Positions 1 through 64,000 of a stretch of 64,000 bases of DNA are shown piece after piece. Numbering within the stretch: position 1 is the stretch's first letter; every line of letters begins with the position of its first letter. Both the position numbers and the translations under genes were made by a program. The notes below the pieces were generated by a model. That model was not told the DNA's origin and ran no database searches. It saw only the letters and a program-made list of their open reading frames with translations. Source of the stretch: Sphingobacteriales bacterium (GTDB lineage: Bacteria > Bacteroidota > Bacteroidia > Chitinophagales > Chitinophagaceae); the NCBI GenBank assembly GCA_012270485.1, contig JAAXIF010000028.1, positions 1 to 64,000 of the forward strand, in the 5' to 3' direction.

Positions 1-1064
1 TTACCAGTTGTTGCAATTGTGGTTGTTGCACCTAGAGTATATTCTTGACGTGTTGTACCAGCGTCTTTTAATGTTATGTTATCTCCACCAGCATCGAGGG
101 TAATGTCACCGCCTGCATCTACTAAGAAATCAGAAGGAACATGCATATCGAATGTGGCATCGTTATTAAGGTTTATTCGACAAGAATCAGCCCCATCGCC
201 ATTTCTGAGGACTAGGTCGTTACCATCTGCATCAAGTACGATATCTCCTACCGCATCAAGTTTCAAGTTGGCAGGTGCAGATATTGTATATGTACCATTA
301 TCACCAAGATTATGGGTTACTTCATCACCGCCAGTACCATTCTTAAAGATGATGTCATTAGCTTCTGCATCAAGGATGATGTCACCAGATGCATCTAGAG
401 TAATATTACCAGCAGCGTCTAGTTCTAAACCACCTTGTTGATAGTATTGTCTTGTTAAATTCGCATTACCAGACATACCCATCTGTGTCTTGACAAAGAC
501 TGTTCCGTTTCTACGGAAGAAGATATCGCTGTCACCAGCGTCAAGGATTACGTCTGCGGCTGCATCCAGTATGATATTATCAGATGCGTTTAAATCAATA
601 TGTCCAGTGGTATTCTGTACAAAGTTACCACCAGTTGTAAGATTGTAGGTAGAGTTACCTGTTACGGTGATTGCACCACCAACAGAATCTAGAGATGTTC
701 CGTCAACCTTGTTGATGTAGTTTCCAGAATGATCCCCTTCAAAATTAACACTAGTCAGTTCGATATCCGCAACCGCATCAACAAGAACATCTCGACCAGC
801 ATCAATGTCAATATCCTGACCACTAGATTGATTCGTACTAATCTTTAAGTGTGTGGAAGTCTCCCCAGTTTGTCCATTGGGGTATAAGATCTCACCAGCA
901 GATGCATCGAAAGCTGCTTCTATCTCATTGATTACTGTCACAAGATCACTATCTTGATGAGTATTCAACTGCTCCATGTCACCTACGTTATTCGATAAAG
1001 TATTAAACTTTGTCGTAAATAACTTAAACGAATCGACTAAATTTACTATCGGTTTTCTTGCCAT
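1..1064 (-). CDS. Fibre-like virion protein, 3' part missing (runs off left edge)
   Basis: The frame opens with MARKPIVNLVDSFK and stays open to the window edge, so only the first ~354 residues are visible. After an N-terminal helical stretch it becomes a repeat protein: units of the form DAxGDIxLDA (DAAADVILDAG, DASGDIILDAE, DAVGDIVLDAD, DAGGDITLDAG) recur between short beta segments, as expected of a trimeric beta-structured fibre or baseplate appendage. Its ATG overlaps the stop of the preceding small gene (TAATG), so it belongs to the late virion operon. The family is not identified; tail or baseplate fibre is inferred from the repeats and the position beside the large DUF4815-type protein. 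Confidence 0.7.
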   Translation of the reverse strand, partial: MARKPIVNLVDSFKLFTTKFNTLSNNVGDMEQLNTHQDSDLVTVINEIEAAFDASAGEILYPNGQTGETSTHLKISTNQSSGQDIDIDAGRDVLVDAVADIELTSVNFEGDHSGNYINKVDGTSLDSVGGAITVTGNSTYNLTTGGNFVQNTTGHIDLNASDNIILDAAADVILDAGDSDIFFRRNGTVFVKTQMGMSGNANLTRQYYQQGGLELDAAGNITLDASGDIILDAEANDIIFKNGTGGDEVTHNLGDNGTYTISAPANLKLDAVGDIVLDADGNDLVLRNGDGADSCRINLNNDATFDMHVPSDFLVDAGGDITLDAGGDNITLKDAGTTRQEYTLGATTTIATTG

Positions 1065-1306
1065 TAGAGTTTCTCTATAAGTTGCGAAAGCATATTTTTC
1101 ATGTCTGAGATATCACTCTCCAAACCTTCCACCTTTGCTTTCAGTTCTTGTTCTTCTTTTATTTTCTGTCTAGCGATCTTCTTTCTCTCACGAGATTGTC
1201 TTATCTTATCACTATTTATATTCATAATCGCCCCAGTATTGGGATCACGTGCTAAATCACTGTGTCCCTCTACTGGAATAAATGTTGTCTTAGTCTGCAA
1301 GAGCAA
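1064..1306 (-). CDS. Small conserved coiled-coil protein of the virion operon
   Basis: About 80 residues. The N-terminal part carries a motif LARDPNTGAIMNIN that resembles the 'LVRDxxTGAIxNTN' signature I recall from small T4-like phage proteins; the C-terminal half is a charged coiled coil (RERKKIARQKIKEEQELKAK). To keep the motif the start must be a TTG (1306 or 1300), preceded by GAGG; an ATG at 1225 would remove it. It overlaps the end of the upstream large gene by about 17 bases and its own stop overlaps the next ATG. Function unknown; probably virion-associated by context. Confidence 0.6.
   Translation of the reverse strand: MLLQTKTTFIPVEGHSDLARDPNTGAIMNINSDKIRQSRERKKIARQKIKEEQELKAKVEGLESDISDMKNMLSQLIEKL
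1213..1220 (-). promoter_or_regulatory. Possible T4-type late promoter box TATAAATA
   Basis: Exact TATAAATA on the minus strand, lying inside the coding sequence of the 80-residue protein about 150 bases before the fibre-like gene. It could boost fibre expression, but the eight bases also encode the residues I-N-S region, so chance is possible. Confidence 0.3.
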
Positions 1307-4300
1307 TACACCTCAAATCTTTGACCACTGGTACTTTTGCGTTATTCAAACTACCGAAGGTCATCTTCAACTGGAACTGTTGGAACGGATCTTCCGAACC
1401 TTCTTGTCCACCAATCAGATAACTATATTCACGGAATGCGTTCTTGTTGTTATCTGGTGGAGTCTCATTTAGAGTAAACGCTGGTTCCCAATTCACTTCC
1501 CTAATGTTCTGTTCCTTAGAACATGTTCTGTAGTATAATTGAAGACCTGTGTTTGGTGGTCTGTTTACACTCGCCATGATTCGTAGACCTACCGCTGTCT
1601 CTGCAAGAGTAATCGGTATAGTTACGTGTTTCGCTGGTGCAGTACCCTCACTAGGATGACTCTCATCTACGTACATGTGTTTGTCACCCACAATAGTGTC
1701 CATGAATGCAGAACAGCCAGGATCTGTATTGTCAATGATGTTACCTGTCAGTTTGAAGTCTGTTGCCTCCAAGTCTAATACAGGTGATACACGTCTGTCA
1801 GTAGTTGTCATTGTTACCTGTGCAGTCAACGAGTGTTGATCATTCGCAATCAATGAGTTCTCTGTTGATTCTTCAAACTGATTGAATACCGCATGAGGTA
1901 CTTCCAGAGTCAAGTTAGTTTTGTTCTTGATGATCTGGAACGCATTGTCAACCGCAAATCTAGAACCACTTAATTGAGTCAATCCATCTGTGTTATCTGA
2001 ATCTGCAAACGATGAGTTCTGAGTCATCTTCGCGGACAATGTATAGTTTGTCGCTTCTGGTTGCAGTACATCAAAGTCTGGACGGATAACATCGTAAGGA
2101 ATGTGTTGTAACAATCTTACTTCACCCGAACCAGTTCTACCAGATGATGTTGCAGAACTATCCGCATCAAACTTAATCGATGTCGCATCAACTGACTTAA
2201 CTGTTCTATAGAACGGTGATGAGTTACTCATGATAGACGAACCTTTAATACCATTGTAGGTAGTAGATGCATCTAGTCCAAATACCCTAGTTCTGTCACC
2301 TTTACGTAGACCGTGACCAGTCGTGAATACTGTCAACTCATTACTACCTGAGTCGGTCATGAATGGGTTCTTCACGAGATTGATTGGTCGTACATTCCTG
2401 TTGTGTAAGAACGCATTACCTTGAGTCTCAAATTCTGCACGATACATTACGTATGCGAGATCCTGTAGACCACGTGGTTCCCAAACGTCTGTGTTCTGAG
2501 ATACGAACAACGATCCCAATGTAGGTTGTTTGGTGATACGAGTCTCTGTAGAACCTAACAAGAAGTCTTCTACTTCTGAGATGTACATCTTGTACTTCAT
2601 AGACTTAGAACGAATAATGATTGAGTAGTTTGCACCATTACCTTGTAGGAAGATTGGTTCATCAAACACAAAGTCTGTTCCGTTCGCAACCATACTTGCA
2701 ATTGTTGCCTCTGGAACAACTTTAACCTGAGAAGGTGTCAGTGCAGTATACGAGCCAGGCACTCTTCGTGTACGATCTGGGAAACCAGATGGTGCTTCGG
2801 TAATCGCAATACTTACTGGATACTGATCATCATCACTGCCTGGCTTCTCTGCAAAGAAGAGACGTAGACGTGTCAAGAAGATACCGTTTGGATCTAGTAC
2901 CTCAAATGACTGTGCAGTAGGATCTTCGTCTTTGTAGACTAACTGATTACTCTGAATATTTTTGTGAAGAGTTTGATTGTACTGAACCATGTATGGTATT
3001 GTAGCAGAATACGATGCAGTACCAGCGAATGGAGTATTCGCACCAGCAGGACTTGAAGTCTGTGCATAGTTAGGTGCAGTGTTAGCGTCAACCTCAATAG
3101 TCGAACTTCCAGTAATCACCGTGTTACTTTCAATTGGGCCACGGATCTCAGTTTGAGTTACCTCAGTCTTAACATCCTGTTGTGTTTCAGTAGTTACAAC
3201 AGTTTCCGTAGATACAGTCTGTGTATTGTATCTGTCATTATTGACTGTCGTTGTTTGACCACCGACAATCTCTAGTACACGAGTATTAGTAATTGTGTAC
3301 TCACCAGATAGACTTTCGATTACACCAGATGCAGTATAGAACTGTGAACAATGCGAAAGTGCTTTTGTTTTATCTGGTTTGCTGATATCATACAAAGAGA
3401 ATACCGCAGTTCCGCATGGGAATCGCATAGGTGGATTCACAATGTTTGGAATCTCGAACTCACCTTCTAATATACCATTCGCATCCGAAGTAAGTGTTGT
3501 ACTACCTTCAGAGTGTTGTGTTGAAGGTGGTAATTCTACTTCTGGAACCATGTTAGATCCATCATCTGCAATAGTGTAGTTAGGATCTGCAAGAGTAGAT
3601 GACTTGTAGAAAGTCTTAGTCTTACAGAAACGACTCACATCTGTATTGTTGAAGAATGGGAAGTAACGTGTATTCGGACGAAGGTTAGTCGCACGGAACG
3701 ATACCTTACGTGAACGCATCCAAGGAATATGGATGATCTGTAATTCACGATTGTCCACCACCTCAGATAATACACTTTCACTTGCAATACGGTTTACAGT
3801 AGTTGTAGTTTCGGTTGCAGTGTTATATTCTTGTGTAGTCTCGTATGTGTTTTCAGTAGAGATAGTATTTGTTCTACCGTAAGTAGTGTTAGTTACAGTC
3901 TCCGCAACAGATACGTCCTGAGTATAAGTTGTTCTTTGATCAGTTACAGTTTGATACTGTCTGGTGTTAGTATTAGTTTGTGTCTTTTTAAGACCAACAC
4001 TTATGTCCCAACGAGTACCTCTACCATATGCATCTTTCTTTGGATAGAAGTAAACGTGTGCGCCACCAGTTCCGATCGCTTTAATTTTTAGTTTATCACC
4101 AACCGCAAATGATTTTTTGTAAGAAGGTGTGGAATCATTTCTAAGTTTAAATGTATCACCACGATTACCGAACTTAGTCCAAGTACTAGTACCTTGTCTT
4201 TGGAAATACGTCTCGATTCTGTTCTGGTGCGCTTTACAACGGAACACGTATTTGTGGTATTTACTGAAGGTGATGATATACTCATCTTTAACATTGAGTT

Positions 4301-7300
4301 CAAGTTTCTTACTGAACTTAGGTGCGACTGTACCAGTAATAGTTTTACCAGTGTAAGGCCCTTGAGTTGTTTCAGTTTCCTTGACAATGTCCCCTGCTAC
4401 TTGGTTGTTCTCAATACCAACAACCTCAGTTCCACTTGAAAGTGTAGAAGTGTTTGAAGTAGAACCTTCTTCTACCCACTCACCATAATCGATATCAACT
4501 TCTTGACCTACCAGACGAGTAGACTCACCCAATAGTGTTGTTTGACTTGTACTTGAAACAAGAGGATCTGAAGTCTGACCAACTTGAAGGTCATTTACAT
4601 CTGTACCACCCCATCCCCATTCTTGTTCGTTCCAAAGAAGTGCTTGTGATGCATCGAACTCTGTACCACCATCAATGATAGTAGGTGCATCCTGTTCAAA
4701 GTTCTTCCAAGTATCTTTTGATGGTGACAATACAAGGTCACCAAATGTTTTCTCAACATGGAATGGGTTAACATTGATGGTCTTGGATGCCATCGTTTGT
4801 GACAGATATTGAACTTCAGTGTGATCCAACATCACGTTGTCACCTTTCTGAGTCACACCTGTAGAGATAGAGTGTGCAGAATCGAACAACATAGGAATAG
4901 TCTTACATGTGTAAGTAGGACGAATCAATCCTTTTGTTGGATCTTGAGATGCACGATGTTCCAGACTCTTAGTATCTGTGAACTTCTGGTTCTTGAAGTT
5001 ATCAACAAAGAAACCAGTGTGTAGACGTTCGTTACCAGAAGAGTCAAACAATCTTTCATTTGTTGCAGATAACTCCAACAGAGAAAGTGTAGTCGCTTCT
5101 TCTAGTTTGTCAATACGTTTGTCTAGTTTACCAATATCTTCCATCGTGTATCCACGTCTTGGAATGATAGTGGTTTTTAAATCTTTTGTATGAAGTGTGT
5201 TTGCACCTAGTTCGATCTTATACAGATCAATACAATCTACTGGAGTAGATGGATACTTAGGCATCATTGCAGACACACCTTGGATGTAACGCAACTCACC
5301 ACCCTTCGACAATACTAGTTTGTCAAGACGTGGCATGTAGTATTCTGCATCCGCATTTACTAGAGTATTCTCTTGTGGTAATCCTAATACAATAGTGTCA
5401 CCACCAGTAAATGTTTCGTCCGCAGTGTTTACTGAAGGACGGAAATCGATAACATCTCGTAGTGAGATGATTTTGTTATTCTGTGTACGGTGTACAGGGA
5501 TGTTACCATAAGTAACTTCACCGTCATATGAATTTACACCAAAGAACTCACCAGTAGTACCGTGATCAAAGTGTTTGAATCGAACGAATACATTATCGTC
5601 ACTATCCAATCCTTGACCTCTATAGATCAATCTACCCACACCGTAGTGAGTATCACGTTGACCATTATCGATACCAAACAATCCTAGAATGTTTTTACCG
5701 TCTGAATCATCTTTTGTACAACGAGTGATTTCGTAGATATCTGTTTTACCAAGATTGATAAACTTGATACCCTCACCGTCTGAGTCTAGGTATGAAGTTA
5801 CTGTTGCAGTCTCAAGAGTTTTATCTCTTTGGGTTGCATTTGCAATCTTTTCGTAGTATAATACTTCATATGCAGTACCAGTTTCAAGGTTACTAATTGT
5901 AGTACCAGTTCCGTCAAAGTCGATTGTTGCATCTGCAACCTGATCACTATCGTCAGAAGAAACAATCCAACTACCAGCATTTGCAAGTGAGTTACCAGAA
6001 GATGGATTAACTGTGATAGAAGTACCACCCCCAGTATTATCTGAATGACGTTTCGCAACAGTTACAGAAATATCTGAGAATACTTTAGGTCTACGGATAG
6101 GTGCATCAAACAACAATGGTCGTTTGTCAGTGCGGTAGATCTTAGTGAAGTTTACGCCTGGCTCTCGGTATATGTTATAATACTGTGAGGTAGGTGAACT
6201 TGTAGCTGCGATAGATTGTATGTCACGAATACTCTTAGTTGCATCCGTAAACTTGATTTCAAAAACAGAAACTTTCTTAGTACCCGCTACACCACTGTTT
6301 TCATTAATTGCACGAATACGACACGAACCGAATGCAGTACCACTACCACCTGTACTTGGATGGAAGTTATATACTTCGCACTCATCGAAGTTTGCCATCT
6401 TCTTACCGTCAGTATACAGGAAGTAGTTACCATAGTCAATAGTAATCGAGTCATTATTTCTTGCAAGAGTTTCTTGAGGTTTGTCAACCTTGATAACTGT
6501 CTCTGCATCTTTGTTGATACGGTAACCCTTTACGTATGCTGTGCCTGGCGTTACTTTTAATTTGAAACTTGAGGTATCGTTCGGTGCAAATGAAGCACGG
6601 AAATATCGTTTGATATAATCACCAGACTCTTCATGAGTACGCAACGCCATCTCTTCACGAATAGAATTGAATCCACTACTTGCAGTCGGTTGTGAAATAA
6701 TCTGACCACCAGATACTTCGATTATTGGAATGAAGATCTTATCTTGTGTAACAACACGTGCATCCGCAAGTTCTAGACGGATACGGTAACGATCAGCTCC
6801 AGGCGATGTTAAGTTTGGTGTCGCACCTTGATTGTCGTATAAGGTGTTATCGTCATCCGCAGTTACAATATCCTGAGTGATAATGAAACCAAAACGAGAC
6901 GATGCGTTGTTTGAATACTTACGGAAAATCAGTCTTTGTTTTGGACAATATACAACACGTCCTTGAACAAAGAAGTGACCTTCTTCTACCTGAATAGATG
7001 AACCTAAACCAACAGCAGGGTTTTGTGTAGTGTTAACTGTCTGAACGTCAAATGTAAATGCACCACTAGTACTAGTAAGTGTATCACCAGCATCTACTCG
7101 TGTACCTGTCTCACTACCTTGAGTATCTTGTGTATACTCAACATAAAGAGTATCTGGATCACCGTCCTCAGCTGCAATCGCTTTAACAACAACAAACTTA
7201 ATTGTGTTGTCCGATGATGCGAACTCTACACCCTCTAGTGTTGTTTCGTCTGTAGGGAATGGTGTAGACGATGCAATCTTAATGAATTCTAATTTGTTGT

Positions 7301-7517
7301 CGCAACGGAAACCGCCTGGCGTGATGGTTGCACCTTCGGTAAACAAGTTACCCATAAGGTTAGACAGTTCACTCTGAATAACTGTCTGCATCTGCGTAAG
7401 TTCACGTGCTTGCAGTGCTTTACCACTATTGAATAGAATACGATGATAATTCTTAGTCTTATCGTAGTCATCCTTATAAGTGGAAGAGAATGTTTGTTCA
7501 GTATAAGTTGAGGCCAT
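1290..7517 (-). CDS. Giant baseplate/fibre structural protein, DUF4815-type
   Basis: 2075 residues. The N-terminus (TYTEQTFSSTYKDDYDKTKNYHRILFN..GKALQARELTQMQT) matches my memory of DUF4815 proteins, the large virion proteins of marine T4-like phages. The N-terminal ~550 residues form the DUF4815-like part; the middle has two Thr/Gln-rich low-complexity stretches (about residues 1140-1250 and 1390-1460) that look like flexible linkers around compact beta domains. It is the longest gene of the window and lies in the late operon with baseplate genes. Likely role: peripheral baseplate or host-contact fibre. Exact position in the particle is inferred. Confidence 0.75.
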   Translation of the reverse strand: MASTYTEQTFSSTYKDDYDKTKNYHRILFNSGKALQARELTQMQTVIQSELSNLMGNLFTEGATITPGGFRCDNKLEFIKIASSTPFPTDETTLEGVEFASSDNTIKFVVVKAIAAEDGDPDTLYVEYTQDTQGSETGTRVDAGDTLTSTSGAFTFDVQTVNTTQNPAVGLGSSIQVEEGHFFVQGRVVYCPKQRLIFRKYSNNASSRFGFIITQDIVTADDDNTLYDNQGATPNLTSPGADRYRIRLELADARVVTQDKIFIPIIEVSGGQIISQPTASSGFNSIREEMALRTHEESGDYIKRYFRASFAPNDTSSFKLKVTPGTAYVKGYRINKDAETVIKVDKPQETLARNNDSITIDYGNYFLYTDGKKMANFDECEVYNFHPSTGGSGTAFGSCRIRAINENSGVAGTKKVSVFEIKFTDATKSIRDIQSIAATSSPTSQYYNIYREPGVNFTKIYRTDKRPLLFDAPIRRPKVFSDISVTVAKRHSDNTGGGTSITVNPSSGNSLANAGSWIVSSDDSDQVADATIDFDGTGTTISNLETGTAYEVLYYEKIANATQRDKTLETATVTSYLDSDGEGIKFINLGKTDIYEITRCTKDDSDGKNILGLFGIDNGQRDTHYGVGRLIYRGQGLDSDDNVFVRFKHFDHGTTGEFFGVNSYDGEVTYGNIPVHRTQNNKIISLRDVIDFRPSVNTADETFTGGDTIVLGLPQENTLVNADAEYYMPRLDKLVLSKGGELRYIQGVSAMMPKYPSTPVDCIDLYKIELGANTLHTKDLKTTIIPRRGYTMEDIGKLDKRIDKLEEATTLSLLELSATNERLFDSSGNERLHTGFFVDNFKNQKFTDTKSLEHRASQDPTKGLIRPTYTCKTIPMLFDSAHSISTGVTQKGDNVMLDHTEVQYLSQTMASKTINVNPFHVEKTFGDLVLSPSKDTWKNFEQDAPTIIDGGTEFDASQALLWNEQEWGWGGTDVNDLQVGQTSDPLVSSTSQTTLLGESTRLVGQEVDIDYGEWVEEGSTSNTSTLSSGTEVVGIENNQVAGDIVKETETTQGPYTGKTITGTVAPKFSKKLELNVKDEYIITFSKYHKYVFRCKAHQNRIETYFQRQGTSTWTKFGNRGDTFKLRNDSTPSYKKSFAVGDKLKIKAIGTGGAHVYFYPKKDAYGRGTRWDISVGLKKTQTNTNTRQYQTVTDQRTTYTQDVSVAETVTNTTYGRTNTISTENTYETTQEYNTATETTTTVNRIASESVLSEVVDNRELQIIHIPWMRSRKVSFRATNLRPNTRYFPFFNNTDVSRFCKTKTFYKSSTLADPNYTIADDGSNMVPEVELPPSTQHSEGSTTLTSDANGILEGEFEIPNIVNPPMRFPCGTAVFSLYDISKPDKTKALSHCSQFYTASGVIESLSGEYTITNTRVLEIVGGQTTTVNNDRYNTQTVSTETVVTTETQQDVKTEVTQTEIRGPIESNTVITGSSTIEVDANTAPNYAQTSSPAGANTPFAGTASYSATIPYMVQYNQTLHKNIQSNQLVYKDEDPTAQSFEVLDPNGIFLTRLRLFFAEKPGSDDDQYPVSIAITEAPSGFPDRTRRVPGSYTALTPSQVKVVPEATIASMVANGTDFVFDEPIFLQGNGANYSIIIRSKSMKYKMYISEVEDFLLGSTETRITKQPTLGSLFVSQNTDVWEPRGLQDLAYVMYRAEFETQGNAFLHNRNVRPINLVKNPFMTDSGSNELTVFTTGHGLRKGDRTRVFGLDASTTYNGIKGSSIMSNSSPFYRTVKSVDATSIKFDADSSATSSGRTGSGEVRLLQHIPYDVIRPDFDVLQPEATNYTLSAKMTQNSSFADSDNTDGLTQLSGSRFAVDNAFQIIKNKTNLTLEVPHAVFNQFEESTENSLIANDQHSLTAQVTMTTTDRRVSPVLDLEATDFKLTGNIIDNTDPGCSAFMDTIVGDKHMYVDESHPSEGTAPAKHVTIPITLAETAVGLRIMASVNRPPNTGLQLYYRTCSKEQNIREVNWEPAFTLNETPPDNNKNAFREYSYLIGGQEGSEDPFQQFQLKMTFGSLNNAKVPVVKDLRCIALAD

Positions 7518-7526
7518 CTTTTTACC

Positions 7527-8951
7527 TTAGAGTTGTATTACGATTTTCAAATCTTCGATTTGTTCCGCTGAACGGTCTACTGCCGCCCTGTTATCAATAT
7601 ATAGGAGTTCTCCTGTCATAGGATCAAACTCCCCCGCCAATTGTTGTGATACCGTACCAGTATTACCACTAGGATCTGTCACAGTGTTACTTGCAGTGAA
7701 TGACTTGAAACCTGTTTCCTCGTTCTGGTGAACAAGTAAACGTGCAGTCAGTAGAGATGAGTTAACTGAATCGACTGTATCGATATATGCTTTCGCACCA
7801 GTTGATGCATCTTCAATTGTTGTATCTTCGGTAAAGGTTCCACTAGTAGACGTAAGTTCTAGTTTGATCAAACCATTACCAGTTGATTCGGTAAAGAAGT
7901 CTAAGTCAGTACGGTTGTTAGAATCCGCAACCAATGGGTTACGAAGTAACAATACCTGACGGAAAGTATTCTCACCAAGTAAGAAATCTCCCCCTTCATC
8001 ACCATCAATCTTAGAGTTGAACATGACCGCAGATGCACGTAAGTCATCACGAGGATCTGCACCAAGACCTTTAGTAGGCCCAAAGATCGCACGACCTGAT
8101 GCAGAATCACCTACACCAGTAATCTTTAGATTTGCACGAGTATAACCTGATCCACGGAATGAACCTGTTGACCATCCATTTGGATTAGTACCACCAAGGT
8201 TACCCGAAGAATCTTCTTTTATAATTAAGTTTACTAGTGAGTTACCACTAATGATCGGAGTAACTACCGCACCATTACCGTCACCAATAACTTCTACAGT
8301 AGGTGTGGATGTATATCCAGTACCACCGTTAGTTACTGCGACACCTACCAACTCACCAGCACGTGCAGCTACTTCTACCGCACGTTGTTCTACTTGTTCC
8401 GCAGTTGCACCAACACCAGCTGCTTGATCTGAGTCAACAAACTGAACGGGCATATATGCAGATGATAAGAACTTAGAAGCGTTCAATGCACCGATAGAGT
8501 ATACAAACTTCCATCGATATCCATCTGAAGTTGAGAAAGGTGTACCAGTTGTATTACCTGTTGGTTGTACTGTAGAGTTTTGTACAGTACCAGTTGCATC
8601 CTTACCTTGTTGGACACAAATATAAACTTCTTGGTTACTATTCATTACGTAGAACGGTTGTGTAGGATAACCTACATGATTGTCATCGAATGCACTATAC
8701 TGTGTACCAGAAGACCAGTTGTAACGAGGAACTACGAATGATTTATCTGTGATGTTTTTAATCGACTGCATGTCCAATCGAGCATTACGTTCATCACGTA
8801 CACGATTCTGTGGAGTAACGGTAGTGTCAGTAGAGTTCCAAACCTCGGAACGACCGATACCAGCATAATATCGAACACTCGCAGAATCGAAGTCTTCAAA
8901 GAGGTCTTCGAGAAAGAGTTTTTTAATTTTATCAGTTACTATAGCAGCCAT
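7527..8951 (-). CDS. Virion structural protein, marine T4-like
   Basis: 474 residues beginning MAAIVTDKIKKLFLEDLFEDF, with the early motif YYAGIGRSEVWN that I associate with a structural protein adjacent to baseplate genes in marine T4-like phages. The body is beta-rich with Gly/Thr/Ser segments (GVAVTNGGTGYTSTPTVEV is a typical phage beta-repeat). No catalytic motif seen. It sits 9 bases downstream of the next virion gene and 9 bases upstream of the giant protein, so co-translation in one late mRNA is likely. It might be a baseplate wedge or fibre-adaptor component; I cannot choose. Confidence 0.65.
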   Translation of the reverse strand: MAAIVTDKIKKLFLEDLFEDFDSASVRYYAGIGRSEVWNSTDTTVTPQNRVRDERNARLDMQSIKNITDKSFVVPRYNWSSGTQYSAFDDNHVGYPTQPFYVMNSNQEVYICVQQGKDATGTVQNSTVQPTGNTTGTPFSTSDGYRWKFVYSIGALNASKFLSSAYMPVQFVDSDQAAGVGATAEQVEQRAVEVAARAGELVGVAVTNGGTGYTSTPTVEVIGDGNGAVVTPIISGNSLVNLIIKEDSSGNLGGTNPNGWSTGSFRGSGYTRANLKITGVGDSASGRAIFGPTKGLGADPRDDLRASAVMFNSKIDGDEGGDFLLGENTFRQVLLLRNPLVADSNNRTDLDFFTESTGNGLIKLELTSTSGTFTEDTTIEDASTGAKAYIDTVDSVNSSLLTARLLVHQNEETGFKSFTASNTVTDPSGNTGTVSQQLAGEFDPMTGELLYIDNRAAVDRSAEQIEDLKIVIQL

Positions 8952-8960
8952 TTATTTGTC

Positions 8961-9962
8961 CTATGAAATTGTTGCGCCTTGACTAGATACCACGAACCAC
9001 TCAGATGCAGATGTACTATATGCAAGTGATACTGATTGACCACCAGTCAAAACAACGGTATCTCTGGAAGCACTGTTATTACTTATTGTTACAGTTGCTG
9101 TCCCAGTGTTTATATTTATTAAGTGTTTTATCTCCCCATCTACAGTACCGTCTGCCATAGTCGCTGTCACCGCAGTCGCCATATTGAAATATGTCAGTGG
9201 TGCAGTTAGAGCAACTACCGCTGGAGTTGCGGTTACGTTCTGGACTCCTAATGCAAATTTAGTTTCAACCGCAACCGCACCAGTTCCTTTACCGTGTAGT
9301 TCTAGATTGATATTTGCAACATCACCCGATGCTTTTACTTTAGGATGTGATCCAGATGCAGAAGAAGAAATAGTTACTTCCGCATTTGCGTTTGTAGCGT
9401 TATCTAATACAATGACCTCGTTACCAGATTCGTCTTCGATATTACCAGTAATCTTTGGTGTGGTCAATGATGGAGTTGTTAGAGTCTTATTAGTCAATGT
9501 CTGAGTGTGTGCATTGAAAGTCAACTCATCACTATCTGTCAATAACGGTAGGTTTATATTCCTATCCGCTGCCAGTTCAGATGGAACCAACTGATACTGG
9601 TGATTTGCAGATGTGTCGTTAATCTGTGGAGTCGTAATGACTGGACTAGTTAGTGTTTTATTTGTAAGTGTCTGAGTCGCAGTAGTAAGTACGAAATCAC
9701 CACTCGCATCTGGAAGTGTGAGAACACGATCAGCGGTTGCGTTTGCAGCTGCCAACTTAACCTCGAAGTCATCGATCGAAGTTCCTTCAAATATGATACC
9801 GTCAGAGTCGAACTGGATCTTACTCGCCAGTATATCACTGTCGTTACCAAGGAACTTATACAGTTCTACGAAGTTTGCATTGATCTTCAGAGCTGCGGTA
9901 CGAAGGGTATCCCCTGTACCATCGTTCGCTACTGTTCCTCTATTTAATACTTGTCTTGTCAT
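8961..9962 (-). CDS. Fibre-like protein with TLTNKTL repeats
   Basis: 333 residues. The N-terminus (VLNRGTVANDGTGDTLRTAALKINANFVELY) is the usual head of marine phage fibre/adhesin proteins. It is followed by beta repeats containing TQTLTNKTLTSP / TQTLTNKTLTTP and Gly/Ala-rich segments. Such repeats trimerise into fibres in well-studied tail fibres. The C-terminal part (NNSASRDTVVLTGGQSVSLAYSTSASEWFVVS) looks like a small terminal beta domain. A late promoter box precedes it. Host-range or decoration role is inferred. Confidence 0.65.
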   Translation of the reverse strand: MTRQVLNRGTVANDGTGDTLRTAALKINANFVELYKFLGNDSDILASKIQFDSDGIIFEGTSIDDFEVKLAAANATADRVLTLPDASGDFVLTTATQTLTNKTLTSPVITTPQINDTSANHQYQLVPSELAADRNINLPLLTDSDELTFNAHTQTLTNKTLTTPSLTTPKITGNIEDESGNEVIVLDNATNANAEVTISSSASGSHPKVKASGDVANINLELHGKGTGAVAVETKFALGVQNVTATPAVVALTAPLTYFNMATAVTATMADGTVDGEIKHLININTGTATVTISNNSASRDTVVLTGGQSVSLAYSTSASEWFVVSSQGATIS

Positions 9963-9991
9963 TTTGACCTTTACCTAAAAGTTCTATAGTC

Positions 9992-9999
9992 TATTTATA
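9992..9999 (-). promoter_or_regulatory. T4-type late promoter box TATAAATA
   Basis: Exact TATAAATA on the minus strand, 29 bases before the ATG of the TLTNKTL fibre-like gene and in a short non-coding gap. Predicted start of transcription is about 6 bases after the box. Confidence 0.65.
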
Positions 10000-10003
10000 C
10001 GTT

Positions 10004-11065
10004 TTATATCAGTTCATCAAGAGTTATTTCGCCATCTGAGTCACCAGTTTCACCCACTGCTGGGTTCTGTGCATCTGTTCTCTTCACATTAACCCAAGTG
10101 AATTGTTCTTGGTCAATTGTTTCGAGTGACGATAATCCAATACCTGAACTGTCTGCATTATGATCGATATCAAATGTTGGTGAGTTAGGTTCTAAGTACT
10201 CAGTCATTGTCTGGTACAATCTATCTGCTTCACCAATTGAGATATCACCAACGTCCTTAATATCGTTACCGCCAGGATTTGGATAGGTATTCGGACTACC
10301 CATGTTGGTTCTAAATTTCAATATTTCATCTCCTGTATCTAAATCGAACAACGCAGTATGTTGTGCGAAACCTTGTGGATGTCCAAGAGTTGCGATACCT
10401 TCCACTTCTTGTGGTGGGATATCCAACGTGCCTGGCCTTGGTTGGTTCTCAATGTCCAAATCCACAACACCCTCAAGTTGAACCTGAGATCCCAGATACA
10501 TTCCAGCAGGGTGAACAAACAATTTATAAATGTTTCTCCATTCAGAGATCGCAAGTTCACTCTTAATCTGAATTGCATATGTCTGGTATAGTTTATCGTC
10601 AGTGATATATCTTTGTGACGATGGGCCAATCTCAGACTCATTCAAATTAAAGATGTTTTTCTTTGTATAGACAACATCTGGATCTATATTAAAGAAGGTG
10701 CGGAAGAATTGTTGTATCGAATACTTAGTACCCTTTGATCGGTACAATGTGTTCGAGTACTTCGCAGCTTCTCTTTTATCTGGGAAACCTTCAAAGTAAG
10801 ATTGTCCCAAAAGTAATTCGTCTTCGATATAACTCAAAAGATCTATATCGGTTTGCGTGATATCCTTGGTCAAGAATAATTCATTCAGAAGATTGGTCGG
10901 TGATCCGTCCTGATCTTCAAAATGATAGTACGCTTTTAACAGTTCAACAAACTTTGGAAAACTCTCTACTATATGATCGGGAAGTACTTCCTCAACCTTA
11001 TAGTGTCGTAGGTTTATTTCCCTACGACCTAAGTCCGTAAACGTCTTGTCTAAATGTCCACTCAT
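10004..11065 (-). CDS. Baseplate-associated structural protein
   Basis: 353 residues. The N-terminal half has the pattern LPDHIVESFPKFVELLKAYYHFEDQDGSP..LLNELFLTKDITQTDIDLL and later KYSNTLYRSKGTKYSIQQFFRTFFNIDPDV, a signature I recall from a family next to gp6 in marine T4-like phages, sometimes labelled a baseplate wedge protein. Its ATG overlaps the gp6 stop region (TAATG). No enzymatic motif. A gp8-like wedge role is possible but not shown by the sequence. Confidence 0.6.
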   Translation of the reverse strand: MSGHLDKTFTDLGRREINLRHYKVEEVLPDHIVESFPKFVELLKAYYHFEDQDGSPTNLLNELFLTKDITQTDIDLLSYIEDELLLGQSYFEGFPDKREAAKYSNTLYRSKGTKYSIQQFFRTFFNIDPDVVYTKKNIFNLNESEIGPSSQRYITDDKLYQTYAIQIKSELAISEWRNIYKLFVHPAGMYLGSQVQLEGVVDLDIENQPRPGTLDIPPQEVEGIATLGHPQGFAQHTALFDLDTGDEILKFRTNMGSPNTYPNPGGNDIKDVGDISIGEADRLYQTMTEYLEPNSPTFDIDHNADSSGIGLSSLETIDQEQFTWVNVKRTDAQNPAVGETGDSDGEITLDELI

Positions 11066-12894
11066 TAGTTAGTCGCTGTTGTCAGTATACCAGTTGTTCT
11101 TGAACGTGATTCATCATATTCAAGAATATCGTTTCTTTGTGGTACAAGTAGTGATTGGTTGGCAGGAACCGCAGATACCTTGATGAATGTTTGTCCACCA
11201 GTAATACTGTCTACCTGTAAACCTACCAGATATACAAAACCTGTACTCGATGCGTAGTTACCAACATTGTCTACCAATACTTGGTTATCTGTCAAGTTGA
11301 TAACCTGTAGTGTGTTAGAGTTTAGTTTGTTTCTAATTACGCAGTTAACATTTTTAAATACAAAGTTAGTTGACGTGATAACAAAGTTCTCGTCATCCTG
11401 TGATTGTATTTCAACAGGGAACTTCAATGTGTGGTCTGATTGTAGTCCCAATGTTGGTGTAAATCTTTGTTGCATCTTAACTTCTGTACGAGAAGAAAGA
11501 ACCGCAGGCGATACTTCATCAATCAATGTGAGAAGGTTAGATCGTCTAAATGCCTGATCGAACTTACCTGTGTTCTGTGCAAAGTATGTACGAATCTGAT
11601 CTTCTACTTGTGTCTTGACAGTACTCAATGTTAATGAAGTGAGTCGTTCGTTGAATTGGAACTTAGTGTCCAACTCGACAAATGTCTTGACTGGATCAGA
11701 AAACTTCAAATCAAAAGAAGCGATAGACAATTGTTCTGCAAGATCTAAGATCGCAGTCTTAGTTGTTTCTACAGTTGTAGCAGGAATATCACTATTAAAC
11801 AATACTGACATGAATACACAACCATATTGTTTAATGATGTTGTCTTCCCCACCCCATGCTTTGATATCTTTGATCAGTGATGAGAAGTTACGCAATACAA
11901 GTGATGAGTAATCCGCATGAGTTACCATTCTGTTTTGTGATGCATACTGGAAAGGTGCGTTCTTACGAATAGACTCTAGTGTTTCTTTTTCTGCACCACC
12001 CGCTGATTTAGACTCTACAGTAATTGTAGGTGTACGAGTGGTAGTCTCGTTAACACTGATTTCATTTACTGGTTCAAACACTTCAGCAAAGTTTGCATCT
12101 GCACCTGACACAGACAGATACTCAACAACAATCTTGTTGCCCGCATCTGGTGTCTTACCAAGAGTCGTACCGTTACCGAAAGTCAATTCGTAATAACCGT
12201 TAGGCATCTCTTTGAGAATGTATAGAGTAGAATCATTATTGATTACGTTCGCATCAAGAATGTTCTTGTATGCGGTAAACTCTAATGCAGTAGAACTAGG
12301 GAATACTTTTACTACCGCAGTATTGAGATCTAGGTTTTTATCTGGTATAATATACGTGATGTTTTCTTTATTATCACCTGAGATAAATGTCTTAGTTTTT
12401 GAAGTACCCTCTTTGATAGGGATAATGTTAGATCCGTTATTTTGTTTGAACTCGTAGAAACCAAATCCGTCATCTGTTGCAGAAATAGTTTCGGTTGTCT
12501 GGAATGTATAATCAACATCATCAACAGATGTCGTAAATTTATAACCAGATGCAACAGAGATACGTGGACTACGATTAACAATACCTGATAAGTTCAAAGA
12601 CAGTTTGACTTGTGCAGTCGAAGCGTTCTTACTATCGGGAATATAACCGATACCCTCAGAAAGAGATACCATAGAACTACGGAGTTGTGCAGTTCCAAGG
12701 AAGGATTCGTTCAATGCAAAGTTCGCTGTCAACGCATTGATATGCGTATTGTATGCAAGGACATCCAACAGGTTGGATAAACCTGATGCTTCAAAGTTGA
12801 AGTCCTTGAATTCGTTTTCCTTCTCAAGGTATTCTTTCAGATTGTTCTTGATCGCCTGAAAGTCTAATGCTGTTGATTTAATTGTTGTCGCCAT
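11065..12894 (-). CDS. 6: Baseplate wedge protein gp6
   Basis: 609 residues. The opening (FQAIKNNLKEYLEKENEFKDFNFEASGLSNLLDVLAYNTHINA..ANFALNESFLGTAQLRSSM) is the characteristic start of T4 gp6 and its cyanophage homologues, followed by the J-like wedge region. Gp6 forms the dimeric inner ring of the baseplate wedge together with gp25 and gp53. It lies one base after gp25, in the order 25-6 seen in T4 relatives. Length fits the family (T4 gp6 is 660). Confidence 0.9.
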   Translation of the reverse strand: MATTIKSTALDFQAIKNNLKEYLEKENEFKDFNFEASGLSNLLDVLAYNTHINALTANFALNESFLGTAQLRSSMVSLSEGIGYIPDSKNASTAQVKLSLNLSGIVNRSPRISVASGYKFTTSVDDVDYTFQTTETISATDDGFGFYEFKQNNGSNIIPIKEGTSKTKTFISGDNKENITYIIPDKNLDLNTAVVKVFPSSTALEFTAYKNILDANVINNDSTLYILKEMPNGYYELTFGNGTTLGKTPDAGNKIVVEYLSVSGADANFAEVFEPVNEISVNETTTRTPTITVESKSAGGAEKETLESIRKNAPFQYASQNRMVTHADYSSLVLRNFSSLIKDIKAWGGEDNIIKQYGCVFMSVLFNSDIPATTVETTKTAILDLAEQLSIASFDLKFSDPVKTFVELDTKFQFNERLTSLTLSTVKTQVEDQIRTYFAQNTGKFDQAFRRSNLLTLIDEVSPAVLSSRTEVKMQQRFTPTLGLQSDHTLKFPVEIQSQDDENFVITSTNFVFKNVNCVIRNKLNSNTLQVINLTDNQVLVDNVGNYASSTGFVYLVGLQVDSITGGQTFIKVSAVPANQSLLVPQRNDILEYDESRSRTTGILTTATN

Positions 12895-13353
12895 TTATCT
12901 TAACCTACTTAATACGGTAGTAAATTCTACTAGTTCCCCAGTGTTTATTATTTTAAAAATAACAGTTACTTCTGCTGAGTTCTGATCTGGTTCCATGTTG
13001 ACAATAACCTTTAATGATGGTATATCAACACGTGGTTCGTACACTTCTAATACATTACGGATCTCTCGAACTATTGATTTTTCTGTTCCACCGTCCGCGA
13101 GTTCAAATAAGAAGTTATAAAGGTTTCCACCATAATATGGGTTGAATGGTTTCTCTCCTTGATTTGTTAACAAGAGATTCTTTACTGCGAACTTAACCGC
13201 CTCCGCGTTAGACTTCTTAAAGATGTCCTTCGTGTTGGTTCTTAACGCAAGAGAAAGATCTACATCTGAGTATTCTTTATTGGTAGTCGCAGCTACCGTA
13301 CTCGCTGATGCAAGATTAGTATCTTCGATTGATAATGCTCTTGTAGTTGCCAT
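12895..13353 (-). CDS. 25: Baseplate wedge protein gp25
   Basis: 152 residues, close to T4 gp25 (132). It contains the gp25/IraD family core: VKNLLLTNQGEKPFNPYYGGNLYNFLFEL, then REIRNVLEVYEPRVDIPSLKV and a beta hairpin. Gp25 is the conserved wedge protein related to TssE of type VI secretion. It nucleates sheath assembly at the baseplate. A late promoter lies 26 bases upstream. Confidence 0.92.
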   Translation of the reverse strand: MATTRALSIEDTNLASASTVAATTNKEYSDVDLSLALRTNTKDIFKKSNAEAVKFAVKNLLLTNQGEKPFNPYYGGNLYNFLFELADGGTEKSIVREIRNVLEVYEPRVDIPSLKVIVNMEPDQNSAEVTVIFKIINTGELVEFTTVLSRLR

Positions 13354-13378
13354 AATAGTCTCTTAATTACCTTGTATC

Positions 13379-13386
13379 TATTTATA
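13379..13386 (-). promoter_or_regulatory. T4-type late promoter box TATAAATA
   Basis: Exact TATAAATA on the minus strand between the 198-residue structural gene and gp25, 26 bases from the gp25 ATG. It gives the gp25-gp6 block its own late start. Confidence 0.65.
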
Positions 13387-13390
13387 CGAA

Positions 13391-13987
13391 TTAATCTAGT
13401 TTTACTTCAACTAATTCCTTAGAAGATAGTAGTTTTCCGTTATAATTGGTCGCAATACCTAAACCAAAGTTTAGATCAAACGATTCGGTTACCTCAGGCA
13501 TCTCTACTACGATCTGAGATGTCAATGATCCGTCTGGGTTATAGATGTCATAATCCAGAGTTATCTTGTCATAGAAACAATAATCCTTCCAGTATTCTGC
13601 AACGTCAAATGTTGCAGAGTGATCTATCTTACCTTTTCTGTCGATGACCTGATAAACTACAACACGACCATCTTCTTTTTTCAGATTGTCACCCCCAACG
13701 GTTTCAAGTGGGCCACCTTTGTAGATACCTTCACTTACAATCAGACGTACATTGTTAAACAAGTCAGTGTTACCATTGATTGTTCTGTACATCTCTGCAT
13801 GTAGATAAAGGTTACGTGCAATCTGTTTACGTTTGTTCGCATCACCTACGTGAGAGAACGGTGTCTTGTCTCCATACGCACCAAGGTATTTCGCAATGGT
13901 CACGCCTGGAGCTAACTTAGTTCTAGAGGATATATTGTCTCCGTCCAGAAAGTTAGGGTTGTATATGGGATCTGGTAATATAATCAT
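13391..13987 (-). CDS. Baseplate-region structural protein, family unknown
   Basis: 198 residues beginning MIILPDPIYNPNFLDGDNISSRTKLAPGVTIAKYLG. Predicted mixed beta/alpha, no catalytic motif. It overlaps the spike gene by 4 bases (ATGA) and precedes gp25, so it is co-expressed with baseplate genes. Its length equals that of T4 gp53, but the sequence does not resemble gp53, whose counterpart is the 346-residue gene further upstream in the operon. Confidence 0.6.
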   Translation of the reverse strand: MIILPDPIYNPNFLDGDNISSRTKLAPGVTIAKYLGAYGDKTPFSHVGDANKRKQIARNLYLHAEMYRTINGNTDLFNNVRLIVSEGIYKGGPLETVGGDNLKKEDGRVVVYQVIDRKGKIDHSATFDVAEYWKDYCFYDKITLDYDIYNPDGSLTSQIVVEMPEVTESFDLNFGLGIATNYNGKLLSSKELVEVKLD

Positions 13988-15426
13988 CCTTTAAACCTCT
14001 TACCTCTATTCGCAATCGAATTACCGATCGGTACAAATCCAAACCTAGATGATTGTTTTGATGATGCAGTTCTACCAATCTTAGGTGGACTTGTGTTATC
14101 ATATTCTGAGTTCAGTCTACCCTCTGAAACCATCTTGTTTCCAATAAGAGAACGGTTTGCAGTATCACGAATCGTAGATCGAATCTCTTGTGTTGTCGGA
14201 TGTTTCTCAAACAATCCTTCGTAGTCATCACGTAGAAGTATCTTGTTCTTCAATACGTCACCAGCATCTACAGTCACGGTGCGTACAGAGAAGTCACCCA
14301 TTGTCATCATTGCTCCGATCGCATCTGCAAGTGGGACTGGTTTCTTCGGTGTCGGAGTCTCCTGTCCTTCAACTGCCTTCTTAACTGTAGGATTAGATGC
14401 AGAACCCGCTGATCCTATCGCACCAGCGGTTCCCGCTTTCTGTGCTTGGAATGCAGTCTTAGACTTGTCTGCCACATTCGCATTGTATGATCGAATCGCT
14501 TCTGTCGCCTGTCCGTGGAATGATCCATAGAACGCAGCTCCTGATGCGAACGGAACCGCACCCTTCGGCCCCATGTATACAGGTGAAGTCATCTCTACCT
14601 GTTCACCACCGATCACACCTTTCATACCCATGACCGATAATTCAGATCCAGTGATTGCCATTACTGGTGCAGTCTGGATGTATTCGTCTTTTGCGGTCAT
14701 GATCAAACGGTTGTCAGTAAACACATTGAGTTCTCCCTCAACATGTTCTTTAGAATATCCCTTCGTCCATTCTGTGTTATTACCCAAGACCAGTTCGTTC
14801 TTGTTCTCTACTGTCTTATATGATGCAGATTGTTTTGTGATGTATTCTGTGTTACCTGATACTTCGGTTCTCTTATTCAACAATACATGTTGTTTATTGT
14901 GTCCATGTATGTTAAGATTGTGGTTACCACCTACGTCCATATTCCAGTCACCTGTAACCGTCTGGTTCAGATTACCTTTATAGACCATCTCTGCATCACC
15001 TTCTACGATGACCGTATTGTCTCCTCCAGTCACCTCGACTTTATTGTTCGGGGATGATATAATAATAGAACCATCTGCTCGCATCTCAATACCACCACCT
15101 TTACGGTGTTTGATAAGAATACGTTCACCGCCAGGCGTGTCATCGTGTTCGATCACATGTCCAGATGCAGTCTCCATAACCTGATTGAAAGGGAACTGAG
15201 ATGGTTGTTGATCCTCAACATTCAGAGATACATTGAAGTCTCCACCACCAAGATACAATTCATTTGTCTCGAATCCACGAGCAGCTTTGTTTATGGTAGA
15301 CGTATAATGATATGTCGTTTTAGGAAACTCACCTGTAGGATCTTGGAAACCATCAAGTGGTACACCAAGTGTTTGATCCTTAGCAGGGTTCTGTCCTAGT
15401 TTGTTTTTCTTTGATTCTATTGTCAT
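13984..15426 (-). CDS. 5: gp5-type beta-helix spike protein (C-terminal part of T4 gp5 as a separate gene)
   Basis: 480 residues. Residues ~90-260 form the regular valine/asparagine-rich repeat seen in the T4 gp5 / VgrG triple-stranded beta helix (GGGIEMRADGSIIISSP, KVEVTGGDNTVIVEGDA, NLNQTVTGDWNMDVGGNHNLNIHG, RTEVSGNTEYI). The tail is Ala/Gly-rich and basic. There is no OB-fold and no lysozyme domain here; those parts are found in the two genes upstream. It is the needle that pierces the outer membrane, by family knowledge. ATGA overlaps on both sides indicate tight translational coupling with the amidase protein. Confidence 0.75.
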   Translation of the reverse strand: MTIESKKNKLGQNPAKDQTLGVPLDGFQDPTGEFPKTTYHYTSTINKAARGFETNELYLGGGDFNVSLNVEDQQPSQFPFNQVMETASGHVIEHDDTPGGERILIKHRKGGGIEMRADGSIIISSPNNKVEVTGGDNTVIVEGDAEMVYKGNLNQTVTGDWNMDVGGNHNLNIHGHNKQHVLLNKRTEVSGNTEYITKQSASYKTVENKNELVLGNNTEWTKGYSKEHVEGELNVFTDNRLIMTAKDEYIQTAPVMAITGSELSVMGMKGVIGGEQVEMTSPVYMGPKGAVPFASGAAFYGSFHGQATEAIRSYNANVADKSKTAFQAQKAGTAGAIGSAGSASNPTVKKAVEGQETPTPKKPVPLADAIGAMMTMGDFSVRTVTVDAGDVLKNKILLRDDYEGLFEKHPTTQEIRSTIRDTANRSLIGNKMVSEGRLNSEYDNTSPPKIGRTASSKQSSRFGFVPIGNSIANRGKRFKG

Positions 15427-17333
15427 TGTGGTTTCTTCGTTATGAGTTCAGCGGGAGTCAATGCTTTGTCATTCTGTAAATCGACATACACGGTCGCTTT
15501 TCTAAACATTGTCTCTACGTATTCACTTACTGAGAAGTACGGATCTTCTACCAAAGGTTGTATTTCATTGTGACCAAACACCTGACCACCATAGTACCTA
15601 CGATAGAATGCTTCACATACTGTTTCTAATGTAGTCATCTGTTCACGAGTAAATGACTGTGAAGAACGATATTGTTGTGGGTTCTCACATCCTGTCGAAC
15701 AGTTCAATCCACCTACCAGACAGATGTCAATAGAGTTTGTACCATGACCGTTGACACCTTGAGTTTCACCTATCTTATCAAACGGTCTACCTCTTTGTAA
15801 TTTACCATCTCGTCTTATCACCAGATGATATTTGATTCCGTCCTCACCCGATTCATTGTGTTCTACGTGTAGTTCTTCTGAACCAATGTTTTGATTGGTG
15901 TATGTTTCAGATGCGTGTACTATGAGTTCTGTGATAGGACGGTTGATAATTCTAAACTCTGTACCTAGTTCTTCCTTAGAGTCGATGTATGTAAACTGTG
16001 AGAACTGTGTGTTCTTACCATCGAATCGTTTAAGTGTCTCACGAATATCCACATCCTCCACTACAAAAGAATCCGCAGATGTAATCAACGATCCAGAGAT
16101 AGTAGTATCGATCTTAGATAATTCTTCTTCTGTCAAGTAAACACGATTCTGAATCACCTCTACTTCGTTATCTGGAATACCAGCACTTCTCGCCTTTTGT
16201 CCCAGATCCTCAACAAACTCTTGGTTGGTAAGTCCATCATCTATCGTACCAATCACCGTTTTCATTTTAGGTGTCAGAGTTGTGTCATTTTTAATTGTTA
16301 TCTGTGTTGCTTTTGCAAGTCCTTCTGGTGTTCCGTCAAGTGCAGAACTTACAATCTCGGATACCGTGGACTTTCCTAATTGTGCGTTAGATGTAAATGT
16401 ACGTACAACCTGTGTCACATCGTTCGTGATATCCTCTACGAGATCTTGTAACAAACCTAATCCTGTCTTTACTGGACTCTTGTCGAAATGACTAGAGAGT
16501 TCTTTTTGGTTCTTCTCTAGATCTTGCAACGCAGTGTTTAATCCAGATGTAACCTCATTCGCAATATCATTTATTCCAGACTTGATTGAGTTCAGATTAT
16601 TCTTTAGTTCGTTTGCACCGTTTGTTACGTTACTGAGTTCGGGGGCGTTTGCATTCAAAGACGGAACCGCAGATATCTCTCCAATAACGTCCTTTACTAA
16701 GTTCTCTGATTTTTTCAGTGTATCAGTAATCGCACCTAGTCCACCCGATGCACCACCACCAGTTCCCGATGCAGACTTTACTTCACTTGCAACACCTTGG
16801 ATCTTTGACTTCAACGCACTTGATTTACCTTCGATGTCATTTGCAGTTGCATCGATAGCGTCTAGTGAAGATGCACCCAACGTCTGAGATTCTAGTTGTT
16901 TAACAGGCGCACCCAATCCAGTAAGTTGTTGTACTACCGATGACACGGATTGATTTGAAGTTGCACTCGCTGTAATAGTATTTACAACACCACCAGAGTC
17001 TCCTGCCTCTCCTTCTGTCCCAAGAGTAAATGTAGGAACAGATAAATCTAGATCAATCGCAGTAGGATCAGATATACCAGACAATCCTGATACACCATCC
17101 GTAAAGGAACACATAGCATCTCCCAATACAGGTGAACCAGCATTATCTACTTTAGTTTCTAGACTTTCAATACCACCAACTATCTCACCTGCCTTGTTTC
17201 CAAGAAGAGTCGCATCCTTAGCGAATGTATTCTCCTTCAGTAGACCAGCTGCTTCTTTCGCCTTCTCACCAAACTGTTGGTTGTTCTGACTAGCGTCTAA
17301 TCTTTGATTAAGTTGACTTGCTTTTAATGGCAT
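15423..17333 (-). CDS. Baseplate hub protein with C-terminal N-acetylmuramoyl-L-alanine amidase domain
   Basis: 636 residues. Residues 1-440 are low-complexity Ala/Ser/Gly and coiled-coil segments. Residues ~465-625 form an Amidase_2 domain: ITELIVHASE (first zinc His), GVNGHGTNSIDICLVGG (second region, including the shared His), and VFGHNEIQPLVEDPYF (late His and Asp of the GHxxI...DP motif). All zinc-ligand positions of the family look intact. It would cut peptidoglycan cross-link stems during tail penetration. It sits between the OB-fold protein and the beta-helix spike, i.e. exactly where T4 gp5 has its lysozyme domain, so it probably replaces that activity. Confidence 0.82.
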   Translation of the reverse strand: MPLKASQLNQRLDASQNNQQFGEKAKEAAGLLKENTFAKDATLLGNKAGEIVGGIESLETKVDNAGSPVLGDAMCSFTDGVSGLSGISDPTAIDLDLSVPTFTLGTEGEAGDSGGVVNTITASATSNQSVSSVVQQLTGLGAPVKQLESQTLGASSLDAIDATANDIEGKSSALKSKIQGVASEVKSASGTGGGASGGLGAITDTLKKSENLVKDVIGEISAVPSLNANAPELSNVTNGANELKNNLNSIKSGINDIANEVTSGLNTALQDLEKNQKELSSHFDKSPVKTGLGLLQDLVEDITNDVTQVVRTFTSNAQLGKSTVSEIVSSALDGTPEGLAKATQITIKNDTTLTPKMKTVIGTIDDGLTNQEFVEDLGQKARSAGIPDNEVEVIQNRVYLTEEELSKIDTTISGSLITSADSFVVEDVDIRETLKRFDGKNTQFSQFTYIDSKEELGTEFRIINRPITELIVHASETYTNQNIGSEELHVEHNESGEDGIKYHLVIRRDGKLQRGRPFDKIGETQGVNGHGTNSIDICLVGGLNCSTGCENPQQYRSSQSFTREQMTTLETVCEAFYRRYYGGQVFGHNEIQPLVEDPYFSVSEYVETMFRKATVYVDLQNDKALTPAELITKKPQ

Positions 17334-18221
17334 CTATACACCCAATAATTCCCTGAGACGTTCTGCAAGTAATTCACATCTTGCGAAGTCTGATTCTTTC
17401 TTTACACCAAGATAATACTTTGCAAACACTCTTGCACAGTTGTCTTTGTTCTTTTTCTCTAGAGTATCTACTTTTCGTAACCGTATGTTTGCAGCTGATG
17501 CTGTACTATTTAGTTCATATTTTATGAACACCAATTGACTACTATACTTCCTCCAGTCGTTACTGAAGTTCTTCAATAGTGCCTTACGTGTGGTTATCCA
17601 TCCAGCAATACCAACAGGGTTCAACTCTGTTTCGTCTACAACCGCAATCTCGTTTAGATTTGATTTGAAAATAAGTCCAGCGACAATACCAATTGATTGG
17701 TTTATTGTGTATCCACTACCAAGGAAGAACTTGACCGCTTCGGTTTTTCTGAAGTCAATCGTTCTATTGAATACTCGTCCAAAGTTATCGTCCTCTACCT
17801 TTTCAGAATCAATGATCTGAACTTCTTGTTCATAAAACAATTCTTCTTGTGCGATTCTTTCCTGAACTGTATTGAACTCTACTTGTCTTTGAACACGAGT
17901 CGGATATTCTATCTTTGGAATAGATCCAACAACAAGAGGAACCTGAGATGCTTTACCGTCCATAAAGAAACCAAAGACAGTTGCACCTGAACTGAGTCTA
18001 GGTGTTCTACCCAAACCAGAAACACCACCTTCGGTTGTGGGTATTACTACTTGCGCCCAAGGTAAGTCGTTTTGTTTGATCTCTTTGGTTGACGGATTGT
18101 GTACACCATGAATACGAATCTTTACTCGTCCCTCCAAACCATATGGTGGTGTATGGTCAATCACGTCCGCAATAAACCAACGAGTGTTGTCTCCATAGTA
18201 TTCTGTTTGAATCGCCTTCAT
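17334..18221 (-). CDS. gp5-type OB-fold hub protein with degenerate lysozyme-like domain
   Basis: 295 residues. Residues ~10-110 match the T4 gp5 N-terminal OB-fold: WFIADVIDHTPPYGLEGRVKIRIHGVH...LPWAQVVIPTTEGGVSGLG..P.L..GATVFGFFMDG. Residues ~165-290 resemble a phage-tail lysozyme fold (KFFLGSGYTINQSIGIVAGL..NPVGIAGW..RKALL), but the usual catalytic 'ES' position reads KS, so cell-wall cutting is doubtful. Start chosen at the ATG overlapping the hub stop (TAATG, preceded by GAGGGG); a TTG 21 bases earlier is less likely. It should connect hub to spike. Confidence 0.75.
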   Translation of the reverse strand: MKAIQTEYYGDNTRWFIADVIDHTPPYGLEGRVKIRIHGVHNPSTKEIKQNDLPWAQVVIPTTEGGVSGLGRTPRLSSGATVFGFFMDGKASQVPLVVGSIPKIEYPTRVQRQVEFNTVQERIAQEELFYEQEVQIIDSEKVEDDNFGRVFNRTIDFRKTEAVKFFLGSGYTINQSIGIVAGLIFKSNLNEIAVVDETELNPVGIAGWITTRKALLKNFSNDWRKYSSQLVFIKYELNSTASAANIRLRKVDTLEKKNKDNCARVFAKYYLGVKKESDFARCELLAERLRELLGV

Positions 18222-19558
18222 TATCCCCTCGTCAACTTGCAAACAGACATAACAACATCATGTCTTGTGTTTTTGAATGTATGTCTAGTATTGTAAATTA
18301 AGAAGTCACCACTACGAAGACTATCGAACGCCTGTGTAGTTTCGGTGTCACCATCATCTGACAAAGTGTTGATCGTGACGATGTCACCTACACTCGCCTT
18401 GGAAACAATGAAACCAGCTCCAGGCACCGTGACTTCAAATTGGTTTTTATACAACATGTTGCGAATACCCATGTTGTCTAACTTGTTTGTAAAACTATTT
18501 TGTTTCACTTCATCGTGATAACTCTTGTATGTACCATAGACACCAGTCGATGTTATCTGGTGATATATCTTAGAGTCTCTCTCGTGTACAAGTTGATCTT
18601 CCAACTTAAACTCTTTGGGATATACGTTTTGTTCTTTCTCCGAAGGTATTATACCAGTTTTCTCTAACTTTTCAAGTGTTTTAGTTACAGAATAATGTGT
18701 AGAACCTATTTGACCTGTGTTAAGATTTGTGTTATTATATGTTGCACCAACACCACCCGCCATCATTTGTGTCAAAGTGTTTTGTAGTTTCGCAGCTCTC
18801 ATGGTCTGTATTTGGAATGTACGATGCAACGGTGATTTCGCTTCGGTCTGTTTTACGTTCGATGGTGAATACAAATAAGGTATCTGATCGTTCCAAGGAT
18901 CTTGTTCTAACATCTTGTCCAGAGAACCCAAACGTATATTGGTGTCGTGTATTGATGCGTACAAGAACAACGGACAACCATTTGTTGTGGTTGCACGATC
19001 TCTTAACCATTCACATGCTTCAAGTGGATGTAGATATGGAATGATTACCTTCATGTTGTTTTGAACAGAAGGATGTAAGTACGAGATATCGATATCTTTA
19101 CCTAGATCCTGACCACAGATTTTCTGTATCTCTTTCTCTAGTGTATCAGTAACCGTTCTACTAATCTTCTTTGACTTACTTACGAACGCATGTTCGTCCA
19201 TAATAGTGAACAAGTATACCGATGCTTTACCAGCGTCATTTGATTTGATGACCTGATCGATACTAGTCATGATAAATGATCGAGACATAACAGGGACAAG
19301 TGTCTTGTCCTCCGATGCAATCTCGATGAATATTCTTTCGGTTCCAGAGAAACCCATACCGTCTACAAAACCCTGATCGTCAGATAATGCAATCTGACCA
19401 GAGATGTACGGTTTCTCTAGACTTTCAAAAAATACCAGTTCGACAATACTTGAATTAACATTAATTCTATTACCCTCGTCATCACCGCCCATCCCTTCGG
19501 ATACGATGTACGCCTGAGTAATTTTATATTGCGACTGGTTGTCGTTTTGTGTACTCAT
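18221..19558 (-). CDS. 27: Baseplate hub protein, gp27-like
   Basis: 445 residues. The opening ITQAYIVSEGMGGDDEGNRINVNSSIVELVFFESLEKPYISGQIALSDDQGF, the ISRTVTDTLEKEI..ICG segment and the HPLEACEWLRDRATT segment fit tail-hub proteins built from two beta barrels (T4 gp27, 391 residues; gpD/VgrG relatives). It lies directly before the OB-fold gp5-like gene, the partner it would bind. Identity as gp27 rests on fold-like features and position, less on direct sequence identity. Confidence 0.65.
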   Translation of the reverse strand: MSTQNDNQSQYKITQAYIVSEGMGGDDEGNRINVNSSIVELVFFESLEKPYISGQIALSDDQGFVDGMGFSGTERIFIEIASEDKTLVPVMSRSFIMTSIDQVIKSNDAGKASVYLFTIMDEHAFVSKSKKISRTVTDTLEKEIQKICGQDLGKDIDISYLHPSVQNNMKVIIPYLHPLEACEWLRDRATTTNGCPLFLYASIHDTNIRLGSLDKMLEQDPWNDQIPYLYSPSNVKQTEAKSPLHRTFQIQTMRAAKLQNTLTQMMAGGVGATYNNTNLNTGQIGSTHYSVTKTLEKLEKTGIIPSEKEQNVYPKEFKLEDQLVHERDSKIYHQITSTGVYGTYKSYHDEVKQNSFTNKLDNMGIRNMLYKNQFEVTVPGAGFIVSKASVGDIVTINTLSDDGDTETTQAFDSLRSGDFLIYNTRHTFKNTRHDVVMSVCKLTRG

Positions 19559-20595
19559 CGTTCGTTCATCAACCTATAGAACTCTTTTACTACACTATCT
19601 ACTGCACTAGGTTTCAATACTTTGATTTGTTTTAAATTGTCATTCTTTGCACTAATCCTATCTAGATTAGTTACTGGTATTAGACTAGAACCTATGACCT
19701 GAGTAAATGGATCTATATCTACCCATTCACCGTCAGCATTCTCATAGTGATGCACTGCATTATATTGTGCAGACTCTTTATGTACGTCTGCGAATACGGT
19801 CAATCCTGTCGTATCATCACGGAAGAATATGTTCTCTCCCACCAAGAATGTTGAGTCAGCACTGTTGAATGTTTGTACCTTTGCTCTGATAACATATTCA
19901 AAGTTACCTACCTCGAAAGGAATATTACGTAACTGTGCAACAGTGTCTATACTTTCTAGTGTTATGTCGAATCCGTTCAACACAACTGGATCAACAGTAG
20001 GTGTGTCTAGATTCTTTTTAGTCATTACCCATAAGTCGGTTTGTGCAAACTTCTGTAACGGATCTGTTAGTGTGAGTGTAGCTGCACCATTACTGTTAAC
20101 TGTCAAGGTGAAATTAGTGTCCGCACTTGTGAATGCAGTTTCGGTGTCAATGATCAACTGACCTAGATCAAGGTTTCTCTTGATAATTGTACCCACCGTA
20201 CCTGAAGTCTGTCCTTCAACTTGTCTCCCTACTCTGAAATCATATCCACCTTCTGCGGTTGCAAGATCGGTTGTTGATGTAACTACACGATGAGGATAGT
20301 AATCTTTTGCACGAGATCGGACTTCTTCGTTCATAAGAGGCCAACCAGATTCGCGTAAGTGGTCGTTCAATAAAAAGAATGTCCAGTAATAGGATGTATC
20401 ACCATATAACTGTAATGATAATGTGTCTGGTCGATCACCTGACTTGATCATGTAGTCTTCGTAAAACGCAAGTTGTGGTTTGATCTGATCAATTAGATCC
20501 ACATACTGAGTAAGGTTCTGCATAATGTTAAATGCAGTTTCGTCACCAAACTTATAGTATAGTTTCTCAAACCGTTGAAAATATCTTGTACTCAT
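19555..20595 (-). CDS. 53: Baseplate wedge protein gp53
   Basis: 346 residues. The N-terminal 110 residues (RYFQRFEKLYYKF.., then YMIKSGDRPDTLSLQLYGDTSYYWTFFLLNDHLRESGWPLMNEEV) match the gp53 pattern of 'ADKLYGNPxLYWVLLxxND' in T4. The protein is longer than T4 gp53 (196); the extra C-terminal part is beta-rich (EGQTSGTVGTIIKRNLDLGQLIID), a common extension in marine phages. Gp53 joins gp6-gp25 wedges into the ring. Overlaps the hub gene by 4 bases. Confidence 0.8.
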   Translation of the reverse strand: MSTRYFQRFEKLYYKFGDETAFNIMQNLTQYVDLIDQIKPQLAFYEDYMIKSGDRPDTLSLQLYGDTSYYWTFFLLNDHLRESGWPLMNEEVRSRAKDYYPHRVVTSTTDLATAEGGYDFRVGRQVEGQTSGTVGTIIKRNLDLGQLIIDTETAFTSADTNFTLTVNSNGAATLTLTDPLQKFAQTDLWVMTKKNLDTPTVDPVVLNGFDITLESIDTVAQLRNIPFEVGNFEYVIRAKVQTFNSADSTFLVGENIFFRDDTTGLTVFADVHKESAQYNAVHHYENADGEWVDIDPFTQVIGSSLIPVTNLDRISAKNDNLKQIKVLKPSAVDSVVKEFYRLMNER

Positions 20596-21638
20596 TAGTA
20601 TCCAACTCCATCCGCATCTGTCTCAAGAATATCTTTCTTGGATAGGGTAACGGTTTCGGTAAAGTTAAGGTTCATGTCCACTTCCAAGAACTCACCGTCT
20701 TCATGGAACGCCATCTGACTTGCATTGTATGTGGTATCGACCGAACGTAAGAAACAAGGTTTTACTTTATGTGCAATAGTCTTACCATCATACTCAAACT
20801 CGATGTTGAACTTGTTTGGGAAGTTATAACCAAGAGAGATCTCTTGACCACCAATAGTTACTGGAATGTCTTCGGGATATAATTCACTACGGAAGAAGTT
20901 GACGATCTCTTTTACTTGTTGTGATTCCGCAGCTGACCGTGCAATCATTTTGAAGTTAAACTGGAACTCACGCATGTTTACTTGTTTGAATAACGAGCGT
21001 GTGTTCGGGTTGGTAGTAACACCAGTTTGTAGTTTCAAACCTGCCGTAACCTCATCACTAAATTTACCAGCTGCTTGTGATAGACGTACAGTCGCTAATT
21101 TTGCGAGACCGTCATTTGCACTTCCACCAGTAAGTCCTTGTACAAATGATCCAACACCGTCTGCCATAGATGCGATTGCAGATGCACCCCCAGCGACCGC
21201 AGCTCCTGATGCACCAACATCAATATTCTCGTATGTGACATTATCCCTGAACTGTAAACCCTGTGGAAGATATAGTAGTACTTCAGTATCAACGATCTGT
21301 CTCGGTCGCATCCCCATTTCGGTTTCATTGTTGAGACCATTGAATGAACCTACGTCTTTCGCAAGTTCCTCCAGTTGCGCTTGAACTTCTTCTAGTTCCT
21401 TCATTGTTGATTCGGTTGCCTTACCAGCACCACCTTCATTCTCTTTCGCTTCTGCTTTTGCTTGATTCAACAATTCTTGTCTTTTCTCTTTGAGTGACCT
21501 GATATCACTTTTCTTATCCGACAGGATATCGTTCAGACCAGTATTGAAATACTTTTCCGCAAACAGAGTGAACCTGATTCTACCTTTATAATCGTCTTCG
21601 TCATGAAGAGGATATTTGTATATGTTTTTTGCTGACAT
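20595..21638 (-). CDS. Baseplate tail-tube cap/initiator protein, gp48/gp54-like
   Basis: 347 residues. The C-terminal 200 residues carry NPNTRSLFKQVNMREFQFNFKMIARSAAESQQVKEIVNFFRSELYPE.., then NKFNIEFEYDG..IAHKVKPCFLRSVDTTYN, the tube-fold signature of T4 gp48 and gp54. A central Ala/Gly-rich hydrophobic segment (residues ~145-180) follows an N-terminal coiled coil. It caps the hub and starts the tail tube. Sequence alone does not separate gp48 from gp54. It is the first gene of the leftward virion operon, 41 bases after the late promoter. Confidence 0.75.
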   Translation of the reverse strand: MSAKNIYKYPLHDEDDYKGRIRFTLFAEKYFNTGLNDILSDKKSDIRSLKEKRQELLNQAKAEAKENEGGAGKATESTMKELEEVQAQLEELAKDVGSFNGLNNETEMGMRPRQIVDTEVLLYLPQGLQFRDNVTYENIDVGASGAAVAGGASAIASMADGVGSFVQGLTGGSANDGLAKLATVRLSQAAGKFSDEVTAGLKLQTGVTTNPNTRSLFKQVNMREFQFNFKMIARSAAESQQVKEIVNFFRSELYPEDIPVTIGGQEISLGYNFPNKFNIEFEYDGKTIAHKVKPCFLRSVDTTYNASQMAFHEDGEFLEVDMNLNFTETVTLSKKDILETDADGVGY

Positions 21639-21678
21639 ATCTTTTCCACTAAATAGGGTTATTGAAAACTACTATTTC

Positions 21679-21686
21679 TATTTATA
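21679..21686 (-). promoter_or_regulatory. T4-type late promoter box TATAAATA for the baseplate operon
   Basis: Exact TATAAATA on the minus strand in the 56-base gap between divergent genes, 40 bases from the ATG of the gp48/54-like gene. Predicted transcript start lies about 6 bases beyond the box, leaving a ~33-base leader with a GGAAAAG ribosome site. Confidence 0.7.
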
Positions 21687-21694
21687 AGGATTCT

Positions 21695-22174
21695 ATGGCG
21701 TATTCTGGAAAATTTAAACCCAAAAACCCTGAGAAGTATTTGGGTGACGTGACCAACATTGTATACAGATCTTTGTGGGAAAAGTATGTAATGAAGTATT
21801 GTGACAACTCTTCGGATGTAAAAGAATGGGGATCAGAAGAGATTGTTATACCTTATCTATATGAAGTAGATAGGAAATATCACCGATACTTCATGGATTT
21901 CGTTATTGTTTATAAAACAGGCGTAACCAAACTGATCGAAGTCAAACCATTCAAGGAAACACAATTACCTAAGATGAAAGGTAGACGTACTAAACGTATG
22001 TTAACAGAATCGTTTACCTATGTCAAGAACCAAAACAAATGGAAAGCTGCATCTGAATACGCAAAGGATCGTGGGTGGAAGTTTGAGATCTGGACAGAGA
22101 AAGAACTAACTGCAATGGGATTGATGCCCAAGTCAACTAAACCATTAAAACCTTTCAGAAAACGAAGTAAATAG
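21695..22174 (+). CDS. 4: Head completion nuclease gp4
   Basis: 159 residues from the chosen ATG, which has AAGGA 7 bases upstream; the frame extends 11 codons further but homology begins at MAYSGKFKPKNPEKYLGD. T4 gp4 starts MAYSGKWVPKN..KYRGD and continues YRSNWEKFFF...WGSETAVIPY...RRYFMD; here YRSLWEKYVMKY..WGSEEIVIPY..HRYFMDFVI..IEVKPFKET, matching throughout. The E-V-K of IEVKP is the expected nuclease-core motif. Gp4 finishes head filling before tail attachment. Confidence 0.93.
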   Translation: MAYSGKFKPKNPEKYLGDVTNIVYRSLWEKYVMKYCDNSSDVKEWGSEEIVIPYLYEVDRKYHRYFMDFVIVYKTGVTKLIEVKPFKETQLPKMKGRRTKRMLTESFTYVKNQNKWKAASEYAKDRGWKFEIWTEKELTAMGLMPKSTKPLKPFRKRSK

Positions 22175-22175
22175 G

Positions 22176-22183
22176 TATAAATA
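22176..22183 (+). promoter_or_regulatory. T4-type late promoter box, 5 bases before an ATG
   Basis: Exact TATAAATA on the plus strand directly after the gp4 stop and reading TATAAATAgacgtATG. In T4 the box spans -13 to -6, so transcription should begin on the A of the start codon, giving a leaderless mRNA for the next gene. Confidence 0.7.
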
Positions 22184-22188
22184 GACGT

Positions 22189-22794
22189 ATGAGTAATTTA
22201 TTCAACAGACTAGAACTACAGGCATTCCGTGCTGGTATTACACCTAGAACAAAGGAAAGTCGTGATTGGTTCAGAAAAAAGGCATCGAATCTACGTTCGA
22301 TAAACCGTGAAGCGTTGATGAAAGAAGATCCGTTGAAAAGACGTGATGCATCAAAGGCGGATAATCGAGAGTTGATTGGTTCTATGCAGATGTTCTTCTA
22401 TGATCCAAAACATAAGAAGACATTACCATACTACGATGCGTTTCCGTTGGTGATTATTATTGGGCCCGCAGAAGGTGGATTCTACGGACTCAACTTGCAT
22501 TACTTACCTCCGATTCTTCGTGCGAAGTTTCTGGATGCATTAATGGATGTTCTTGGTGCGAAGATGACAAAGACTGCAAGGATGCAGTTGACTTATCGCA
22601 TCTTGAAGAAGACCGCAAAAATGCGGTATTACAAACCGTGTTTGAAACACTATCTGACCGCACACGTGAAAAGTCGGTTTGCAGAAGTACAAACACCAGA
22701 GTGGGAAATTGCAACTTTCTTACCAACTGCACAGTTCAGAAAGGCAAACTCACAGAAAGTATTCTACGATTCAAGGCAAATGATAGATGGCTAA
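22189..22794 (+). CDS. Conserved T4-like virion-region protein, function not recognised
   Basis: 201 residues: LELQAFRAGITPRTKESRDWFRKKASNLRSINREALM, then MQMFFYDPKHKKTLPYYDAFPLVIIIGPAEGGFYGLNLHYLPPILRAKFLDALMD, then a basic C-terminal part. The 'FFYDPKxxxxLPYYDxFPL...GFxGLNLHYLPP' core is one I recall as conserved in T4-like phages but I do not know a proven role. Position between gp4 and a tube-fold gene suggests head completion or tail assembly. No ribosome site can exist if the mRNA starts at its ATG. Confidence 0.6.
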   Translation: MSNLFNRLELQAFRAGITPRTKESRDWFRKKASNLRSINREALMKEDPLKRRDASKADNRELIGSMQMFFYDPKHKKTLPYYDAFPLVIIIGPAEGGFYGLNLHYLPPILRAKFLDALMDVLGAKMTKTARMQLTYRILKKTAKMRYYKPCLKHYLTAHVKSRFAEVQTPEWEIATFLPTAQFRKANSQKVFYDSRQMIDG

Positions 22795-23500
22795 CGATAC
22801 AAACAGACTAGGATCTATTGAAGGGATCAAACAACTAATTGGTGCGAGTGATGGTGTACAAAGACCAAACCTGTTCCAAGTAGAACTACCTCCCATCGAT
22901 GGATATAAGACTAGTGACCTAAACTTATTGTGTAAGGCAGTTCTCATGCCTGGCCGTCAGTTAGGTACAATAGAAAAACAACTTGGTACATACAAGTATG
23001 ATGTCATAAACGCAATGACATTAAGTGAAGTCACTATGGTATTTCATGTACCAGCGACTCACACAGTTAAAAACTATTTTACTACGTGGCAAAGTGTTGC
23101 GTGGAACCGTGGTGAAGTAGGATACTATAAAGATTACGCAAGGGATATTCGTATATCCACACTGAAGACTGGTGCGACTATTCCTGCTTTTAACAAACAG
23201 ATTCCATTCTTGAAGAAGGTAAACCCGATTATACGTAATCGTCTACCTGACATCGGCCCATTTAAACTGTCTCAAGGTGAGATAGATATGGACTTGGGTA
23301 CAAAGGATGAGAAAACATATTCCTGTAGATTGATCGATTGTATACCCACAACACTTAGTGATATTCAGTTGGGTGATGAACAAGAGAACGCAATCGCAGA
23401 AATAACCATATCTTTCAAAGTGAAGGATTGGGAAGGTGAATCTTATGACGCTAAAAGTGTCTTCTCGAAGTTACTTAGTGGCGCTATAAATATATTTTGA
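22787..23500 (+). CDS. Tail-tube-fold protein (gp19/gp54-like)
   Basis: 237 residues, overlapping the previous gene by 8 bases. RPNLFQVELPPIDGY..LLCKAVLMPGRQLGTIEKQLGTYKYDV..EVTMVFHVPATHTVKNYFTTWQ is the gp19 tail-tube family signature. Then follow a hairpin region and C-terminal YSCRLIDCIPTTLSDIQLGDEQENAIAEITISFKVKDW, again typical of tube proteins. T4 gp19 is 163 residues, so this longer paralogue may be the tube initiator or a minor tube protein rather than the main tube. Confidence 0.72.
   Translation: MANDTNRLGSIEGIKQLIGASDGVQRPNLFQVELPPIDGYKTSDLNLLCKAVLMPGRQLGTIEKQLGTYKYDVINAMTLSEVTMVFHVPATHTVKNYFTTWQSVAWNRGEVGYYKDYARDIRISTLKTGATIPAFNKQIPFLKKVNPIIRNRLPDIGPFKLSQGEIDMDLGTKDEKTYSCRLIDCIPTTLSDIQLGDEQENAIAEITISFKVKDWEGESYDAKSVFSKLLSGAINIF
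23485..23492 (+). promoter_or_regulatory. T4-type late promoter box TATAAATA
   Basis: Exact TATAAATA on the plus strand at the 3' end of the tube-fold gene, 41 bases before the gp26-like ATG. The gene also has a good AGGAG ribosome site, so this unit has a normal leader. Confidence 0.6.
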
Positions 23501-23533
23501 TTTAAACTATTTCTAAATTATTAGGAGAATGAA

Positions 23534-24250
23534 ATGGCATTACCAAAGTTAAACACTGCACCGATATATGAAATGTCGGTTCCATCAACAGGGGAACGTG
23601 TTAGTTATAGACCGTACCTTGTTAAGGAAGAGAAAGTTTTGATGATGGCGTTTGAGTCTGGTGACCAGAAACAAGCGTTGAAAGCAATCGTTGCAACTAT
23701 CGAAGCATGTGTTCAAGATAAATTGAAAGTCCAAGACTTGGCGACATTTGATGTCGAGTATTTGTTTACACAGATACGTTCTAAGTCCGCTGGTGAAAAG
23801 GCAACAGTCCTATTGAAATGTGAAGAGTGTGAAACTCAACACGAATATGAAGTTGACCTATCTGAGATTAAGGTAGAGTTGAATGAAGATGATAGGGTTG
23901 TTGATCTAACAGATCAGATCACGATTGAGATGAAATATCCGCCTTACAAGGCAATCATGGAATCAGATCTACAAGGTGATCAGATGGAACTAGGTCTGGA
24001 TATGGTCGTAGCGAGTATATCTGGAATCATAGTAAAGAACGGTCTTGAAGAAGAACGTATGGATGCAAATGATGTATCCAAAAAAGAATTGATGGAGTTC
24101 ATCGAGTCAATGACTAGTGAACAGTTCGAGAGGGTAACCAAGTACATTGGTGATCTTCCAGCAATGAAACATGAGGCGAAATTTAAGTGTCTAAATTGTG
24201 GTCACTACAACAATATGGAACTTAAAGGGATATCGGATTTTTTATCCTAA
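23534..24250 (+). CDS. 26: Baseplate hub assembly / tail chaperone protein, gp26-like
   Basis: 238 residues in the zero frame (T4 gp26 is 208). The pattern SVPSTGERVSYRPYLVKEEKVLMMAFESGD and the acidic helical middle fit the T4 baseplate-protein family PF12322. Four cysteines, C96xxC99 and C219xxC222, form a likely zinc ribbon. The last codons contain a -1 slippery heptamer, so part of the ribosomes should make a longer fusion (~301 residues). It sits directly before the tape-measure-like gene, the position of tail-assembly chaperones in other tailed phages. Confidence 0.8.
   Translation: MALPKLNTAPIYEMSVPSTGERVSYRPYLVKEEKVLMMAFESGDQKQALKAIVATIEACVQDKLKVQDLATFDVEYLFTQIRSKSAGEKATVLLKCEECETQHEYEVDLSEIKVELNEDDRVVDLTDQITIEMKYPPYKAIMESDLQGDQMELGLDMVVASISGIIVKNGLEEERMDANDVSKKELMEFIESMTSEQFERVTKYIGDLPAMKHEAKFKCLNCGHYNNMELKGISDFLS
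24238..24244 (+). other. Programmed -1 ribosomal frameshift site T_TTT_TTA
   Basis: The heptamer T TTT TTA lies in the correct zero-frame phase (GAT TTT TTA) two codons before the gp26 stop. Slipping back one base joins TTT TTT ATC and opens a frame that runs 64 more codons. The -1 frame is closed just upstream by TAA (in aacttaaagg), so the site falls inside the short overlap where a shift is useful. This is the classic gpG/gpGT arrangement known before tape-measure genes. Confidence 0.75.
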
Positions 24251-24438
24251 ACCTTTCTCATGATAGTCTTGTAAACCATTATAAGACGAATTTCGCAATG
24301 ATGCAACATCATCATTACAGTCTAACAGAACTAGAGATGATGATGCCATGGGAAAGGGAAATATATGTAAGTATGTTATTGGAACACATCAAGGAAGAGA
24401 ATGAGAGAATAGAAAGACAAAACCAACAAAACGGATAA
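24244..24438 (+). CDS. 51: -1 frame extension: gp51-like tail chaperone segment
   Basis: Read from the frameshift: ILNLSHDSLVNHYKTNFAMMQHHHY.., ending ..ERIERQNQQNG. An internal ATG at 24298 could also give a 46-residue free protein. The motif QHHHYSLTELEMMMPWEREIYVSMLLEHIKEENERI matches the short C-terminal chaperone segment (pattern 'HHxYSLxExExMxPxExxIYxxLL') found in gp51/T-type extensions. The seven-base gap to the next ATG and the lack of a good ribosome site before 24298 favour synthesis as a fusion. Role: assembling the hub and tape measure. Confidence 0.7.
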   Translation: MLNLSHDSLVNHYKTNFAMMQHHHYSLTELEMMMPWEREIYVSMLLEHIKEENERIERQNQQNG

Positions 24439-24444
24439 CCAGTA

Positions 24445-26577
24445 ATGGCAGAACCAAGAGACAATCTAACAACCGCAATCGTTTTATTGCGAGAAGAGAA
24501 TAATAAGAAACTCTCCGATCTAAACGAGAACCAAGAGAAGACGGCATCAGCGACCGCTGAGACCGCTCGTCTTATTGGGGACATGTTAGAAGGTATGGCA
24601 CTTGATCGTCAACGCAGTCAAGACAAAGAAGAGAAGTCGCAAAAACCAGAGAAGAAGGATGACAAACCACCTAAACCAGATGTCGAAGGTGGTATGATGT
24701 TTGGTATCGGAACCATCCTTTCTGGTATAGCGGGTGCGGTCACTGGTCTTGCGGTTGGTATTGTTCTTGGTTTCACGAGAGTACTTAAAGCGATAGGAAA
24801 GAAACTTGGTATCAACAAACTATTCGCACCTGTCAATAAAGCAATAGGTGGATTTGTTGATCGTATCAAACGTATCCCTAAGTTCTTTCAAAACTTTACT
24901 CGACTCATAAAAGCAGGATTTGATGGTTCCAAAACAATAAGGTCTGCATTCACTGGTACTTTCATGAGTACTCAGAGAGGACTGACTGGATTGAATCAGT
25001 TCTTTTTCAATCTGGGAGAGAGTTTAAAGAAACTCGCATTTTCAAAAACAGGATTGGCGATACAGAGATCAATCAACAAGTTCAAAAGGTTCATCAAACC
25101 ACTAGGTGATTTCTTCGCAAGTGTAGGAAGAGCATTTGGTGGAGTCCCCAAGACATTTAAAAAGATAGGTGATGGTGCAAGTAAATTCGGAAAGATAGCG
25201 AAATCACTTGGCGGTACTTTCGGTAAGATGTTCACCCTGTTCAAATCAATAGGTAGGTTTATCGCATTCCCTATCACCGTTATCGTAACGATTGTAGATG
25301 CAGTCAAAGGTTTCTTCTCTGGTTTCAAAAAGTATGGTGAAAGAGGATTTGTCGCTGGTTTGTTTGGTGGAGTCATGGGTGCAATCAAAGGTGTATTCAA
25401 TGGACTGATATCATTACCACTTGATCTACTCAAAGGTGCAGTAGGTTGGATAGCAGGTAAACTAGGATTCGAGAATGTAGAGAATGCATTAGCAGGATTC
25501 AGTTTCAAAGGGTTCTTCTCTGGTATCTTTGATTGGTTGACTAATTTCTTACTCGACTTGCCTGGCAAGATCATTGATGGTCTGACCAGTGGAATCTCAG
25601 CGATTGGTGATTTCTTCAGTGATATCGACTTTGGTGGATTCTTCGGTGGTATCGGTGATAAAGTTGGTGAATGGTGGAACGGTGCTTCAGAAGGATTCTT
25701 CAAGAAGTTCCAACACGCAAAAGACACATTCAGTAAGTTCAAAGGTAAAGTTGCGGATATGCAAGACAAGTTCAGAATGTTTATCATGGACAAGTTACCT
25801 GAGAAAGGATCGTTCCTTGAGAAGTTTGTTCCAGATGCAGTTTATGAATGGGTAGGTCAGACTGGTCGATTTGCACCACCCGAACAAAAAGATCCTGCCG
25901 TAGATGAACCAGCAAAAGAAATCGAAGCGGAAGAACCAGTTGAGATTACTGATGCACAGAGAAGAATGGCAGAGAAACTTGGATTGGAAGTTCCTGAAAA
26001 CGTGCGAGTCAATCAAGAACTAAATGATGCAAGGATGGAGGCAATCAAGACTGGTGACAAACAACCATTGATGGAAAAGAAACTAGAGGTTGCAAGTCTT
26101 GAAGATCGAGTACCTGATCGTCCATTCACTCAAGATGAGATAGATTCAGAAGTCGATCAAGCAACCAAAGATTGGATGTTGTGGTTCAACTCACCTGAAG
26201 GTATCGAACACCAGAAGAAGATGCAGATCGAAAGGGACGAACGCGAGAAACAGTTCCAGATCCAGATGGCAGAGAACAAGATGAGGCGTGAAGAAGAACA
26301 CGCGAAGATGATGGAACGTGCAATGATCCTTCGTGCAGAAAGGGCAGAGAAAGCACGTGAGATGCTTGCGACAGGAATGTATAAAGGTCAAGCGATTACC
26401 GATGAACAAAGACGTAGAGCAGAACTCTATATTGAGAGAGATGAAAGATCTAAAGCGCAACAGAACTTAGTTGTTGCACCAAGTAACCAAGTTGTAAACA
26501 ACACCTCACCTACTACCGTGGTACAAAATCAGAATATGCCCGTAGTAGATAACCTCGATCGAACCTACGGTTCGTAA
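24445..26577 (+). CDS. Tape-measure-like tail protein
   Basis: 710 residues. N-terminal coiled coil (residues 1-75, Lys/Asp/Glu-rich), then a long hydrophobic/glycine region (GIGTILSGIAGAVTGLAVGIVLGF; repeated segments rich in FKKIGDGASKFGKIAKSL, GFFSGIFDWLTN) with amphipathic helices, then an acidic and coiled-coil C-terminal third. This architecture, and its place right after the frameshifting chaperone, fit a tape-measure protein, the counterpart of T4 gp29. Length is compatible with a contractile tail of moderate size. No peptidase or lysozyme motif was seen. Confidence 0.7.
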   Translation: MAEPRDNLTTAIVLLREENNKKLSDLNENQEKTASATAETARLIGDMLEGMALDRQRSQDKEEKSQKPEKKDDKPPKPDVEGGMMFGIGTILSGIAGAVTGLAVGIVLGFTRVLKAIGKKLGINKLFAPVNKAIGGFVDRIKRIPKFFQNFTRLIKAGFDGSKTIRSAFTGTFMSTQRGLTGLNQFFFNLGESLKKLAFSKTGLAIQRSINKFKRFIKPLGDFFASVGRAFGGVPKTFKKIGDGASKFGKIAKSLGGTFGKMFTLFKSIGRFIAFPITVIVTIVDAVKGFFSGFKKYGERGFVAGLFGGVMGAIKGVFNGLISLPLDLLKGAVGWIAGKLGFENVENALAGFSFKGFFSGIFDWLTNFLLDLPGKIIDGLTSGISAIGDFFSDIDFGGFFGGIGDKVGEWWNGASEGFFKKFQHAKDTFSKFKGKVADMQDKFRMFIMDKLPEKGSFLEKFVPDAVYEWVGQTGRFAPPEQKDPAVDEPAKEIEAEEPVEITDAQRRMAEKLGLEVPENVRVNQELNDARMEAIKTGDKQPLMEKKLEVASLEDRVPDRPFTQDEIDSEVDQATKDWMLWFNSPEGIEHQKKMQIERDEREKQFQIQMAENKMRREEEHAKMMERAMILRAERAEKAREMLATGMYKGQAITDEQRRRAELYIERDERSKAQQNLVVAPSNQVVNNTSPTTVVQNQNMPVVDNLDRTYGS

Positions 26578-26588
26578 TCTAAAAAAAA

Positions 26589-26608
26589 GGGGCAGATCAC
26601 TCTGCCCC
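26589..26608. terminator. Hairpin terminator between converging operons
   Basis: Perfect 8-bp stem GGGGCAGA-tcac-TCTGCCCC. Read on the minus strand the stem is followed by eight T residues, a strong intrinsic terminator for the gp32 transcript; on the plus strand it is followed by CTTTCCC, weaker, so it works best leftward. It separates the tape-measure and gp32 genes. Confidence 0.85.
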
Positions 26609-26641
26609 CTTTCCCAACTGCTTAACCAGTTTCTCTCTAGT

Positions 26642-27565
26642 TTAGTCCGCCTGTGCCATCTTGGCAAAGTAAGACAGTGTGTCATCTTCGTCTGAAGATG
26701 TCTCTGCGACTGTAGGTGCCTCTGCACTTACAATCTCTGGTTCTGGTGTCGCAATCGATGGACTCGCTTCCGCAGTTTGCGTTAACGCTTCATTCTTTGC
26801 AGTTGCACCTTCACCAACCGAATGACCTAAGACCAATTGCAGACGAGAGTTAAGTTCGTCATAGGACTTGTAGTTACTCGGATCTACAAACTCCGCGAGA
26901 TCGTGAAGTTGATTGTAGGTTGCTTCGAGTTTAGTCTCGTCCGCATCAAACAATGCAGATTGAGATTTGAACTCTGACTTGTCGTAGTTACGATATCCCG
27001 CCACGTTTCTGATCTTCAACTGGAAGTCTGCACCAGTCCAGAAGTCAAAGGGATTTACTGGTTCTTCGCCAGGAAATTGTGGTTGCATAACATCCATAAG
27101 TTTGTCAAAGATCTTCTTACCATACTCATACAAGAATACTTTACCCTCGTTAGCAGGGTTAGAAGGATCACTAACAACTAGAATGTTAGAGATGTAGTGA
27201 AGTCTACGCTTCTGTTTACGAGCAGTCTCTTTATCATCCTCGTTACCAGAATTCCACAGACGTGAGTTCAACTCACCGACTGGATCTTTCTGTCCGATTG
27301 ATGTCAAAGACTTTTCGATGTACCATTGACCAGTTGGGCCTTTAAACCCATGATCCCAGTACCTCTCCCAAGGGAGTTCCTGACCTTCCATCGCTGGAAG
27401 AAAACGAATGACTGCGTAACCGTTCCCAGCGTCATCGACTGTGGGTTTCCACTTACGTTCATCTTCGTATTTGTTTTTGGTTTTCTGACCACCTGATACT
27501 TCTTGTGCGGCTGAAACCAGTTTTGAGATATCGGTCTTACCCGACTTTAGATTTGCAAAAGACAT
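26642..27565 (-). CDS. 32: Single-stranded DNA-binding protein gp32
   Basis: 307 residues (T4: 301). Contains the gp32 core KWKPTVDDAGNGYAVIRFLPA..ELPWERYWDHGFKGPTGQWYIEKSLTSIGQKDPVGELNSRLWNSG..DKETARKQKRRLHYISNILVVSDPSNPANEGKVFLYEYGKKIFDKLM. The Cys residues that hold zinc in T4 gp32 are absent (KDPVGE where T4 has a Cys pair region), as in marine T4-like gp32. The acidic C-terminus (SSDEDDTLSYFAKM) is the expected partner-binding tail. Transcribed from both an early and a late promoter upstream. Confidence 0.95.
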   Translation of the reverse strand: MSFANLKSGKTDISKLVSAAQEVSGGQKTKNKYEDERKWKPTVDDAGNGYAVIRFLPAMEGQELPWERYWDHGFKGPTGQWYIEKSLTSIGQKDPVGELNSRLWNSGNEDDKETARKQKRRLHYISNILVVSDPSNPANEGKVFLYEYGKKIFDKLMDVMQPQFPGEEPVNPFDFWTGADFQLKIRNVAGYRNYDKSEFKSQSALFDADETKLEATYNQLHDLAEFVDPSNYKSYDELNSRLQLVLGHSVGEGATAKNEALTQTAEASPSIATPEPEIVSAEAPTVAETSSDEDDTLSYFAKMAQAD

Positions 27566-27628
27566 ATATTTCTCCGTATTTACAATGTATTAACAATTTA
27601 TCCACTTTGTGCATAATATAATCTTAGT

Positions 27629-27657
27629 ATTATAACACAAGATGTTCCTTGTGTCAA
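27629..27657 (-). promoter_or_regulatory. Consensus sigma-70 promoter for gp32, with palindromic spacer
   Basis: TTGACA, 17-base spacer, TATAAT on the minus strand: a perfect consensus. The spacer holds a 7-bp inverted repeat ACACAAG-gaacat-CTTGTGT (27635-27654), placed where a repressor would block RNA polymerase. Confidence 0.85.
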
Positions 27658-27661
27658 GCAC

Positions 27662-27669
27662 TATTTATA
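27662..27669 (-). promoter_or_regulatory. T4-type late promoter box upstream of gp32
   Basis: Exact TATAAATA on the minus strand immediately before the sigma-70 -35 box. It would keep gp32 transcription on late in infection after host-type promoters are abandoned. Confidence 0.55.
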
Positions 27670-27928
27670 CATCCAAAGTATTTACCTTCGGAAGTATATT
27701 CAAATCCATCGCTTCCTTTTCCAAGTTCTCTACGATCGATGTATTCAAATATTTTTTGATGTCCTCCACTTCGATATTGTTCTTCTCACAGATCCAAACA
27801 ATAGCATCAATGTAGGTCATCCGATTAGTCCGTACCGCTGTCTCCACCATCGTTGAGAACTTCTTCTTCGTCAGAAAGTTCTCTTTTGGTTGGGGTTGCG
27901 TGGACTCGTCTTGGATCTTCGTCACCAT
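27665..27928 (-). CDS. 33: Late transcription co-activator gp33
   Basis: 87 residues. LTKKKFSTMVETAVRTNRMTYIDAIVWICEKNNIEVEDIKKYL and a C-terminal EKEAMDLNILP match the gp33 family of marine T4-like phages ('LTKKKFSxLVExxVxxxxxxYxDAVLxxCEExxIexeDixkxi'). Gp33 joins the sliding clamp to RNA polymerase carrying the late sigma factor, which reads the TATAAATA boxes seen here. The start is kept at the first ATG since the conserved LTKKKFS would be lost otherwise; this forces a 104-base overlap with the upstream gene in another frame. Confidence 0.8.
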   Translation of the reverse strand: MVTKIQDESTQPQPKENFLTKKKFSTMVETAVRTNRMTYIDAIVWICEKNNIEVEDIKKYLNTSIVENLEKEAMDLNILPKVNTLDV

Positions 27929-28469
27929 ACCATGATTCCTCTAGTTCCTTAGTCCAAGTCTGACCGATGTCTGGATACCACACTCCGTGTGATCTCTTGG
28001 GTGTTCCGTCTGGATAGTAGGACATAGCGATACAGACTTTCTTAACTCTGTTCTCCATGTTCTCACCATAACGAAAATCACCCCAGTGTCCAGTAGTCAG
28101 ATAGGACTTCATGTTTCTAATATAAGTCTGAAGATCAAGGTACTCAGATCTCTCTTGCCATTTGGAAGAGTTCTTCATCGTACTCATACCTTTCAACTTC
28201 AGTTCATTACTCTTTATCCACTCCTTGACCTTTAACGGATGTAAGAAATGATCATCCTCAAGATCACGGATAGAATGGTGGACAGTCTTTAAACCAGTAT
28301 GACCACGTGCCTCTCTCGCCTTTGCAAGACGTTCAGCAGCTGCCTTTCTCTGTTCTTCGGTCATGGGTTTTCTTTTACGCTTGATCTTCTTGCGTTTGAA
28401 TCCCAATTGTTCCATAGCAGCTTCTTGTTTCTTTCTACGAGTTTCGGCTGCCTTCTGTCCTTTTGTCAT
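27825..28469 (-). CDS. Conserved early protein of the gp33-gp32 cluster
   Basis: 214 residues. N-terminal 60 residues are a highly basic helix (RKKQEAAMEQLGFKRKKIKRKRKPMTEEQRKAAAERLAKAREARG), followed by VHHSIRDLEDDHFLHPLKVKEWIKSNELKLKGM and a C-terminal segment VKKVCIAMSYYPDGTPKRSHGVWYPDIG. I recall a conserved protein of this type beside gp33 in marine T4-like phages, without a proven role. DNA or RNA binding is possible from the basic helix. The last ~34 codons overlap gp33. Confidence 0.65.
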   Translation of the reverse strand: MTKGQKAAETRRKKQEAAMEQLGFKRKKIKRKRKPMTEEQRKAAAERLAKAREARGHTGLKTVHHSIRDLEDDHFLHPLKVKEWIKSNELKLKGMSTMKNSSKWQERSEYLDLQTYIRNMKSYLTTGHWGDFRYGENMENRVKKVCIAMSYYPDGTPKRSHGVWYPDIGQTWTKELEESWYGDEDPRRVHATPTKRELSDEEEVLNDGGDSGTD

Positions 28470-28472
28470 AAA

Positions 28473-28736
28473 CTACTCTATCGGTTGGAAAGTTAGTAAT
28501 GAATCATAACGGAATGATCTCCATTCCTGTAGAACTAAGTCGAACACCCTACATGCAACCTCATGGTTGTTAGGTTCTTTGTCTGACTTAGGACGTTTGT
28601 CTTCTGGTATCATATCGGATACCAGTGTCGCTTTCATTTGACGGACTTCTCCGTCTTTCACTTTGGTAAACGATAAGTCTACCATACCATCCCTGAGCAT
28701 GTCAAGGATTTCTTCTTTACTATATGATATAGCCAT
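28473..28736 (-). CDS. Small SH3-like fold protein (DUF2693/WYL_2-type)
   Basis: 87 residues: YSKEEILDMLRDGMVDLSFTKVKDGEVRQMKATLVSDMIPEDKRP..., then ACRVFDLVLQEWRSFRYDSLLTFQPIE. The 'VxFTKKDGxxRxMxATL...IPxxxxP....vxVfDle...WRSFrxdsl' pattern is that of DUF2693 proteins. Function unknown; I infer nucleic-acid or modulator role only from the fold. In the same leftward early operon as gp33. Confidence 0.7.
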   Translation of the reverse strand: MAISYSKEEILDMLRDGMVDLSFTKVKDGEVRQMKATLVSDMIPEDKRPKSDKEPNNHEVACRVFDLVLQEWRSFRYDSLLTFQPIE

Positions 28737-28751
28737 TATATATTACTCCTT

Positions 28752-29114
28752 CTATTTTGAAAACTTACCAGCGTGTAAGTCATTCAACCATTTATCGGTT
28801 TGGTCGAACCAAATGATTACCTTCTCAAAAGACTTCAACAAGTCTTCAATAGAATTGAGTTCGGTAGTCGATGGTTCACCCTCACCAGTTTTACCTTCTT
28901 TACGATCTAGGTAAAAACGAATTGTCTCAACATAGACATCACGAATCACTTCGATCGCAACTGCTTCCGCCTCATCTGGTTTGATGTCGGGAAGATCTGC
29001 ATACTTACGCATCTCTGGTGAATTACTCACCGCAGACTCGTCAGTCTTCAAGGGTACACTACTGTCACCCTTTGTTGCACGACTCTTTGGAGTCGCCTTC
29101 TTTGCTGTTGCCAT
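28752..29114 (-). CDS. Hypothetical small acidic protein
   Basis: 120 residues from the chosen ATG (MATAKKATPKSRATKG); an ATG 12 bases earlier is possible. A basic, Ser/Thr-rich first third is followed by helical DEAEAVAIEVIRDVYVETIRFYLDRK and IEDLLKSFEKVIIWFDQTDKWLNDL. No family recognised. Follows the previous gene with a 2-base gap, so co-translated. Confidence 0.6.
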   Translation of the reverse strand: MATAKKATPKSRATKGDSSVPLKTDESAVSNSPEMRKYADLPDIKPDEAEAVAIEVIRDVYVETIRFYLDRKEGKTGEGEPSTTELNSIEDLLKSFEKVIIWFDQTDKWLNDLHAGKFSK

Positions 29115-29115
29115 A

Positions 29116-29331
29116 TTAATATTCATCCCCTATGCGAGTACTTTCATAAATTCCACCGTAGTGCGCCTTCGCATAGTCTTCTGCATCACTCCAGTGTATT
29201 GCGGACATGTCATCATACTTCTTGACCTGTTCCACTTGTCTATCAACTTCAAGATCACGCAACTTCTGTTTCTGAATCTTCTCAGCAGCTGCCTTGATCA
29301 TTGCATATCGTTGAACCTTATTTATCGCCAT
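29116..29331 (-). CDS. Hypothetical small helical protein
   Basis: 71 residues, Lys/Gln-rich helix (AMIKAAAEKIQKQKLRDLEVDRQVEQVKKYDD) with a C-terminal WSDAEDYAKAHYGG segment. The ATG overlaps the upstream gene's stop region (AAATGGCGATAA). No family recognised. Confidence 0.6.
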   Translation of the reverse strand: MAINKVQRYAMIKAAAEKIQKQKLRDLEVDRQVEQVKKYDDMSAIHWSDAEDYAKAHYGGIYESTRIGDEY

Positions 29332-29510
29332 TTAAACCATCCTTTCTTTTCGGTTTCAAAAGTTTTTTGATAATTGACAATCAACCACTTATCAAATTTT
29401 TTCACATACATTTCAAATTCCAACGGTTTCTCACCATACTGTTCACGTTCCGCACAGTTATCTAACCACATGTTACGTGCATAGTGCCAGAACTCATCCC
29501 CTCTCTCCAT
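29322..29510 (-). CDS. Hypothetical small protein
   Basis: 62 residues from an ATG preceded by GGAGG at 6 bases (the better start; the frame extends 7 codons upstream). Sequence MERGDEFWHYARNMWLDNCAEREQYGEKPLEFEMYVKKF... is aromatic and charged, no motif. Ends overlapping the following gene. Confidence 0.6.
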   Translation of the reverse strand: MERGDEFWHYARNMWLDNCAEREQYGEKPLEFEMYVKKFDKWLIVNYQKTFETEKKGWFKWR

Positions 29511-29511
29511 A

Positions 29512-29925
29512 TTAAACCTCCAAGTCATCAAAAGGAAAACAATCTAGAAAGAGTGTACGTTCTAACCTGTACGCCTCTTTCTCCCAAGGTTGGTTCTTAT
29601 ATTTGAAACCAGACGCCTTACGACCTTTCCATGCAAACCCACCTTCACAGGTAAGTTGTCCTCTTAGGATCTGACGTGCATGAACCATCTCATGTGCGAG
29701 TGCCTGCATCTGTCTCATAAAACTTTTGTTCTTGGTCGCGATACTTAACGTGACCTCTTTGGTGTCTCCGCAACAGAGACCATCTGCCTCATCTTCTAAA
29801 ACTGTCTTGAATTCAATGTAGATATGTCGGCTGGTGAACCGATGGATTCCCAACGCCTTGAACAGATTACGTGCGTATTGATCGACAATCTGTTTCTTCT
29901 GGTGGCGACCTGATATCATGTACAT
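29512..29925 (-). CDS. SprT-like zinc metalloprotease
   Basis: 137 residues with zinc motif HEMVHARQ (H78, E79, H82) and a downstream PWEKEAYRL glutamate as third ligand, the SprT-domain layout. SprT/Spartan family proteins act on DNA-bound proteins; here a small phage member might clear DNA-protein crosslinks or cut a host protein (inference). First gene after a consensus sigma-70 promoter, leader with GAGAGAGG. Confidence 0.72.
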   Translation of the reverse strand: MYMISGRHQKKQIVDQYARNLFKALGIHRFTSRHIYIEFKTVLEDEADGLCCGDTKEVTLSIATKNKSFMRQMQALAHEMVHARQILRGQLTCEGGFAWKGRKASGFKYKNQPWEKEAYRLERTLFLDCFPFDDLEV

Positions 29926-29951
29926 GCAATACCTCTCTCTAGTATGTGACC

Positions 29952-29980
29952 ATTATAACAACAGTTGCAGAACTTGTCAA
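29952..29980 (-). promoter_or_regulatory. Consensus sigma-70 early promoter
   Basis: TTGACA, 17 bases, TATAAT on the minus strand; preceded by AATAATGC. Drives the SprT-like gene and those downstream to gp32. Confidence 0.85.
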
Positions 29981-29983
29981 GCA

Positions 29984-30283
29984 TTATTTTCCAATATCTT
30001 TAATATTGTTTCTTCCGATTACCTGATATGCGCCTTTGTTATAAGCAGGTGCAATGGTATAATTAGATGATATATCGATCTTCTCTTGTTTGGTAGGTGA
30101 TTTTGTTTCATAAGATTTACCTTGTTCACTTAATGAAACACTTGGATAGTCTGGTGTGGATCGAACAAACTTCTGAGAAGGCACATATGGTTTGAACTCT
30201 GGTTCCTTCTTCTTTGGTGTAGTCCAATAGTTGGTTTTCTTTTTACGTCCTGTAGACGTGTGTCGCATACTACCGTAAAACAT
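29984..30283 (-). CDS. Hypothetical basic protein
   Basis: 99 residues starting MFYGSMRHTSTGRKKKTNYW, Lys/Pro/Ser-rich, probably partly disordered, ending in APAYNKGAYQVIGRNNIKDIGK. I recall similar small proteins in marine T4-like genomes, no known function. Last gene of its unit; the next promoter overlaps its 3' end. Confidence 0.55.
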   Translation of the reverse strand: MFYGSMRHTSTGRKKKTNYWTTPKKKEPEFKPYVPSQKFVRSTPDYPSVSLSEQGKSYETKSPTKQEKIDISSNYTIAPAYNKGAYQVIGRNNIKDIGK

Positions 30284-30291
30284 AATCTCTC

Positions 30292-31170
30292 CTAATAAAT
30301 CAATACCACTTCATAACCCGATATCTTGTCCGTACCCTTGCGTACTTTGAGTTGTTCAAGATATTGTATGTACATATAGTGTACACTGTAATTACACAAG
30401 TACAACTTGTTTCCACATACCGCAAACGGTACTAGTGATCCACCGTTAGACTTGTATTTAAAATAACCTTCAGTCGCACCCATAAATTGTGGTTGGAACC
30501 AATCATCAAGAATCACAACACCTTCTTGTGTTATACATCTCTCAACCAGTCGCAGATCGTTCTCTGCGTGTTCTGGATCATGACCACCATCTACAGATAT
30601 GAACTTGTACTTTCTAATACCAAGATCTTCGGGAATCATAGTCATCGAATCACCTTGGTGTATTATAACATTCTCTCCACGATTTTTCAAGTCTAAATTG
30701 CGAAGATTTTGATTGAACCATACCAGTTGGTCATTCATGACCTCTAGATCGTTTTCGGTGAAGTTGTATTCTTCGGTCACCCAGTTATCGGTTGGATCGC
30801 ATCCACCAGAGATACTGACATTATACTTTTGACCTTCTTGGAATAGATCGATCGCCATAGCATCTGAGTTGTCATCTATCAGTTGATTCAAAGCGATGAA
30901 AAACCAACCAAGGTGAACTCCGACCTCAGCAATACCGCCTTCTTTGTTGATAGGTAAACTTGAAATGAAATCAAGAAACCTTAGAGTCTGTTTGTAGTCA
31001 CGTTGTTCCATGAAACAATCGACTCTTTTATTTTTGGTGACATCTTCTTCCCACCATTTCAAACGACCATTACTATATTCCCACTCGTTATGAATAGGAA
31101 TATAGTACCGATCTTTTGATTGAAACTTTGTGTTGGTAGGTCTTTGAAAATCTATTTCATTGACTTTCAT
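30292..31170 (-). CDS. Class I SAM-dependent methyltransferase
   Basis: 292 residues. GGIAEVGVHLGWFFIALNQLI gives motif I region, MAIDLFQEG the acidic SAM contact, FISVDGGHDPEHAENDLRLVERCITQEGVVILDDW the catalytic-side motif of Methyltransf_24-type enzymes. The substrate is unknown; in a genome rich in glycosyltransferases a sugar O-methyltransferase is plausible. Operon partner of the small genes upstream. Confidence 0.75.
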   Translation of the reverse strand: MKVNEIDFQRPTNTKFQSKDRYYIPIHNEWEYSNGRLKWWEEDVTKNKRVDCFMEQRDYKQTLRFLDFISSLPINKEGGIAEVGVHLGWFFIALNQLIDDNSDAMAIDLFQEGQKYNVSISGGCDPTDNWVTEEYNFTENDLEVMNDQLVWFNQNLRNLDLKNRGENVIIHQGDSMTMIPEDLGIRKYKFISVDGGHDPEHAENDLRLVERCITQEGVVILDDWFQPQFMGATEGYFKYKSNGGSLVPFAVCGNKLYLCNYSVHYMYIQYLEQLKVRKGTDKISGYEVVLIY

Positions 31171-31306
31171 CTAGATAGTCTCCAGTCTTTTTGGATTCTT
31201 TCTTTTTGTCTTTGTGTGTCGCTGGTTTGTTAAACTTGTTTAAGTTTCGTGCGACAGGATTTTTTCTGGATTTGTGTAGTTCCCATGCGAGTCTTTTATT
31301 CTTCAT
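31157..31306 (-). CDS. Small basic conserved protein (49 aa)
   Basis: MKNKRLAWELHKSRKNPVARNLNKFNKPATHKDKKK... The NPVARNxNKFNKPATHxDKK block resembles a small conserved protein family of T4-like phages (DUF7230-type, by memory). Strongly basic, possibly nucleic-acid binding. Start overlaps the preceding gene; it ends overlapping the methyltransferase by 14 bases. Confidence 0.6.
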   Translation of the reverse strand: MKNKRLAWELHKSRKNPVARNLNKFNKPATHKDKKKESKKTGDYLDESQ

Positions 31307-31451
31307 ACTCCTCTATCTCCTTTAGAATACCAGTCAACTCACTTTGAACTAATGCAAAGGTATACAACAACTTGTCATCCGAGTTGACCGCTTTTTCCGT
31401 GTACTCTTGGATCTTATCCTTGAGTAATTGTATTATACGTTCTCTGTTCAA
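31296..31451 (-). CDS. Small helical protein with TTG start (51 aa)
   Basis: NRERIIQLLKDKIQEYTEKAVNSDDKLLYTFALVQSELTGILKEIEEYEE, read from a TTG that overlaps the upstream stop (TTGA) and has GAGGG 9 bases before it. No ATG exists in the frame. The overlap geometry and coherent helical sequence support it. Function unknown. Confidence 0.5.
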   Translation of the reverse strand: MNRERIIQLLKDKIQEYTEKAVNSDDKLLYTFALVQSELTGILKEIEEYEE

Positions 31452-31600
31452 TGACAGTGTCCCTCGTTAAGATGATATCCTACTAATGCGCCAAGTATGA
31501 AGATAACCCAGTCCATCAAGAAATGAAAAGACATGGCAAGCACTAGGATCTCCTTCCAGTGCTTTTGACATGTCTCTTTGTACTTATTAAATATCTTCAT
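31448..31600 (-). CDS. Small single-pass membrane protein (50 aa)
   Basis: Begins MKIFNKYKETCQKHWKEILVLAMSF; one hydrophobic segment (ILVLAMSFHFLMDWVIFILGALVGY) then a His/Glu-rich tail HLNEGHCH. ATG overlaps the previous stop (ATGA). Function unknown; early membrane protein. Too short for usual gene callers. Confidence 0.6.
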   Translation of the reverse strand: MKIFNKYKETCQKHWKEILVLAMSFHFLMDWVIFILGALVGYHLNEGHCH

Positions 31601-31863
31601 AGATGTGAGATATTTATAAGTATCTTATCGACTTCTGACATGGTCAGATATCCAATGACATCTGAAGTGATTGGAGTGTCGTAACAAAGATCACCGCTCT
31701 CATCAAGAACTGCGAGTTCGTACTTACCGTCCTTACCACCATACGAGAAACTGTGTTTGACCACAGATGCACCGTAACCATTATCAAACTTGTAGAGTAG
31801 TTGATACCCATCGTGTGCATCTACTTTCTCTACCGTGCAACCACCCTTCATGACATTATTCAT
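31597..31863 (-). CDS. Conserved hypothetical protein of T4-like marine phages
   Basis: 88 residues: VEKVDAHDGYQLLYKFDNGYGASVVKHSFSYGGKDGKYELAVLD, then LCYDTPITSDVIGYLTMSEVDKIL. The 'GYQxLYKFxNGYGASVVxHxxSYGGxxGxYELAV' block is one I recall in several marine T4-like phages. Beta-rich, no motif; function unknown. Confidence 0.65.
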   Translation of the reverse strand: MNNVMKGGCTVEKVDAHDGYQLLYKFDNGYGASVVKHSFSYGGKDGKYELAVLDESGDLCYDTPITSDVIGYLTMSEVDKILINISHL

Positions 31864-32014
31864 CTAACTTATTCCCATAGTAGTCGTGCGTTCCAGCCCT
31901 CATTTGACGTTTACGTTCTTGAGACTCATACGCAGCTGCAAGTGAACCAAAAATTGCGAGTAAACTAAAAATCGCAACACCCAACATTACAACGATACCA
32001 CCAATGATTTCCAT
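31856..32014 (-). CDS. Small membrane protein (52 aa)
   Basis: MEIIGGIVVMLGVAIFSLLAIFGSLAAAYESQERKRQMRAG...: one N-terminal transmembrane segment (residues 3-27) and a basic cytoplasmic tail with RKRQMRAGTHDYYGN. The TGATG junction couples it to the upstream gene. Function unknown. Confidence 0.6.
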   Translation of the reverse strand: MEIIGGIVVMLGVAIFSLLAIFGSLAAAYESQERKRQMRAGTHDYYGNKLDE

Positions 32015-32427
32015 CAAACAACCTCCTTTATTTGCTGATGATATTCTGCCCTCTCCCCTTCGGGAAGCATGACATACGATTCTGTACCACCTTCATTGAA
32101 GTACAGACCTCTCTCGGCAATATAATTGCCGTAGAAGTTCTTGGTGAGGAAGTATGGGTACTCCCACTCATCCCACGGAGTCTCATCGAGATCGACTACA
32201 GAGTAGTCAATGATGTACTCCTCGAATCCCTTAGAGAAGGATTCGATCAGAGGCTTGACCTCCGCAACGATGTCCTTTGCGGACTGCGAGTTCACATCGA
32301 ACTCGACAACGTAGGTGGAACCACCCTTGAACTTCCAGTATTGGGGACATTCCCCAACTCCGTCCCAATCGTGGGCGCCATAGTTTTCCCTATGTTGGGT
32401 TCCAATCACAATCTTTGCTTTAGCCAT
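32014..32427 (-). CDS. Hypothetical early protein
   Basis: 137 residues from the ATG with GAGAGGA 8 bases upstream (MAKAKIVIGTQHRENYGAHDWDGVGECPQYWKFKGG); an upstream ATG lies too near the predicted transcript start. Acidic, aromatic, with YVVEFDVNSQSAKDIVAEVKPLIESF. No family recognised. First gene of an early unit. Confidence 0.6.
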   Translation of the reverse strand: MAKAKIVIGTQHRENYGAHDWDGVGECPQYWKFKGGSTYVVEFDVNSQSAKDIVAEVKPLIESFSKGFEEYIIDYSVVDLDETPWDEWEYPYFLTKNFYGNYIAERGLYFNEGGTESYVMLPEGERAEYHQQIKEVV

Positions 32428-32454
32428 ATCAAATTCCTCTCTCATTAAAACACT

Positions 32455-32483
32455 ATAATATCAAACTCAACAACTTTTGTCAA
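32455..32483 (-). promoter_or_regulatory. Sigma-70 early promoter
   Basis: TTGACA, 17 bases, TATTAT on the minus strand, preceded by AAAAAAGTGC. Overlaps the 3' end of the upstream gene. Confidence 0.8.
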
Positions 32484-32661
32484 GCACTTTTTTAAACTTT
32501 CTTCTCGCCTTTGACCATTGTTTCATCGGAGTCTTGAACCATATTTCTTCGGTAGTACCTTGTTTGATGTACCCAGCAAGATGACCTTTTCCATCAACGA
32601 TGTAGGTATGGTTGGGGACTTTGTGTTGTCCCCAATCAGTGACCTCAAGTAAGTATTCCAT
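32467..32661 (-). CDS. Hypothetical protein (64 aa)
   Basis: Start taken at the ATG of the TAATG junction (MEYLLEVTDWGQHKVPNHTYIVDGKGHLAGYIKQGT). Beta-rich with a basic helical end KQWSKARRKFKKVLDK. No family recognised. Its 3' end contains the -35 region of the next promoter. Confidence 0.6.
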   Translation of the reverse strand: MEYLLEVTDWGQHKVPNHTYIVDGKGHLAGYIKQGTTEEIWFKTPMKQWSKARRKFKKVLDKSC

Positions 32662-32951
32662 TAACACTTACCTTTGTAACCAAGAGTTCTCATCGCTTGA
32701 ACTGGAGTCGATTCCTCTTGCAACTTGATGTATTCCTCAACTGCAACATTTTTAACAAGGAAGTTGATCCATGCTTTGTATGGTTTGTAACCATACTTGA
32801 ACCTAGCGATGAACTCAGGTTTTGGTTTACCCACCCAAGACGGATGGCAGTTAGGTCTTGCGACCTCCATGTTGACAGACTTAGAGTGTCTGCCTCTATA
32901 CATGAGATACATACCATCCCATGTGAACTCTTCTTTAACAAACGCAGTCAT
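32661..32951 (-). CDS. Conserved hypothetical protein
   Basis: 96 residues: FTWDGMYLMYRGRHSK..ARPNCHPSW, then PEFIARFKYGYKPYKAWINFLVKNVAVEEYIKL. The 'FxWDGMYLxYRG...PEFIARFKxG...FLVKNxTVEEYf' pattern recurs in marine T4-like phages in my memory. No function known. Confidence 0.6.
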   Translation of the reverse strand: MTAFVKEEFTWDGMYLMYRGRHSKSVNMEVARPNCHPSWVGKPKPEFIARFKYGYKPYKAWINFLVKNVAVEEYIKLQEESTPVQAMRTLGYKGKC

Positions 32952-32953
32952 AA

Positions 32954-33079
32954 TTATGCTCCCATTCTCATTTCAAACTGTTCTTCGGCATAGTGTTCCG
33001 CTTCATCGTCACTCATACCCATTGCGAGACCTTCTTCAAAAAGCATCTCTTTCATTCTCTCATTCCAGTCACAACTCAT
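32954..33079 (-). CDS. Small acidic protein (41 aa)
   Basis: MSCDWNERMKEMLFEEGLAMGMSDDEAEHYAEEQFEMRMGA: acidic, helical, with AAGGAG upstream of the ATG. First gene after an early promoter. Function unknown. Confidence 0.5.
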   Translation of the reverse strand: MSCDWNERMKEMLFEEGLAMGMSDDEAEHYAEEQFEMRMGA

Positions 33080-33105
33080 CTTTACTCCTTATTTTCAATA
33101 CAAGT

Positions 33106-33134
33106 ATTATGACATACCCAACAGGTTTTGTCAA
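33106..33134 (-). promoter_or_regulatory. Sigma-70 early promoter with downstream palindrome
   Basis: TTGACA, 17 bases, CATAAT on the minus strand, preceded by TAAACGC. The -10 is followed by AATACTTGTATT (33097-33108), a palindrome shared with other early promoters. Confidence 0.8.
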
Positions 33135-33153
33135 GCGTTTATTATAAAAAAAG

Positions 33154-33161
33154 TATAAATA
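33154..33161 (+). promoter_or_regulatory. T4-type late promoter box (first of two)
   Basis: Exact TATAAATA on the plus strand in the divergent gap, 35 bases before the ATG of the late gene. Gives a normal-length leader, in contrast to the second box. Confidence 0.6.
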
Positions 33162-33183
33162 AATGGGTATAACGACAGAAAGG

Positions 33184-33191
33184 TATAAATA
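33184..33191 (+). promoter_or_regulatory. T4-type late promoter box, 5 bases before an ATG
   Basis: Exact TATAAATA reading TATAAATAacactATG. Same spacing as at 22176, so the predicted start is the A of the initiation codon. Confidence 0.7.
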
Positions 33192-33196
33192 ACACT

Positions 33197-33460
33197 ATGA
33201 GTAACGAACTATTCGATTTCGGTTTTACCCTAGTAGATGAGAATGAACTAGAGGCAGTTCAACAGGCACAGGCGACTGTGACTGCGACTTCGTCTACTGC
33301 GGAAGAAACCCAAGCAAAACTAGACAAACTATTTAATGCGATTCAACCACTGCTCAACAATCTGAAGATGAACCCAGAGAAAGAATACATCCTTTGGCCT
33401 AATCGTACTGAAAAGATTGAAGCGTTCGAGGATCACATTCAGTCAATTTACAAAGGGTAA
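33197..33460 (+). CDS. Conserved late protein
   Basis: 87 residues: MSNELFDFGFTLVDENELEAVQQAQ.., then KLDKLFNAIQPLLNNLKMNPEKEYILWPNRTEKIEAFEDHIQSIYKG. The 'FDFGFTxVDExELExVQ' start and 'NPEKxYIxWPNRxEKIExF' end are recalled from marine T4-like phages. No catalytic motif; probably virion- or packaging-associated since it is read late. Confidence 0.65.
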   Translation: MSNELFDFGFTLVDENELEAVQQAQATVTATSSTAEETQAKLDKLFNAIQPLLNNLKMNPEKEYILWPNRTEKIEAFEDHIQSIYKG

Positions 33461-33463
33461 ATT

Positions 33464-34378
33464 ATGTTCTATAGAGATGACCAAGAGACTATCATTAGGG
33501 ACACCGATCAACACGGTGATGCAATATTGACCTATGTCTCTCACGAAGATAAACTAGAGACGTACCGTTATATTAACAGTAGACTTGTGAACACAATCGC
33601 TTCGCAAGATCTTCTTATTAAATATAAAAACGAACAGGTACATATGGTTGCAGAGGCGATGAATCGTGCGCCCATGTATTGTAACTTCCTAACCTCTCGT
33701 GGTTACAACAACATCTTGTTTGTTGGTCATTTCGATATGGCACAATATCATTGGTATCTTGAACGAGATCTTTTAAATCCTAACACTAGGATGTACGACT
33801 CCTTCCCCCCAGAAAGATCTGGTGATACCTATTACCCAGACATCAATATCATCCTTCAGTTCATTCCTATCTTTATGAGACATTGGAACTACACACCCAA
33901 GGTGACTATTGTACGTCCACCCGAACCAAAGTATAAAGGTGTCATCCATCACTTGTACAACCTGTTCAGAGTATCAGATAATATAGTGAACAGTAACAAA
34001 CAGTACAAACACAGAGTAAACCATGAGTTCTATTTGAATGATTGGGATGGTGTTCGATTTGATGCGGTTGTGTTTGCTGGTGTACCTATGCAGAACGAAA
34101 CTCAGTCGTTTCAATTAGAAGAAGTTAAATCTAGGTTTGAACCTTATGTGACAAGTAACTGTGAGTATGTTGATATCTGGAACAACCAAGGTTTGGATAA
34201 CAATATGAGATTCTTCCGTGCAAGACGCCACGTAATGGATACTGCAAAAGATCTTGGTAATGTATTCTCTGCACGTTCGACATGGGATAAGTCAAACCGT
34301 AACCGTGGATACGCAGAAGAATTAAACTTTTTGAAACGTCAGATCAAAGTCTTCTCGACTGATCCAATTAGAGATTAA
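33464..34378 (+). CDS. Hypothetical late protein
   Basis: 304 residues, 3 bases after the previous gene, no recognised family. Middle part holds NNILFVGHFDMAQYHWYLERDLLN and FDAVVFAGVPMQNETQSFQLEEVKSRFEPYV, which look like a Rossmann-type alpha/beta region, but no nucleotide-binding motif is clear. Its stop and the stop of the opposite gene share the bases TTAA. Confidence 0.55.
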   Translation: MFYRDDQETIIRDTDQHGDAILTYVSHEDKLETYRYINSRLVNTIASQDLLIKYKNEQVHMVAEAMNRAPMYCNFLTSRGYNNILFVGHFDMAQYHWYLERDLLNPNTRMYDSFPPERSGDTYYPDINIILQFIPIFMRHWNYTPKVTIVRPPEPKYKGVIHHLYNLFRVSDNIVNSNKQYKHRVNHEFYLNDWDGVRFDAVVFAGVPMQNETQSFQLEEVKSRFEPYVTSNCEYVDIWNNQGLDNNMRFFRARRHVMDTAKDLGNVFSARSTWDKSNRNRGYAEELNFLKRQIKVFSTDPIRD

Positions 34379-35247
34379 GCCCAAGTAACCGCTTTAGGAA
34401 CGTATGAGGCGATCTTCGCCTTGATATCCTTTTCCAGTTTGTCTACTGGAGTAGGTTGTTTACCTTGACGTTTGACATAGAAGTATTTCGCATCATCTAG
34501 GAATGAACCTCCACCCCCAGATACTTTAAGTGAAGAGTCAACACCGACTTTGTTGAATGCGAATACGATATCTCCATCCATGTATCTCTTCAGAGACTTA
34601 CCCATATTCAAAACATCTGCCATGGTCTGTGATGCACCACGGTGAGTATTGACTAGGATCTCGGCAGGAACAGTACGACTACGTGTGAGGTTCTGTGCCT
34701 TTGCAACTTCGATATCATTTACTACCCACACGATGTGGATGTTCTTTTTGTCGTAACCTACGTTAGTCAACATACGAGATAGGTTACCTAACTTCTGAAG
34801 ATCTTTTAGAGTTGTATCGAAAACAAGATTAGGTTTACGATCAGGAGCAGCTGCAAGAATACCTGTCATCAATGCTTTTTGTTTACGAGAATCCAGTTCG
34901 AGAACATTGGCGATTATGTCATGTAATGCACCAACATTCTCTGGATTTTTAAGATCAGAAGCAATTGCTTTGATGTCCATACCAGTCTTTGCTTTCACTC
35001 TCTTTTGAATGAGTTTAGACTTTGAGGCAGCGGTCTTGAGTGCATCAACATCCATGACCTTACCTTCGAGTCCAACAAGATTGGATAGGACAAAACCTTT
35101 ACCCGAACCAGCACCACCCGCCATGATAACTACGTTACCAAATTTAGGATATGCTTGACCACCAAACGTAATGAGTTTCTCTAATAGAATCTCACCATGT
35201 TGTTGAAGTTCTCGTTCTTCGAGATAGTGTTGGTTAAAGGTTTTCAT
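34375..35247 (-). CDS. P-loop NTPase / kinase-like protein
   Basis: 290 residues from the chosen ATG (MKTFNQHYLEERELQQHG). Walker A GGAGSGKG (about residues 44-51) follows KFGNVVIMA; MDVDALK and IHIVWVVNDIEVAKAQNLTRSR add zeta-toxin/adenylate-kinase-like features. T4-like marine phages carry this family near head genes, sometimes annotated as a capsid/scaffold-associated protein (by memory). It has a leaderless-type late promoter, so late expression is expected. Substrate unknown. Confidence 0.7.
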   Translation of the reverse strand: MKTFNQHYLEERELQQHGEILLEKLITFGGQAYPKFGNVVIMAGGAGSGKGFVLSNLVGLEGKVMDVDALKTAASKSKLIQKRVKAKTGMDIKAIASDLKNPENVGALHDIIANVLELDSRKQKALMTGILAAAPDRKPNLVFDTTLKDLQKLGNLSRMLTNVGYDKKNIHIVWVVNDIEVAKAQNLTRSRTVPAEILVNTHRGASQTMADVLNMGKSLKRYMDGDIVFAFNKVGVDSSLKVSGGGGSFLDDAKYFYVKRQGKQPTPVDKLEKDIKAKIASYVPKAVTWA

Positions 35248-35252
35248 ATTGT

Positions 35253-35260
35253 TATTTATA
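35253..35260 (-). promoter_or_regulatory. T4-type late promoter box, 5 bases before an ATG
   Basis: Exact TATAAATA on the minus strand reading TATAAATAacaatATG, the third instance of the 5-base spacing. It also encodes the stop of the small upstream gene (GTA TAA ATA). Confidence 0.7.
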
Positions 35261-35411
35261 CAAACAAGCAAAGAATTGCGAGAAGTACGAACCAAATTAC
35301 TACATTCGGACGGAATTCCCAGACTGTTTTAAAGTCTTCGATTGTACCACGTAAAAAATCAACCACGACTTCTTGCGCTTTATTCCAAAGTGATTTTACT
35401 TTGTCTAACAT
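35256..35411 (-). CDS. Small C-terminally anchored membrane protein (51 aa)
   Basis: MLDKVKSLWNKAQEVVVDFL.. then a C-terminal hydrophobic segment VVIWFVLLAILCLFV. Amphipathic helix plus tail anchor. Located between the 203-residue protein and the P-loop gene; the latter's extended reading frame overlaps it but is not the true start. Function unknown. Confidence 0.55.
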   Translation of the reverse strand: MLDKVKSLWNKAQEVVVDFLRGTIEDFKTVWEFRPNVVIWFVLLAILCLFV

Positions 35412-35415
35412 GAGT

Positions 35416-36027
35416 TTACCCCTTTTTTGATTTTACTATTACCTGTGCATTCTCTGGTAGTTTTATTTTGACCTTATCATGCGAATGGTAAAGATAGAAC
35501 TGGACATGAGAGTACTCTTTGAACATTGCTGGCCAAATCGGTCTCCAGTTATCCGTTATTCTATGTGTATTATTTATAGATCTGTCACTTTCTAGAAGTA
35601 AGTCTGTTGCACTCAACAACGTCATATCGAAAATGTTATCAAACCCATACATGTGTACTTCGGTCGCTTTCATATGACCGCAAGCATAATCAACTGCCAT
35701 GTGACCACAATTAAAGTTGGTCGCATTACCAGCATACTCAGGAACTCTTTGCCAGAACCCCCGAATATTCTGCGAATATTTTAGATAAAAGTTTGGTTGG
35801 ATCTCCATCCATTTACGAGGACGTGTACCAAGTACCCAATCATACATGTCAAGTTTGATCCTACCTTCTTGTAGTGCTAACATCATCTTGAAGTCAACCA
35901 TACAAGTTGCATGTACTTCTGATCTTGGTATCTCAAAGGGAGGCATGTTACATACAAGTAACTTACCTTTAGTCCCTCTCTCGAACAGGAAGTTGTGATC
36001 ACCGTTACCTAAAACATTAACTCTCAT
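35416..36027 (-). CDS. Conserved protein of the glycan cluster, possible glycosyltransferase-like fold
   Basis: 203 residues: MRVNVLGNGDHNFLFERGTKGKLLVCNMPPFEIPRSEVHATCMVDFKMML, then CGHMAVDYACGHMKATEVHMYGFDNIFD. The alternating beta/alpha with an early GNG loop recalls sialyltransferase or MptE-like (DUF115) proteins, but the family is not certain. ATGA overlap with the cytidylyltransferase gene. Contains a TATAAATA inside the coding region at 35571. Confidence 0.5.
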   Translation of the reverse strand: MRVNVLGNGDHNFLFERGTKGKLLVCNMPPFEIPRSEVHATCMVDFKMMLALQEGRIKLDMYDWVLGTRPRKWMEIQPNFYLKYSQNIRGFWQRVPEYAGNATNFNCGHMAVDYACGHMKATEVHMYGFDNIFDMTLLSATDLLLESDRSINNTHRITDNWRPIWPAMFKEYSHVQFYLYHSHDKVKIKLPENAQVIVKSKKG

Positions 36028-36440
36028 TCTGTACAGACTCTTTTTCTCAAATCACTCGAACTAAATCGATGATCTCTTTTATTAAAATATAAATCGATAT
36101 CTCTCTTACGACAGATATCTTTCCCAGTAAAATCTCGATCTCGATACTCTTCACCCAGAATACGTACATCGATATTGTACATATTTAGAATATCCTCAAG
36201 ATCTTCTTCCGTACCATACGGAATGATCTCATCGACATATCCTACTGCCTTGAGTTGTGTGTATCTTTCAACTACTGTCTGGATAGGTTTGTTCTTTCCT
36301 TTCCTACCAGACGGATCGACTTGTAATCCGCAAATCAAATAATCACATTGATCCTTTGCATCACGTAACATAGATACATGACCAGCATGTAACAAGTCGA
36401 ATGCAGAACAAGTAAAACCTACTCTACCTCTTTCCGCCAT
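36024..36440 (-). CDS. Cytidylyltransferase family protein (TagD-like)
   Basis: 138 residues from the chosen ATG; the frame opens 8 codons earlier. GFTCSAFDLLHAGHVSMLRDAKDQCDYLICGL contains the HAGH nucleotide motif (HxGH), followed by KPIQTVVERYTQLKAVGYVDEIIPYG and a final RFSSSDLRKR (the 'ISSxxxR' region). It should transfer a nucleotidyl group, typically CMP, to a phospho-alcohol or sugar. The glycan operon setting fits activated-sugar or lipid-precursor synthesis. Confidence 0.75.
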   Translation of the reverse strand: MAERGRVGFTCSAFDLLHAGHVSMLRDAKDQCDYLICGLQVDPSGRKGKNKPIQTVVERYTQLKAVGYVDEIIPYGTEEDLEDILNMYNIDVRILGEEYRDRDFTGKDICRKRDIDLYFNKRDHRFSSSDLRKRVCTE

Positions 36441-36789
36441 GATATTCTGTCGCATGTCCTTCATTAATTAATAACTCATTAATCACGTACTTACCATTAC
36501 CAGACTCGAACAATATCTGACCAAGGATACGTCCGAACTTACCTTTTGCATCGTACTTAGTAGTACGAAGAATTACCTTCGATCCAGAGGGCGCCATCTT
36601 GTTGACGTACTCTTTGGCGGCCAGACCTCGTGCTTTTTCGGCGAGGTCTCTGGTGCGAGTTTCTGGAGTATTGACGCCAGAAAGACGAACACGCTGATCC
36701 CTAAGAATAATATCAAACCCAAGGTCAATATCAAGATCCACAGTGTCACCGTCAACCCATCGCCCAATTGTTGCCGAATACTCATACAT
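36424..36789 (-). CDS. Staphylococcal-nuclease-like (SNase) protein
   Basis: 121 residues. GRWVDGDTVDLDIDLGFDIILRDQRVRLSGVNTPETRTRDLAEKARG holds the VDGDTxxxDID..VRLxGxxTPE core with catalytic Asp, Arg and Glu, and later GKFGRILGQILFE. No signal peptide, so cytoplasmic. Early expression suggests degradation of host nucleic acid or repair. Overlaps its downstream neighbour in another frame. Confidence 0.82.
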   Translation of the reverse strand: MYEYSATIGRWVDGDTVDLDIDLGFDIILRDQRVRLSGVNTPETRTRDLAEKARGLAAKEYVNKMAPSGSKVILRTTKYDAKGKFGRILGQILFESGNGKYVINELLINEGHATEYHGGKR

Positions 36790-36991
36790 ATTTTTCTCCG
36801 AAATGTTCTATGACGATTTCCAGTTTGTCCTCCGCTTCTGCAATCTTGGATACTTGTGTTTCAATCGCTTCAACGATATCAGGATGTTCTCCGATACCGA
36901 CTGAACTATTTAAGTATACTTCTACATTCGCCTTCGCAACTGCGATTTCGCCTTCTAATTTTTTTACTAGTGCTTCCATTAACATGTTCAT
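36782..36991 (-). CDS. Conserved small acidic protein
   Basis: 69 residues, KKLEGEIAVAKANVEVYLNSSVGIGEHPDIVEAIETQVSKIAEAEDKLEIV: matches a small conserved family ('KLEGxIAxAKANIEVYLxxxVGIGEHPD'). Coiled-coil propensity. AGGAG lies 8 bases before the ATG. Function unknown. Confidence 0.62.
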   Translation of the reverse strand: MNMLMEALVKKLEGEIAVAKANVEVYLNSSVGIGEHPDIVEAIETQVSKIAEAEDKLEIVIEHFGEKYV

Positions 36992-37644
36992 TCCATTTTC
37001 TCCTTTATGGTTTCCTTACCTTTCTTACCTGTGTGATGTACTACACAGGGATTTTTTTCAGCTATACCATCTATATAGTCTAACCTTACCGTGTTAAACC
37101 TATGTGGTAAGTCACGTATGATAGACATACGCATAATCTCATTACCACCGATTATACCATAAAGTGTTTCTTGGTCTCCTACAACAGGATTATTAATACA
37201 CGTCTCTGCCCACTGTCTTAGGATATTTGGACTTCCTTCAAAGACAACAACACCAGAGTTGTGCCATCGTCCCATGTTACCACGTCTCTTAGTCCACGGT
37301 CTATCTTCAACCATACCCAACTTACCTTGTTCAGTCCAGTTGAATATAGTATCAATACTATCATCGGTTACTTCACAGTCAGTGTCTAACCAACATACTT
37401 TATCATAACCCATCAAAGATGCATCTAACATTGCACGAGGTTTCTTGAACCATCCCTTCGCTTGACTGAGAACTTGGAATACCTTGACATCTTCTAGTAG
37501 TTCTAAGGATTCCCTCATTGTCTCAGACATACCAAAGTCCGCAACGAGTAATTCAATCTCTGTGTGTTGTCGTAGATTAGTAATAAACCAAGGGAGTTGC
37601 CATTCCGTTACTTCATCACATCCTGTAAGATATACTTTATGCAT
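36988..37644 (-). CDS. Glycosyltransferase-like protein (GT8-type)
   Basis: 218 residues from the ATG inside the preceding gene's stop (MHKVYLTGCDEVTEWQLPWFITNLRQH); the frame extends much further upstream without support. Core KAMLDASLMGYDKVCWLDTDCEVTDDSI has the DTD metal-binding motif, followed by HNSGVVVFEGS..LRQWAE and a closing QETLYGII. It should transfer a sugar from a nucleotide donor. Acceptor unknown: host surface glycan, phage DNA or virion protein. Confidence 0.72.
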   Translation of the reverse strand: MHKVYLTGCDEVTEWQLPWFITNLRQHTEIELLVADFGMSETMRESLELLEDVKVFQVLSQAKGWFKKPRAMLDASLMGYDKVCWLDTDCEVTDDSIDTIFNWTEQGKLGMVEDRPWTKRRGNMGRWHNSGVVVFEGSPNILRQWAETCINNPVVGDQETLYGIIGGNEIMRMSIIRDLPHRFNTVRLDYIDGIAEKNPCVVHHTGKKGKETIKEKME

Positions 37645-38272
37645 CAATGATGTCCACCTTGTTGTGTTTCGCGTAAGTACCCAATTCCTTTTGGATTGTG
37701 GTAAACGAATCATTTGCACTTGCAATCCAAGGATAGTACTCTTGTATGTAGATGTCATCTAAGTTGATAAAAACATCGGTTGGTCTTGCGTTTCTCCTTG
37801 CAAGTTGAACCAACATCTTTGCACCTATAGGTGTGACTCTATATGCATGAGCTCCTGGCAGATATCGTTTACTGGTCAAATCATTAACACCAAACAAAGG
37901 TGGAGTGTTGTATTTACCGTAAGACGGTTCTCCAATATTCATTACATACTTGAATGAGTTTATGGGAATACTATTATGCAGTACCGCATCGTGTTCAAAA
38001 ATGGTAATGTCATGACCTAGTTGAATACAGTGTTTCCATAGAGAGTAGTGCGAATAGAAAGCAGCTGCACAGTTCTGGAATCGACTGTACTTCTCACGTA
38101 TTCCATCGATAGGTAAATCTTCTCTTAGAAACAAGAGTTCAGGATCATCTTTCGGTGTGGTCGCTTCCCATTTCTGGATGTCGTTACCCCACTTCTTACC
38201 AGACTTAATACACCGATCTGCACATTCCACCGATCGTGGATTGTCCATAATAGTAATAACAAAATGACTCAT
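37637..38272 (-). CDS. Glycosyltransferase family 25-like protein
   Basis: 211 residues. SVECADRCIKSGKKWG..., AAAFYSHYSLWKHCIQLGHDITIFEHDAVLH (the SHxxLWxxxIxxG..I.E.DA motif of LPS-type GT25), then PGAHAYRVTPIGAKMLVQLA. Same fold as the neighbouring GT25-like gene, with which it forms an ATGA-coupled pair. Confidence 0.72.
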   Translation of the reverse strand: MSHFVITIMDNPRSVECADRCIKSGKKWGNDIQKWEATTPKDDPELLFLREDLPIDGIREKYSRFQNCAAAFYSHYSLWKHCIQLGHDITIFEHDAVLHNSIPINSFKYVMNIGEPSYGKYNTPPLFGVNDLTSKRYLPGAHAYRVTPIGAKMLVQLARRNARPTDVFINLDDIYIQEYYPWIASANDSFTTIQKELGTYAKHNKVDIIDA

Positions 38273-38982
38273 AATGTTGTAGTCGAAGTGACTCCCTGTA
38301 CTTTAGTATAATATGGATATACGATTCTCAGGTGTAGGAAGTTCTCCCTACAGATGATCGCATCATTGGGCCACATGCCCACTTCTTTGATCTTGTCAAA
38401 CAGTTTTTCTGCGAACTCTGGTTCCATCCAATATGCAGATCCACCAGCAAGTCCTTGTGGTACAGGATCTTCGTCTGGTTCGTTTACTACAGGAACAAAC
38501 TTCAGATTCTTACTCTGAGATGCCCAATCGTGGAACTTAGCAGACCTACGTGTTGCACCTCTTGGATCAGATAACCCAACACAACCTAGTCCTTTACGCA
38601 TCCCAGTAAACTTTCTTGTAAAGTATGCATCACTCTCCAACACGATAGCGGGACGATTGTTTCGTATGATCTCTTCCCAGACTCTCATATGAGATACCGC
38701 ACACGCAATAACCTTTAACTGATTATCTGCACGATACATCTTTTTGTAAACACCAGTCTGTAGATCTAACCCCTCTTCATCGGGTGACATTGGCCAGTTC
38801 CATCTCCAGTCTCTCCAGTCAAAACATAACATGTCCTTGAGATCCTGTTCCATTGTGTCAGGTGTACTTGCACGGAAAACCTTTGCGGTAATATCCGATT
38901 CAGTATTGGCGATACTCTTGGTTAGTCTCCTAACCGCATCTTGTTGTTCACCTTCGACATTAATGATATATGCATCTGTCAT
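38269..38982 (-). CDS. Glycosyltransferase family 25-like protein
   Basis: 237 residues. VIACAVSHMRVWEEIIRNNRPAIVLESDAYFTRKF is the GT25 core (SHxxxWxxI...xIxLEDDA), then GGSAYWMEPEFAEKLFDKI. It pairs with the neighbouring GT25-like gene and with the GroES-like gene (TAATG junction). Donor and acceptor unknown. Confidence 0.75.
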   Translation of the reverse strand: MTDAYIINVEGEQQDAVRRLTKSIANTESDITAKVFRASTPDTMEQDLKDMLCFDWRDWRWNWPMSPDEEGLDLQTGVYKKMYRADNQLKVIACAVSHMRVWEEIIRNNRPAIVLESDAYFTRKFTGMRKGLGCVGLSDPRGATRRSAKFHDWASQSKNLKFVPVVNEPDEDPVPQGLAGGSAYWMEPEFAEKLFDKIKEVGMWPNDAIICRENFLHLRIVYPYYTKVQGVTSTTTL

Positions 38983-39245
38983 TACATTACCAGTTTTATA
39001 TCCTCTACATCAACGACCGCACACTTGACTCCATCAAGTTCTACTGCGAACGCTTTTGTCCAATCACAATAAATCTTCTGTTTAGGTAATAGTCCTGCCT
39101 CTGCGATTGAAACAGAATTTCCTGTCGCAATGATTACAGCGGGTTTATTACCTGTTGCGATATCGTTCTGTAGAATGATACCACCAGCAGATGTTTCTTC
39201 TTTCTTTGCCTCAGAAACTAAGACATTACTTCCTAATACTCTCAT
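38982..39245 (-). CDS. GroES-like co-chaperonin
   Basis: 87 residues: VLGSNVLVSEAKKEETSAGGIILQNDIATGNKPAVIIATG, the GroES barrel with the mobile-loop region KEETSAGGIIL. T4 uses gp31 to replace GroES for folding the large capsid protein; this is the probable counterpart, though here it is a GroES relative in sequence. Embedded in a sugar operon instead of next to head genes. Confidence 0.82.
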   Translation of the reverse strand: MRVLGSNVLVSEAKKEETSAGGIILQNDIATGNKPAVIIATGNSVSIAEAGLLPKQKIYCDWTKAFAVELDGVKCAVVDVEDIKLVM

Positions 39246-39275
39246 TATAACATATTCCTATAAATTTGTAAACCC

Positions 39276-40067
39276 TTATGATGGGTTGTTTAATTTCTCA
39301 CGTCCTACGTGTCTTTCAATCTGCGCTCCACCATAAACACATAAGTGGGACTCACCGTAAGGTTCACTCAGAACTTGATACCATCCCCATTCTGCACACT
39401 TCAATTGTTTCTCATTGAATAACCTATTTACCAATTCAGTATCCCAAAGTTTTCTTGGATGGAATATCAATGGATCCATAAGATTGTATGCCCAGTCTTG
39501 GGTTTTTGCGAGTTCATATCTAGTCTTTTCAGATTGACCGTAATCTGGATGATCCTTCTCATTAGGTTTTGGTGGATAGTAGTGTGGTAGTTCCGCAAAG
39601 ACATCTAGATTTTTATGTCTGCCTGGCCTGCAACCGAATCCTATTGCACAGTTGTCTGCGAGAGACCTTTCCATCCAAGGACGAAAGTCTACCTTTCTAG
39701 ACAACCAACAATCGAATCTTGCACGTATGATTAAATCGTAGTTACAATCAGGATCAACCGCATTCAACAGATAATCATGAATCATGATCTGTTTGTGAGC
39801 ATGTTGAGTTTTATCGTGTAATATTCTGTTGTCTTTGTATCCCTTGCATTTACCAGTGGGATATGGTTCGGTGTCTTGTACAGGGTGATACAGAACTTCA
39901 GGTTCTTCAAAAGTATGATCTACAAATTCTCTGTCTTCTTGTTTGAGATCTTCTCTATCCCAACCAGCGGTGAACAGATCTACATCACCAAAGAAAGTTT
40001 TAAAGTTCTCTAGATTCTTTCTCCATTCACCTCTCAGTAATCCACTCGCTAGTACTGCAACCTTCAT
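39276..40067 (-). CDS. Glycan-cluster protein, probable glycosyltransferase-like
   Basis: 263 residues from the ATG coupled by ATGA to the upstream gene (MKVAVLASGLLRGEWRKNLENFKTFFGDVDLFTAGWDRED). NYDLIIRARFDCWL and the C-terminal CVYGGAQIERHVGREKLNN look like a sugar-transfer or polysaccharide-type protein, but no decisive metal motif is seen. Family not identified with certainty. Confidence 0.55.
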   Translation of the reverse strand: MKVAVLASGLLRGEWRKNLENFKTFFGDVDLFTAGWDREDLKQEDREFVDHTFEEPEVLYHPVQDTEPYPTGKCKGYKDNRILHDKTQHAHKQIMIHDYLLNAVDPDCNYDLIIRARFDCWLSRKVDFRPWMERSLADNCAIGFGCRPGRHKNLDVFAELPHYYPPKPNEKDHPDYGQSEKTRYELAKTQDWAYNLMDPLIFHPRKLWDTELVNRLFNEKQLKCAEWGWYQVLSEPYGESHLCVYGGAQIERHVGREKLNNPS

Positions 40068-40732
40068 TGACTTTCCTCGAAGACCTTGACATCTTCGGGA
40101 GTTCCCCAACAGTGCCACTTATCAACCAACAGTGTCTTCACACGATGACCTTGTTCGATGATATCATTATATAAAGGTGCGGTGTAATACTCACCCCTTG
40201 TTTTCTTTTCTAGTTCTAGTGCGTTCTCTATTGTGTCTAAGAATAACCCAGTTCTACTGAACCAATAATGTCCAGTGTTCGCCCAAGGTGAGATAACTTC
40301 TTTCTCTCTTATTTCCAAAACATGACCATCGTCATCTAGTCTACAATAACTATGGGCGGGATTGTCTTTGACTATGGTAAACGTACCCGACACACTATGA
40401 TCCCACCGTGCATGATCGAACTCAATAACAGAATCACACTCAACAAATACAACTGGTTCATCTGGATCACAACGTAACGCACCTATCATACAAGTGACAG
40501 CTGCACCCTCAGTGTATCCATCGATAAACACAAACTCTACATCGAAGTCGAGTTCACGTATATATTTCTCGTGATCCTTTTGCATCACAACTACTGGTTT
40601 ACCGTAACGTAACCAAGGACGGATCGCCCTCTCCCACATAGGAATACCGTCAACCAGAATAAATGGTTTGGGTAAATCATGTGAGTCTTGGAAACGTGAA
40701 CCTCGACCAGCTGCGGTCATTACTACTTGCAT
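40064..40732 (-). CDS. Sugar-1-phosphate nucleotidyltransferase
   Basis: 222 residues. N-terminal VVMTAAGRGSRF..PKPFILVDGIPMWERAI is the GxGxR...PK signature; TEGAAVTCMIGALRC and VFVECDSVIEFD continue the NTP_transferase fold. It makes an activated sugar (e.g. UDP/GDP/CDP-sugar) for the glycosyltransferases next to it. The product is not determined by sequence. Confidence 0.82.
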   Translation of the reverse strand: MQVVMTAAGRGSRFQDSHDLPKPFILVDGIPMWERAIRPWLRYGKPVVVMQKDHEKYIRELDFDVEFVFIDGYTEGAAVTCMIGALRCDPDEPVVFVECDSVIEFDHARWDHSVSGTFTIVKDNPAHSYCRLDDDGHVLEIREKEVISPWANTGHYWFSRTGLFLDTIENALELEKKTRGEYYTAPLYNDIIEQGHRVKTLLVDKWHCWGTPEDVKVFEESQ

Positions 40733-41052
40733 TCTACTACCTGTTTATCATTGGGGGCGGATGGTGTTTTGACAACAACACATTCACTGTATTCTAACCA
40801 TTCACCTTCATTCACTACATACGGTTCAAACACAAAGAAGTCTCCTTCCTTGTAAGTGACACCATTTACAATACAGGAACCACGAGTCAATAGATTGTAT
40901 TCTGTTGCGACACGTTGGAAATGCATATCAGGAAATGGGCCTTTCGACCACTTCATATATGCGACTTCAAAGTCTGTTGTCTTTAGAATAGATTCATCGA
41001 AGTTACCGATAAACCAACCACGGACACAGTCATCTATGTTCTTAACCTTCAT
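40723..41052 (-). CDS. Cupin-fold small protein
   Basis: 109 residues: MHFQRVATEYNLLTRGSCIVNGVTYKEGDFFVFEPYVVNEGEW is a cupin pattern (hairpin 'GxxxxNGxxYxxGDxFxxxP'). It could bind metal and small acids, or isomerise/epimerise a sugar. It overlaps the RuBisCO-like gene by 11 bases and the nucleotidyltransferase by 10, so it is an integral part of that unit. Confidence 0.72.
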   Translation of the reverse strand: MKVKNIDDCVRGWFIGNFDESILKTTDFEVAYMKWSKGPFPDMHFQRVATEYNLLTRGSCIVNGVTYKEGDFFVFEPYVVNEGEWLEYSECVVVKTPSAPNDKQVVECK

Positions 41053-42106
41053 CTAGACTGTCTCGCATTTCCTTGACTTTCTCGTAGATAGAATCTCCTG
41101 TGTGTAACCAACCACCGACATTCGCCAACCAGTCGTTACCAATCATACCACGGATCTCACGTGCGGTATCTGGATTCATACCACATGACAGACACGCAAC
41201 ACGATCATTGTCAATACACATTTGAATCGCTTGCATTGTCTCTTCTTCGGATTCACCTTCTGGATAATAACCACCCAACATACCTACGTGAATAGTATCG
41301 ATACCAGACATGATACCTAACTTGACCAGAACGGGCCAAGAGATAGAGAATCGATTACGAGGATCTGTAAGAATACGAATACCAGATCTCTGATAGTGAG
41401 TTACTAGTTGAGCTGCATGTGAACTAGTGTATGCACCTAACCCAGACCAGAAGTTGATGTGACATCCTTCTGCACCGTGTTCTTTTAGAATGCAAAGATT
41501 GTCCACCAGTTCCAACGGATCAGCATTGATACAATAACAGTAGACACCCTTCCATTCTTTCTCTTGGATCATAGACTGTATTACTGTTGCACGTTGTTCA
41601 AGTGGTAGATAGTTTTGGTTTGCCATGATCTCATCTTCTTTGATGAAGTCTGCGCCCCCATCTATCATCTGTTCAACGATAGTCTTCAACTGTTCCATAG
41701 TCAAACCAGACTTAGGTTTAACGATCGCACCAAAGAGTGGACGATTCTCTGCACCGACTCTTTCCTTAAATGCTTTCATACCTAGAACTGGTTCGTTCAT
41801 GTATGGTAGTCCTTCGATATCGATTACTCGACACTCTTCGACATTACCAATATCTGATTGTCCACCTTGAATGATACACAATAACTGTGAGATATTGGGC
41901 CATACAAATGCATCAAGTGGAAACTTGATCTTTACAATGTTGTCCTCAATCGATTCAACAACAGCCGCAAACTCTTGGATGTTATCTGACATCTCGATCT
42001 CTGATCGAACATTTGGATTACCGATACTTTGACCAACTGCAATCTCATGTGCAGCTTTCTCCATATCGTCACTCTTTACCTCATATGTTACTGTGTAATA
42101 TTCCAT
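41042..42106 (-). CDS. RuBisCO-like protein (form IV-type)
   Basis: 354 residues from the ATG fused to the previous stop (TGATG). FGAIVKPKSGLT (K130, K132) matches the GTIIKPKxGL motif; GGADFIKEDEIM (K156, D158, E159) equals the carbamylated-Lys/metal-binding segment GGLDFTKDDE; INADPLE..; ISWPVLVKLGIMSGIDTIHVGMLGG matches the C-terminal barrel segment. The loop-6 lysine of true RuBisCO is replaced (GGYYPEGE), so CO2 fixation is not expected. Known RuBisCO-like proteins act on sugar phosphates as enolases/isomerases/decarboxylases. Neighbours (cupin, nucleotidyltransferase, glycosyltransferases) suggest sugar chemistry. Read from an early promoter. Confidence 0.85.
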   Translation of the reverse strand: MEYYTVTYEVKSDDMEKAAHEIAVGQSIGNPNVRSEIEMSDNIQEFAAVVESIEDNIVKIKFPLDAFVWPNISQLLCIIQGGQSDIGNVEECRVIDIEGLPYMNEPVLGMKAFKERVGAENRPLFGAIVKPKSGLTMEQLKTIVEQMIDGGADFIKEDEIMANQNYLPLEQRATVIQSMIQEKEWKGVYCYCINADPLELVDNLCILKEHGAEGCHINFWSGLGAYTSSHAAQLVTHYQRSGIRILTDPRNRFSISWPVLVKLGIMSGIDTIHVGMLGGYYPEGESEEETMQAIQMCIDNDRVACLSCGMNPDTAREIRGMIGNDWLANVGGWLHTGDSIYEKVKEMRDSLDEG

Positions 42107-42696
42107 CACAACTCCCAACTAATTGATGGTCGCGTATCACCTTTACCGTTCCAATGAACCTTGCAACCACATTCTTCTATTATGGGGATAATCTCTTTTA
42201 GATTTTTTACCCCTTGTTTTTGTCCGTCAAAACAGAAAACAGATTCGGTTTGTATCTCTGGTGGATAACAAACCCAAGAACCTTCCCTCAATAATCCTTC
42301 GGGTTGATTCTCTAGAACCTCTTCTGCACCATACTTTTTAACTACTTCGAGTACTGCGCCTTCTTGACCGTCCTCTTCTGCCCATTGCGCTTCTTCGTAC
42401 TCTTCAAAGAACTCATCATGATCTACGTCTTCACCGAAGAACTGCATGAACTCTTCATCTAAATCGTACTGACAATCTTGTGAATGATTGAACAATACCT
42501 TACTTAAATCTACTTCCTCATACTCAATCTTGTTACCGTCTTTGTCCTCACGAATCAAATATCCATCTTCATCATACTGCGGATCAAAGTAATCAGGTAC
42601 ATCCATCCACGCACACGACTGACAACAATAATGATTCCAACCTACATACCAACCTTCTTCACGCAACCGTTGTTGCATCTTACGAAAACCGTTCAT
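42106..42696 (-). CDS. Acidic protein, DUF6891-like
   Basis: 196 residues, very acidic middle (DEEFMQFFGEDVDHDEFFEEYEEAQWAEEDGQEG). N-terminal WYVGWNHYCCQSCAWMDVPDYF and C-terminal KVHWNGKGDTRPSISWEL match what I recall of DUF6891 (CCQxCGW ... W.G....RI). Begins the unit right after an early promoter and overlaps the RuBisCO-like gene start. Function unknown. Confidence 0.6.
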   Translation of the reverse strand: MNGFRKMQQRLREEGWYVGWNHYCCQSCAWMDVPDYFDPQYDEDGYLIREDKDGNKIEYEEVDLSKVLFNHSQDCQYDLDEEFMQFFGEDVDHDEFFEEYEEAQWAEEDGQEGAVLEVVKKYGAEEVLENQPEGLLREGSWVCYPPEIQTESVFCFDGQKQGVKNLKEIIPIIEECGCKVHWNGKGDTRPSISWEL

Positions 42697-42730
42697 TACG
42701 AAATACTCTTATTCAAGTTATAGAACTCGT

Positions 42731-42760
42731 ATTATACCATACTGTCGTTCTGTTTGTCAA
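42731..42760 (-). promoter_or_regulatory. Sigma-70 early promoter for the RuBisCO-like / glycan operon
   Basis: TTGACA, 18 bases, TATAAT on the minus strand, 35 bases before the DUF6891-like ATG. It overlaps the 3' end of the upstream methyltransferase gene. Early timing follows from its host-type sequence. Confidence 0.75.
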
Positions 42761-43388
42761 CATATTTATGCTGGACGTTAATGATGTAACTGTCACCACA
42801 ACCACTACTATGTCTTAGGTCATGTATTCCTATTCTATAGTTCTCATCTAGGTAATCGAGTAACTCTTGATTATCTTTCAAGTTGTATCTTGGAAACCGT
42901 AACCACCTTTCCGTACTTCTTTGTGCTTCACTCATCTTCTCCAAGGGCCAAACATCTTCTATAAAGTAATGACCGTCTTCCTTGAGAAACGGAGCAAGGT
43001 TCTTTAGAGTCAGAAGATTTGCCTTAGGCCAATGCGCCCCATCATCAATAATAATATCGAACTTTATATCTCCCCAAGACTTTTTGATGAGAGTCGAAAC
43101 GTCACCGTCCATACTATTCGCTTTGATCCAGTGAACTCTTTCGTTTTCAAGTACGCTCACTTGACTTGGTTGTAGTCTCTCAAAGATATCAATACCGTAA
43201 AGTTCTGCATTAGGTAAATAGTCCAGATGTGCCTTGATCGACTCACCTTTGAATATACCAATCTCTAGAACCTTCAGTGGTTTCTTTTTATCAAAATAAG
43301 ATTCGTATACCATATGGTATCCGTGTTTGGATGACTTGTCGCATCCGTGTTTATTGTAGCAATCTTCTAGTCTCATATTTAATCCCAT
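42732..43388 (-). CDS. SAM-dependent methyltransferase-like protein
   Basis: 218 residues (a start 12 bases later is possible). PLKVLEIGIFKGESIKAHLDYLPNAELYGIDI is motif I plus the acidic SAM contact; FDIIIDDGAHWPKANLLTLKNLAPFLKEDGHYFIEDVW is the downstream catalytic-side motif. Similar to sugar- or cephalosporin-type O-methyltransferases/hydroxylases. Acceptor unknown. Confidence 0.72.
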   Translation of the reverse strand: MGLNMRLEDCYNKHGCDKSSKHGYHMVYESYFDKKKPLKVLEIGIFKGESIKAHLDYLPNAELYGIDIFERLQPSQVSVLENERVHWIKANSMDGDVSTLIKKSWGDIKFDIIIDDGAHWPKANLLTLKNLAPFLKEDGHYFIEDVWPLEKMSEAQRSTERWLRFPRYNLKDNQELLDYLDENYRIGIHDLRHSSGCGDSYIINVQHKYVDKQNDSMV

Positions 43389-43789
43389 AATCCCTCATAA
43401 TATTTACCGAATAGTTTGAAACCATTCGACACTCGTTCTTGATCTTCTTTACTCAACATGTATGTGTCACCATGATCACGTTTCTTTTGAAACGCATAGA
43501 TCATTTCTGTCATAACCCAATCCCATCGATCGTGAACTAAATCATCGTGGTGGTCACCTCGCAACTCCCAAGGAACATCTTCCTCATCGACCATCGGTGA
43601 TCCGTGTTTGGTCTTTGCAAGTTGATACAACATTGGAAGTACTATCTCCGCAAGAGTAGAATCCATAGCCCAAGTATCCCAAGGATCGATATGCACCTTA
43701 ACCTTTTGTTTGGGTGTATAGTCGAATTTCGTATACAGAAAGTTATGATACCATCTGTGTTTTGGATAGTTACCGATCTTAACTTTCAT
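43379..43789 (-). CDS. Conserved T4-like protein of unknown function
   Basis: 136 residues: KVKIGNYPKHRWYHNFLYTKFDYTPKQKVKVHIDPWDTWAMDSTLAEIVLPMLYQLAKTKHGSPMVDEEDVPWELR. The 'KIGxYPxHRWYHNWLY...IDxWDTWxMDxTLAxIVLPMLxQL' pattern is a familiar marine T4-like protein without known function. Immediately follows the tRNA gene on the same strand. Confidence 0.7.
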   Translation of the reverse strand: MKVKIGNYPKHRWYHNFLYTKFDYTPKQKVKVHIDPWDTWAMDSTLAEIVLPMLYQLAKTKHGSPMVDEEDVPWELRGDHHDDLVHDRWDWVMTEMIYAFQKKRDHGDTYMLSKEDQERVSNGFKLFGKYYEGLWD

Positions 43790-43792
43790 GTT

Positions 43793-43867
43793 TGGTGCCC
43801 CCGAAAGGAATCGAACCTCTAGTTCCGCGTTCGTAGCGCAGTGTTTTATCCGTTAAACTACGGAGGC
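43793..43867 (-). tRNA. tRNA-Arg (anticodon ACG), CCA encoded
   Basis: Minus strand: acceptor stem GCCTCCG paired with CGGGGGC (all 7 positions, one G-U), D-arm GTTTAACGGATAAAAC, anticodon stem CTGCG/CGCGG around loop CTACGAA, giving anticodon ACG (reads CGU/CGC/CGA after inosine), T-arm AGAGG-TTCGATT-CCTTT, then A and genome-encoded CCA. A phage tRNA with a built-in CCA end, sitting between coding genes. Confidence 0.92.
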
Positions 43868-43869
43868 AA

Positions 43870-44658
43870 TTAATCGATTTGTTCCATAAGTGCATTTACG
43901 TTTTCTCCTCTGTTAGGTAATTTATCCTTTAAAAAGAAGTGTACAAAATGACACTCTTGTATCTTATCATTGGCAGTGAATAATCCATTCCACTGCCATC
44001 CTAAATGTTTGGTTGGTACGTTTTCTTTTTTCAAAAAGAAGTTTAGTAGAGTCTGATCAGTACTCCACTTCCACGCACCCATACCATCAACAAACTCTTT
44101 GAACTCAGGTCTCTGTATAAACTGTTTACCTGTTTGTCCTTTCAAATAGGGTTTGAACTTCTCCACGTTGATCGCAATCATCCCCATGTTGAAGAACTCG
44201 AACCCTAGATGATCTGGTTTAAAATCTGTTTTATTACTATGCAAGTTTGCGTATTGCATGTGACTGTAGTTGAGTATCTTTTTCTTATACCAGTCATGTA
44301 TTGACATCTCCCTCTCACACACTGCACCAAAGGCACAGTTACAATCAAAGTCATCCCAGATGTTTGGTGCATCTGGTCTGATATAGATGTCCGCATCAAT
44401 TATCAAGAGTCGGTCATAACCGTCCATCATGTCAAACGCATTCTCTTTCTCGTAGATAGGAAGATAACCCCCATACTTCATATAGGACTCTTCACTACGA
44501 TTAGTAAAGAATGGATCGGGTTTTATAAACATCTTCGGTGTCGTTTGCACGTGATGATCGAAACCCATCCTCTCGCAATAATCTGCAACTGACGATATAC
44601 AATGTTCGTACAGTTTTGATCCCTTACCGACCGATACTTGATACACTAATGTTTTCAT
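43870..44658 (-). CDS. Glycosyltransferase-like protein
   Basis: 262 residues. KENAFDMMDGYDRLLIIDADIYIRPDAPNIWDDF has a DAD metal motif like GT8/GT-A enzymes; FEFFNMGMIAINVEKFKPYL and the WSTDQTLLNFFLKKENV segment fit the retaining-transferase fold. Ends 2 bases before the tRNA gene and overlaps the small upstream gene by ATGA. Confidence 0.7.
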   Translation of the reverse strand: MKTLVYQVSVGKGSKLYEHCISSVADYCERMGFDHHVQTTPKMFIKPDPFFTNRSEESYMKYGGYLPIYEKENAFDMMDGYDRLLIIDADIYIRPDAPNIWDDFDCNCAFGAVCEREMSIHDWYKKKILNYSHMQYANLHSNKTDFKPDHLGFEFFNMGMIAINVEKFKPYLKGQTGKQFIQRPEFKEFVDGMGAWKWSTDQTLLNFFLKKENVPTKHLGWQWNGLFTANDKIQECHFVHFFLKDKLPNRGENVNALMEQID

Positions 44659-44804
44659 GGCATTTTGACGAGTACCACCTGTCCGTCTTCTATAGTGACG
44701 ATATACTCATCCCCTTCTCTTAATTCTAATTTTTCCGCAGTTAGTTCCTTATCAAACAAAATGCGCCCTTGATTTACTTCTAGATGATAATCTACGAATA
44801 ACAT
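44655..44804 (-). CDS. Small beta-rich protein (49 aa)
   Basis: MLFVDYHLEVNQGRILFDKE.., LELREGDEYIVTIEDGQVVLVKMP: compact beta protein, no motif. ATGA coupling to the glycosyltransferase suggests a helper subunit or regulator; function unknown. Confidence 0.5.
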   Translation of the reverse strand: MLFVDYHLEVNQGRILFDKELTAEKLELREGDEYIVTIEDGQVVLVKMP

Positions 44805-44806
44805 GT

Positions 44807-45805
44807 CTACTCCCTGTAGTCATTTAAGTCGAACTCCGTTCCATGCATCTTCATTAAATCTCTTTCGTGGTTAGTATACACTAAAACTTCAGGATCGTCA
44901 AGCAGAAAATCACAAGTCTTGCAATAATCTGGATATGTCTTGTTTTTATGATCCTCTCTTAGTTTAGAGTATTCGTCACCGAACCAGATCTCTTCAATAG
45001 TATTTTCAGATGTATGCCCTAGTACCGCATTCTCGTCCTGTCCCAGTACTTGACAACAAGGTGCAACTGCACCAGTCTTACCGTCAAGACCACCAGCACG
45101 AATCACAACGTCAGGTGAGAATGGTCTCCCACATGTTTTAGTTTCCCCCTTACGTTCGTTCTCTCCGATATCGTATACACCAGACCAGTTGTGCATCTTC
45201 CAGATCTCAGTCTTGACACCAAGGTCATCAACCAGATTAACATATGCATCCAACTCGTGATCTATGTTATCGTTATCAGTGATAAGGTGATAGGTCGCAA
45301 CTACACAGTCTGATCCAGTCTCCTCCACATACTCTTGCATCTCTCGTATGTTGTTACAGATCAGATCGAAGTTACCACCTTGAGTGTTATACATCCACTC
45401 ATTGTATTTCTCTTTGTTGTACCCAATAAAAGAAAACCTGTAGAAGTCCAGACCAGCGTCAACACAGTCTTTCATAAATTGACCTTGCATACGAAAACCG
45501 TTAGAGAACATGAAACACTTCGCTCCATACTTCTTAACGATCTTGATATATTCGGGTAGGTTTCTATTGAGTGTAGGTTCACCAGAACCTTCTAGGTTGA
45601 CAACTCTCAGTCCGTGTTTCGCACAGTCTCTTACGTTGTCTTCAAATTCAAGTAGATTCATCTTACGTAGGAATCGTTTATCACGACCACCTGTACGCAT
45701 ATCTTGTGGACACATAGTACAAGAGTAGTTACAACCACCGTTGATCTCGATGACCGCTCTGTCTATTTTCAATTCACTCTCAATTTGCACTGCATCTATC
45801 TTCAC
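44807..45805 (-). CDS. Radical SAM enzyme with SPASM-like C-terminus
   Basis: 332 residues, GTG start with GGAG 7 bases upstream. CNYSCTMC gives the CxxxCxxC [4Fe-4S]/SAM motif; NLEGSGEPTLN fits the next conserved region. A Cys-rich C-terminal part (CGRPF, APCCQV, PDYCKTCDF) suggests extra Fe-S clusters as in SPASM enzymes. Such enzymes modify sugars, peptides or nucleosides. Next to glycosyltransferases and methyltransferases, so a tailoring step is likely. Confidence 0.8.
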   Translation of the reverse strand: MKIDAVQIESELKIDRAVIEINGGCNYSCTMCPQDMRTGGRDKRFLRKMNLLEFEDNVRDCAKHGLRVVNLEGSGEPTLNRNLPEYIKIVKKYGAKCFMFSNGFRMQGQFMKDCVDAGLDFYRFSFIGYNKEKYNEWMYNTQGGNFDLICNNIREMQEYVEETGSDCVVATYHLITDNDNIDHELDAYVNLVDDLGVKTEIWKMHNWSGVYDIGENERKGETKTCGRPFSPDVVIRAGGLDGKTGAVAPCCQVLGQDENAVLGHTSENTIEEIWFGDEYSKLREDHKNKTYPDYCKTCDFLLDDPEVLVYTNHERDLMKMHGTEFDLNDYRE

Positions 45806-45838
45806 ATTTTTTCTCCATATAGGTGAATTTATGTATAG

Positions 45839-46429
45839 TTATTTTATCTCTTTAATCCAACTAGTATCCATAAACACTTTGTCTGGTTCACCTAATAATT
45901 CATTAACTGCTTTCGTCACTTCTGGAAAGTGAGTTTCTTCATAATCATGTCCCGCTATCAATCCACCTTTCTTTAGTTTAGGTAGATAGTTCTTTATATC
46001 TTCTTTGACTCCTCTATAAGTGTGATCTCCATCAATGTATATAAAATCTAGACTATCGTCTTCTATCCCATTATATACATTCTCAGAAAAGGCACGCATG
46101 ATATGTATTGGTGACCAATCCTTGTTAGCGAAAAAACTTATGTTACTCTCGAACTCATCTTTCACTTCACCCCAAGTAAGATAATCTCCTCCATAGTCAC
46201 TCATAGGGCCTGTCCAAGGATCTATGACAGTGAATCCTCCACGGAACAATCCACTCGAAAGAAACATATGAGTTGATTCTCCCATGAATGCGCCTATCTC
46301 TAGACCTTTCCAAAGTTCATCACCAGACGGTTCTTTGTAGTTTTCCCACACATAGATCAACAACTGGTTCAACCCTATGTAATATTGGTTGACTTTACCA
46401 GATGCATAACTTGTTCTAAACCTCATCAT
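45839..46429 (-). CDS. SAM-dependent methyltransferase-like protein
   Basis: 196 residues. LWKGLEIGAFMGESTHMF, FTVIDPWTG and DFIYIDGDHTYRGVKEDIKNYLPKLKKGGLIAGHDY give the Methyltransf_24 motifs. Third methyltransferase of the window. It overlaps the upstream GT-B-like gene by 14 bases. Confidence 0.75.
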   Translation of the reverse strand: MMRFRTSYASGKVNQYYIGLNQLLIYVWENYKEPSGDELWKGLEIGAFMGESTHMFLSSGLFRGGFTVIDPWTGPMSDYGGDYLTWGEVKDEFESNISFFANKDWSPIHIMRAFSENVYNGIEDDSLDFIYIDGDHTYRGVKEDIKNYLPKLKKGGLIAGHDYEETHFPEVTKAVNELLGEPDKVFMDTSWIKEIK

Positions 46430-47270
46430 GAGCTGATTCCTTTTTTAAATATCTTCCAATCTTATCTCTGTGAAAGATACTTTTTTGTTTCGCCTCTCCC
46501 AGTATACCACCCATATCTGACCAGAACCTTTTTATACTATTTTGTTTCTCTGGATTGTGTGATATCTTTACTGCATTAGGTGTATGATAAGTAGTAATAC
46601 CTTCTTCACTTATAACGATCATTGGTTTATGAAAGTTACGTGCAATATAGTGCCACATACCGTCATAGGTAACTGTCATTCTGCACGTTGCGATATGAAA
46701 CAATGCTTCGCTGACAGGTGTTCTATAGGTCAATTCAACTATACGTAATCCCGCTCGGCGGAGTTTAGCAATTATACCATCCCAATCATCATTTGTCAAT
46801 AGTCTTTTCCAAGTTCTTGGTGACTCTGCATTGAACAATGGTCTCCATACAACAACCTTGTTCTTATCGTACATAGGATGATCTAGACAGTCCTCTCTGA
46901 ATGTCCATTCGTTGTCCACCAACTTCTCACCCAACGCATCACTCCACGACTTATCACTGAACTCAAATCGATTCTTGTGTCTAGTACTTCGTTTGACTTC
47001 ATCAGAATAGTAGTACTTACCACGATGATTGAACTCATGAGTTACGGTTACACGTTCTTTTTGATGGTAGAAGTTATGGATACGTTCCATCCGTTCGATG
47101 ATGGTTTCTTCTTCTTCAAAGTGGTGTAGATGATCTGGGCCATGTTCCCAAACCATTTTTAAGTTGACGTGACAGTTAAGTCTCCACGCATGTAAATGCA
47201 CTACGTTGAGTGCCATCATGAAGTCGCCTACGCCCCATGTACCGCGCCATGTGACATCTACATCTTGCAT
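46416..47270 (-). CDS. GT-B fold glycosyltransferase-like protein
   Basis: 284 residues. C-terminal half KVVVWRPLFNAESPRTWKRLL..., then HIATCRMTVTYDGMWHYIARNFHKPMIVIS resembles GT9/heptosyltransferase-like donor-binding regions. N-terminal GTWGVGDFMMALNVVH is consistent with the acceptor side. Acceptor unknown. Start directly follows the upstream stop. Confidence 0.55.
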   Translation of the reverse strand: MQDVDVTWRGTWGVGDFMMALNVVHLHAWRLNCHVNLKMVWEHGPDHLHHFEEEETIIERMERIHNFYHQKERVTVTHEFNHRGKYYYSDEVKRSTRHKNRFEFSDKSWSDALGEKLVDNEWTFREDCLDHPMYDKNKVVVWRPLFNAESPRTWKRLLTNDDWDGIIAKLRRAGLRIVELTYRTPVSEALFHIATCRMTVTYDGMWHYIARNFHKPMIVISEEGITTYHTPNAVKISHNPEKQNSIKRFWSDMGGILGEAKQKSIFHRDKIGRYLKKESAHDEV

Positions 47271-47660
47271 TTATTTTCCTGAGAATGCTTTTCCTGCTTC
47301 CGCAATACCAAATGAACCTAATGTCACAACAACAAAAGATGTATAGATTGTGTCAGATATCTCTAATGGTGTACCGTCCATTGCAGTAACCAAATCAAAA
47401 ATACCAAACGCAACCATCATAAGGAATGATGCAAAACCAATGATTGATTTCTCATTGATGTCATTCTCGTCTCGGAACAATGACCAGAACCCTTTAGGTT
47501 TTGGTTTAGCAGCTGCGGTAACAACTTGTAGTTCCTTCGAGAGTTTTTCCATCTCTCTAATTTTATCTTGTGCTTCGTCTACCTTTAGAACTAGTTCAGT
47601 ATACTTTTCCAAGTCAACTGTCGCTTGTCCTACTGGTGTATCTACGGTTTCTTTTGCCAT
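47271..47660 (-). CDS. Membrane protein with coiled coil, holin-like
   Basis: 129 residues: coiled coil (residues 15-50), then two hydrophobic segments (IIGFASFLMMVAFGIFDLV and YTSFVVVTLGSFGIAEAG). This family recurs in marine phages and is commonly guessed to be a holin or inner-membrane protein. The window also has a 3TM holin-like gene, so its role here is open. Confidence 0.55.
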   Translation of the reverse strand: MAKETVDTPVGQATVDLEKYTELVLKVDEAQDKIREMEKLSKELQVVTAAAKPKPKGFWSLFRDENDINEKSIIGFASFLMMVAFGIFDLVTAMDGTPLEISDTIYTSFVVVTLGSFGIAEAGKAFSGK

Positions 47661-47670
47661 ACCGTTCTCC

Positions 47671-49140
47671 TTAAAATACTTTTACTTTATATTTCTGTTC
47701 AAACAACCTACCATCATGTACCGTATTCACCATAGGTCGCCCCCTAATGTTTAGACTAGTATTTAGTAACATGGGAACTCCTGTTCTATCATAATATTCT
47801 TCAATAACTTTTCGGAATATAGACTCACAATCTTTCTTAACTATCTGTACTCTTGCAGTACCGTCTACGTGAGTTACCGATTTATAATCGTGTTTCGCTT
47901 TACATGTGTATTGCATGTACTCGTTCATTGGGCCTTTGAAATATTCATCTGCATATTCTTCTAGGATCGCAGGCGCGAACGGACGATACTTCTGTCTACG
48001 TTTGATTGTATTGACTGTGTCCTTTACATCATAACGAACATCTGCAATCAAAGATCGATTACCCAACGCACGTGGGCCAAACTCTGCCCTACCGTTCGCC
48101 AGACCGCATACTTTGTGTTCTAAGAGGTGATCGACTACGTCAGATGGGTTTACCTCTCTGTCAATGTTGTATCCTAGATAGGGAGTCCATATAAGTTTAT
48201 CTTTCCCTGTATGTTTCCACCAAGAATGAGCTGCACATCCCAGAGAAGAACCAGCATCTGTGGGTGATATTGCAATATGAACTTCCTCGAATAGTTCTGG
48301 TAGTCTTGAATTCATAACAACATTCTGAGCGCATCCACCAGAGTAAACAAGTTTCTTTCCGTGTTTACGCGCTTCTACCATTATACGCATGATCATTATT
48401 TCTGCGAACTCTTGTACGGTCGCAGCTAACATTGCATGATCTTCTCGTGGACGAGTATTTGCATAATCCTTCAGTTTATTGACCATCGTGCCACGAAGAT
48501 TATGTCCTAGACTTTCTTGACTTGTTAGAGGTATAACTTCGACATCTGGATTAATATCGGGAAGATCCTCGTACCAATCTATCAACCACTGTAGAAGTTC
48601 TGGATCTGGTTTTGCATAAGAACTTAGTCCCATAACAACATACTCGTCTTCGAGTGGTCTTAGTTTTAATGCGCTGGTACAGGCGGTGTAAACCAATCCC
48701 ACAGATTTGGGATAGTTCCATTCTTTGATTATATTGAAATTGTGATCTACTATGATCGCGGTCTGGTGTTCTCCGACACCATCGATCGATACCATGACGG
48801 TATCTTCTTTTGAATCCCACGGTCTGGTAAAGAATGCACCAGCACAATGAGATATGTGATGACCTACAGTAGTTACGTCTTCGGGTGGTGGTGTAAATGA
48901 ATTTCCATCAACTGTACCAGTACTCTTACGAGTTTTTACTTTTAGTCTCCAGTCTTCGTAGAATGTGAGGTGGTCAGAATCTTTTTTGTACTCCCACAGG
49001 TTATCGGGAATGACTGGATCATTCTTCCGTCCACTATATCTTTCTGCATGTGAAGCGAACTCCACCGTACCATCTTCATTGATGATCGATAGAGCTGCAT
49101 CGTGATACCATTCTGAGTATCCTGTAAATCGTTGAGGCAT
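47671..49140 (-). CDS. Carbamoyltransferase (NodU/CmcH/TobZ family)
   Basis: 489 residues. Includes GHHISHCAGAFF (His cluster), VMVSIDGVGEH, KKLVYSGGCAQNVVMN, GRAEFGPRALGNRSLIADVR and the Carbam_trans_C part KYRPFAPAILEEY...TSLNIRGRPMVNT. These enzymes move a carbamoyl group from carbamoyl phosphate via carbamoyl-AMP to a sugar or small-molecule hydroxyl. Here the acceptor may be a glycan or a modified nucleotide (inference). TAATG junction to the HAD gene. Confidence 0.85.
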   Translation of the reverse strand: MPQRFTGYSEWYHDAALSIINEDGTVEFASHAERYSGRKNDPVIPDNLWEYKKDSDHLTFYEDWRLKVKTRKSTGTVDGNSFTPPPEDVTTVGHHISHCAGAFFTRPWDSKEDTVMVSIDGVGEHQTAIIVDHNFNIIKEWNYPKSVGLVYTACTSALKLRPLEDEYVVMGLSSYAKPDPELLQWLIDWYEDLPDINPDVEVIPLTSQESLGHNLRGTMVNKLKDYANTRPREDHAMLAATVQEFAEIMIMRIMVEARKHGKKLVYSGGCAQNVVMNSRLPELFEEVHIAISPTDAGSSLGCAAHSWWKHTGKDKLIWTPYLGYNIDREVNPSDVVDHLLEHKVCGLANGRAEFGPRALGNRSLIADVRYDVKDTVNTIKRRQKYRPFAPAILEEYADEYFKGPMNEYMQYTCKAKHDYKSVTHVDGTARVQIVKKDCESIFRKVIEEYYDRTGVPMLLNTSLNIRGRPMVNTVHDGRLFEQKYKVKVF

Positions 49141-49718
49141 TAGCCCTCCAAGTATTCGTAGACCTCCTTCCAGTTGCCCATTAGAGGGAAGTCAGTGTTA
49201 TCCATGTTGTAACCATGTTCCATCAGTATACTATCTAGACCTAATTTATCTCCGACTTCTGCATTCTCAACTTTATCTTCAACCCAAAGGAAACCAGTAT
49301 CCGCGTATTCAAGTAACGCATCGTCCTTGTCCGCACCAGTATCCAAACATACAACCTTCGCAAACGCAGTCTCACCGAACAACTTCGCAAGGTTTTGTTC
49401 TCTTAACTTAGCTGCGTGAGGATCAAGACTCAAACTAGTGATCGCATGGAAGACATAACCATGTTCTTCGTGCAGTTTTCTCACATAGTGAATCGCATCT
49501 CTCAACGGTGGAAGGAACCCAATATGGGCACTCTCGTTGAATTGTTTGACTAGTTTCTTAGAATCTTCTTTCTCGATCTCAAATGCCTTACCGACATTGT
49601 ACACATCGTTTTTGATGTGATGACCTCTTTCTTGCATCCAGACCTTGAAGGCATATCCCCAGTTCAGAAGAACACCGTCAACGTCAGTCAAAATTATTTT
49701 TTCAAAATCGTTTCTCAT
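49140..49718 (-). CDS. HAD-superfamily phosphatase, possibly a 5'-nucleotidase type
   Basis: 192 residues, IILTDVDGVLLNWG carries the HAD motif I DxDGxxL, ITSLSLD motif II, and a late FLWVEDKVENAE motif. Size and motifs suit a soluble phosphatase of phospho-sugars or nucleotides. First gene after an early promoter and coupled to the carbamoyltransferase, so it may prepare its acceptor. Confidence 0.75.
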   Translation of the reverse strand: MRNDFEKIILTDVDGVLLNWGYAFKVWMQERGHHIKNDVYNVGKAFEIEKEDSKKLVKQFNESAHIGFLPPLRDAIHYVRKLHEEHGYVFHAITSLSLDPHAAKLREQNLAKLFGETAFAKVVCLDTGADKDDALLEYADTGFLWVEDKVENAEVGDKLGLDSILMEHGYNMDNTDFPLMGNWKEVYEYLEG

Positions 49719-49741
49719 AAATCTCCTTAATCAACTTGTAT

Positions 49742-49770
49742 ATAATACAACATTGAACAACAATTGTCAA
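49742..49770 (-). promoter_or_regulatory. Sigma-70 early promoter
   Basis: TTGACA, 17 bases, TATTAT on the minus strand, preceded by GTAAAAACGC. Drives the HAD/carbamoyltransferase unit. Confidence 0.8.
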
Positions 49771-49776
49771 GCGTTT

Positions 49777-50646
49777 TTACCAATTATCGTTAAAGATTGG
49801 AAACTTTCCTTTGTGGTAAAGATCGACCATTATTGCTTTTTGATCCCCTCCAGTATAGTGTAGGAAGTAAGACTTACCTGTGTCTATCCAGTGTTGAGGA
49901 TCATTGTAGTGAGTGGGAGTGTCATTCCATTTCTGATCAACAGACTCTATATCAAAGTCGTGTTTCATAAACTGTGCGGATATGAATGGTTGATCGTTTC
50001 GGATTGATGTGTGATGAACCTTCGCGTTAGGATCGAACTTATCTGGATTACACCAAGGTTCCCAGTCATCAAATAGTTCTCTCGCTTTGAGTCTTGCCTC
50101 TTTTGTCCAGACAACGACTCCTGTATTCATAATTGTTATTTTGGAATCAAATTTAGTACCGATACCAAAGGATGGTATCAACGGACAATCGTGCATATCA
50201 TGTTTCTCTACGTAGTCTCGATATACGCTTTCTTTAAAGTCCCACGCATTATATCCACCGTCAACTTCAGTTCGGATATCACTTTCCAGTACACCATAAA
50301 CCTCCGCATCAGAGATATCGAAAATGTTTTCTTTGGTGTTTACGACAATGTCTGTATCTGCGAATAATACTTTGTCGAACTGATCGAAGTATGGATCATA
50401 GACTACACGAAGGCACTCAAACAATAAGGCAGTAGAGTCTTGGGGATATCCCTTGTCTTTGGTGAATACACGTTCGTCCGAATACATGTATTCGCATCCA
50501 ATGATGTCTGCATATTTCTCAAACGATGTACGAGAGATGTCTGCCATCTCTTTGTACAACTCCGAACGCTTACGTCCGTTTATGTCGCCTCGTTCGTCAA
50601 CCGCATCATCGACTACTAGATACTGAAATATTATGTTTTTCATCAT
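49777..50646 (-). CDS. Glycosyltransferase-like protein (GT8-type)
   Basis: 289 residues from the chosen ATG (a TTG further upstream has no support). FDQFDKVLFADTDIVVNTKENIFD gives a DTD motif; MNTGVVVWTKEARLKARELF and QPFISAQFMKHDFDIESVDQKWND follow as in GT8-like enzymes of this window (compare the 289-residue gene at 55334). Overlaps the small basic gene upstream. Confidence 0.72.
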   Translation of the reverse strand: MMKNIIFQYLVVDDAVDERGDINGRKRSELYKEMADISRTSFEKYADIIGCEYMYSDERVFTKDKGYPQDSTALLFECLRVVYDPYFDQFDKVLFADTDIVVNTKENIFDISDAEVYGVLESDIRTEVDGGYNAWDFKESVYRDYVEKHDMHDCPLIPSFGIGTKFDSKITIMNTGVVVWTKEARLKARELFDDWEPWCNPDKFDPNAKVHHTSIRNDQPFISAQFMKHDFDIESVDQKWNDTPTHYNDPQHWIDTGKSYFLHYTGGDQKAIMVDLYHKGKFPIFNDNW

Positions 50647-50761
50647 ATGCCTTTTTGTCACTTCCAACAAACTTGAGTCTTTTGGTATATCCGTTGACTG
50701 TCATTTGTTTGTGTTTATTTCGCTTCTTATTGCGATTATCATGGCGTGAGTATTTCGCCAT
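50606..50761 (-). CDS. Small basic protein (51 aa)
   Basis: MAKYSRHDNRNKKRNKHKQM..TKRLKFVGSDKKAYDEKHN: a highly basic small protein of a type common in T4-like genomes. Its last ~13 codons overlap the glycosyltransferase start in another frame. Function unknown; nucleic-acid binding possible. Confidence 0.5.
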   Translation of the reverse strand: MAKYSRHDNRNKKRNKHKQMTVNGYTKRLKFVGSDKKAYDEKHNISVSSSR

Positions 50762-50773
50762 CACGTTGTCCTT

Positions 50774-51241
50774 CTATTCTTTTACGATACCAAGTTTATA
50801 CACAGTCTTACCGTTCTCTTTGAGAGCAGTCATCGTGCGATTCCTGTTGGTGTCAGGATCTACATAAGATACGTGAACCCATCCAGAGTCAGGTATACCA
50901 ATGGTATGAAACTCTAGGATCAGTTGATCGAACTTTAGATTGTCACGAATCCATTCTGCGACTTCAACATTACTAACGCCAGGCACCTCTATGTCAGCTG
51001 CTTGTCCTTTACAATGTTGAGATCGAGAAGATCCACCCACCGCTTTGTTCAACTCCTCCCCACGGTAACCAGAGTTGATTACAGTTGGGCCGAAGTGATC
51101 ACGTACTGGTTGCACAACGTATTCAAAAAGAAGTTCCGCTGCCTCCAGATGCTCTTCGTTTGGGTTATTATCTAATCCAAGACGAGTCGCAGTTTGTGAT
51201 TTCGTAAACTCTTGTAGAGTAAAATTTTTAGATAATCTCAT
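50774..51241 (-). CDS. Peptidase M15 (L,D/D,D-carboxypeptidase-type endolysin)
   Basis: 155 residues. LSKNFTLQEFTKSQTA is the usual opening of peptidase M15_3/Hedgehog-like carboxypeptidases; VINSGYRGEELNKAVGGSSRSQHCKGQAADIE gives zinc ligands H76 and D83, and GWVHVSY the third (H123). It should cleave peptidoglycan stem peptides at lysis. No signal peptide, so it needs a holin. Confidence 0.85.
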   Translation of the reverse strand: MRLSKNFTLQEFTKSQTATRLGLDNNPNEEHLEAAELLFEYVVQPVRDHFGPTVINSGYRGEELNKAVGGSSRSQHCKGQAADIEVPGVSNVEVAEWIRDNLKFDQLILEFHTIGIPDSGWVHVSYVDPDTNRNRTMTALKENGKTVYKLGIVKE

Positions 51242-51378
51242 TTGCCTTGTCCTCTATATTTCTTAAAGGATCGCTTCTTATGTTTGTTCATTGTCGCCAT
51301 CGACTTTGGTCGAGCGCCAATTGATGTTCCCTTTTCTACGTGATTGATCACTGTATTTGTATTCCACTGTTTTGCCAT
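51238..51378 (-). CDS. Small basic conserved protein (46 aa)
   Basis: VINHVEKGTSIGARPKSMATMNKHKKRSFKKYRGQGK: matches a short basic T4-like protein ('KGTSIGxRPxxSSMNKxKKRSxKxYRGQG'). TGATG coupling to the endolysin. Function unknown. Confidence 0.6.
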   Translation of the reverse strand: MAKQWNTNTVINHVEKGTSIGARPKSMATMNKHKKRSFKKYRGQGK

Positions 51379-51387
51379 TATATACTC

Positions 51388-51507
51388 CTATAAAAACAGA
51401 TCTATGATCTTGAAGGATAACATCATAAACCCGAACACGCATACTTGTATCACAGATGCCCATGCAACCTGTGTCATCGGATGTATATCTGTCAACTTCT
51501 CAATCAT
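51388..51507 (-). CDS. Small membrane protein (39 aa)
   Basis: Begins MIEKLTDIHPMTQVAWASVI, with one hydrophobic span AWASVIQVCVFGFMMLSFKIIDLFL. ATGA overlap with the PhoH gene stop. Function unknown. Confidence 0.5.
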   Translation of the reverse strand: MIEKLTDIHPMTQVAWASVIQVCVFGFMMLSFKIIDLFL

Positions 51508-52196
51508 TCGATTCCTAACATTTCTTTCGTCATTATATAGTCACGGACGAAGTCGGATCTCACAATGTCTGCCCATCCAAATGTGACTACAGTAAATTTA
51601 GTCATATGTTCAATGATCTTCAGAAACTTACCGAAACCATCTTTGTCCGATTGTTTCACGAAGTCGGTTTGTAGATAGTCACCGCAGAATATGATTCGAC
51701 AGTTCTGACCGATCCTTGTAATCACACTATCCAATTCATGAAACGTGAGATTCTGCATTTCATCTACAATGATAACCGCATCATTGAATGTTGTCCCTCT
51801 TATATAGGACGTTGATATAAACTCTATCACGTTCTGATCGACTAATTTATCATACGCTTTTGAGTCTTGGAAAAGTTCCGTGCATATCGCACGATAGGGC
51901 CCAGTATATGGATCCATCTTCTCTTCCATCGAGCCAGGCAAGAAACCGACCTCTCGTGTTGGTACGATCGATCGAGTAATTATTACCTTCTCTAAGTTGT
52001 TGCCTTTATCAAGTGTTGTTTCTAAACCAAGATACAAGGCAGAAAAAGTTTTCCCTGTTCCAGCAGTTCCAGTCAAGACCAGATGGTTATCCTCATCCCA
52101 TGCTTTATAAACCGTCTCTTGGTTTTCAGTAAGGGGTTCAAAAGTGCATAGATCATCTATGCGAAGCTTCATAGGAAGCGTCTTTTCTTTTCTCAT
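51504..52196 (-). CDS. phoH: PhoH-like ATPase
   Basis: 230 residues. Walker A GTAGTGKT (residues 43-50), VIITRSIVPTREVGFLPGSMEEKMDPYTGPYRAI, Walker B VIIVDEMQNLT and IIFCGDYLQTD: the PhoH/SF1-type ATPase core. PhoH genes are frequent in marine phages; the role in infection is unknown. Overlaps both neighbours by 4 bases. Confidence 0.9.
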   Translation of the reverse strand: MRKEKTLPMKLRIDDLCTFEPLTENQETVYKAWDEDNHLVLTGTAGTGKTFSALYLGLETTLDKGNNLEKVIITRSIVPTREVGFLPGSMEEKMDPYTGPYRAICTELFQDSKAYDKLVDQNVIEFISTSYIRGTTFNDAVIIVDEMQNLTFHELDSVITRIGQNCRIIFCGDYLQTDFVKQSDKDGFGKFLKIIEHMTKFTVVTFGWADIVRSDFVRDYIMTKEMLGIE

Positions 52197-52426
52197 GTTT
52201 TGATTGTAGAACCTCTACCAGCACCTTTCTTGATATTACTTAGGTGTTCGTTCCATTCACTGCCTGCAAGTTGTCGTGCAGATTTAATACCAGATATTAA
52301 ATTTGGTGCATGAATGACTTTCTCTAGATGGGGATTAGACTCTGAGTACTCATCGAGTTCAGAGATCTTTAGGAATTTGTCGAACACTTCTCCAGTGTTC
52401 GTATCTTTAAACGTATATGTGGGCAT
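52193..52426 (-). CDS. Conserved small protein, FmdB-like without zinc cysteines
   Basis: 77 residues: MPTYTFKDTNTGEVFDKFLKISELDEYSESNPHLEKVIHAPNLISGI. The fold start 'MPTYxFxxxxTGExxexfxxisExxeYlxxNP' is that of FmdB-type zinc ribbons, but no cysteine is present. The family also occurs in T4-like phages in my memory. Function unknown. Confidence 0.62.
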   Translation of the reverse strand: MPTYTFKDTNTGEVFDKFLKISELDEYSESNPHLEKVIHAPNLISGIKSARQLAGSEWNEHLSNIKKGAGRGSTIKT

Positions 52427-52447
52427 AATATCTTTCCGTAATAACGA

Positions 52448-52470
52448 AGTGGGGATACAAGATCCCCACT
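52448..52470. other. Perfect 9-bp hairpin in the leader before the FmdB-like/PhoH unit
   Basis: AGTGGGGAT-acaag-ATCCCCACT lies in the non-coding gap just upstream of the ATG region of the 77-residue gene. On the minus-strand mRNA it forms a strong stem-loop without a following T run, so it is more likely a processing or regulatory hairpin than a terminator. Confidence 0.55.
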
Positions 52471-52493
52471 CCGAGATACTTGAATCACCTTCC

Positions 52494-52658
52494 TTATCGA
52501 GTCGAGGCAGAAAACTCCTCGATTGTTTGACTTAAAAAACCTTCTTTCACCATGAGGCGATGTGCCTTACTTTCGTTTCCTTTCTTTTGAAGTCTCCGAA
52601 TTTGGTGAGAGAGTTCGCGTTTATCGTTTTTTAACCGTTCTAATTGATTTCTCGACAT
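52494..52658 (-). CDS. Small basic helical protein (54 aa)
   Basis: MSRNQLERLKNDKRELSHQI..RLMVKEGFLSQTIEEFSASTR; Arg/Lys-rich coiled coil. AAGGAG lies upstream of the ATG. No family recognised. Confidence 0.5.
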   Translation of the reverse strand: MSRNQLERLKNDKRELSHQIRRLQKKGNESKAHRLMVKEGFLSQTIEEFSASTR

Positions 52659-52685
52659 AATTCTCCTTATGTAATTATTATAGGA

Positions 52686-53120
52686 TTAGGTTGTTATTAA
52701 ATTTGGAAATGCCTCCTGTACTAGTTTTTTGGTTAAGAATTTCACTGGAGACTTTTTGGCCACCATTGACAAAACTATTTCCGCATCTGCTGGATGGATT
52801 GCTTCCAACAGTCGGATAAACATGTTCTCGCGTTTATAAGCGGGTATTGGATCTCCCTTCGCACCTTTCACAAAGTACCCGAACTGTCTATGTTCGCGTA
52901 GTAGTGTAGATGGAACGGATTCTGGAATATTTGCGGTAAAGGGTGGGCGACCTTCTGGAAGATTAAATACCAGAGATTCATCAAACGTACCACGGAGTAC
53001 GTCCCTTAATGCTTGGTTGTCAGAGTGCTTCAATAGTAACTCTTTTCGTTTTGCTTTGTTGGACTGTTGTTCAAATTCATCAAGAATTTCAAACACTTCC
53101 TTCTTAGGATTGTATACCAT
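52686..53120 (-). CDS. DUF6433-like protein
   Basis: 144 residues: VFEILDEFEQQSNKAKRKELLLKHSDNQALRDVLRGTFDESLVFNLPEGRPPF, then STLLREHRQFGYFVKGAKGD and NMFIRLLEAIHPADAEIVLSMVAKK..LTKKLVQEAFPNL. Fits the DUF6433 family of T4-like phages (ending 'LTKKLVxEAFPxL'). Has its own late promoter box, so expressed late. Function unknown. Confidence 0.72.
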   Translation of the reverse strand: MVYNPKKEVFEILDEFEQQSNKAKRKELLLKHSDNQALRDVLRGTFDESLVFNLPEGRPPFTANIPESVPSTLLREHRQFGYFVKGAKGDPIPAYKRENMFIRLLEAIHPADAEIVLSMVAKKSPVKFLTKKLVQEAFPNLITT

Positions 53121-53138
53121 AATTTACTCACTTTCAGT

Positions 53139-53146
53139 TATTTATA
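53139..53146 (-). promoter_or_regulatory. T4-type late promoter box TATAAATA
   Basis: Exact TATAAATA on the minus strand, 19 bases before the DUF6433-like ATG. It overlaps the T-rich tail of the hairpin terminator just upstream, so termination and re-initiation are adjacent. Confidence 0.65.
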
Positions 53147-53203
53147 AAAATAGGCGATTCCAGCACATAACAATATTTAGTAATCTTCGCAACTGAAATC
53201 GCC
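53143..53203 (-). terminator. Hairpin terminator of the two-microprotein unit
   Basis: On the minus strand GGCGATTTCAG and CTGGAATCGCC form an 11-bp stem (one G-U) around a 29-base loop, followed by TATTTTTAT. It ends the unit that starts at 53353 and is followed at once by the next late promoter. Confidence 0.6.
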
Positions 53204-53218
53204 TTCCCCTAAAGTTTA

Positions 53219-53275
53219 TTACTTAACTTTTTTGGTGTACTTAACACCACGGTAGATGAACTCTAATGTTTTCAT
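53219..53275 (-). CDS. 18-residue microprotein with YRGVKY motif
   Basis: MKTLEFIYRGVKYTKKVK. A strong GAGGAG lies 9 bases before its ATG, overlapping the stop of the upstream mini-ORF. The YRGVxY core resembles small DUF4278-like peptides (by memory). Two more microproteins cannot be judged by size alone; support comes from the promoter, ribosome site and terminator. Confidence 0.4.
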   Translation of the reverse strand: MKTLEFIYRGVKYTKKVK

Positions 53276-53280
53276 CGAAC

Positions 53281-53340
53281 TTACTCCTCTGTAGGATTAA
53301 GTAGTCTTTTCACCCATGACCAATGGGATGGTTCTACCAT
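53281..53340 (-). CDS. 19-residue microprotein with leaderless-type late promoter
   Basis: MVEPSHWSWVKRLLNPTEE, preceded by TATAAATActtttATG, the same 5-base spacing found at three longer genes. Amphipathic, tryptophan-rich. If real it is read late from a leaderless message. Confidence 0.45.
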   Translation of the reverse strand: MVEPSHWSWVKRLLNPTEE

Positions 53341-53345
53341 AAAAG

Positions 53346-53353
53346 TATTTATA
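53346..53353 (-). promoter_or_regulatory. T4-type late promoter box, 5 bases before an ATG
   Basis: Exact TATAAATA on the minus strand reading TATAAATActtttATG. Fourth instance of the spacing. It overlaps the stop region of the upstream gene. Confidence 0.65.
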
Positions 53354-53564
53354 CTTCTTCGACCGTCACCAGATAATTTTTTCCGTTGATGTCTAAGACA
53401 TTTACAGTTTTTTTGGTAGAAAGCATATAACCCTTTTCTGGATGTAAATCCAGTTTAGGTTTGGTTACCCATCGGAGTAACCCAGTTTCTTTTGATGCAT
53501 CCTCAAACAATGCATTAGAAATTTGGTTTGCGATATAATCGCAGTAAGCAAATGACTCACTCAT
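53349..53564 (-). CDS. Hypothetical small protein
   Basis: 71 residues: SFAYCDYIANQISNALFEDASKETGLLRWVTKPKLDLHPEKGYMLSTKKTVNVLDINGKNYLVTVEEV. A helical first part and a beta C-terminus; no family recognised. Overlaps neither neighbour's ATG but is a 2-base gap from the next gene upstream. Confidence 0.5.
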   Translation of the reverse strand: MSESFAYCDYIANQISNALFEDASKETGLLRWVTKPKLDLHPEKGYMLSTKKTVNVLDINGKNYLVTVEEV

Positions 53565-53566
53565 AT

Positions 53567-53725
53567 CTATACCTCGAATTGTTCAGTCCAAGCGACAAAG
53601 GTTTCCATCGCATCTTTCTTCGATATGCCAAACACATCTTGGAGCACCGCAGGCGCTCCAAACATGTTGATTTGACCAGACTCACGAAGTTCGTCTAGGA
53701 ACTCAAACATCTCTTTCATAATCAT
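53567..53725 (-). CDS. Small conserved protein (52 aa)
   Basis: MIMKEMFEFLDELRESGQIN.., then APAVLQDVFGISKKDAMETFVAWTEQFEV. The 'MKEMFEFLDELRESGxxNMFGA' opening recurs in T4-like phages in my memory. TAATG junction with the upstream gene; an ATG two codons in is also possible. Function unknown. Confidence 0.6.
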   Translation of the reverse strand: MIMKEMFEFLDELRESGQINMFGAPAVLQDVFGISKKDAMETFVAWTEQFEV

Positions 53726-54243
53726 TACGCAGCCTCTTTAATTAGTTGATCGGCAATCTTTCTGATCTCTTCAATCTTTGGAGTCAGATCTTTAGTCTCA
53801 CTAGTGCAGACGTAAGGTTTTTCCCAGTTACCAACATTGATGTCAGTGTAGTGACTTCTGAAGAAGTAGTCAGTCATTGAGTCATCGTGGTTGAAGTAGT
53901 CTGGGCCTTCCATCGCCTCTTTGAGTTCTAACAAGAACGCAGAAATCTCTGGATAGTTCTTGTAAGTCTCTTCAATGTAGTACTCATTCACTTGAACATA
54001 ATCGTCCAACCTTTGAGCAAGATACTTAACATCGTGTGGGTTTCTGTAGAGATCTTGTCTCTCGAAACTTTCCAACCTTGCTTCGTTGGTCGCAGTAACA
54101 ATATCAAGATCACCCGACTTGATGTTCACAACAAGTGTTGAGTGATGTTTAACAGCGATTGACGCTTTCATATTGTACTTCTTTAACACCGCTTTGATAG
54201 CAGGGGTTAACTTCTTTTTCATCTCTTGGGATACAAATGCCAT
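53725..54243 (-). CDS. Conserved T4-like early protein
   Basis: 172 residues: LKKYNMKASIAVKHHSTLVVNIKSGDLDIV..., then SAFLLELKEAMEGPDYFNHDDSMTDYFFRSHYTDINVGNWEKPYV. 'KYxMKASIxVxHHSTLVVNIKSG' is a recalled conserved signature. No catalytic motif. Preceded by an early promoter and a GAGAGAGG leader. Confidence 0.65.
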   Translation of the reverse strand: MAFVSQEMKKKLTPAIKAVLKKYNMKASIAVKHHSTLVVNIKSGDLDIVTATNEARLESFERQDLYRNPHDVKYLAQRLDDYVQVNEYYIEETYKNYPEISAFLLELKEAMEGPDYFNHDDSMTDYFFRSHYTDINVGNWEKPYVCTSETKDLTPKIEEIRKIADQLIKEAA

Positions 54244-54277
54244 AATAAAAATACCTCTCTCAATTAATTACAAAGCC

Positions 54278-54306
54278 ATTATATCGAATGGGACAGGTTT
54301 TGTCAA
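54278..54306 (-). promoter_or_regulatory. Consensus sigma-70 early promoter
   Basis: TTGACA, 17 bases, TATAAT on the minus strand, preceded by GAAAACGC. Its -35 abuts a 12-bp inverted repeat. Confidence 0.85.
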
Positions 54307-54337
54307 GCGTTTTCTTGATTTAATTTCAAGAAAACGC
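54307..54337. repeat. 12-bp inverted repeat beside an early promoter
   Basis: GCGTTTTCTTGA-7 nt-TCAAGAAAACGC lies between the 116-residue gene and the early promoter. No T run follows, so it is not a standard terminator; it may insulate one early unit from the next or serve as an operator. Confidence 0.5.
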
Positions 54338-54347
54338 CCTGCAAAAT

Positions 54348-54698
54348 CTACTCCACTCTGTCGTGAATTGCAACCGCACCGTAGAAACATCCACCTAGTA
54401 ACTTGTCACAAAGATCTGAGAACCTTGAGTCACTCGATCCAGCGTAGTTACCACCGAACATTGTCCACTTATCCTTCTTGGAAACTGGAATCAATCTGAG
54501 GATTTTTCTACCTCCGATCGGTTCCGCCATCACCAACTCAGCAGCTGGATAATCTTCGCACGGTTCAAAAGGCCCTTCCGCGTTCACAACGGTGAAACCT
54601 TTACAGTAGGATGACTCACCACCAGCGGTAGTGTCCATATTATCTAAGAAAGGATCACCGTAAGGTGCCTGTCTGTACGTAGTCACATGAATTCCCAT
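54348..54698 (-). CDS. Hypothetical early protein
   Basis: 116 residues: HVTTYRQAPYGDPFLDNMDTTAGGESSYCKGFTVVNAEGPFEPCEDYPAAELVMAEP, then a C-terminal SRFSDLCDKLLGGCFYGAVAIHDRVE. Several cysteines. No family recognised. Ends right before an inverted repeat. Confidence 0.55.
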   Translation of the reverse strand: MGIHVTTYRQAPYGDPFLDNMDTTAGGESSYCKGFTVVNAEGPFEPCEDYPAAELVMAEPIGGRKILRLIPVSKKDKWTMFGGNYAGSSDSRFSDLCDKLLGGCFYGAVAIHDRVE

Positions 54699-54699
54699 A

Positions 54700-54999
54700 T
54701 TACTTTTCCTCCCAAGTTTTTGCAGAGAACCTTGGATACAACCTAAACGGTGCTGGTTCTTCTAGGGTTTGTGAATAGATCATTGGTTCTGGAAGAGACT
54801 TTTCGTCCAGTGCGTTGAAGAACAACGCCATGTCACAGTCTTCTTCCAACCAAACATACTCATCATTAAAGAATGAGTACTCCGAAATCTTGTTCATGAA
54901 ATCTAATTTCTCAACCAGTTTGACTGGAACTTTTAGATACGAATGTGACGGATCAGAAACATACGTCACGGCATTTTGGGGATTAGTTGCAAAACTCAT
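54700..54999 (-). CDS. Hypothetical early protein
   Basis: 99 residues, YVSDPSHSYLKVPVKLVEKLDFMNKISEYSFFNDEYVWLEEDCDMALFFNALDEKSLPEPM. Acidic, mixed alpha/beta; no family recognised. Overlaps the upstream gene by 4 bases. Confidence 0.55.
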   Translation of the reverse strand: MSFATNPQNAVTYVSDPSHSYLKVPVKLVEKLDFMNKISEYSFFNDEYVWLEEDCDMALFFNALDEKSLPEPMIYSQTLEEPAPFRLYPRFSAKTWEEK

Positions 55000-55274
55000 T
55001 TTGACACCTCACTCAACATTTTCATAATATGGTAATCTTTCAACAAAAGATCTCTAACTCTTTCTCTATCGATCGAGTCACCGTCACCCCACTCGAAGTG
55101 ATTCTTTTCTGAAGTGACTAACTTGATGTAGTCTTGGATTGCAGTTTCTACTTTCGCAACGGTAAGTTCGTTGATAGGATAAAGTCCATCGTAAGCATAG
55201 AACGATAGAACATAATTTCTGAACGCAACTAGATCGGGATTCGATCTCAGTGCAATAACATTGGTAACACTCAT
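54996..55274 (-). CDS. Hypothetical early protein
   Basis: 92 residues from the internal ATG MSVTNVIALRSNPDLVAFRNYVLSFYAYDGLYPINELTVAKVETAI, which has GAGAGAG upstream; the frame's first ATG lies before the early promoter's predicted transcript start, so it is rejected. No family recognised. Confidence 0.6.
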   Translation of the reverse strand: MSVTNVIALRSNPDLVAFRNYVLSFYAYDGLYPINELTVAKVETAIQDYIKLVTSEKNHFEWGDGDSIDRERVRDLLLKDYHIMKMLSEVSK

Positions 55275-55308
55275 ATTTTCTCTCTCATTTCTCATTCTCA
55301 ATACAAGT

Positions 55309-55337
55309 ATTATAGACGGTACGGCAAGAAATGTCAA
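55309..55337 (-). promoter_or_regulatory. Consensus sigma-70 early promoter with downstream palindrome
   Basis: TTGACA, 17 bases, TATAAT on the minus strand, preceded by CAAAAAACGC. The -10 runs into AATACTTGTATT (55300-55311). Confidence 0.85.
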
Positions 55338-56203
55338 GCGTTTTTTGGAATTTTTTTCAAATAATTTCCAGAAGTGAATTCTTCAGGCCAGTCGTTGGTT
55401 CGGACAATGCGAAGTATCTGATCGTTTGTCAGTTGTTCTGCACGTTCGCATCGGAAGTGTGTGAAGTTAGTTTCGGGTGTTCTGCGGTCAAAGTGTTCGA
55501 CCTCGACTATGGTGCCGTCTTCGTAACCACGTATTTGGGTAAACATGTGTCCGTTCCACTTCTGATCTAGATACTTGAGATCTACATCTTGGTGAAAGAA
55601 CATGTAATTTAGATATGGTTGATCAGTAAAGAAGTATGGATCAATATTGTCTACTAGTTTGATATACTGTTCTAGATCAAACCAGTTCTCTTTTCTCGCA
55701 CGTAATCTTGCTTTTTTTGAATACAAGACAACACCACTATTCAGAGCAATCGGTAGATCTTTGTATTGGGGTAAGTCAATACCAACACGTTTGAGTCTTG
55801 ATTCCCATTCTCGTATTTGGTCTTTTAGATGTTCAGGCATAGGATGGTCATAGAACTCTGGAACGATCCCAATTTCCGCATCACCTAGTTCATCGAAAAT
55901 ACTGTCATACAAATGTTCAGATGGGAAGACATCTAAATCTACGAAAAGAATAGTGTCATACTTGTCATACTCTGGTGCGAAGAGTGGTTTGAGTGCGCCC
56001 AGATATGCGGTCACATAATCAGCGCCACCCTCCGCCAAATGTCTGGATTCGACACTGCATTTGAAAAAGTTTCTGAGAAAGTTTGGATTGTGTTCAAAGA
56101 TATAGTCCGCACCAATACGATCTGCGTATCGTTTCATGACCTCACTACCAAGAGTGTGATCCGTCCGCAAATATCCGTCCCAGTATTGGTATATCAGTTT
56201 CAT
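55334..56203 (-). CDS. Glycosyltransferase-like protein
   Basis: 289 residues: YDTILFVDLDVFPSEHLYDSIFDEL carries a DLD metal motif; ALNSGVVLYSKKARLRARKENWF and DQPYLNYMFFHQDVDLKYLDQKWNGHMF match the neighbouring GT8-like gene at 49777, so they look like paralogues. Small upstream gene with GTG start is coupled by ATGA. Confidence 0.72.
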   Translation of the reverse strand: MKLIYQYWDGYLRTDHTLGSEVMKRYADRIGADYIFEHNPNFLRNFFKCSVESRHLAEGGADYVTAYLGALKPLFAPEYDKYDTILFVDLDVFPSEHLYDSIFDELGDAEIGIVPEFYDHPMPEHLKDQIREWESRLKRVGIDLPQYKDLPIALNSGVVLYSKKARLRARKENWFDLEQYIKLVDNIDPYFFTDQPYLNYMFFHQDVDLKYLDQKWNGHMFTQIRGYEDGTIVEVEHFDRRTPETNFTHFRCERAEQLTNDQILRIVRTNDWPEEFTSGNYLKKIPKNA

Positions 56204-56331
56204 ATCTTAACCACGTTACGACACTCTTCCATCCTTCTCAGACTACCCATGATACCATAGTAATCATCATGATTATCAACAGAGAACGCCAACCAAAAAA
56301 TTAAGAATAGTCGTGCAAGTAATAGTTTCAC
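56200..56331 (-). CDS. Small secreted or membrane protein, GTG start (43 aa)
   Basis: First residues KLLLARLFLIFWLAFSVDN: signal- or anchor-like N-terminus, then DDYYGIMGSLRRMEECRN. GTG overlaps the upstream stop (GTGA) and its own stop overlaps the next ATG (ATGA). No ATG start exists. Function unknown. Confidence 0.5.
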   Translation of the reverse strand: MKLLLARLFLIFWLAFSVDNHDDYYGIMGSLRRMEECRNVVKI

Positions 56332-56867
56332 TTAAACCAGTTTGGAACCTCACGATTAGTCCACTTTGCCATGTACTTCTTTTCTTTGATATAGTAGTTA
56401 CGGTACGCTTCTACTGGATCGTCCATCTTACAGTAATCAGGCATTGCTTGTGCAAAAGTATCCATCGGCCCAATCTGGTTTATGTTTCTAGGACACCACC
56501 ACAACTGATGTCTCAGTTTCTTGTCTGTCGCATGAACCTTACCATAACGATGGGTGTACTCTTTGCATAGTTCTTCAAAGTGTCGATACAACCATTGGTA
56601 GTTTCGACTGTTCTTACGCACCCATATGTTTGATGGGTGGTTAACATGAGACGCTTTGTACAAGAGTCGTTCTTGAGCTGCACCGTCTAACTTCCATCGT
56701 TTGATCTTGCGACCATTCTTAGTCTTGTCATAGTACTCAAAACCATCCAACACACGGTGTGCGGTAGACATCAACTGAGCGTATTCGACAATCATCTTGA
56801 CCACGTGTTTGTCGCACATCATCTGAGCTGCGAGTTTGGGATCGTTATCTAAATGGAAAATATTCAT
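56328..56867 (-). CDS. Pyrimidine-dimer DNA glycosylase family protein
   Basis: 179 residues: MNIFHLDNDPKLAAQMMCDKHVVKMIVEYAQLMSTAHRVLDG, LYKASHVNHPSNIWVRKNSRNYQWLYRHFEELCKEYTHRYGKVHAT. The 'IFxLDxDPxxAAQxxCDKHVVKMIxExAQ.LSTAHR' core is that of PF03013-type proteins (endonuclease V-like), widely kept in marine phages. Repair of UV damage is the family role, not proven here. A late box overlaps its upstream edge. Confidence 0.65.
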   Translation of the reverse strand: MNIFHLDNDPKLAAQMMCDKHVVKMIVEYAQLMSTAHRVLDGFEYYDKTKNGRKIKRWKLDGAAQERLLYKASHVNHPSNIWVRKNSRNYQWLYRHFEELCKEYTHRYGKVHATDKKLRHQLWWCPRNINQIGPMDTFAQAMPDYCKMDDPVEAYRNYYIKEKKYMAKWTNREVPNWFK

Positions 56868-56874
56868 GTTGCAC

Positions 56875-57372
56875 CTATTTATAAAATATGTGGTTGTTAA
56901 TCACAACCGTTTCATTCAATGAGTCTGCCCAGTATGGGTAGACACTGTCCGCATGATAGTGAGTCGCACCTTCTGTGATATCAAAGTCTTCATTGTTCAA
57001 GACATACTTTGCAGTCCACAGAGAGACTTGCCATGTCGCACTATCTTCGGGTTCATCTGGTTTACCATCACAGTACCAAGAGAACTGACACATGTGTCTG
57101 ACTGGAACAAGATTGCCTCTCCAGTTCTCTTTCATCTGTGCCTGATAGATCACGTCACAGACATTGTCTGGATAGTTCTTGTTCTTGACACGATTCAACA
57201 CAACTTGCGTTACCGCAATCTTACCAGCGACAGGTTGATTACCCGCCTCAAAGTATATGTTCTTTGCAACACAGATCTCTTCTAGAGTTGCCTCGTGTAC
57301 CATATGCATAGGATGATCCGCCTGTACAGGCGTAACTATGAAAAATGGTAAAATATATTTACTTAACTGCAT
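56875..57372 (-). CDS. SleB-type cell-wall hydrolase with signal peptide
   Basis: 165 residues from the ATG with GGGAAAAGG upstream. N-terminal signal peptide LSKYILPFFIVTPVQA then ADHP. Core EATLEEICVAKNIYFEAGNQPVAGKIAVTQVVLNRVKN is the Hydrolase_2 (SleB) motif, with the Glu of YFEAG. Exported lytic enzyme acting on peptidoglycan. A third wall-degrading activity next to the M15 peptidase and the tail amidase. Confidence 0.82.
   Translation of the reverse strand: MQLSKYILPFFIVTPVQADHPMHMVHEATLEEICVAKNIYFEAGNQPVAGKIAVTQVVLNRVKNKNYPDNVCDVIYQAQMKENWRGNLVPVRHMCQFSWYCDGKPDEPEDSATWQVSLWTAKYVLNNEDFDITEGATHYHADSVYPYWADSLNETVVINNHIFYK
56876..56883 (-). promoter_or_regulatory. Possible T4-type late promoter box TATAAATA
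   Basis: Exact box on the minus strand 8 bases before the DNA-glycosylase-like ATG, but its bases also encode the Y-K-stop end of the SleB-type protein. Spacing differs from the leaderless cases. Confidence 0.35.
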
Positions 57373-57613
57373 CCTTTTCCCTCTGCATGTAAAGAGATTC
57401 AATACCCTCAATAACATACTTTGGGTTAGGTTGATATGTGTACTTACGCATCTCTACATTGAACATATCACCCTCTTGACTGGTAACTTGCCACCAGTAC
57501 TTGATGAACTCTTCGGGATCTTCTATTTCCCTTAATGATAACACATACTGGCGGTCTTTGTCAATATGGACAATCTCACCACTATATGTTTTAAATTCGT
57601 TACTAACTTTCAA
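57359..57613 (-). CDS. Hypothetical protein with TTG start (84 aa)
   Basis: KVSNEFKTYSGEIVHIDKDRQYVLSLREIEDPEEFIKYWWQVTSQEGDMFNVEMRKYTYQPNPKYVIEGIESLYMQREKDAVK, beta-rich then helical. The TTG has GGGGAG 9 bases before it and no better start exists. No family recognised. Confidence 0.5.
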   Translation of the reverse strand: MKVSNEFKTYSGEIVHIDKDRQYVLSLREIEDPEEFIKYWWQVTSQEGDMFNVEMRKYTYQPNPKYVIEGIESLYMQREKDAVK

Positions 57614-57614
57614 A

Positions 57615-57788
57615 TTAGTACTCCCCTTGACGGATTCGATACATTAGATCAAACACTTCAGATGAGTCTAAACCCATCCCCTCAAATGCGGCTTGCAAAC
57701 CACCCCAGTCGGGATACTCTCCCATCTCAAGGTAATCGTTTACAAGGTTGACCACTAACTGTGGTGTGACTTCTAACTTAGTACTCAT
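57615..57788 (-). CDS. Hypothetical small protein (57 aa)
   Basis: STKLEVTPQLVVNLVNDYLEMGEYPDWGGLQAAFEGMGLDSSEVFDLMYRIRQGEY. Helical, with a Trp/Asp-rich turn. Start chosen inside the upstream stop region (11-base overlap). No family recognised. Confidence 0.5.
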   Translation of the reverse strand: MSTKLEVTPQLVVNLVNDYLEMGEYPDWGGLQAAFEGMGLDSSEVFDLMYRIRQGEY

Positions 57789-57963
57789 CTCGGAATATAC
57801 CTTTCTCTTTGCAACTGTAAACACCCCAACTTACAAACGCGATACCAATGACCGCTTTGATAAGGAAGGGTAGTAACGGAGCGGGTTCGTTCATTTCGAT
57901 CAACATATCTTCATGACCAACCGCACCAAACAAAATAAAAACACCGATCGCAATTCTAAACAT
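57778..57963 (-). CDS. Small membrane protein (61 aa)
   Basis: Two hydrophobic spans (IAIGVFILFGAVG and LPFLIKAVIGIAFVSWGVYSC) around a polar loop EDMLIEMNEPAPL, then a basic tail. Function unknown; may be an early membrane modulator. Confidence 0.5.
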   Translation of the reverse strand: MFRIAIGVFILFGAVGHEDMLIEMNEPAPLLPFLIKAVIGIAFVSWGVYSCKEKGIFRDEY

Positions 57964-57965
57964 CT

Positions 57966-58118
57966 TTACACCTCAAACGCAACTATTTGGAAAACTGTTA
58001 TATCGTTCTCGATCGCCCAGAGTTCTGCCTCTTTCTCACTCGCAAAACACTTGTATTGATATAACTCTTGACTTGTATCTTCTTTTATCTCAACAACGTA
58101 ATACAATAGATCTTTCAC
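57966..58118 (-). CDS. Hypothetical protein with GTG start (50 aa)
   Basis: KDLLYYVVEIKEDTSQELYQYKCFASEKEAELWAIENDITVFQIVAFEV. The GTG overlaps the upstream stop (GTGA) and no ATG is available. Beta/alpha, no family recognised. Confidence 0.5.
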   Translation of the reverse strand: MKDLLYYVVEIKEDTSQELYQYKCFASEKEAELWAIENDITVFQIVAFEV

Positions 58119-58309
58119 GTAACTAGTTCCTCCGCTATCTCATCAAACAACTGGTAGTAGTAATCAACGGTCTCGTTGACAGGGTTTAACGCCATGAACG
58201 TATCAGCGTCCACGAAGTTCCAGTTGATGTCCCCATTAGGGAAACGGTTTTGAGGATTGGAGATCGCGGTCTCCATGTGGGATTTGATTACTCTCTTTAG
58301 GTCTTGCAT
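58115..58309 (-). CDS. Hypothetical early protein
   Basis: 64 residues: DLKRVIKSHMETAISNPQNRFPNGDINWNFVDADTFMALNPVNETVDYYYQLFDEIAEEL. Helical. I recall a 'GDINWxFVxAD' element in similar small phage proteins. First gene after an early promoter, leader with GAGAGAG. Confidence 0.55.
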   Translation of the reverse strand: MQDLKRVIKSHMETAISNPQNRFPNGDINWNFVDADTFMALNPVNETVDYYYQLFDEIAEELVT

Positions 58310-58338
58310 AACAATATCTCTCTCATTAGTAAGTTGAC

Positions 58339-58367
58339 ATTATAGTACATCAGACAGGAAATGTCAA
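58339..58367 (-). promoter_or_regulatory. Consensus sigma-70 early promoter
   Basis: TTGACA, 17 bases, TATAAT on the minus strand, preceded by AATAACGC. It is followed by a leader with AATGAGAGAG. Confidence 0.85.
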
Positions 58368-58370
58368 GCG

Positions 58371-58517
58371 TTATTTCGCTACCCACTTGGAATCAATCCA
58401 AGCAGTGTAGGTTTGATTAATCTCTGCACGATACTCAAGGGCATCAACGATACGTTTGAACTTCTTGTCAGAGACTAACTCATTGGTCTCCATTGAACGA
58501 ATCATATAAACATACAT
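58371..58517 (-). CDS. Small early protein (48 aa)
   Basis: Begins MYVYMIRSMETNELVSDKKF, then RIVDALEYRAEINQTYTAWIDSKWVAK. No family recognised. Its end overlaps the start of the next promoter region. Leader has GAGAGAG. Confidence 0.5.
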   Translation of the reverse strand: MYVYMIRSMETNELVSDKKFKRIVDALEYRAEINQTYTAWIDSKWVAK

Positions 58518-58549
58518 AACTTTTTCTCTCTCATTTTGAATACAAGTGT

Positions 58550-58578
58550 ATTATGACAGATCAAGCAATAAATGTCAA
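58550..58578 (-). promoter_or_regulatory. Sigma-70 early promoter with downstream palindrome
   Basis: TTGACA, 17 bases, CATAAT on the minus strand. The -10 is followed by AATAC-aagt-GTATT (58539-58552), the looser version of the shared palindrome. Confidence 0.8.
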
Positions 58579-58580
58579 GT

Positions 58581-59036
58581 CTAGGGAAACAAAGAACGTG
58601 ACCAATTTTTCGATTCTGGTTCTAAGTCTTTGGGTAGGTGTTTACCGTGGATCTTACACCCGATAAACGCATTGTAGTAATCATCACGTAATAGTACATC
58701 ATGATCAAATTGATATTTCGCTTCAAAATAAGAACATTCACCCTTGGTTCGACACAATCTCAGGATCTCTCTCTTAAATGATGCTTCTCCTCTCTCTATG
58801 AGTAATTTGACTTCTGCGGACGATCCGTAGTAGTCTCTCCAGTCAGACTGGACTTTGGTTCTCTGTCTCCGTTTTCTTGTTTTGGTAACAGGCAGAACCT
58901 TTGGTTTCCAGAAGAACTTCTTACCGATATATTTCATACCTGTCGATTCTTCGGTCAACAGATACACGAATCCTTGATAGTCTTCAAGGAAACTTTCTTC
59001 GGGTACGAATTCTTCGTTTTGATAATACCAAGTCAT
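58581..59036 (-). CDS. GIY-YIG-like endonuclease
   Basis: 151 residues. YQGFVYLLTEESTGMKYIGKKFFW resembles a GIY-YIG start, then SDWRDYYGSSAEVKLLIERG..FKREILRLCRTKGECSYFEAKYQFDHDVL with the RExxxxxxxx...E of such nucleases. It sits beside nrdB, the place where homing or repair endonucleases are often found. Confidence is limited because the first motif is not perfect. Confidence 0.6.
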   Translation of the reverse strand: MTWYYQNEEFVPEESFLEDYQGFVYLLTEESTGMKYIGKKFFWKPKVLPVTKTRKRRQRTKVQSDWRDYYGSSAEVKLLIERGEASFKREILRLCRTKGECSYFEAKYQFDHDVLLRDDYYNAFIGCKIHGKHLPKDLEPESKNWSRSLFP

Positions 59037-59044
59037 GGTACTAT

Positions 59045-59182
59045 CTAGTCTTCTTCTATCTCTACCTTAGTAGATTCACATTCAGTCCCACACATGGGAC
59101 AAAAAGACGGAACCTCTTCGGTTACCGTCTCTTCTCTCACAATAGTAATGCAATCACAAACACCGCATACTAGTTCCCACAT
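59045..59182 (-). CDS. Small zinc-ribbon protein (45 aa)
   Basis: Begins MWELVCGVCDCITIV, then EVPSFCPMCGTECESTKV: CxxC...CxxC zinc knuckle. TAATG overlap with nrdB. Possible partner of the reductase or nuclease; function unknown. Confidence 0.55.
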   Translation of the reverse strand: MWELVCGVCDCITIVREETVTEEVPSFCPMCGTECESTKVEIEED

Positions 59183-60156
59183 TAAGCGACCTCAGTTTCA
59201 AACAAAGTGTCCCAACCCCAGTCACCTTCCATTCCGTTAACAGAATATTCGGTCACACGTTTCTCAAAGAAGTTGTCATGAGATGCACCGTTCAAAACCC
59301 AGTCTAACCAAGGTAGTGGATTATCTTTCGCATTGAACTTTGGTTTCATACCAAGTTGAAGTAACCTACGATCCGCAATGTGACGGATATATTGTTTTAC
59401 TTCTGGTTCAGTCAATCCTTGTACGTCATTGTTTTTGAATGCGAGTTTGATAAACTTGTCTTCTAGTGAAACTGCGTTCTTCGCCATCTGATAGATCTTA
59501 GACTTCAACTCATCGTTCACTACACGTGGATGTTCTTCACAGAACTCACGGAACAGTTTAGAGTTACCTTGTACGTGTAGAGTCTCGTCACGGATAGACC
59601 ACTCAACGATCGTACCCATACCTTTCATCTTACCGAATCGTTGGAAGTTCAACAACATCACAAATGATGCAAACACTGACATACCTTCGTTGAACACTGA
59701 CTGTGCAAGTGCAAGTGCGAGTCCAGTATGTGAGTTGATGTTACCGTCCTTCATGAAGTCGATCTTATCTGACATCTCTTTGTACTCAAGAAACTTGTGA
59801 AAGTCTTCGTCTGGTAAACCAAGAGTGTCATTCAATAGTGCGTATGCACGTTGGTGTACACCTTCGCGGTTTGCGAATGATGATAACATGTTACGAACCT
59901 CATTGTTCTTGAACTTAGGGATCAGTAACTCGTGATAGTTTTCACCCACCTGTACGTCCGACTGAGTAAACAATCTCAATACGTGAGTGATAAACTCTTT
60001 TTCAGAATCAGTCAGTTTAGTTCTCCAGTCCTGTACGTCCTCAGAGAGTTCTGCCTCATCTTCGATCCAATGGATCTCTTCGTGTTTTTTAGTTAGTTCG
60101 ACCGCCCAAGGATATTGGAACGGTTTGTATGTTTTTGAAAAATCTAATAATGCCAT
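59182..60156 (-). CDS. nrdB: Ribonucleotide reductase small subunit NrdB
   Basis: 324 residues. Diiron ligands and radical site all present: D67, E98, H101, E157, E191, H194 and the tyrosyl radical Y105 (NREGVHQRAYALL). Iron site segments FTQSDVQV, QSVFNEGMSVF and WSIRDETLHVQG match class Ia NrdB. Makes dNTPs with NrdA. The SGNH hydrolase gene separates it from nrdA. Confidence 0.95.
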   Translation of the reverse strand: MALLDFSKTYKPFQYPWAVELTKKHEEIHWIEDEAELSEDVQDWRTKLTDSEKEFITHVLRLFTQSDVQVGENYHELLIPKFKNNEVRNMLSSFANREGVHQRAYALLNDTLGLPDEDFHKFLEYKEMSDKIDFMKDGNINSHTGLALALAQSVFNEGMSVFASFVMLLNFQRFGKMKGMGTIVEWSIRDETLHVQGNSKLFREFCEEHPRVVNDELKSKIYQMAKNAVSLEDKFIKLAFKNNDVQGLTEPEVKQYIRHIADRRLLQLGMKPKFNAKDNPLPWLDWVLNGASHDNFFEKRVTEYSVNGMEGDWGWDTLFETEVA

Positions 60157-60900
60157 TTATTCCTCTACTATTTTCTTGATGTACGGCGATAATGTTTCAG
60201 CAATGAGACGATGACCTTCCTCGTTGGGATGATAATCCTCTCTAACAAAACGCTTATTCCTGTGTTGTATCAACAGTTGTCTCCACAAGTATATGTCAGG
60301 TTTAGGTATATCCTTTAACCACCATTCTTGTATAATGTCAGATAACGTATTCCAGTTGTTCTGTGGTTCAATCCAATTGGGATCATCCTTTGGATAATAT
60401 CTATTGAACTCCACACCATTAAGTTTATCCATCTGACCTTGGTGACATACTGAGTTTGTCATAAGATACGGTATGTTCTTTTCTTTACAGAGATTCTTGA
60501 CCGTGTGGTACGCACCCATACTTTGCAACTTTGTAAAGTGGGGATCGTGTATTGTATCACTTTTGTCAACGAACCCAAATCGTTCGACTGCCAACTGATA
60601 CTCGTAACCAAAGAACCTATGTTTTTTCTCAGAGTTTCTGTAGGTAGCACGATCCATAGCACTCCAACAAATCAAGAACGCATCATTAGATGTATCTTGT
60701 TTCTCTACCCAGTCTACAAAGTCACTCATTATTGCAAAATTAGAATGACCATGCCGACCTCGATTCACTACTTCACATCCTAACATCTCTGATAAGATTA
60801 TTGGAAAGGGACGTGGATCTACTAAACCCTCTAGTTCACCTTTCTTTTTTAAATACCATCCGTGGGGAAAACTATCCCCAAAAACTACTAACCTTCGCAC
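60157..60900 (-). CDS. SGNH/GDSL-type hydrolase
   Basis: 247 residues, GTG start with GAGGAG 8 bases upstream, inside the nrdA 3' end. GDSFPHGW is block I (nucleophile Ser), GRHGHSN block II, VREDYHPNEEGH block V with catalytic Asp and His. Likely an esterase or deacetylase of a sugar or lipid. Unusual place between the two ribonucleotide reductase genes. Confidence 0.8.
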   Translation of the reverse strand: MRRLVVFGDSFPHGWYLKKKGELEGLVDPRPFPIILSEMLGCEVVNRGRHGHSNFAIMSDFVDWVEKQDTSNDAFLICWSAMDRATYRNSEKKHRFFGYEYQLAVERFGFVDKSDTIHDPHFTKLQSMGAYHTVKNLCKEKNIPYLMTNSVCHQGQMDKLNGVEFNRYYPKDDPNWIEPQNNWNTLSDIIQEWWLKDIPKPDIYLWRQLLIQHRNKRFVREDYHPNEEGHRLIAETLSPYIKKIVEE

Positions 60901-62876
60901 GCCCTACACTCCTCGCCATCTTCCGTATCTATAACAGTCTTGTTAAAGAAAGCGATGAGTTCTTCGTATCCACCGACATACTTACCTTCAATGTATATTT
61001 GCGGAACAGTCTTGACCTTACGACCAGTGACTTCGGCTGCGGTTTTACCAATGTCTGCAAGATCAATATAATCATATGCAACACCGCGTAGTTTCAGTTC
61101 GTCCTTTGCGAGTTGACAGAACGGACAGTTCTTTTTACCGTAGACAATAGTACGTGTGTCTTCTGCAAGTGCAACACGTTCTACTTTCTCCGATACTGTT
61201 TCTGCACGAGACTTCGCTTCGGTTCTCAAGTAGTATAAACCTTTGAGACCTTTTGCCCATGCACTATAGTGTACCCTACTTACATATGACTTCTCTGCAC
61301 CAGCAGGGAAGAATAGGTTTACACTTTGACCTTGACAGATAAACTCTTGACGTTCGGATGCATGTTGCACCACCCACATCTGATCTAGTTCGTCTGCGGT
61401 CTTGAATATCGCCTTCTCACCTTCGGTCAGGAATGGTAGATGTTGTACCGATCCTTTATTGGTGATAATCGATGTCCAGTTTGATTCGTTGTCTTCTCCT
61501 TTCTCTTGAAGAAGTGCCTTCAGGTATTTATTCTTTACAAGAAATGAACCCGCTCTTGTTCTGTGAGTATATGCGTTTGCCTTCAACGGTTCAATAGATG
61601 GACTCGTTGATAGGATTACGCCAGATGAGGCATTAGGAGCAATCGCAAGTAGATGGGAGTTACGTCTTCCAGTTCCCTCTCCATCGGGATACTCTCCACG
61701 TTCCTTTGCGAGTAGTTCAGTTTCTTCGACCGCATCTGATTTGATCTTGTCGAATACGACTCGATTAATCTCTCGTGCAGCTTCAGACTCCCATGCGACA
61801 CCATGTTTCTGTAACAAGGAATGGAAACCCATTGCTCCAAGACCGATTGATCTTTCTCGTTCGGCAGAATACTTCGCTCGTGTAATCGTGTCTGGTGCAT
61901 TGTCAATGAAGTACTCAAGGACATTGTCAAGCATACGAACGAGATCTTGAATAATAGTGGTGTCTTTCCACTCATCATAATACTCCAAGTTCAGTGATGA
62001 CAGACAACAGACCGCAGTCCTGTCTGCACTTGTAGGTAGATGGATCTCATTACAGAGATTACTACCGTGAATCTTCAGTCCCAGATCCTTCAGGTTTTCT
62101 GGTAGGTGTTTGTTTGCAGTATCAATGAAGTTCAGATACGGTTCACCTGTACGGAATCTTGTTTCGAGAATACGTTCCCAGAGTTTACGTGCATCTACGG
62201 TATCTTTTACTTCTCCGTCTTTTGGATCACGTAGTTCAAACATCTCACCGTTCTCTACCGCTTTCATGAACTCATCACTTATATTCAATGCGTTGTGTAG
62301 GTTCAATGCTTTACGTTGAACGTCACCTGTAGGGATACGTAAGTTTAGAAACTCAATAATGTCTGGATGACTCACATCCATATAAGCTGCATACGATCCT
62401 TTACGTGTCTTACCTTGACGGTAAGCAATCATGTCCGCATCTACAGTATGTAGAAAGGGAATAGGGCCTGGCGCAATATCTGACACGGTTCGCACGTCCG
62501 ACCAATGACCTCCGACACCACCACCATATACACTAAGCCAACGCAACTCGCTACTATGCCCAATAAGACCTTCCAGAGTATCAGGGACATAAGTGAGGAA
62601 ACACGAGATAGGCATTCCCTTACCTTTACCATGACCGTTGGGTGCATTCGATAGAACAGGTGATGCAAACATAAACCACTTATTCGAGACATAATCATAA
62701 AGTCTCTGTGCGAGTTCATAGTCTGTTTCTCCCTTGTATGTTGCCCATGCAGTCGCAGCTCGAGCATATCCTTGTTGAGGTGAATCTTCATTCTCATTCA
62801 AATAAAAATCTTTCAACATACCTACTGCGTATTCAGCGAGTAGGTTATCCATAGATTTATCAATTTTTACTTTCAT
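60888..62876 (-). CDS. nrdA: Ribonucleotide reductase large subunit NrdA fused to glutaredoxin
   Basis: 662 residues. NrdA core: C92 in PISCFLTYVP, N273-C275-E277 in SNLCNEI, C290/C291 in VCCLSSLNL, then IAPNASSGVI. No ATP cone at the N-terminus. Residues ~571-650 form a glutaredoxin (KKNCPFCQLAKDE with C584/C587; VKTVPQIYIEGKYVGGYEEL with cis-Pro and GG), and the protein ends in the NrdA-type tail EECRACEG (C657, C660). The glutaredoxin sits between core and tail, so the reducing partner is built in. Confidence 0.9.
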   Translation of the reverse strand: MKVKIDKSMDNLLAEYAVGMLKDFYLNENEDSPQQGYARAATAWATYKGETDYELAQRLYDYVSNKWFMFASPVLSNAPNGHGKGKGMPISCFLTYVPDTLEGLIGHSSELRWLSVYGGGVGGHWSDVRTVSDIAPGPIPFLHTVDADMIAYRQGKTRKGSYAAYMDVSHPDIIEFLNLRIPTGDVQRKALNLHNALNISDEFMKAVENGEMFELRDPKDGEVKDTVDARKLWERILETRFRTGEPYLNFIDTANKHLPENLKDLGLKIHGSNLCNEIHLPTSADRTAVCCLSSLNLEYYDEWKDTTIIQDLVRMLDNVLEYFIDNAPDTITRAKYSAERERSIGLGAMGFHSLLQKHGVAWESEAAREINRVVFDKIKSDAVEETELLAKERGEYPDGEGTGRRNSHLLAIAPNASSGVILSTSPSIEPLKANAYTHRTRAGSFLVKNKYLKALLQEKGEDNESNWTSIITNKGSVQHLPFLTEGEKAIFKTADELDQMWVVQHASERQEFICQGQSVNLFFPAGAEKSYVSRVHYSAWAKGLKGLYYLRTEAKSRAETVSEKVERVALAEDTRTIVYGKKNCPFCQLAKDELKLRGVAYDYIDLADIGKTAAEVTGRKVKTVPQIYIEGKYVGGYEELIAFFNKTVIDTEDGEECRACEG

Positions 62877-62887
62877 TTTTTTATCCG

Positions 62888-63250
62888 TTATATTCTATTG
62901 CCGTAGTCGAAGATAGGTGCAGACTCATCAAAGTCATGTACCTCGACTAGGAGTTGTTTTCCTGTTTCTTGGAACTCGCGTAGAACTTTTAACATGTAGT
63001 CCATCTGTTCCTTTTCATCAAAAATACCTTCCCACAACATGTGGTTCCTCAAAGACTCGTTGTAGTTCTCTACAATAAACCTATGGGGGTGAAGGTATTT
63101 ATCGTTACAACCATCAACAGGAATGTAGAATAACCGACTGGTTTTTCCCGCTTGGTCGTGTTTATCTTGGATCGCATGAATCCAAGACGTATCTTCGCCT
63201 TCTGTTATAAAGAAGACGGAGTCGCCGTAGTCTATGAAATCTTCTTTCAA
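62888..63250 (-). CDS. Hypothetical protein with TTG start, upstream of nrdA
   Basis: 120 residues: KEDFIDYGDSVFFITEGEDTSWIHAIQDKHDQAGKTSRLFYIPVDG..., ending DESAPIFDYGNRI. TTG preceded by AAAGGAA at ~6 bases; no ATG in the early frame. Acidic, mixed alpha/beta, no family recognised. First gene of the nrd unit after an early promoter. Confidence 0.5.
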   Translation of the reverse strand: MKEDFIDYGDSVFFITEGEDTSWIHAIQDKHDQAGKTSRLFYIPVDGCNDKYLHPHRFIVENYNESLRNHMLWEGIFDEKEQMDYMLKVLREFQETGKQLLVEVHDFDESAPIFDYGNRI

Positions 63251-63280
63251 TGTTATTCCTTTCTGTTTTAGTTGATGGGT

Positions 63281-63309
63281 ATTATATCACTTTGAACGTG
63301 ACTTGTCAA
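63281..63309 (-). promoter_or_regulatory. Consensus sigma-70 early promoter of the nrd unit
   Basis: TTGACA, 17 bases, TATAAT on the minus strand, 31 bases before the TTG-initiated 120-residue gene. It overlaps the end of the holin-like gene. Confidence 0.85.
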
Positions 63310-63748
63310 TAGCCCTACTACCAAACCAGAAAGAAATTATAGCTGCGAAGATCGCCTTAGTGTCATCATCCCACAATACGTTGAGTGCTTCAGTCAACTC
63401 AACACCTTTCTCCAGTGCATCCATTAGAAGAGAGACTTCTATAGCTGCGAATAGACCGAAGAAACAATAGGTGATGATTGGACGTACTGATCGTTGTAGA
63501 CCAGATACGAATCCTGTAGAATTTGCGATTGCGATATCATGATTGATCAATCGTTGATGTTCGTTGTCAGATGCTTGTTGTTCATACATCTTAACATCTT
63601 GGTCGAAACCCATCTTGCGGAGTTCCGCCATATGAGTCATCTTCTCAAGTTGAAATTTGTTATCTGCTTTTGTCTTGAAGTGATCTGTGATCGCTGGAAC
63701 AACCGATCCTCCAAAACCTAAAAGACTTCCTAATAGTCCACTTACCAT
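63287..63748 (-). CDS. 3TM holin-like protein
   Basis: 153 residues. N-terminal LLGSLLGFGGSVVPAITDHF, a coiled-coil middle (KFQLEKMTHMAELRKMGFDQDV), then SVRPIITYCFFGLFAAIEVSLL and WDDDTKAIFAAIISFWFGSRAI. This is the layout of the Holin_3TMs family. It would let the M15 peptidase reach the wall at lysis. Confidence 0.75.
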   Translation of the reverse strand: MVSGLLGSLLGFGGSVVPAITDHFKTKADNKFQLEKMTHMAELRKMGFDQDVKMYEQQASDNEHQRLINHDIAIANSTGFVSGLQRSVRPIITYCFFGLFAAIEVSLLMDALEKGVELTEALNVLWDDDTKAIFAAIISFWFGSRAIDKSRSK

Positions 63749-63756
63749 TTTTTACC

Positions 63757-63921
63757 TCACTTTTTAGTTATTCGTTTTAATACCTTCTCGATGTCTTTGC
63801 GTTTGGTTTTGCGGTCGTACTTCTTACGCATCACCACTGTAGAAGAATCGTCACCAGCGCCTGCAACCGAAGTTGTATTTGTTCCACCGAGATCTTCTAA
63901 AAATTTCTTAAAGTTCACCAT
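63757..63921 (-). CDS. Small basic protein (54 aa)
   Basis: VNFKKFLEDLGGTNTTSVAGAGDDSSTVVMRKKYDRKTKRKDIEKVLKRITKK: acidic/flexible first half, strongly basic C-terminus. GGGGATAT lies before the ATG. Upstream of the holin-like gene and probably co-transcribed. Function unknown. Confidence 0.5.
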   Translation of the reverse strand: MVNFKKFLEDLGGTNTTSVAGAGDDSSTVVMRKKYDRKTKRKDIEKVLKRITKK

Positions 63922-63924
63922 TAC

Positions 63925-64000
63925 TTATATCCCCTTCTTCTTTAACAGAGCAGAGTTCACTAGAACTTCTTGCAAGTTCTTATTTTGATCGTACCACTTC
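63925..64000 (-). CDS. 3' end of a gene entering from the right edge
   Basis: Only the last 24 residues are visible: ..KWYDQNKNLQEVLVNSALLKKKGI. The frame is open at the window edge. Too little to identify. Confidence 0.5.
   Translation of the reverse strand, partial: KWYDQNKNLQEVLVNSALLKKKGI

Follow-up and report, generated by a model that had tools for sequence, protein, structure and literature searches.

Enzymes with the RuBisCO fold serve in carbon fixation, in the salvage of nucleotides and of methionine, and in the breakdown of sugar acids. In the excerpted text of PMC4958253, the RuBisCO-like protein (RLP) of R. rubrum is a 5-methylthioribulose-1-phosphate isomerase, and its product passes to a cupin enzyme. 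The GOS-only groups of RuBisCO homologues reported in 2007 are marine metagenomic sequences that, in the part of PMC1821046 available, cluster with no known form, and a form IV-GOS is named in excerpts of a review (PMC10173188). Viral rbcL or "RbcL-like" genes have also been published (PMC12615777, PMC8506154, PMC12607003), and as far as the available text of these surveys goes they are treated as carbon-fixation genes. According to the available part of PMC12607003, rbcL also turns up in a set of 100,000 random IMG/VR viruses but has not been widely reported.

Here we describe an RLP encoded on a phage contig. Because its relatives, in the loci whose neighbourhood was analysed, usually sit near a sugar-activating enzyme, we think that the RuBisCO fold is probably reused here to prepare an unusual sugar building block. 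Among the literature matches listed, which cover titles and the starts of abstracts and leave subscription papers and preprints outside, no link between an RLP and a nucleotidyltransferase was found, either in phages or in cells.

The RLP gene and its operon

The window, that is, the whole stretch of 64,000 nucleotides analysed, is part of the 142,125-base contig C58, which lies within a 4.04-Mb genome bin. T4-like genes on C58 encode baseplate hub and wedge, a tail protein, ribonucleotide reductase, tail sheath, portal, terminase, DNA polymerase and helicase. Judged by these structural and replication genes, the RLP-bearing contig is a large tailed T4-like phage, in agreement with the first-pass annotation, which had called the gene phage-borne. 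A PF00016 search of the same genome bin gave no match besides RLP.

Read as an ORF, the RLP gene starts with ATG. The plus strand across the same interval contains many stops, and the frame is open only on the minus strand. The PF00016 profile (RuBisCO catalytic domain) matches the protein with 85.6 bits (E 4.6e-24; curated cut-off 30.1) and PF02788 (N-terminal domain) with 23.4 bits (curated cut-off 20.7). Since both exceed their curated cut-offs, the first-pass assignment, which hung on a significant match to such profiles, holds. An AlphaFold2 model built on 43 sequences reached a mean pLDDT of 92.1 and a pTM of 0.90. Archaeal and Type III RuBisCOs lead its Foldseek list, with archaeal RuBisCO 2d69 at the top (TM 0.86 by query length), and VIA-align places 350 of the 354 residues on RuBisCO with Z 38.8 and rmsd 2.4. 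With profile scores above the curated cut-offs and a RuBisCO alpha/beta-barrel fold, RLP belongs to the RuBisCO superfamily.

The motifs named from the sequence at the outset are present: KPK at 130-132, KEDE at 156-159, which contains the metal triad K156/D158/E159, and HVG at 273-275. The loop-6 lysine is absent, as had been claimed, and Tyr280 occupies its position. Further features are H237-x-Q239, S307-C308-G309 and G331-G332. Comparison with the related locus L009 (dN 0.24, dS 1.88) suggests purifying selection on the gene; against L002, dS is saturated (6.2).

The organisation of the locus is given in Table 1. The translational overlaps between RLP, cupin and sugar-phosphate nucleotidyltransferase (NTP) are as first described, and so is the consensus promoter, a perfect -35/-10 pair on the minus strand. 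It precedes the 196-aa ORF directly upstream of RLP, and promoter-like sites overall are at chance level in this DNA (32 found against 33.7 expected in shuffles). The 196-aa ORF is absent from the 80 viral RLP relatives searched (the best 80 of 166), since of the 82 sources the two that match are the window and its flanking stretch L001; we therefore place it outside the conserved module. The gene cluster of the 264-aa protein recurs within five genes of RLP in 36 of 103 loci, a count that includes the window. Two genes of glycosyltransferase family 25 are close to the operon.

Table 1. Features in and around the RLP operon, in window coordinates.
Feature	Position	Strand	Remarks
RuBisCO-like protein (RLP)	41042..42106	-	354 aa; profile, motif and fold evidence
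Cupin	40723..41052	-	109 aa; phrog_24762; overlaps RLP end by 11 nt
Sugar-phosphate nucleotidyltransferase (NTP)	40064..40732	-	222 aa; phrog_3980, PF12804; overlaps cupin by 10 nt
Protein without assigned family	39276..40070	-	264 aa; comes after NTP
ORF without assigned function	42106..42696	-	196 aa; first gene after promoter; 1-nt overlap with RLP start
Predicted sigma-70-type consensus promoter	42760-42731	-	perfect TTGACA-N18-TATAAT
Second perfect promoter pair	46799-46771	-	TTGACA-N17-TATAAT, TG before -10
Nol/NodU-like carbamoyltransferase	47671-49140	-	phrog_1601, E 3e-79; relatives in 10/82 RLP sources (window counted)
Adenylyltransferase/cytidylyltransferase-like domain	36024-36464	-	second nucleotidyltransferase in cluster; related to HldE domain II (71.2 bits against a cut-off of 181.5)
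tRNA-Arg (acg)	43793-43867	-	single tRNA within sugar cluster
P-loop protein	34375-35295	-	Zeta_toxin match PF06414, E 1.1e-8

Spread, residues and phylogeny of the RLP family

Scanning IMG/VR with the single RLP protein revealed relatives encoded on 166 stretches, the best 80 of which were used for the viral loci, and a scan with the family profile found 350 stretches. In 84,980 bacterial and archaeal species genomes there were 22 cellular loci, carried among others by SAR11, Crocinitomicaceae, Azospirillum oleiclasticum, three Legionella species, Elusimicrobia, Patescibacteria, Verrucomicrobiia and DPANN archaea. With 22 loci in cellular records the family is not restricted to phages, and some of these loci may represent integrated phages or contaminating phage DNA. 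Searches of 50,697 phage records with the window RLP (E up to 1e-5) and with the RLP of L086 (E up to 0.01) gave no relative. In a viral structure library, the best 50 of 909 entries, several of them unnamed, included none named RuBisCO (best TMq 0.46). In L041 and L222, which are on the same contig, RLP is split in two ORFs of 155 and 209 aa, either by an assembly frameshift or as a decaying copy.

We aligned 43 viral members (less than 92% identical, window included) and 22 cellular members with 19 references covering form I, one form III, OiaX and OiaX-like proteins and IV-Photo, the last being the label we assume for the Chlorobium-type sequence. L306 (form I) and L307 (form III) are labelled by PF00016 score and tree position rather than by NCBIfam cut-off. 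The alignment omits near-copy references (L115, L117, L119, L120, L122, L124, L126 and L129) and the repeat family loci L308-L310, and L331, an Azospirillum family member identical to L094, is not counted among the 19 references. Spinach residue numbers and residue roles, which we take as generally accepted, were carried over by alignment columns.

The metal-binding set K201-x-D203-E204 with K175, together with K177, is kept in all 65 members. Four positions are replaced in 65/65 members each (E60 by G, T65 by N, N123 by G and H294 by Q), and K334 by Y and G380 by C in the 64/64 members having the column. In all 19 references position 60 is E or D, position 294 is H and position 334 is K or R. 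Glycine at 123 is not unique to the family, as it also occurs in 7 of the 19 references; K177 is kept, among references, only in four form I/III sequences. All four carboxylase residues considered (K334, E60, N123 and H294) are thus replaced, and the family shows the RuBisCO fold without carboxylase residues, as form IV RLPs do. Taken with the profile scores, these replacements bear out the initial view that the protein is RuBisCO-like and presumably no carboxylase; carboxylase activity is very unlikely. Among viral rows R295 (R/K/S) and H327 (H/Q) vary, which suggests that the substrate may not be a bisphosphate and that specificity may differ between subclades.

An unrooted maximum-likelihood tree was made from 53 rows: 17 phage, 21 cellular and 15 reference sequences. 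It omits 26 viral rows and one cellular fragment (L105), and its references are 14 of the 19 above plus L332, an MtnW-like row on a very long branch (2.14). L332 was the one match, below threshold, of an MtnW search in 249 genomes (368.6 of 513.6 bits). In this tree the 38 family rows form a separate clade, split from the 15 references, form I, form III, IV-Photo and OiaX-like sequences included, with 100/99 support. Support for a branch that sets the phage rows apart is weak (44/91; 48% of bootstrap trees). The stem of the window subclade is long, with 1.18 changes per column. We regard the family as a new clade of RLPs in a pathway context that is also new.

Conserved partners and proposed function

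ORFs at the loci were called by a longest-ORF script, and the loci themselves supplied the sequences for the NTP and cupin profiles. With these profiles, an NTP lies within four genes of RLP in 38 of 43 viral loci after deduplication, the window among them, in 17 of 22 cellular loci and in 89 of all 103 loci, while the NTP family accounts for none of the 1,132 ORFs more than five genes from RLP. It stands before RLP in 45 loci and after it in 44, indicating that the pair has been rearranged yet kept together. No NTP is found within four genes in 5/43 deduplicated viral and 5/22 cellular RLP loci, some loci stopping at contig ends, and no RLP within four genes in 63 of 79 NTP-anchored loci. As each occurs without the other within this distance, the two are not obligatory to each other. 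A cupin lies within four genes of RLP in 44/103 loci and a short GDPD-like protein in 39/103. In reverse searches RLP was within four genes of 34/52 deduplicated cupins (raw 47/79) and of 13/64 deduplicated NTPs (raw 16/79); the anchor sets, the best 80 of 593 and the best 80 of 374 relatives, share contigs with the RLP set and are not fully independent of it.

NTP residues G9, G11, R13, F14, D100, E143 and K144 are invariant in 31/31 aligned rows and K22 is present in 30/31. The protein carries the sugar-phosphate nucleotidyltransferase motif (GxGxRF, K22 and D100), to which we assign the presumed catalytic roles, and its best solved-structure profile match is the nucleoside-diphosphate-sugar pyrophosphorylase 4evw (E 9.2e-36). 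Profiles, overlaps and conserved linkage together support the operon with a cupin and a sugar nucleotidyltransferase proposed by the first-pass annotation. The cupin of the window has Q at position 46 and V at 79; in 20 of the 22 rows aligned, counting the window, these positions are H and E. Its structure model (pLDDT 91.6) matches generic cupins, and we dropped the attempt to name its function from the model.

The GDPD-like protein, about 150 aa long (for example L086:2622-3083), is a recurrent partner in the module. The sequence HR...ExD...HD, which we take to be the GDPD superfamily motif, is present in 26/26, along with further invariant H71, K73, H91 and D94. Its best PDB profile match is a glycerophosphodiester phosphodiesterase (E 1.4e-4); a Pfam scan of two members gave no match, and the gene was not found on C58 among ORFs of at least 80 aa. 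In the SAR11 loci L089-L093 and L096, RLP is flanked by two nucleotidyltransferase-like genes that differ from each other, and the GDPD-like gene lies upstream. Next to the RLP-NTP pair of Legionella nautarum (L101) stands a divergent LicD gene (PF04991), and L102 and L103 have ORFs of similar length and strand at the same position.

A clue to the substrate comes from NTP fusions. The NTP family is fused to DHBP synthase in cyanophage S-SKS1 (PF00926, E 5.4e-65), to RpiB in phage Bellamy, with a cupin next to it (PF02502, E 3.9e-32), and to a HAD domain in cyanophage S-CAM9. In IMG/VR, 46 of 79 NTP-anchored loci have a HAD fusion. A search with the S-SKS1 protein yielded 11 loci, 10 of them with the DHBP synthase fusion, and the RpiB fusion occurs in four loci. 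Fusions of 361-369 aa (for example L163, L237 and L278) have a short C-terminal domain with DxDGT, which we read as a small HAD from the motif, and often stand beside cupin and GDPD-like genes. DHBP synthase and RpiB both use ribulose 5-phosphate. Sharing of one NTP family with these enzymes narrows the substrate question to pentulose phosphates, and a pentulose phosphate is our most economical guess for RLP. No RLP was present in the stretch shown of the 10 DHBP synthase-fused or the 4 RpiB-fused loci (L287 and L288 look like near copies). L073, however, contains RLP, NTP, cupin and, three genes downstream, a stand-alone DHBP synthase. This coexistence speaks against a simple one-for-one swap of RLP by DHBP synthase or RpiB and weakens the claim to "the same kind of partner". 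After the stand-alone enzyme (L073:10526-11131; PF00926, E 6e-63) come a 323-aa protein without assigned family and one of 123 aa that matches HAD; the DHBP synthase fusions, too, are followed by genes of about these sizes.

We propose that RLP is an enolising pentulose-phosphate enzyme without carboxylation whose product the NTP would activate to a nucleotide-linked sugar, a reading to which we give a probability of about 55%. The kept residues presumably serve metal binding, enolisation and the P1 phosphate, and those lost would serve loop-6 closure over CO2 and steering of carboxylation; this pattern favours an enolising isomerase or epimerase. RLP would then be an active RuBisCO-fold enzyme that has lost carboxylation. 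Mg2+ would be bound via carbamylated K156, D158 and E159, and a ketose phosphate, held in the P1 phosphate site (S307, G309, G331, G332), would be enolised with K130/K132, so that a pentulose phosphate is isomerised or epimerised. The adjacent NTP would activate the product as a nucleotide-linked sugar, the cupin may further isomerise or tailor it, and the glycosyltransferases of the cluster could use the activated sugar to decorate a presumed target. Catalysis, metal use, substrate class, reaction type and step order are all what we infer for this pathway. Against the proposal stand the window cupin, with Q at a likely metal ligand and generic cupins as the matches of its model, the loci in which RLP or NTP occurs without the other nearby, and the variation at R295 and H327; nor does an operon neighbourhood by itself define a substrate. 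The suggestion of the first-pass annotation that RLP feeds an unusual nucleotide sugar gains from the linkage to one NTP family in phages and cells and from the fusion of that family to ribulose-5-phosphate enzymes, while substrate and product stay predictions from sequence. More tentatively, at somewhat below even odds, a new RuBisCO-fold enzyme class might make a novel pentulose- or tetrulose-derived nucleotide sugar from ribulose-type phosphates, with RLP, DHBP synthase, RpiB and HAD as plug-ins for one NTP core that builds phage surface or virion glycans.

The main rival to an enolising isomerase or epimerase is a chain-shortening reaction, in which RLP would cleave or shorten a sugar acid or ketose phosphate (as a decarboxylase or oxygenase, like OiaC/OiaX) and deliver a C4 phosphate to the NTP, in parallel to DHBP synthase. 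DHBP synthase makes a C4 phosphate from ribulose 5-phosphate, and the fusion of NTP to this C5-to-C4 enzyme speaks for such a reaction, as does OiaX among the RLP profile matches (91.5 bits). A form IV protein with oxygenase action on ketoribitol bisphosphate is also described in excerpts of PMC10173188. We nevertheless consider chain shortening unlikely, since the family has Q for H294 (65/65; H in 19/19 references), Y for K334 (64/64; K or R in references) and G for E60 (65/65), and falls far short of the 700 bits needed for OiaX membership. That the operon is of the MTA-isoprenoid-shunt type, with RLP isomerising 5-methylthioribulose 1-phosphate, the cupin freeing methanethiol and an IspD-like NTP serving the deoxyxylulose pathway, is improbable. 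In the available text of PMC4958253, a cupin-type sulfurylase acts after the RLP in the R. rubrum pathway, and our NTP gives a weak IspD score (24.0 bits, below the cut-off of 27). However, the best solved-structure matches of NTP are sugar nucleotidyltransferases, the enzymes that it otherwise partners are HAD domains, RpiB and DHBP synthase, less than half of the RLP loci have a nearby cupin, and two glycosyltransferase genes lie close by.

It is a little more improbable still that RLP is non-catalytic or decaying, kept by chance, or an operon scaffold. The long stem of the window subclade, the split RLP of L041/L222 and the Q in the cupin could be read in this way, but purifying selection against L009, the invariance of the metal triad and both KPK lysines (65/65) and an NTP linkage kept in SAR11, Legionella and phages argue for an active enzyme. 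A working RuBisCO that boosts carbon fixation in infection, as an rbcL auxiliary metabolic gene, has next to no probability. Viral rbcL has been reported, and the available text of PMC12615777 describes one from soil as active upon co-expression with rbcS; in the present family, however, none of the loop-6 lysine, E60, N123 and H294 is retained, RLP scores 106.9 bits where form III requires 497, and the genome bin has no other PF00016 match. A true carboxylase was rejected on these residues and profile scores.

If our proposal of an enolising enzyme coupled to NTP is true, the RuBisCO fold would have a new use in making nucleotide sugars, and viral members of the family would gain a concrete, testable role unrelated to CO2 fixation. 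Because surveys count viral rbcL as a carbon-fixation gene, the residue rule of Y in loop 6, Q for H294 and G for E60 would help to separate this family from true carboxylases.

Comparison with known systems

RLP resembles the form IV RLPs in fold (MtnW 2zvi and the MtnW-type 2oem, Z 37.2), and it shares the metal segment and a non-carboxylating character with the MtnW enolase and the R. rubrum isomerase, whose isomerase/enolase chemistry on a ketose phosphate is of the kind proposed here. It differs in profile score, PRK09549 giving 69.4 of 409 bits and TIGR03332 52.4 of 513.6, and in context, since the window RLP is linked to a nucleotidyltransferase and not to methionine salvage. The residue comparison and the tree refer to the references named above, among which there is neither an above-threshold MtnW nor the R. 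rubrum RLP of the DeepYkr class. OiaX and OiaX-like RLPs of apionate pathways share the superfamily, the metal triad and K175, but RLP reaches less than the cut-off of the OiaX profile NF042437 (91.5 of 700 bits). Unlike the window family, these references show no replacement at E/D60, H294 or K334, and S, N or A takes the place of K177; the OiaX-type L301, L302 and L305 adjoin a four-carbon acid sugar kinase instead of an NTP. Among the OiaX and OiaX-like references scanned, only L301 itself passes the OiaX cut-off. Form III RuBisCO gives the best NCBIfam profile and the top Foldseek matches, and KPK and K201/D203/E204 are kept; still, TIGR03326 scores 106.9 of 497.45 bits, and E60, N123, H294 and K334 are replaced in RLP. 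Membership in MtnW, OiaX and form III was rejected on the profile cut-offs, and two further members of the family, L101 and L086, likewise miss each of the cut-offs listed.

By their descriptions the GOS-only and IV-GOS groups are possible counterparts of the RLP family, and a phage or module context is not part of those descriptions in the available text. The cyanophage modules of S-SKS1, Bellamy and S-CAM9 contain the same NTP family, with annotated glycosyltransferases near it in all three, and Bellamy also shares the cupin family. In these modules the NTP is fused to DHBP synthase (S-SKS1), RpiB (Bellamy) or HAD (S-CAM9), and the two RLP queries found no RLP in the phage records.
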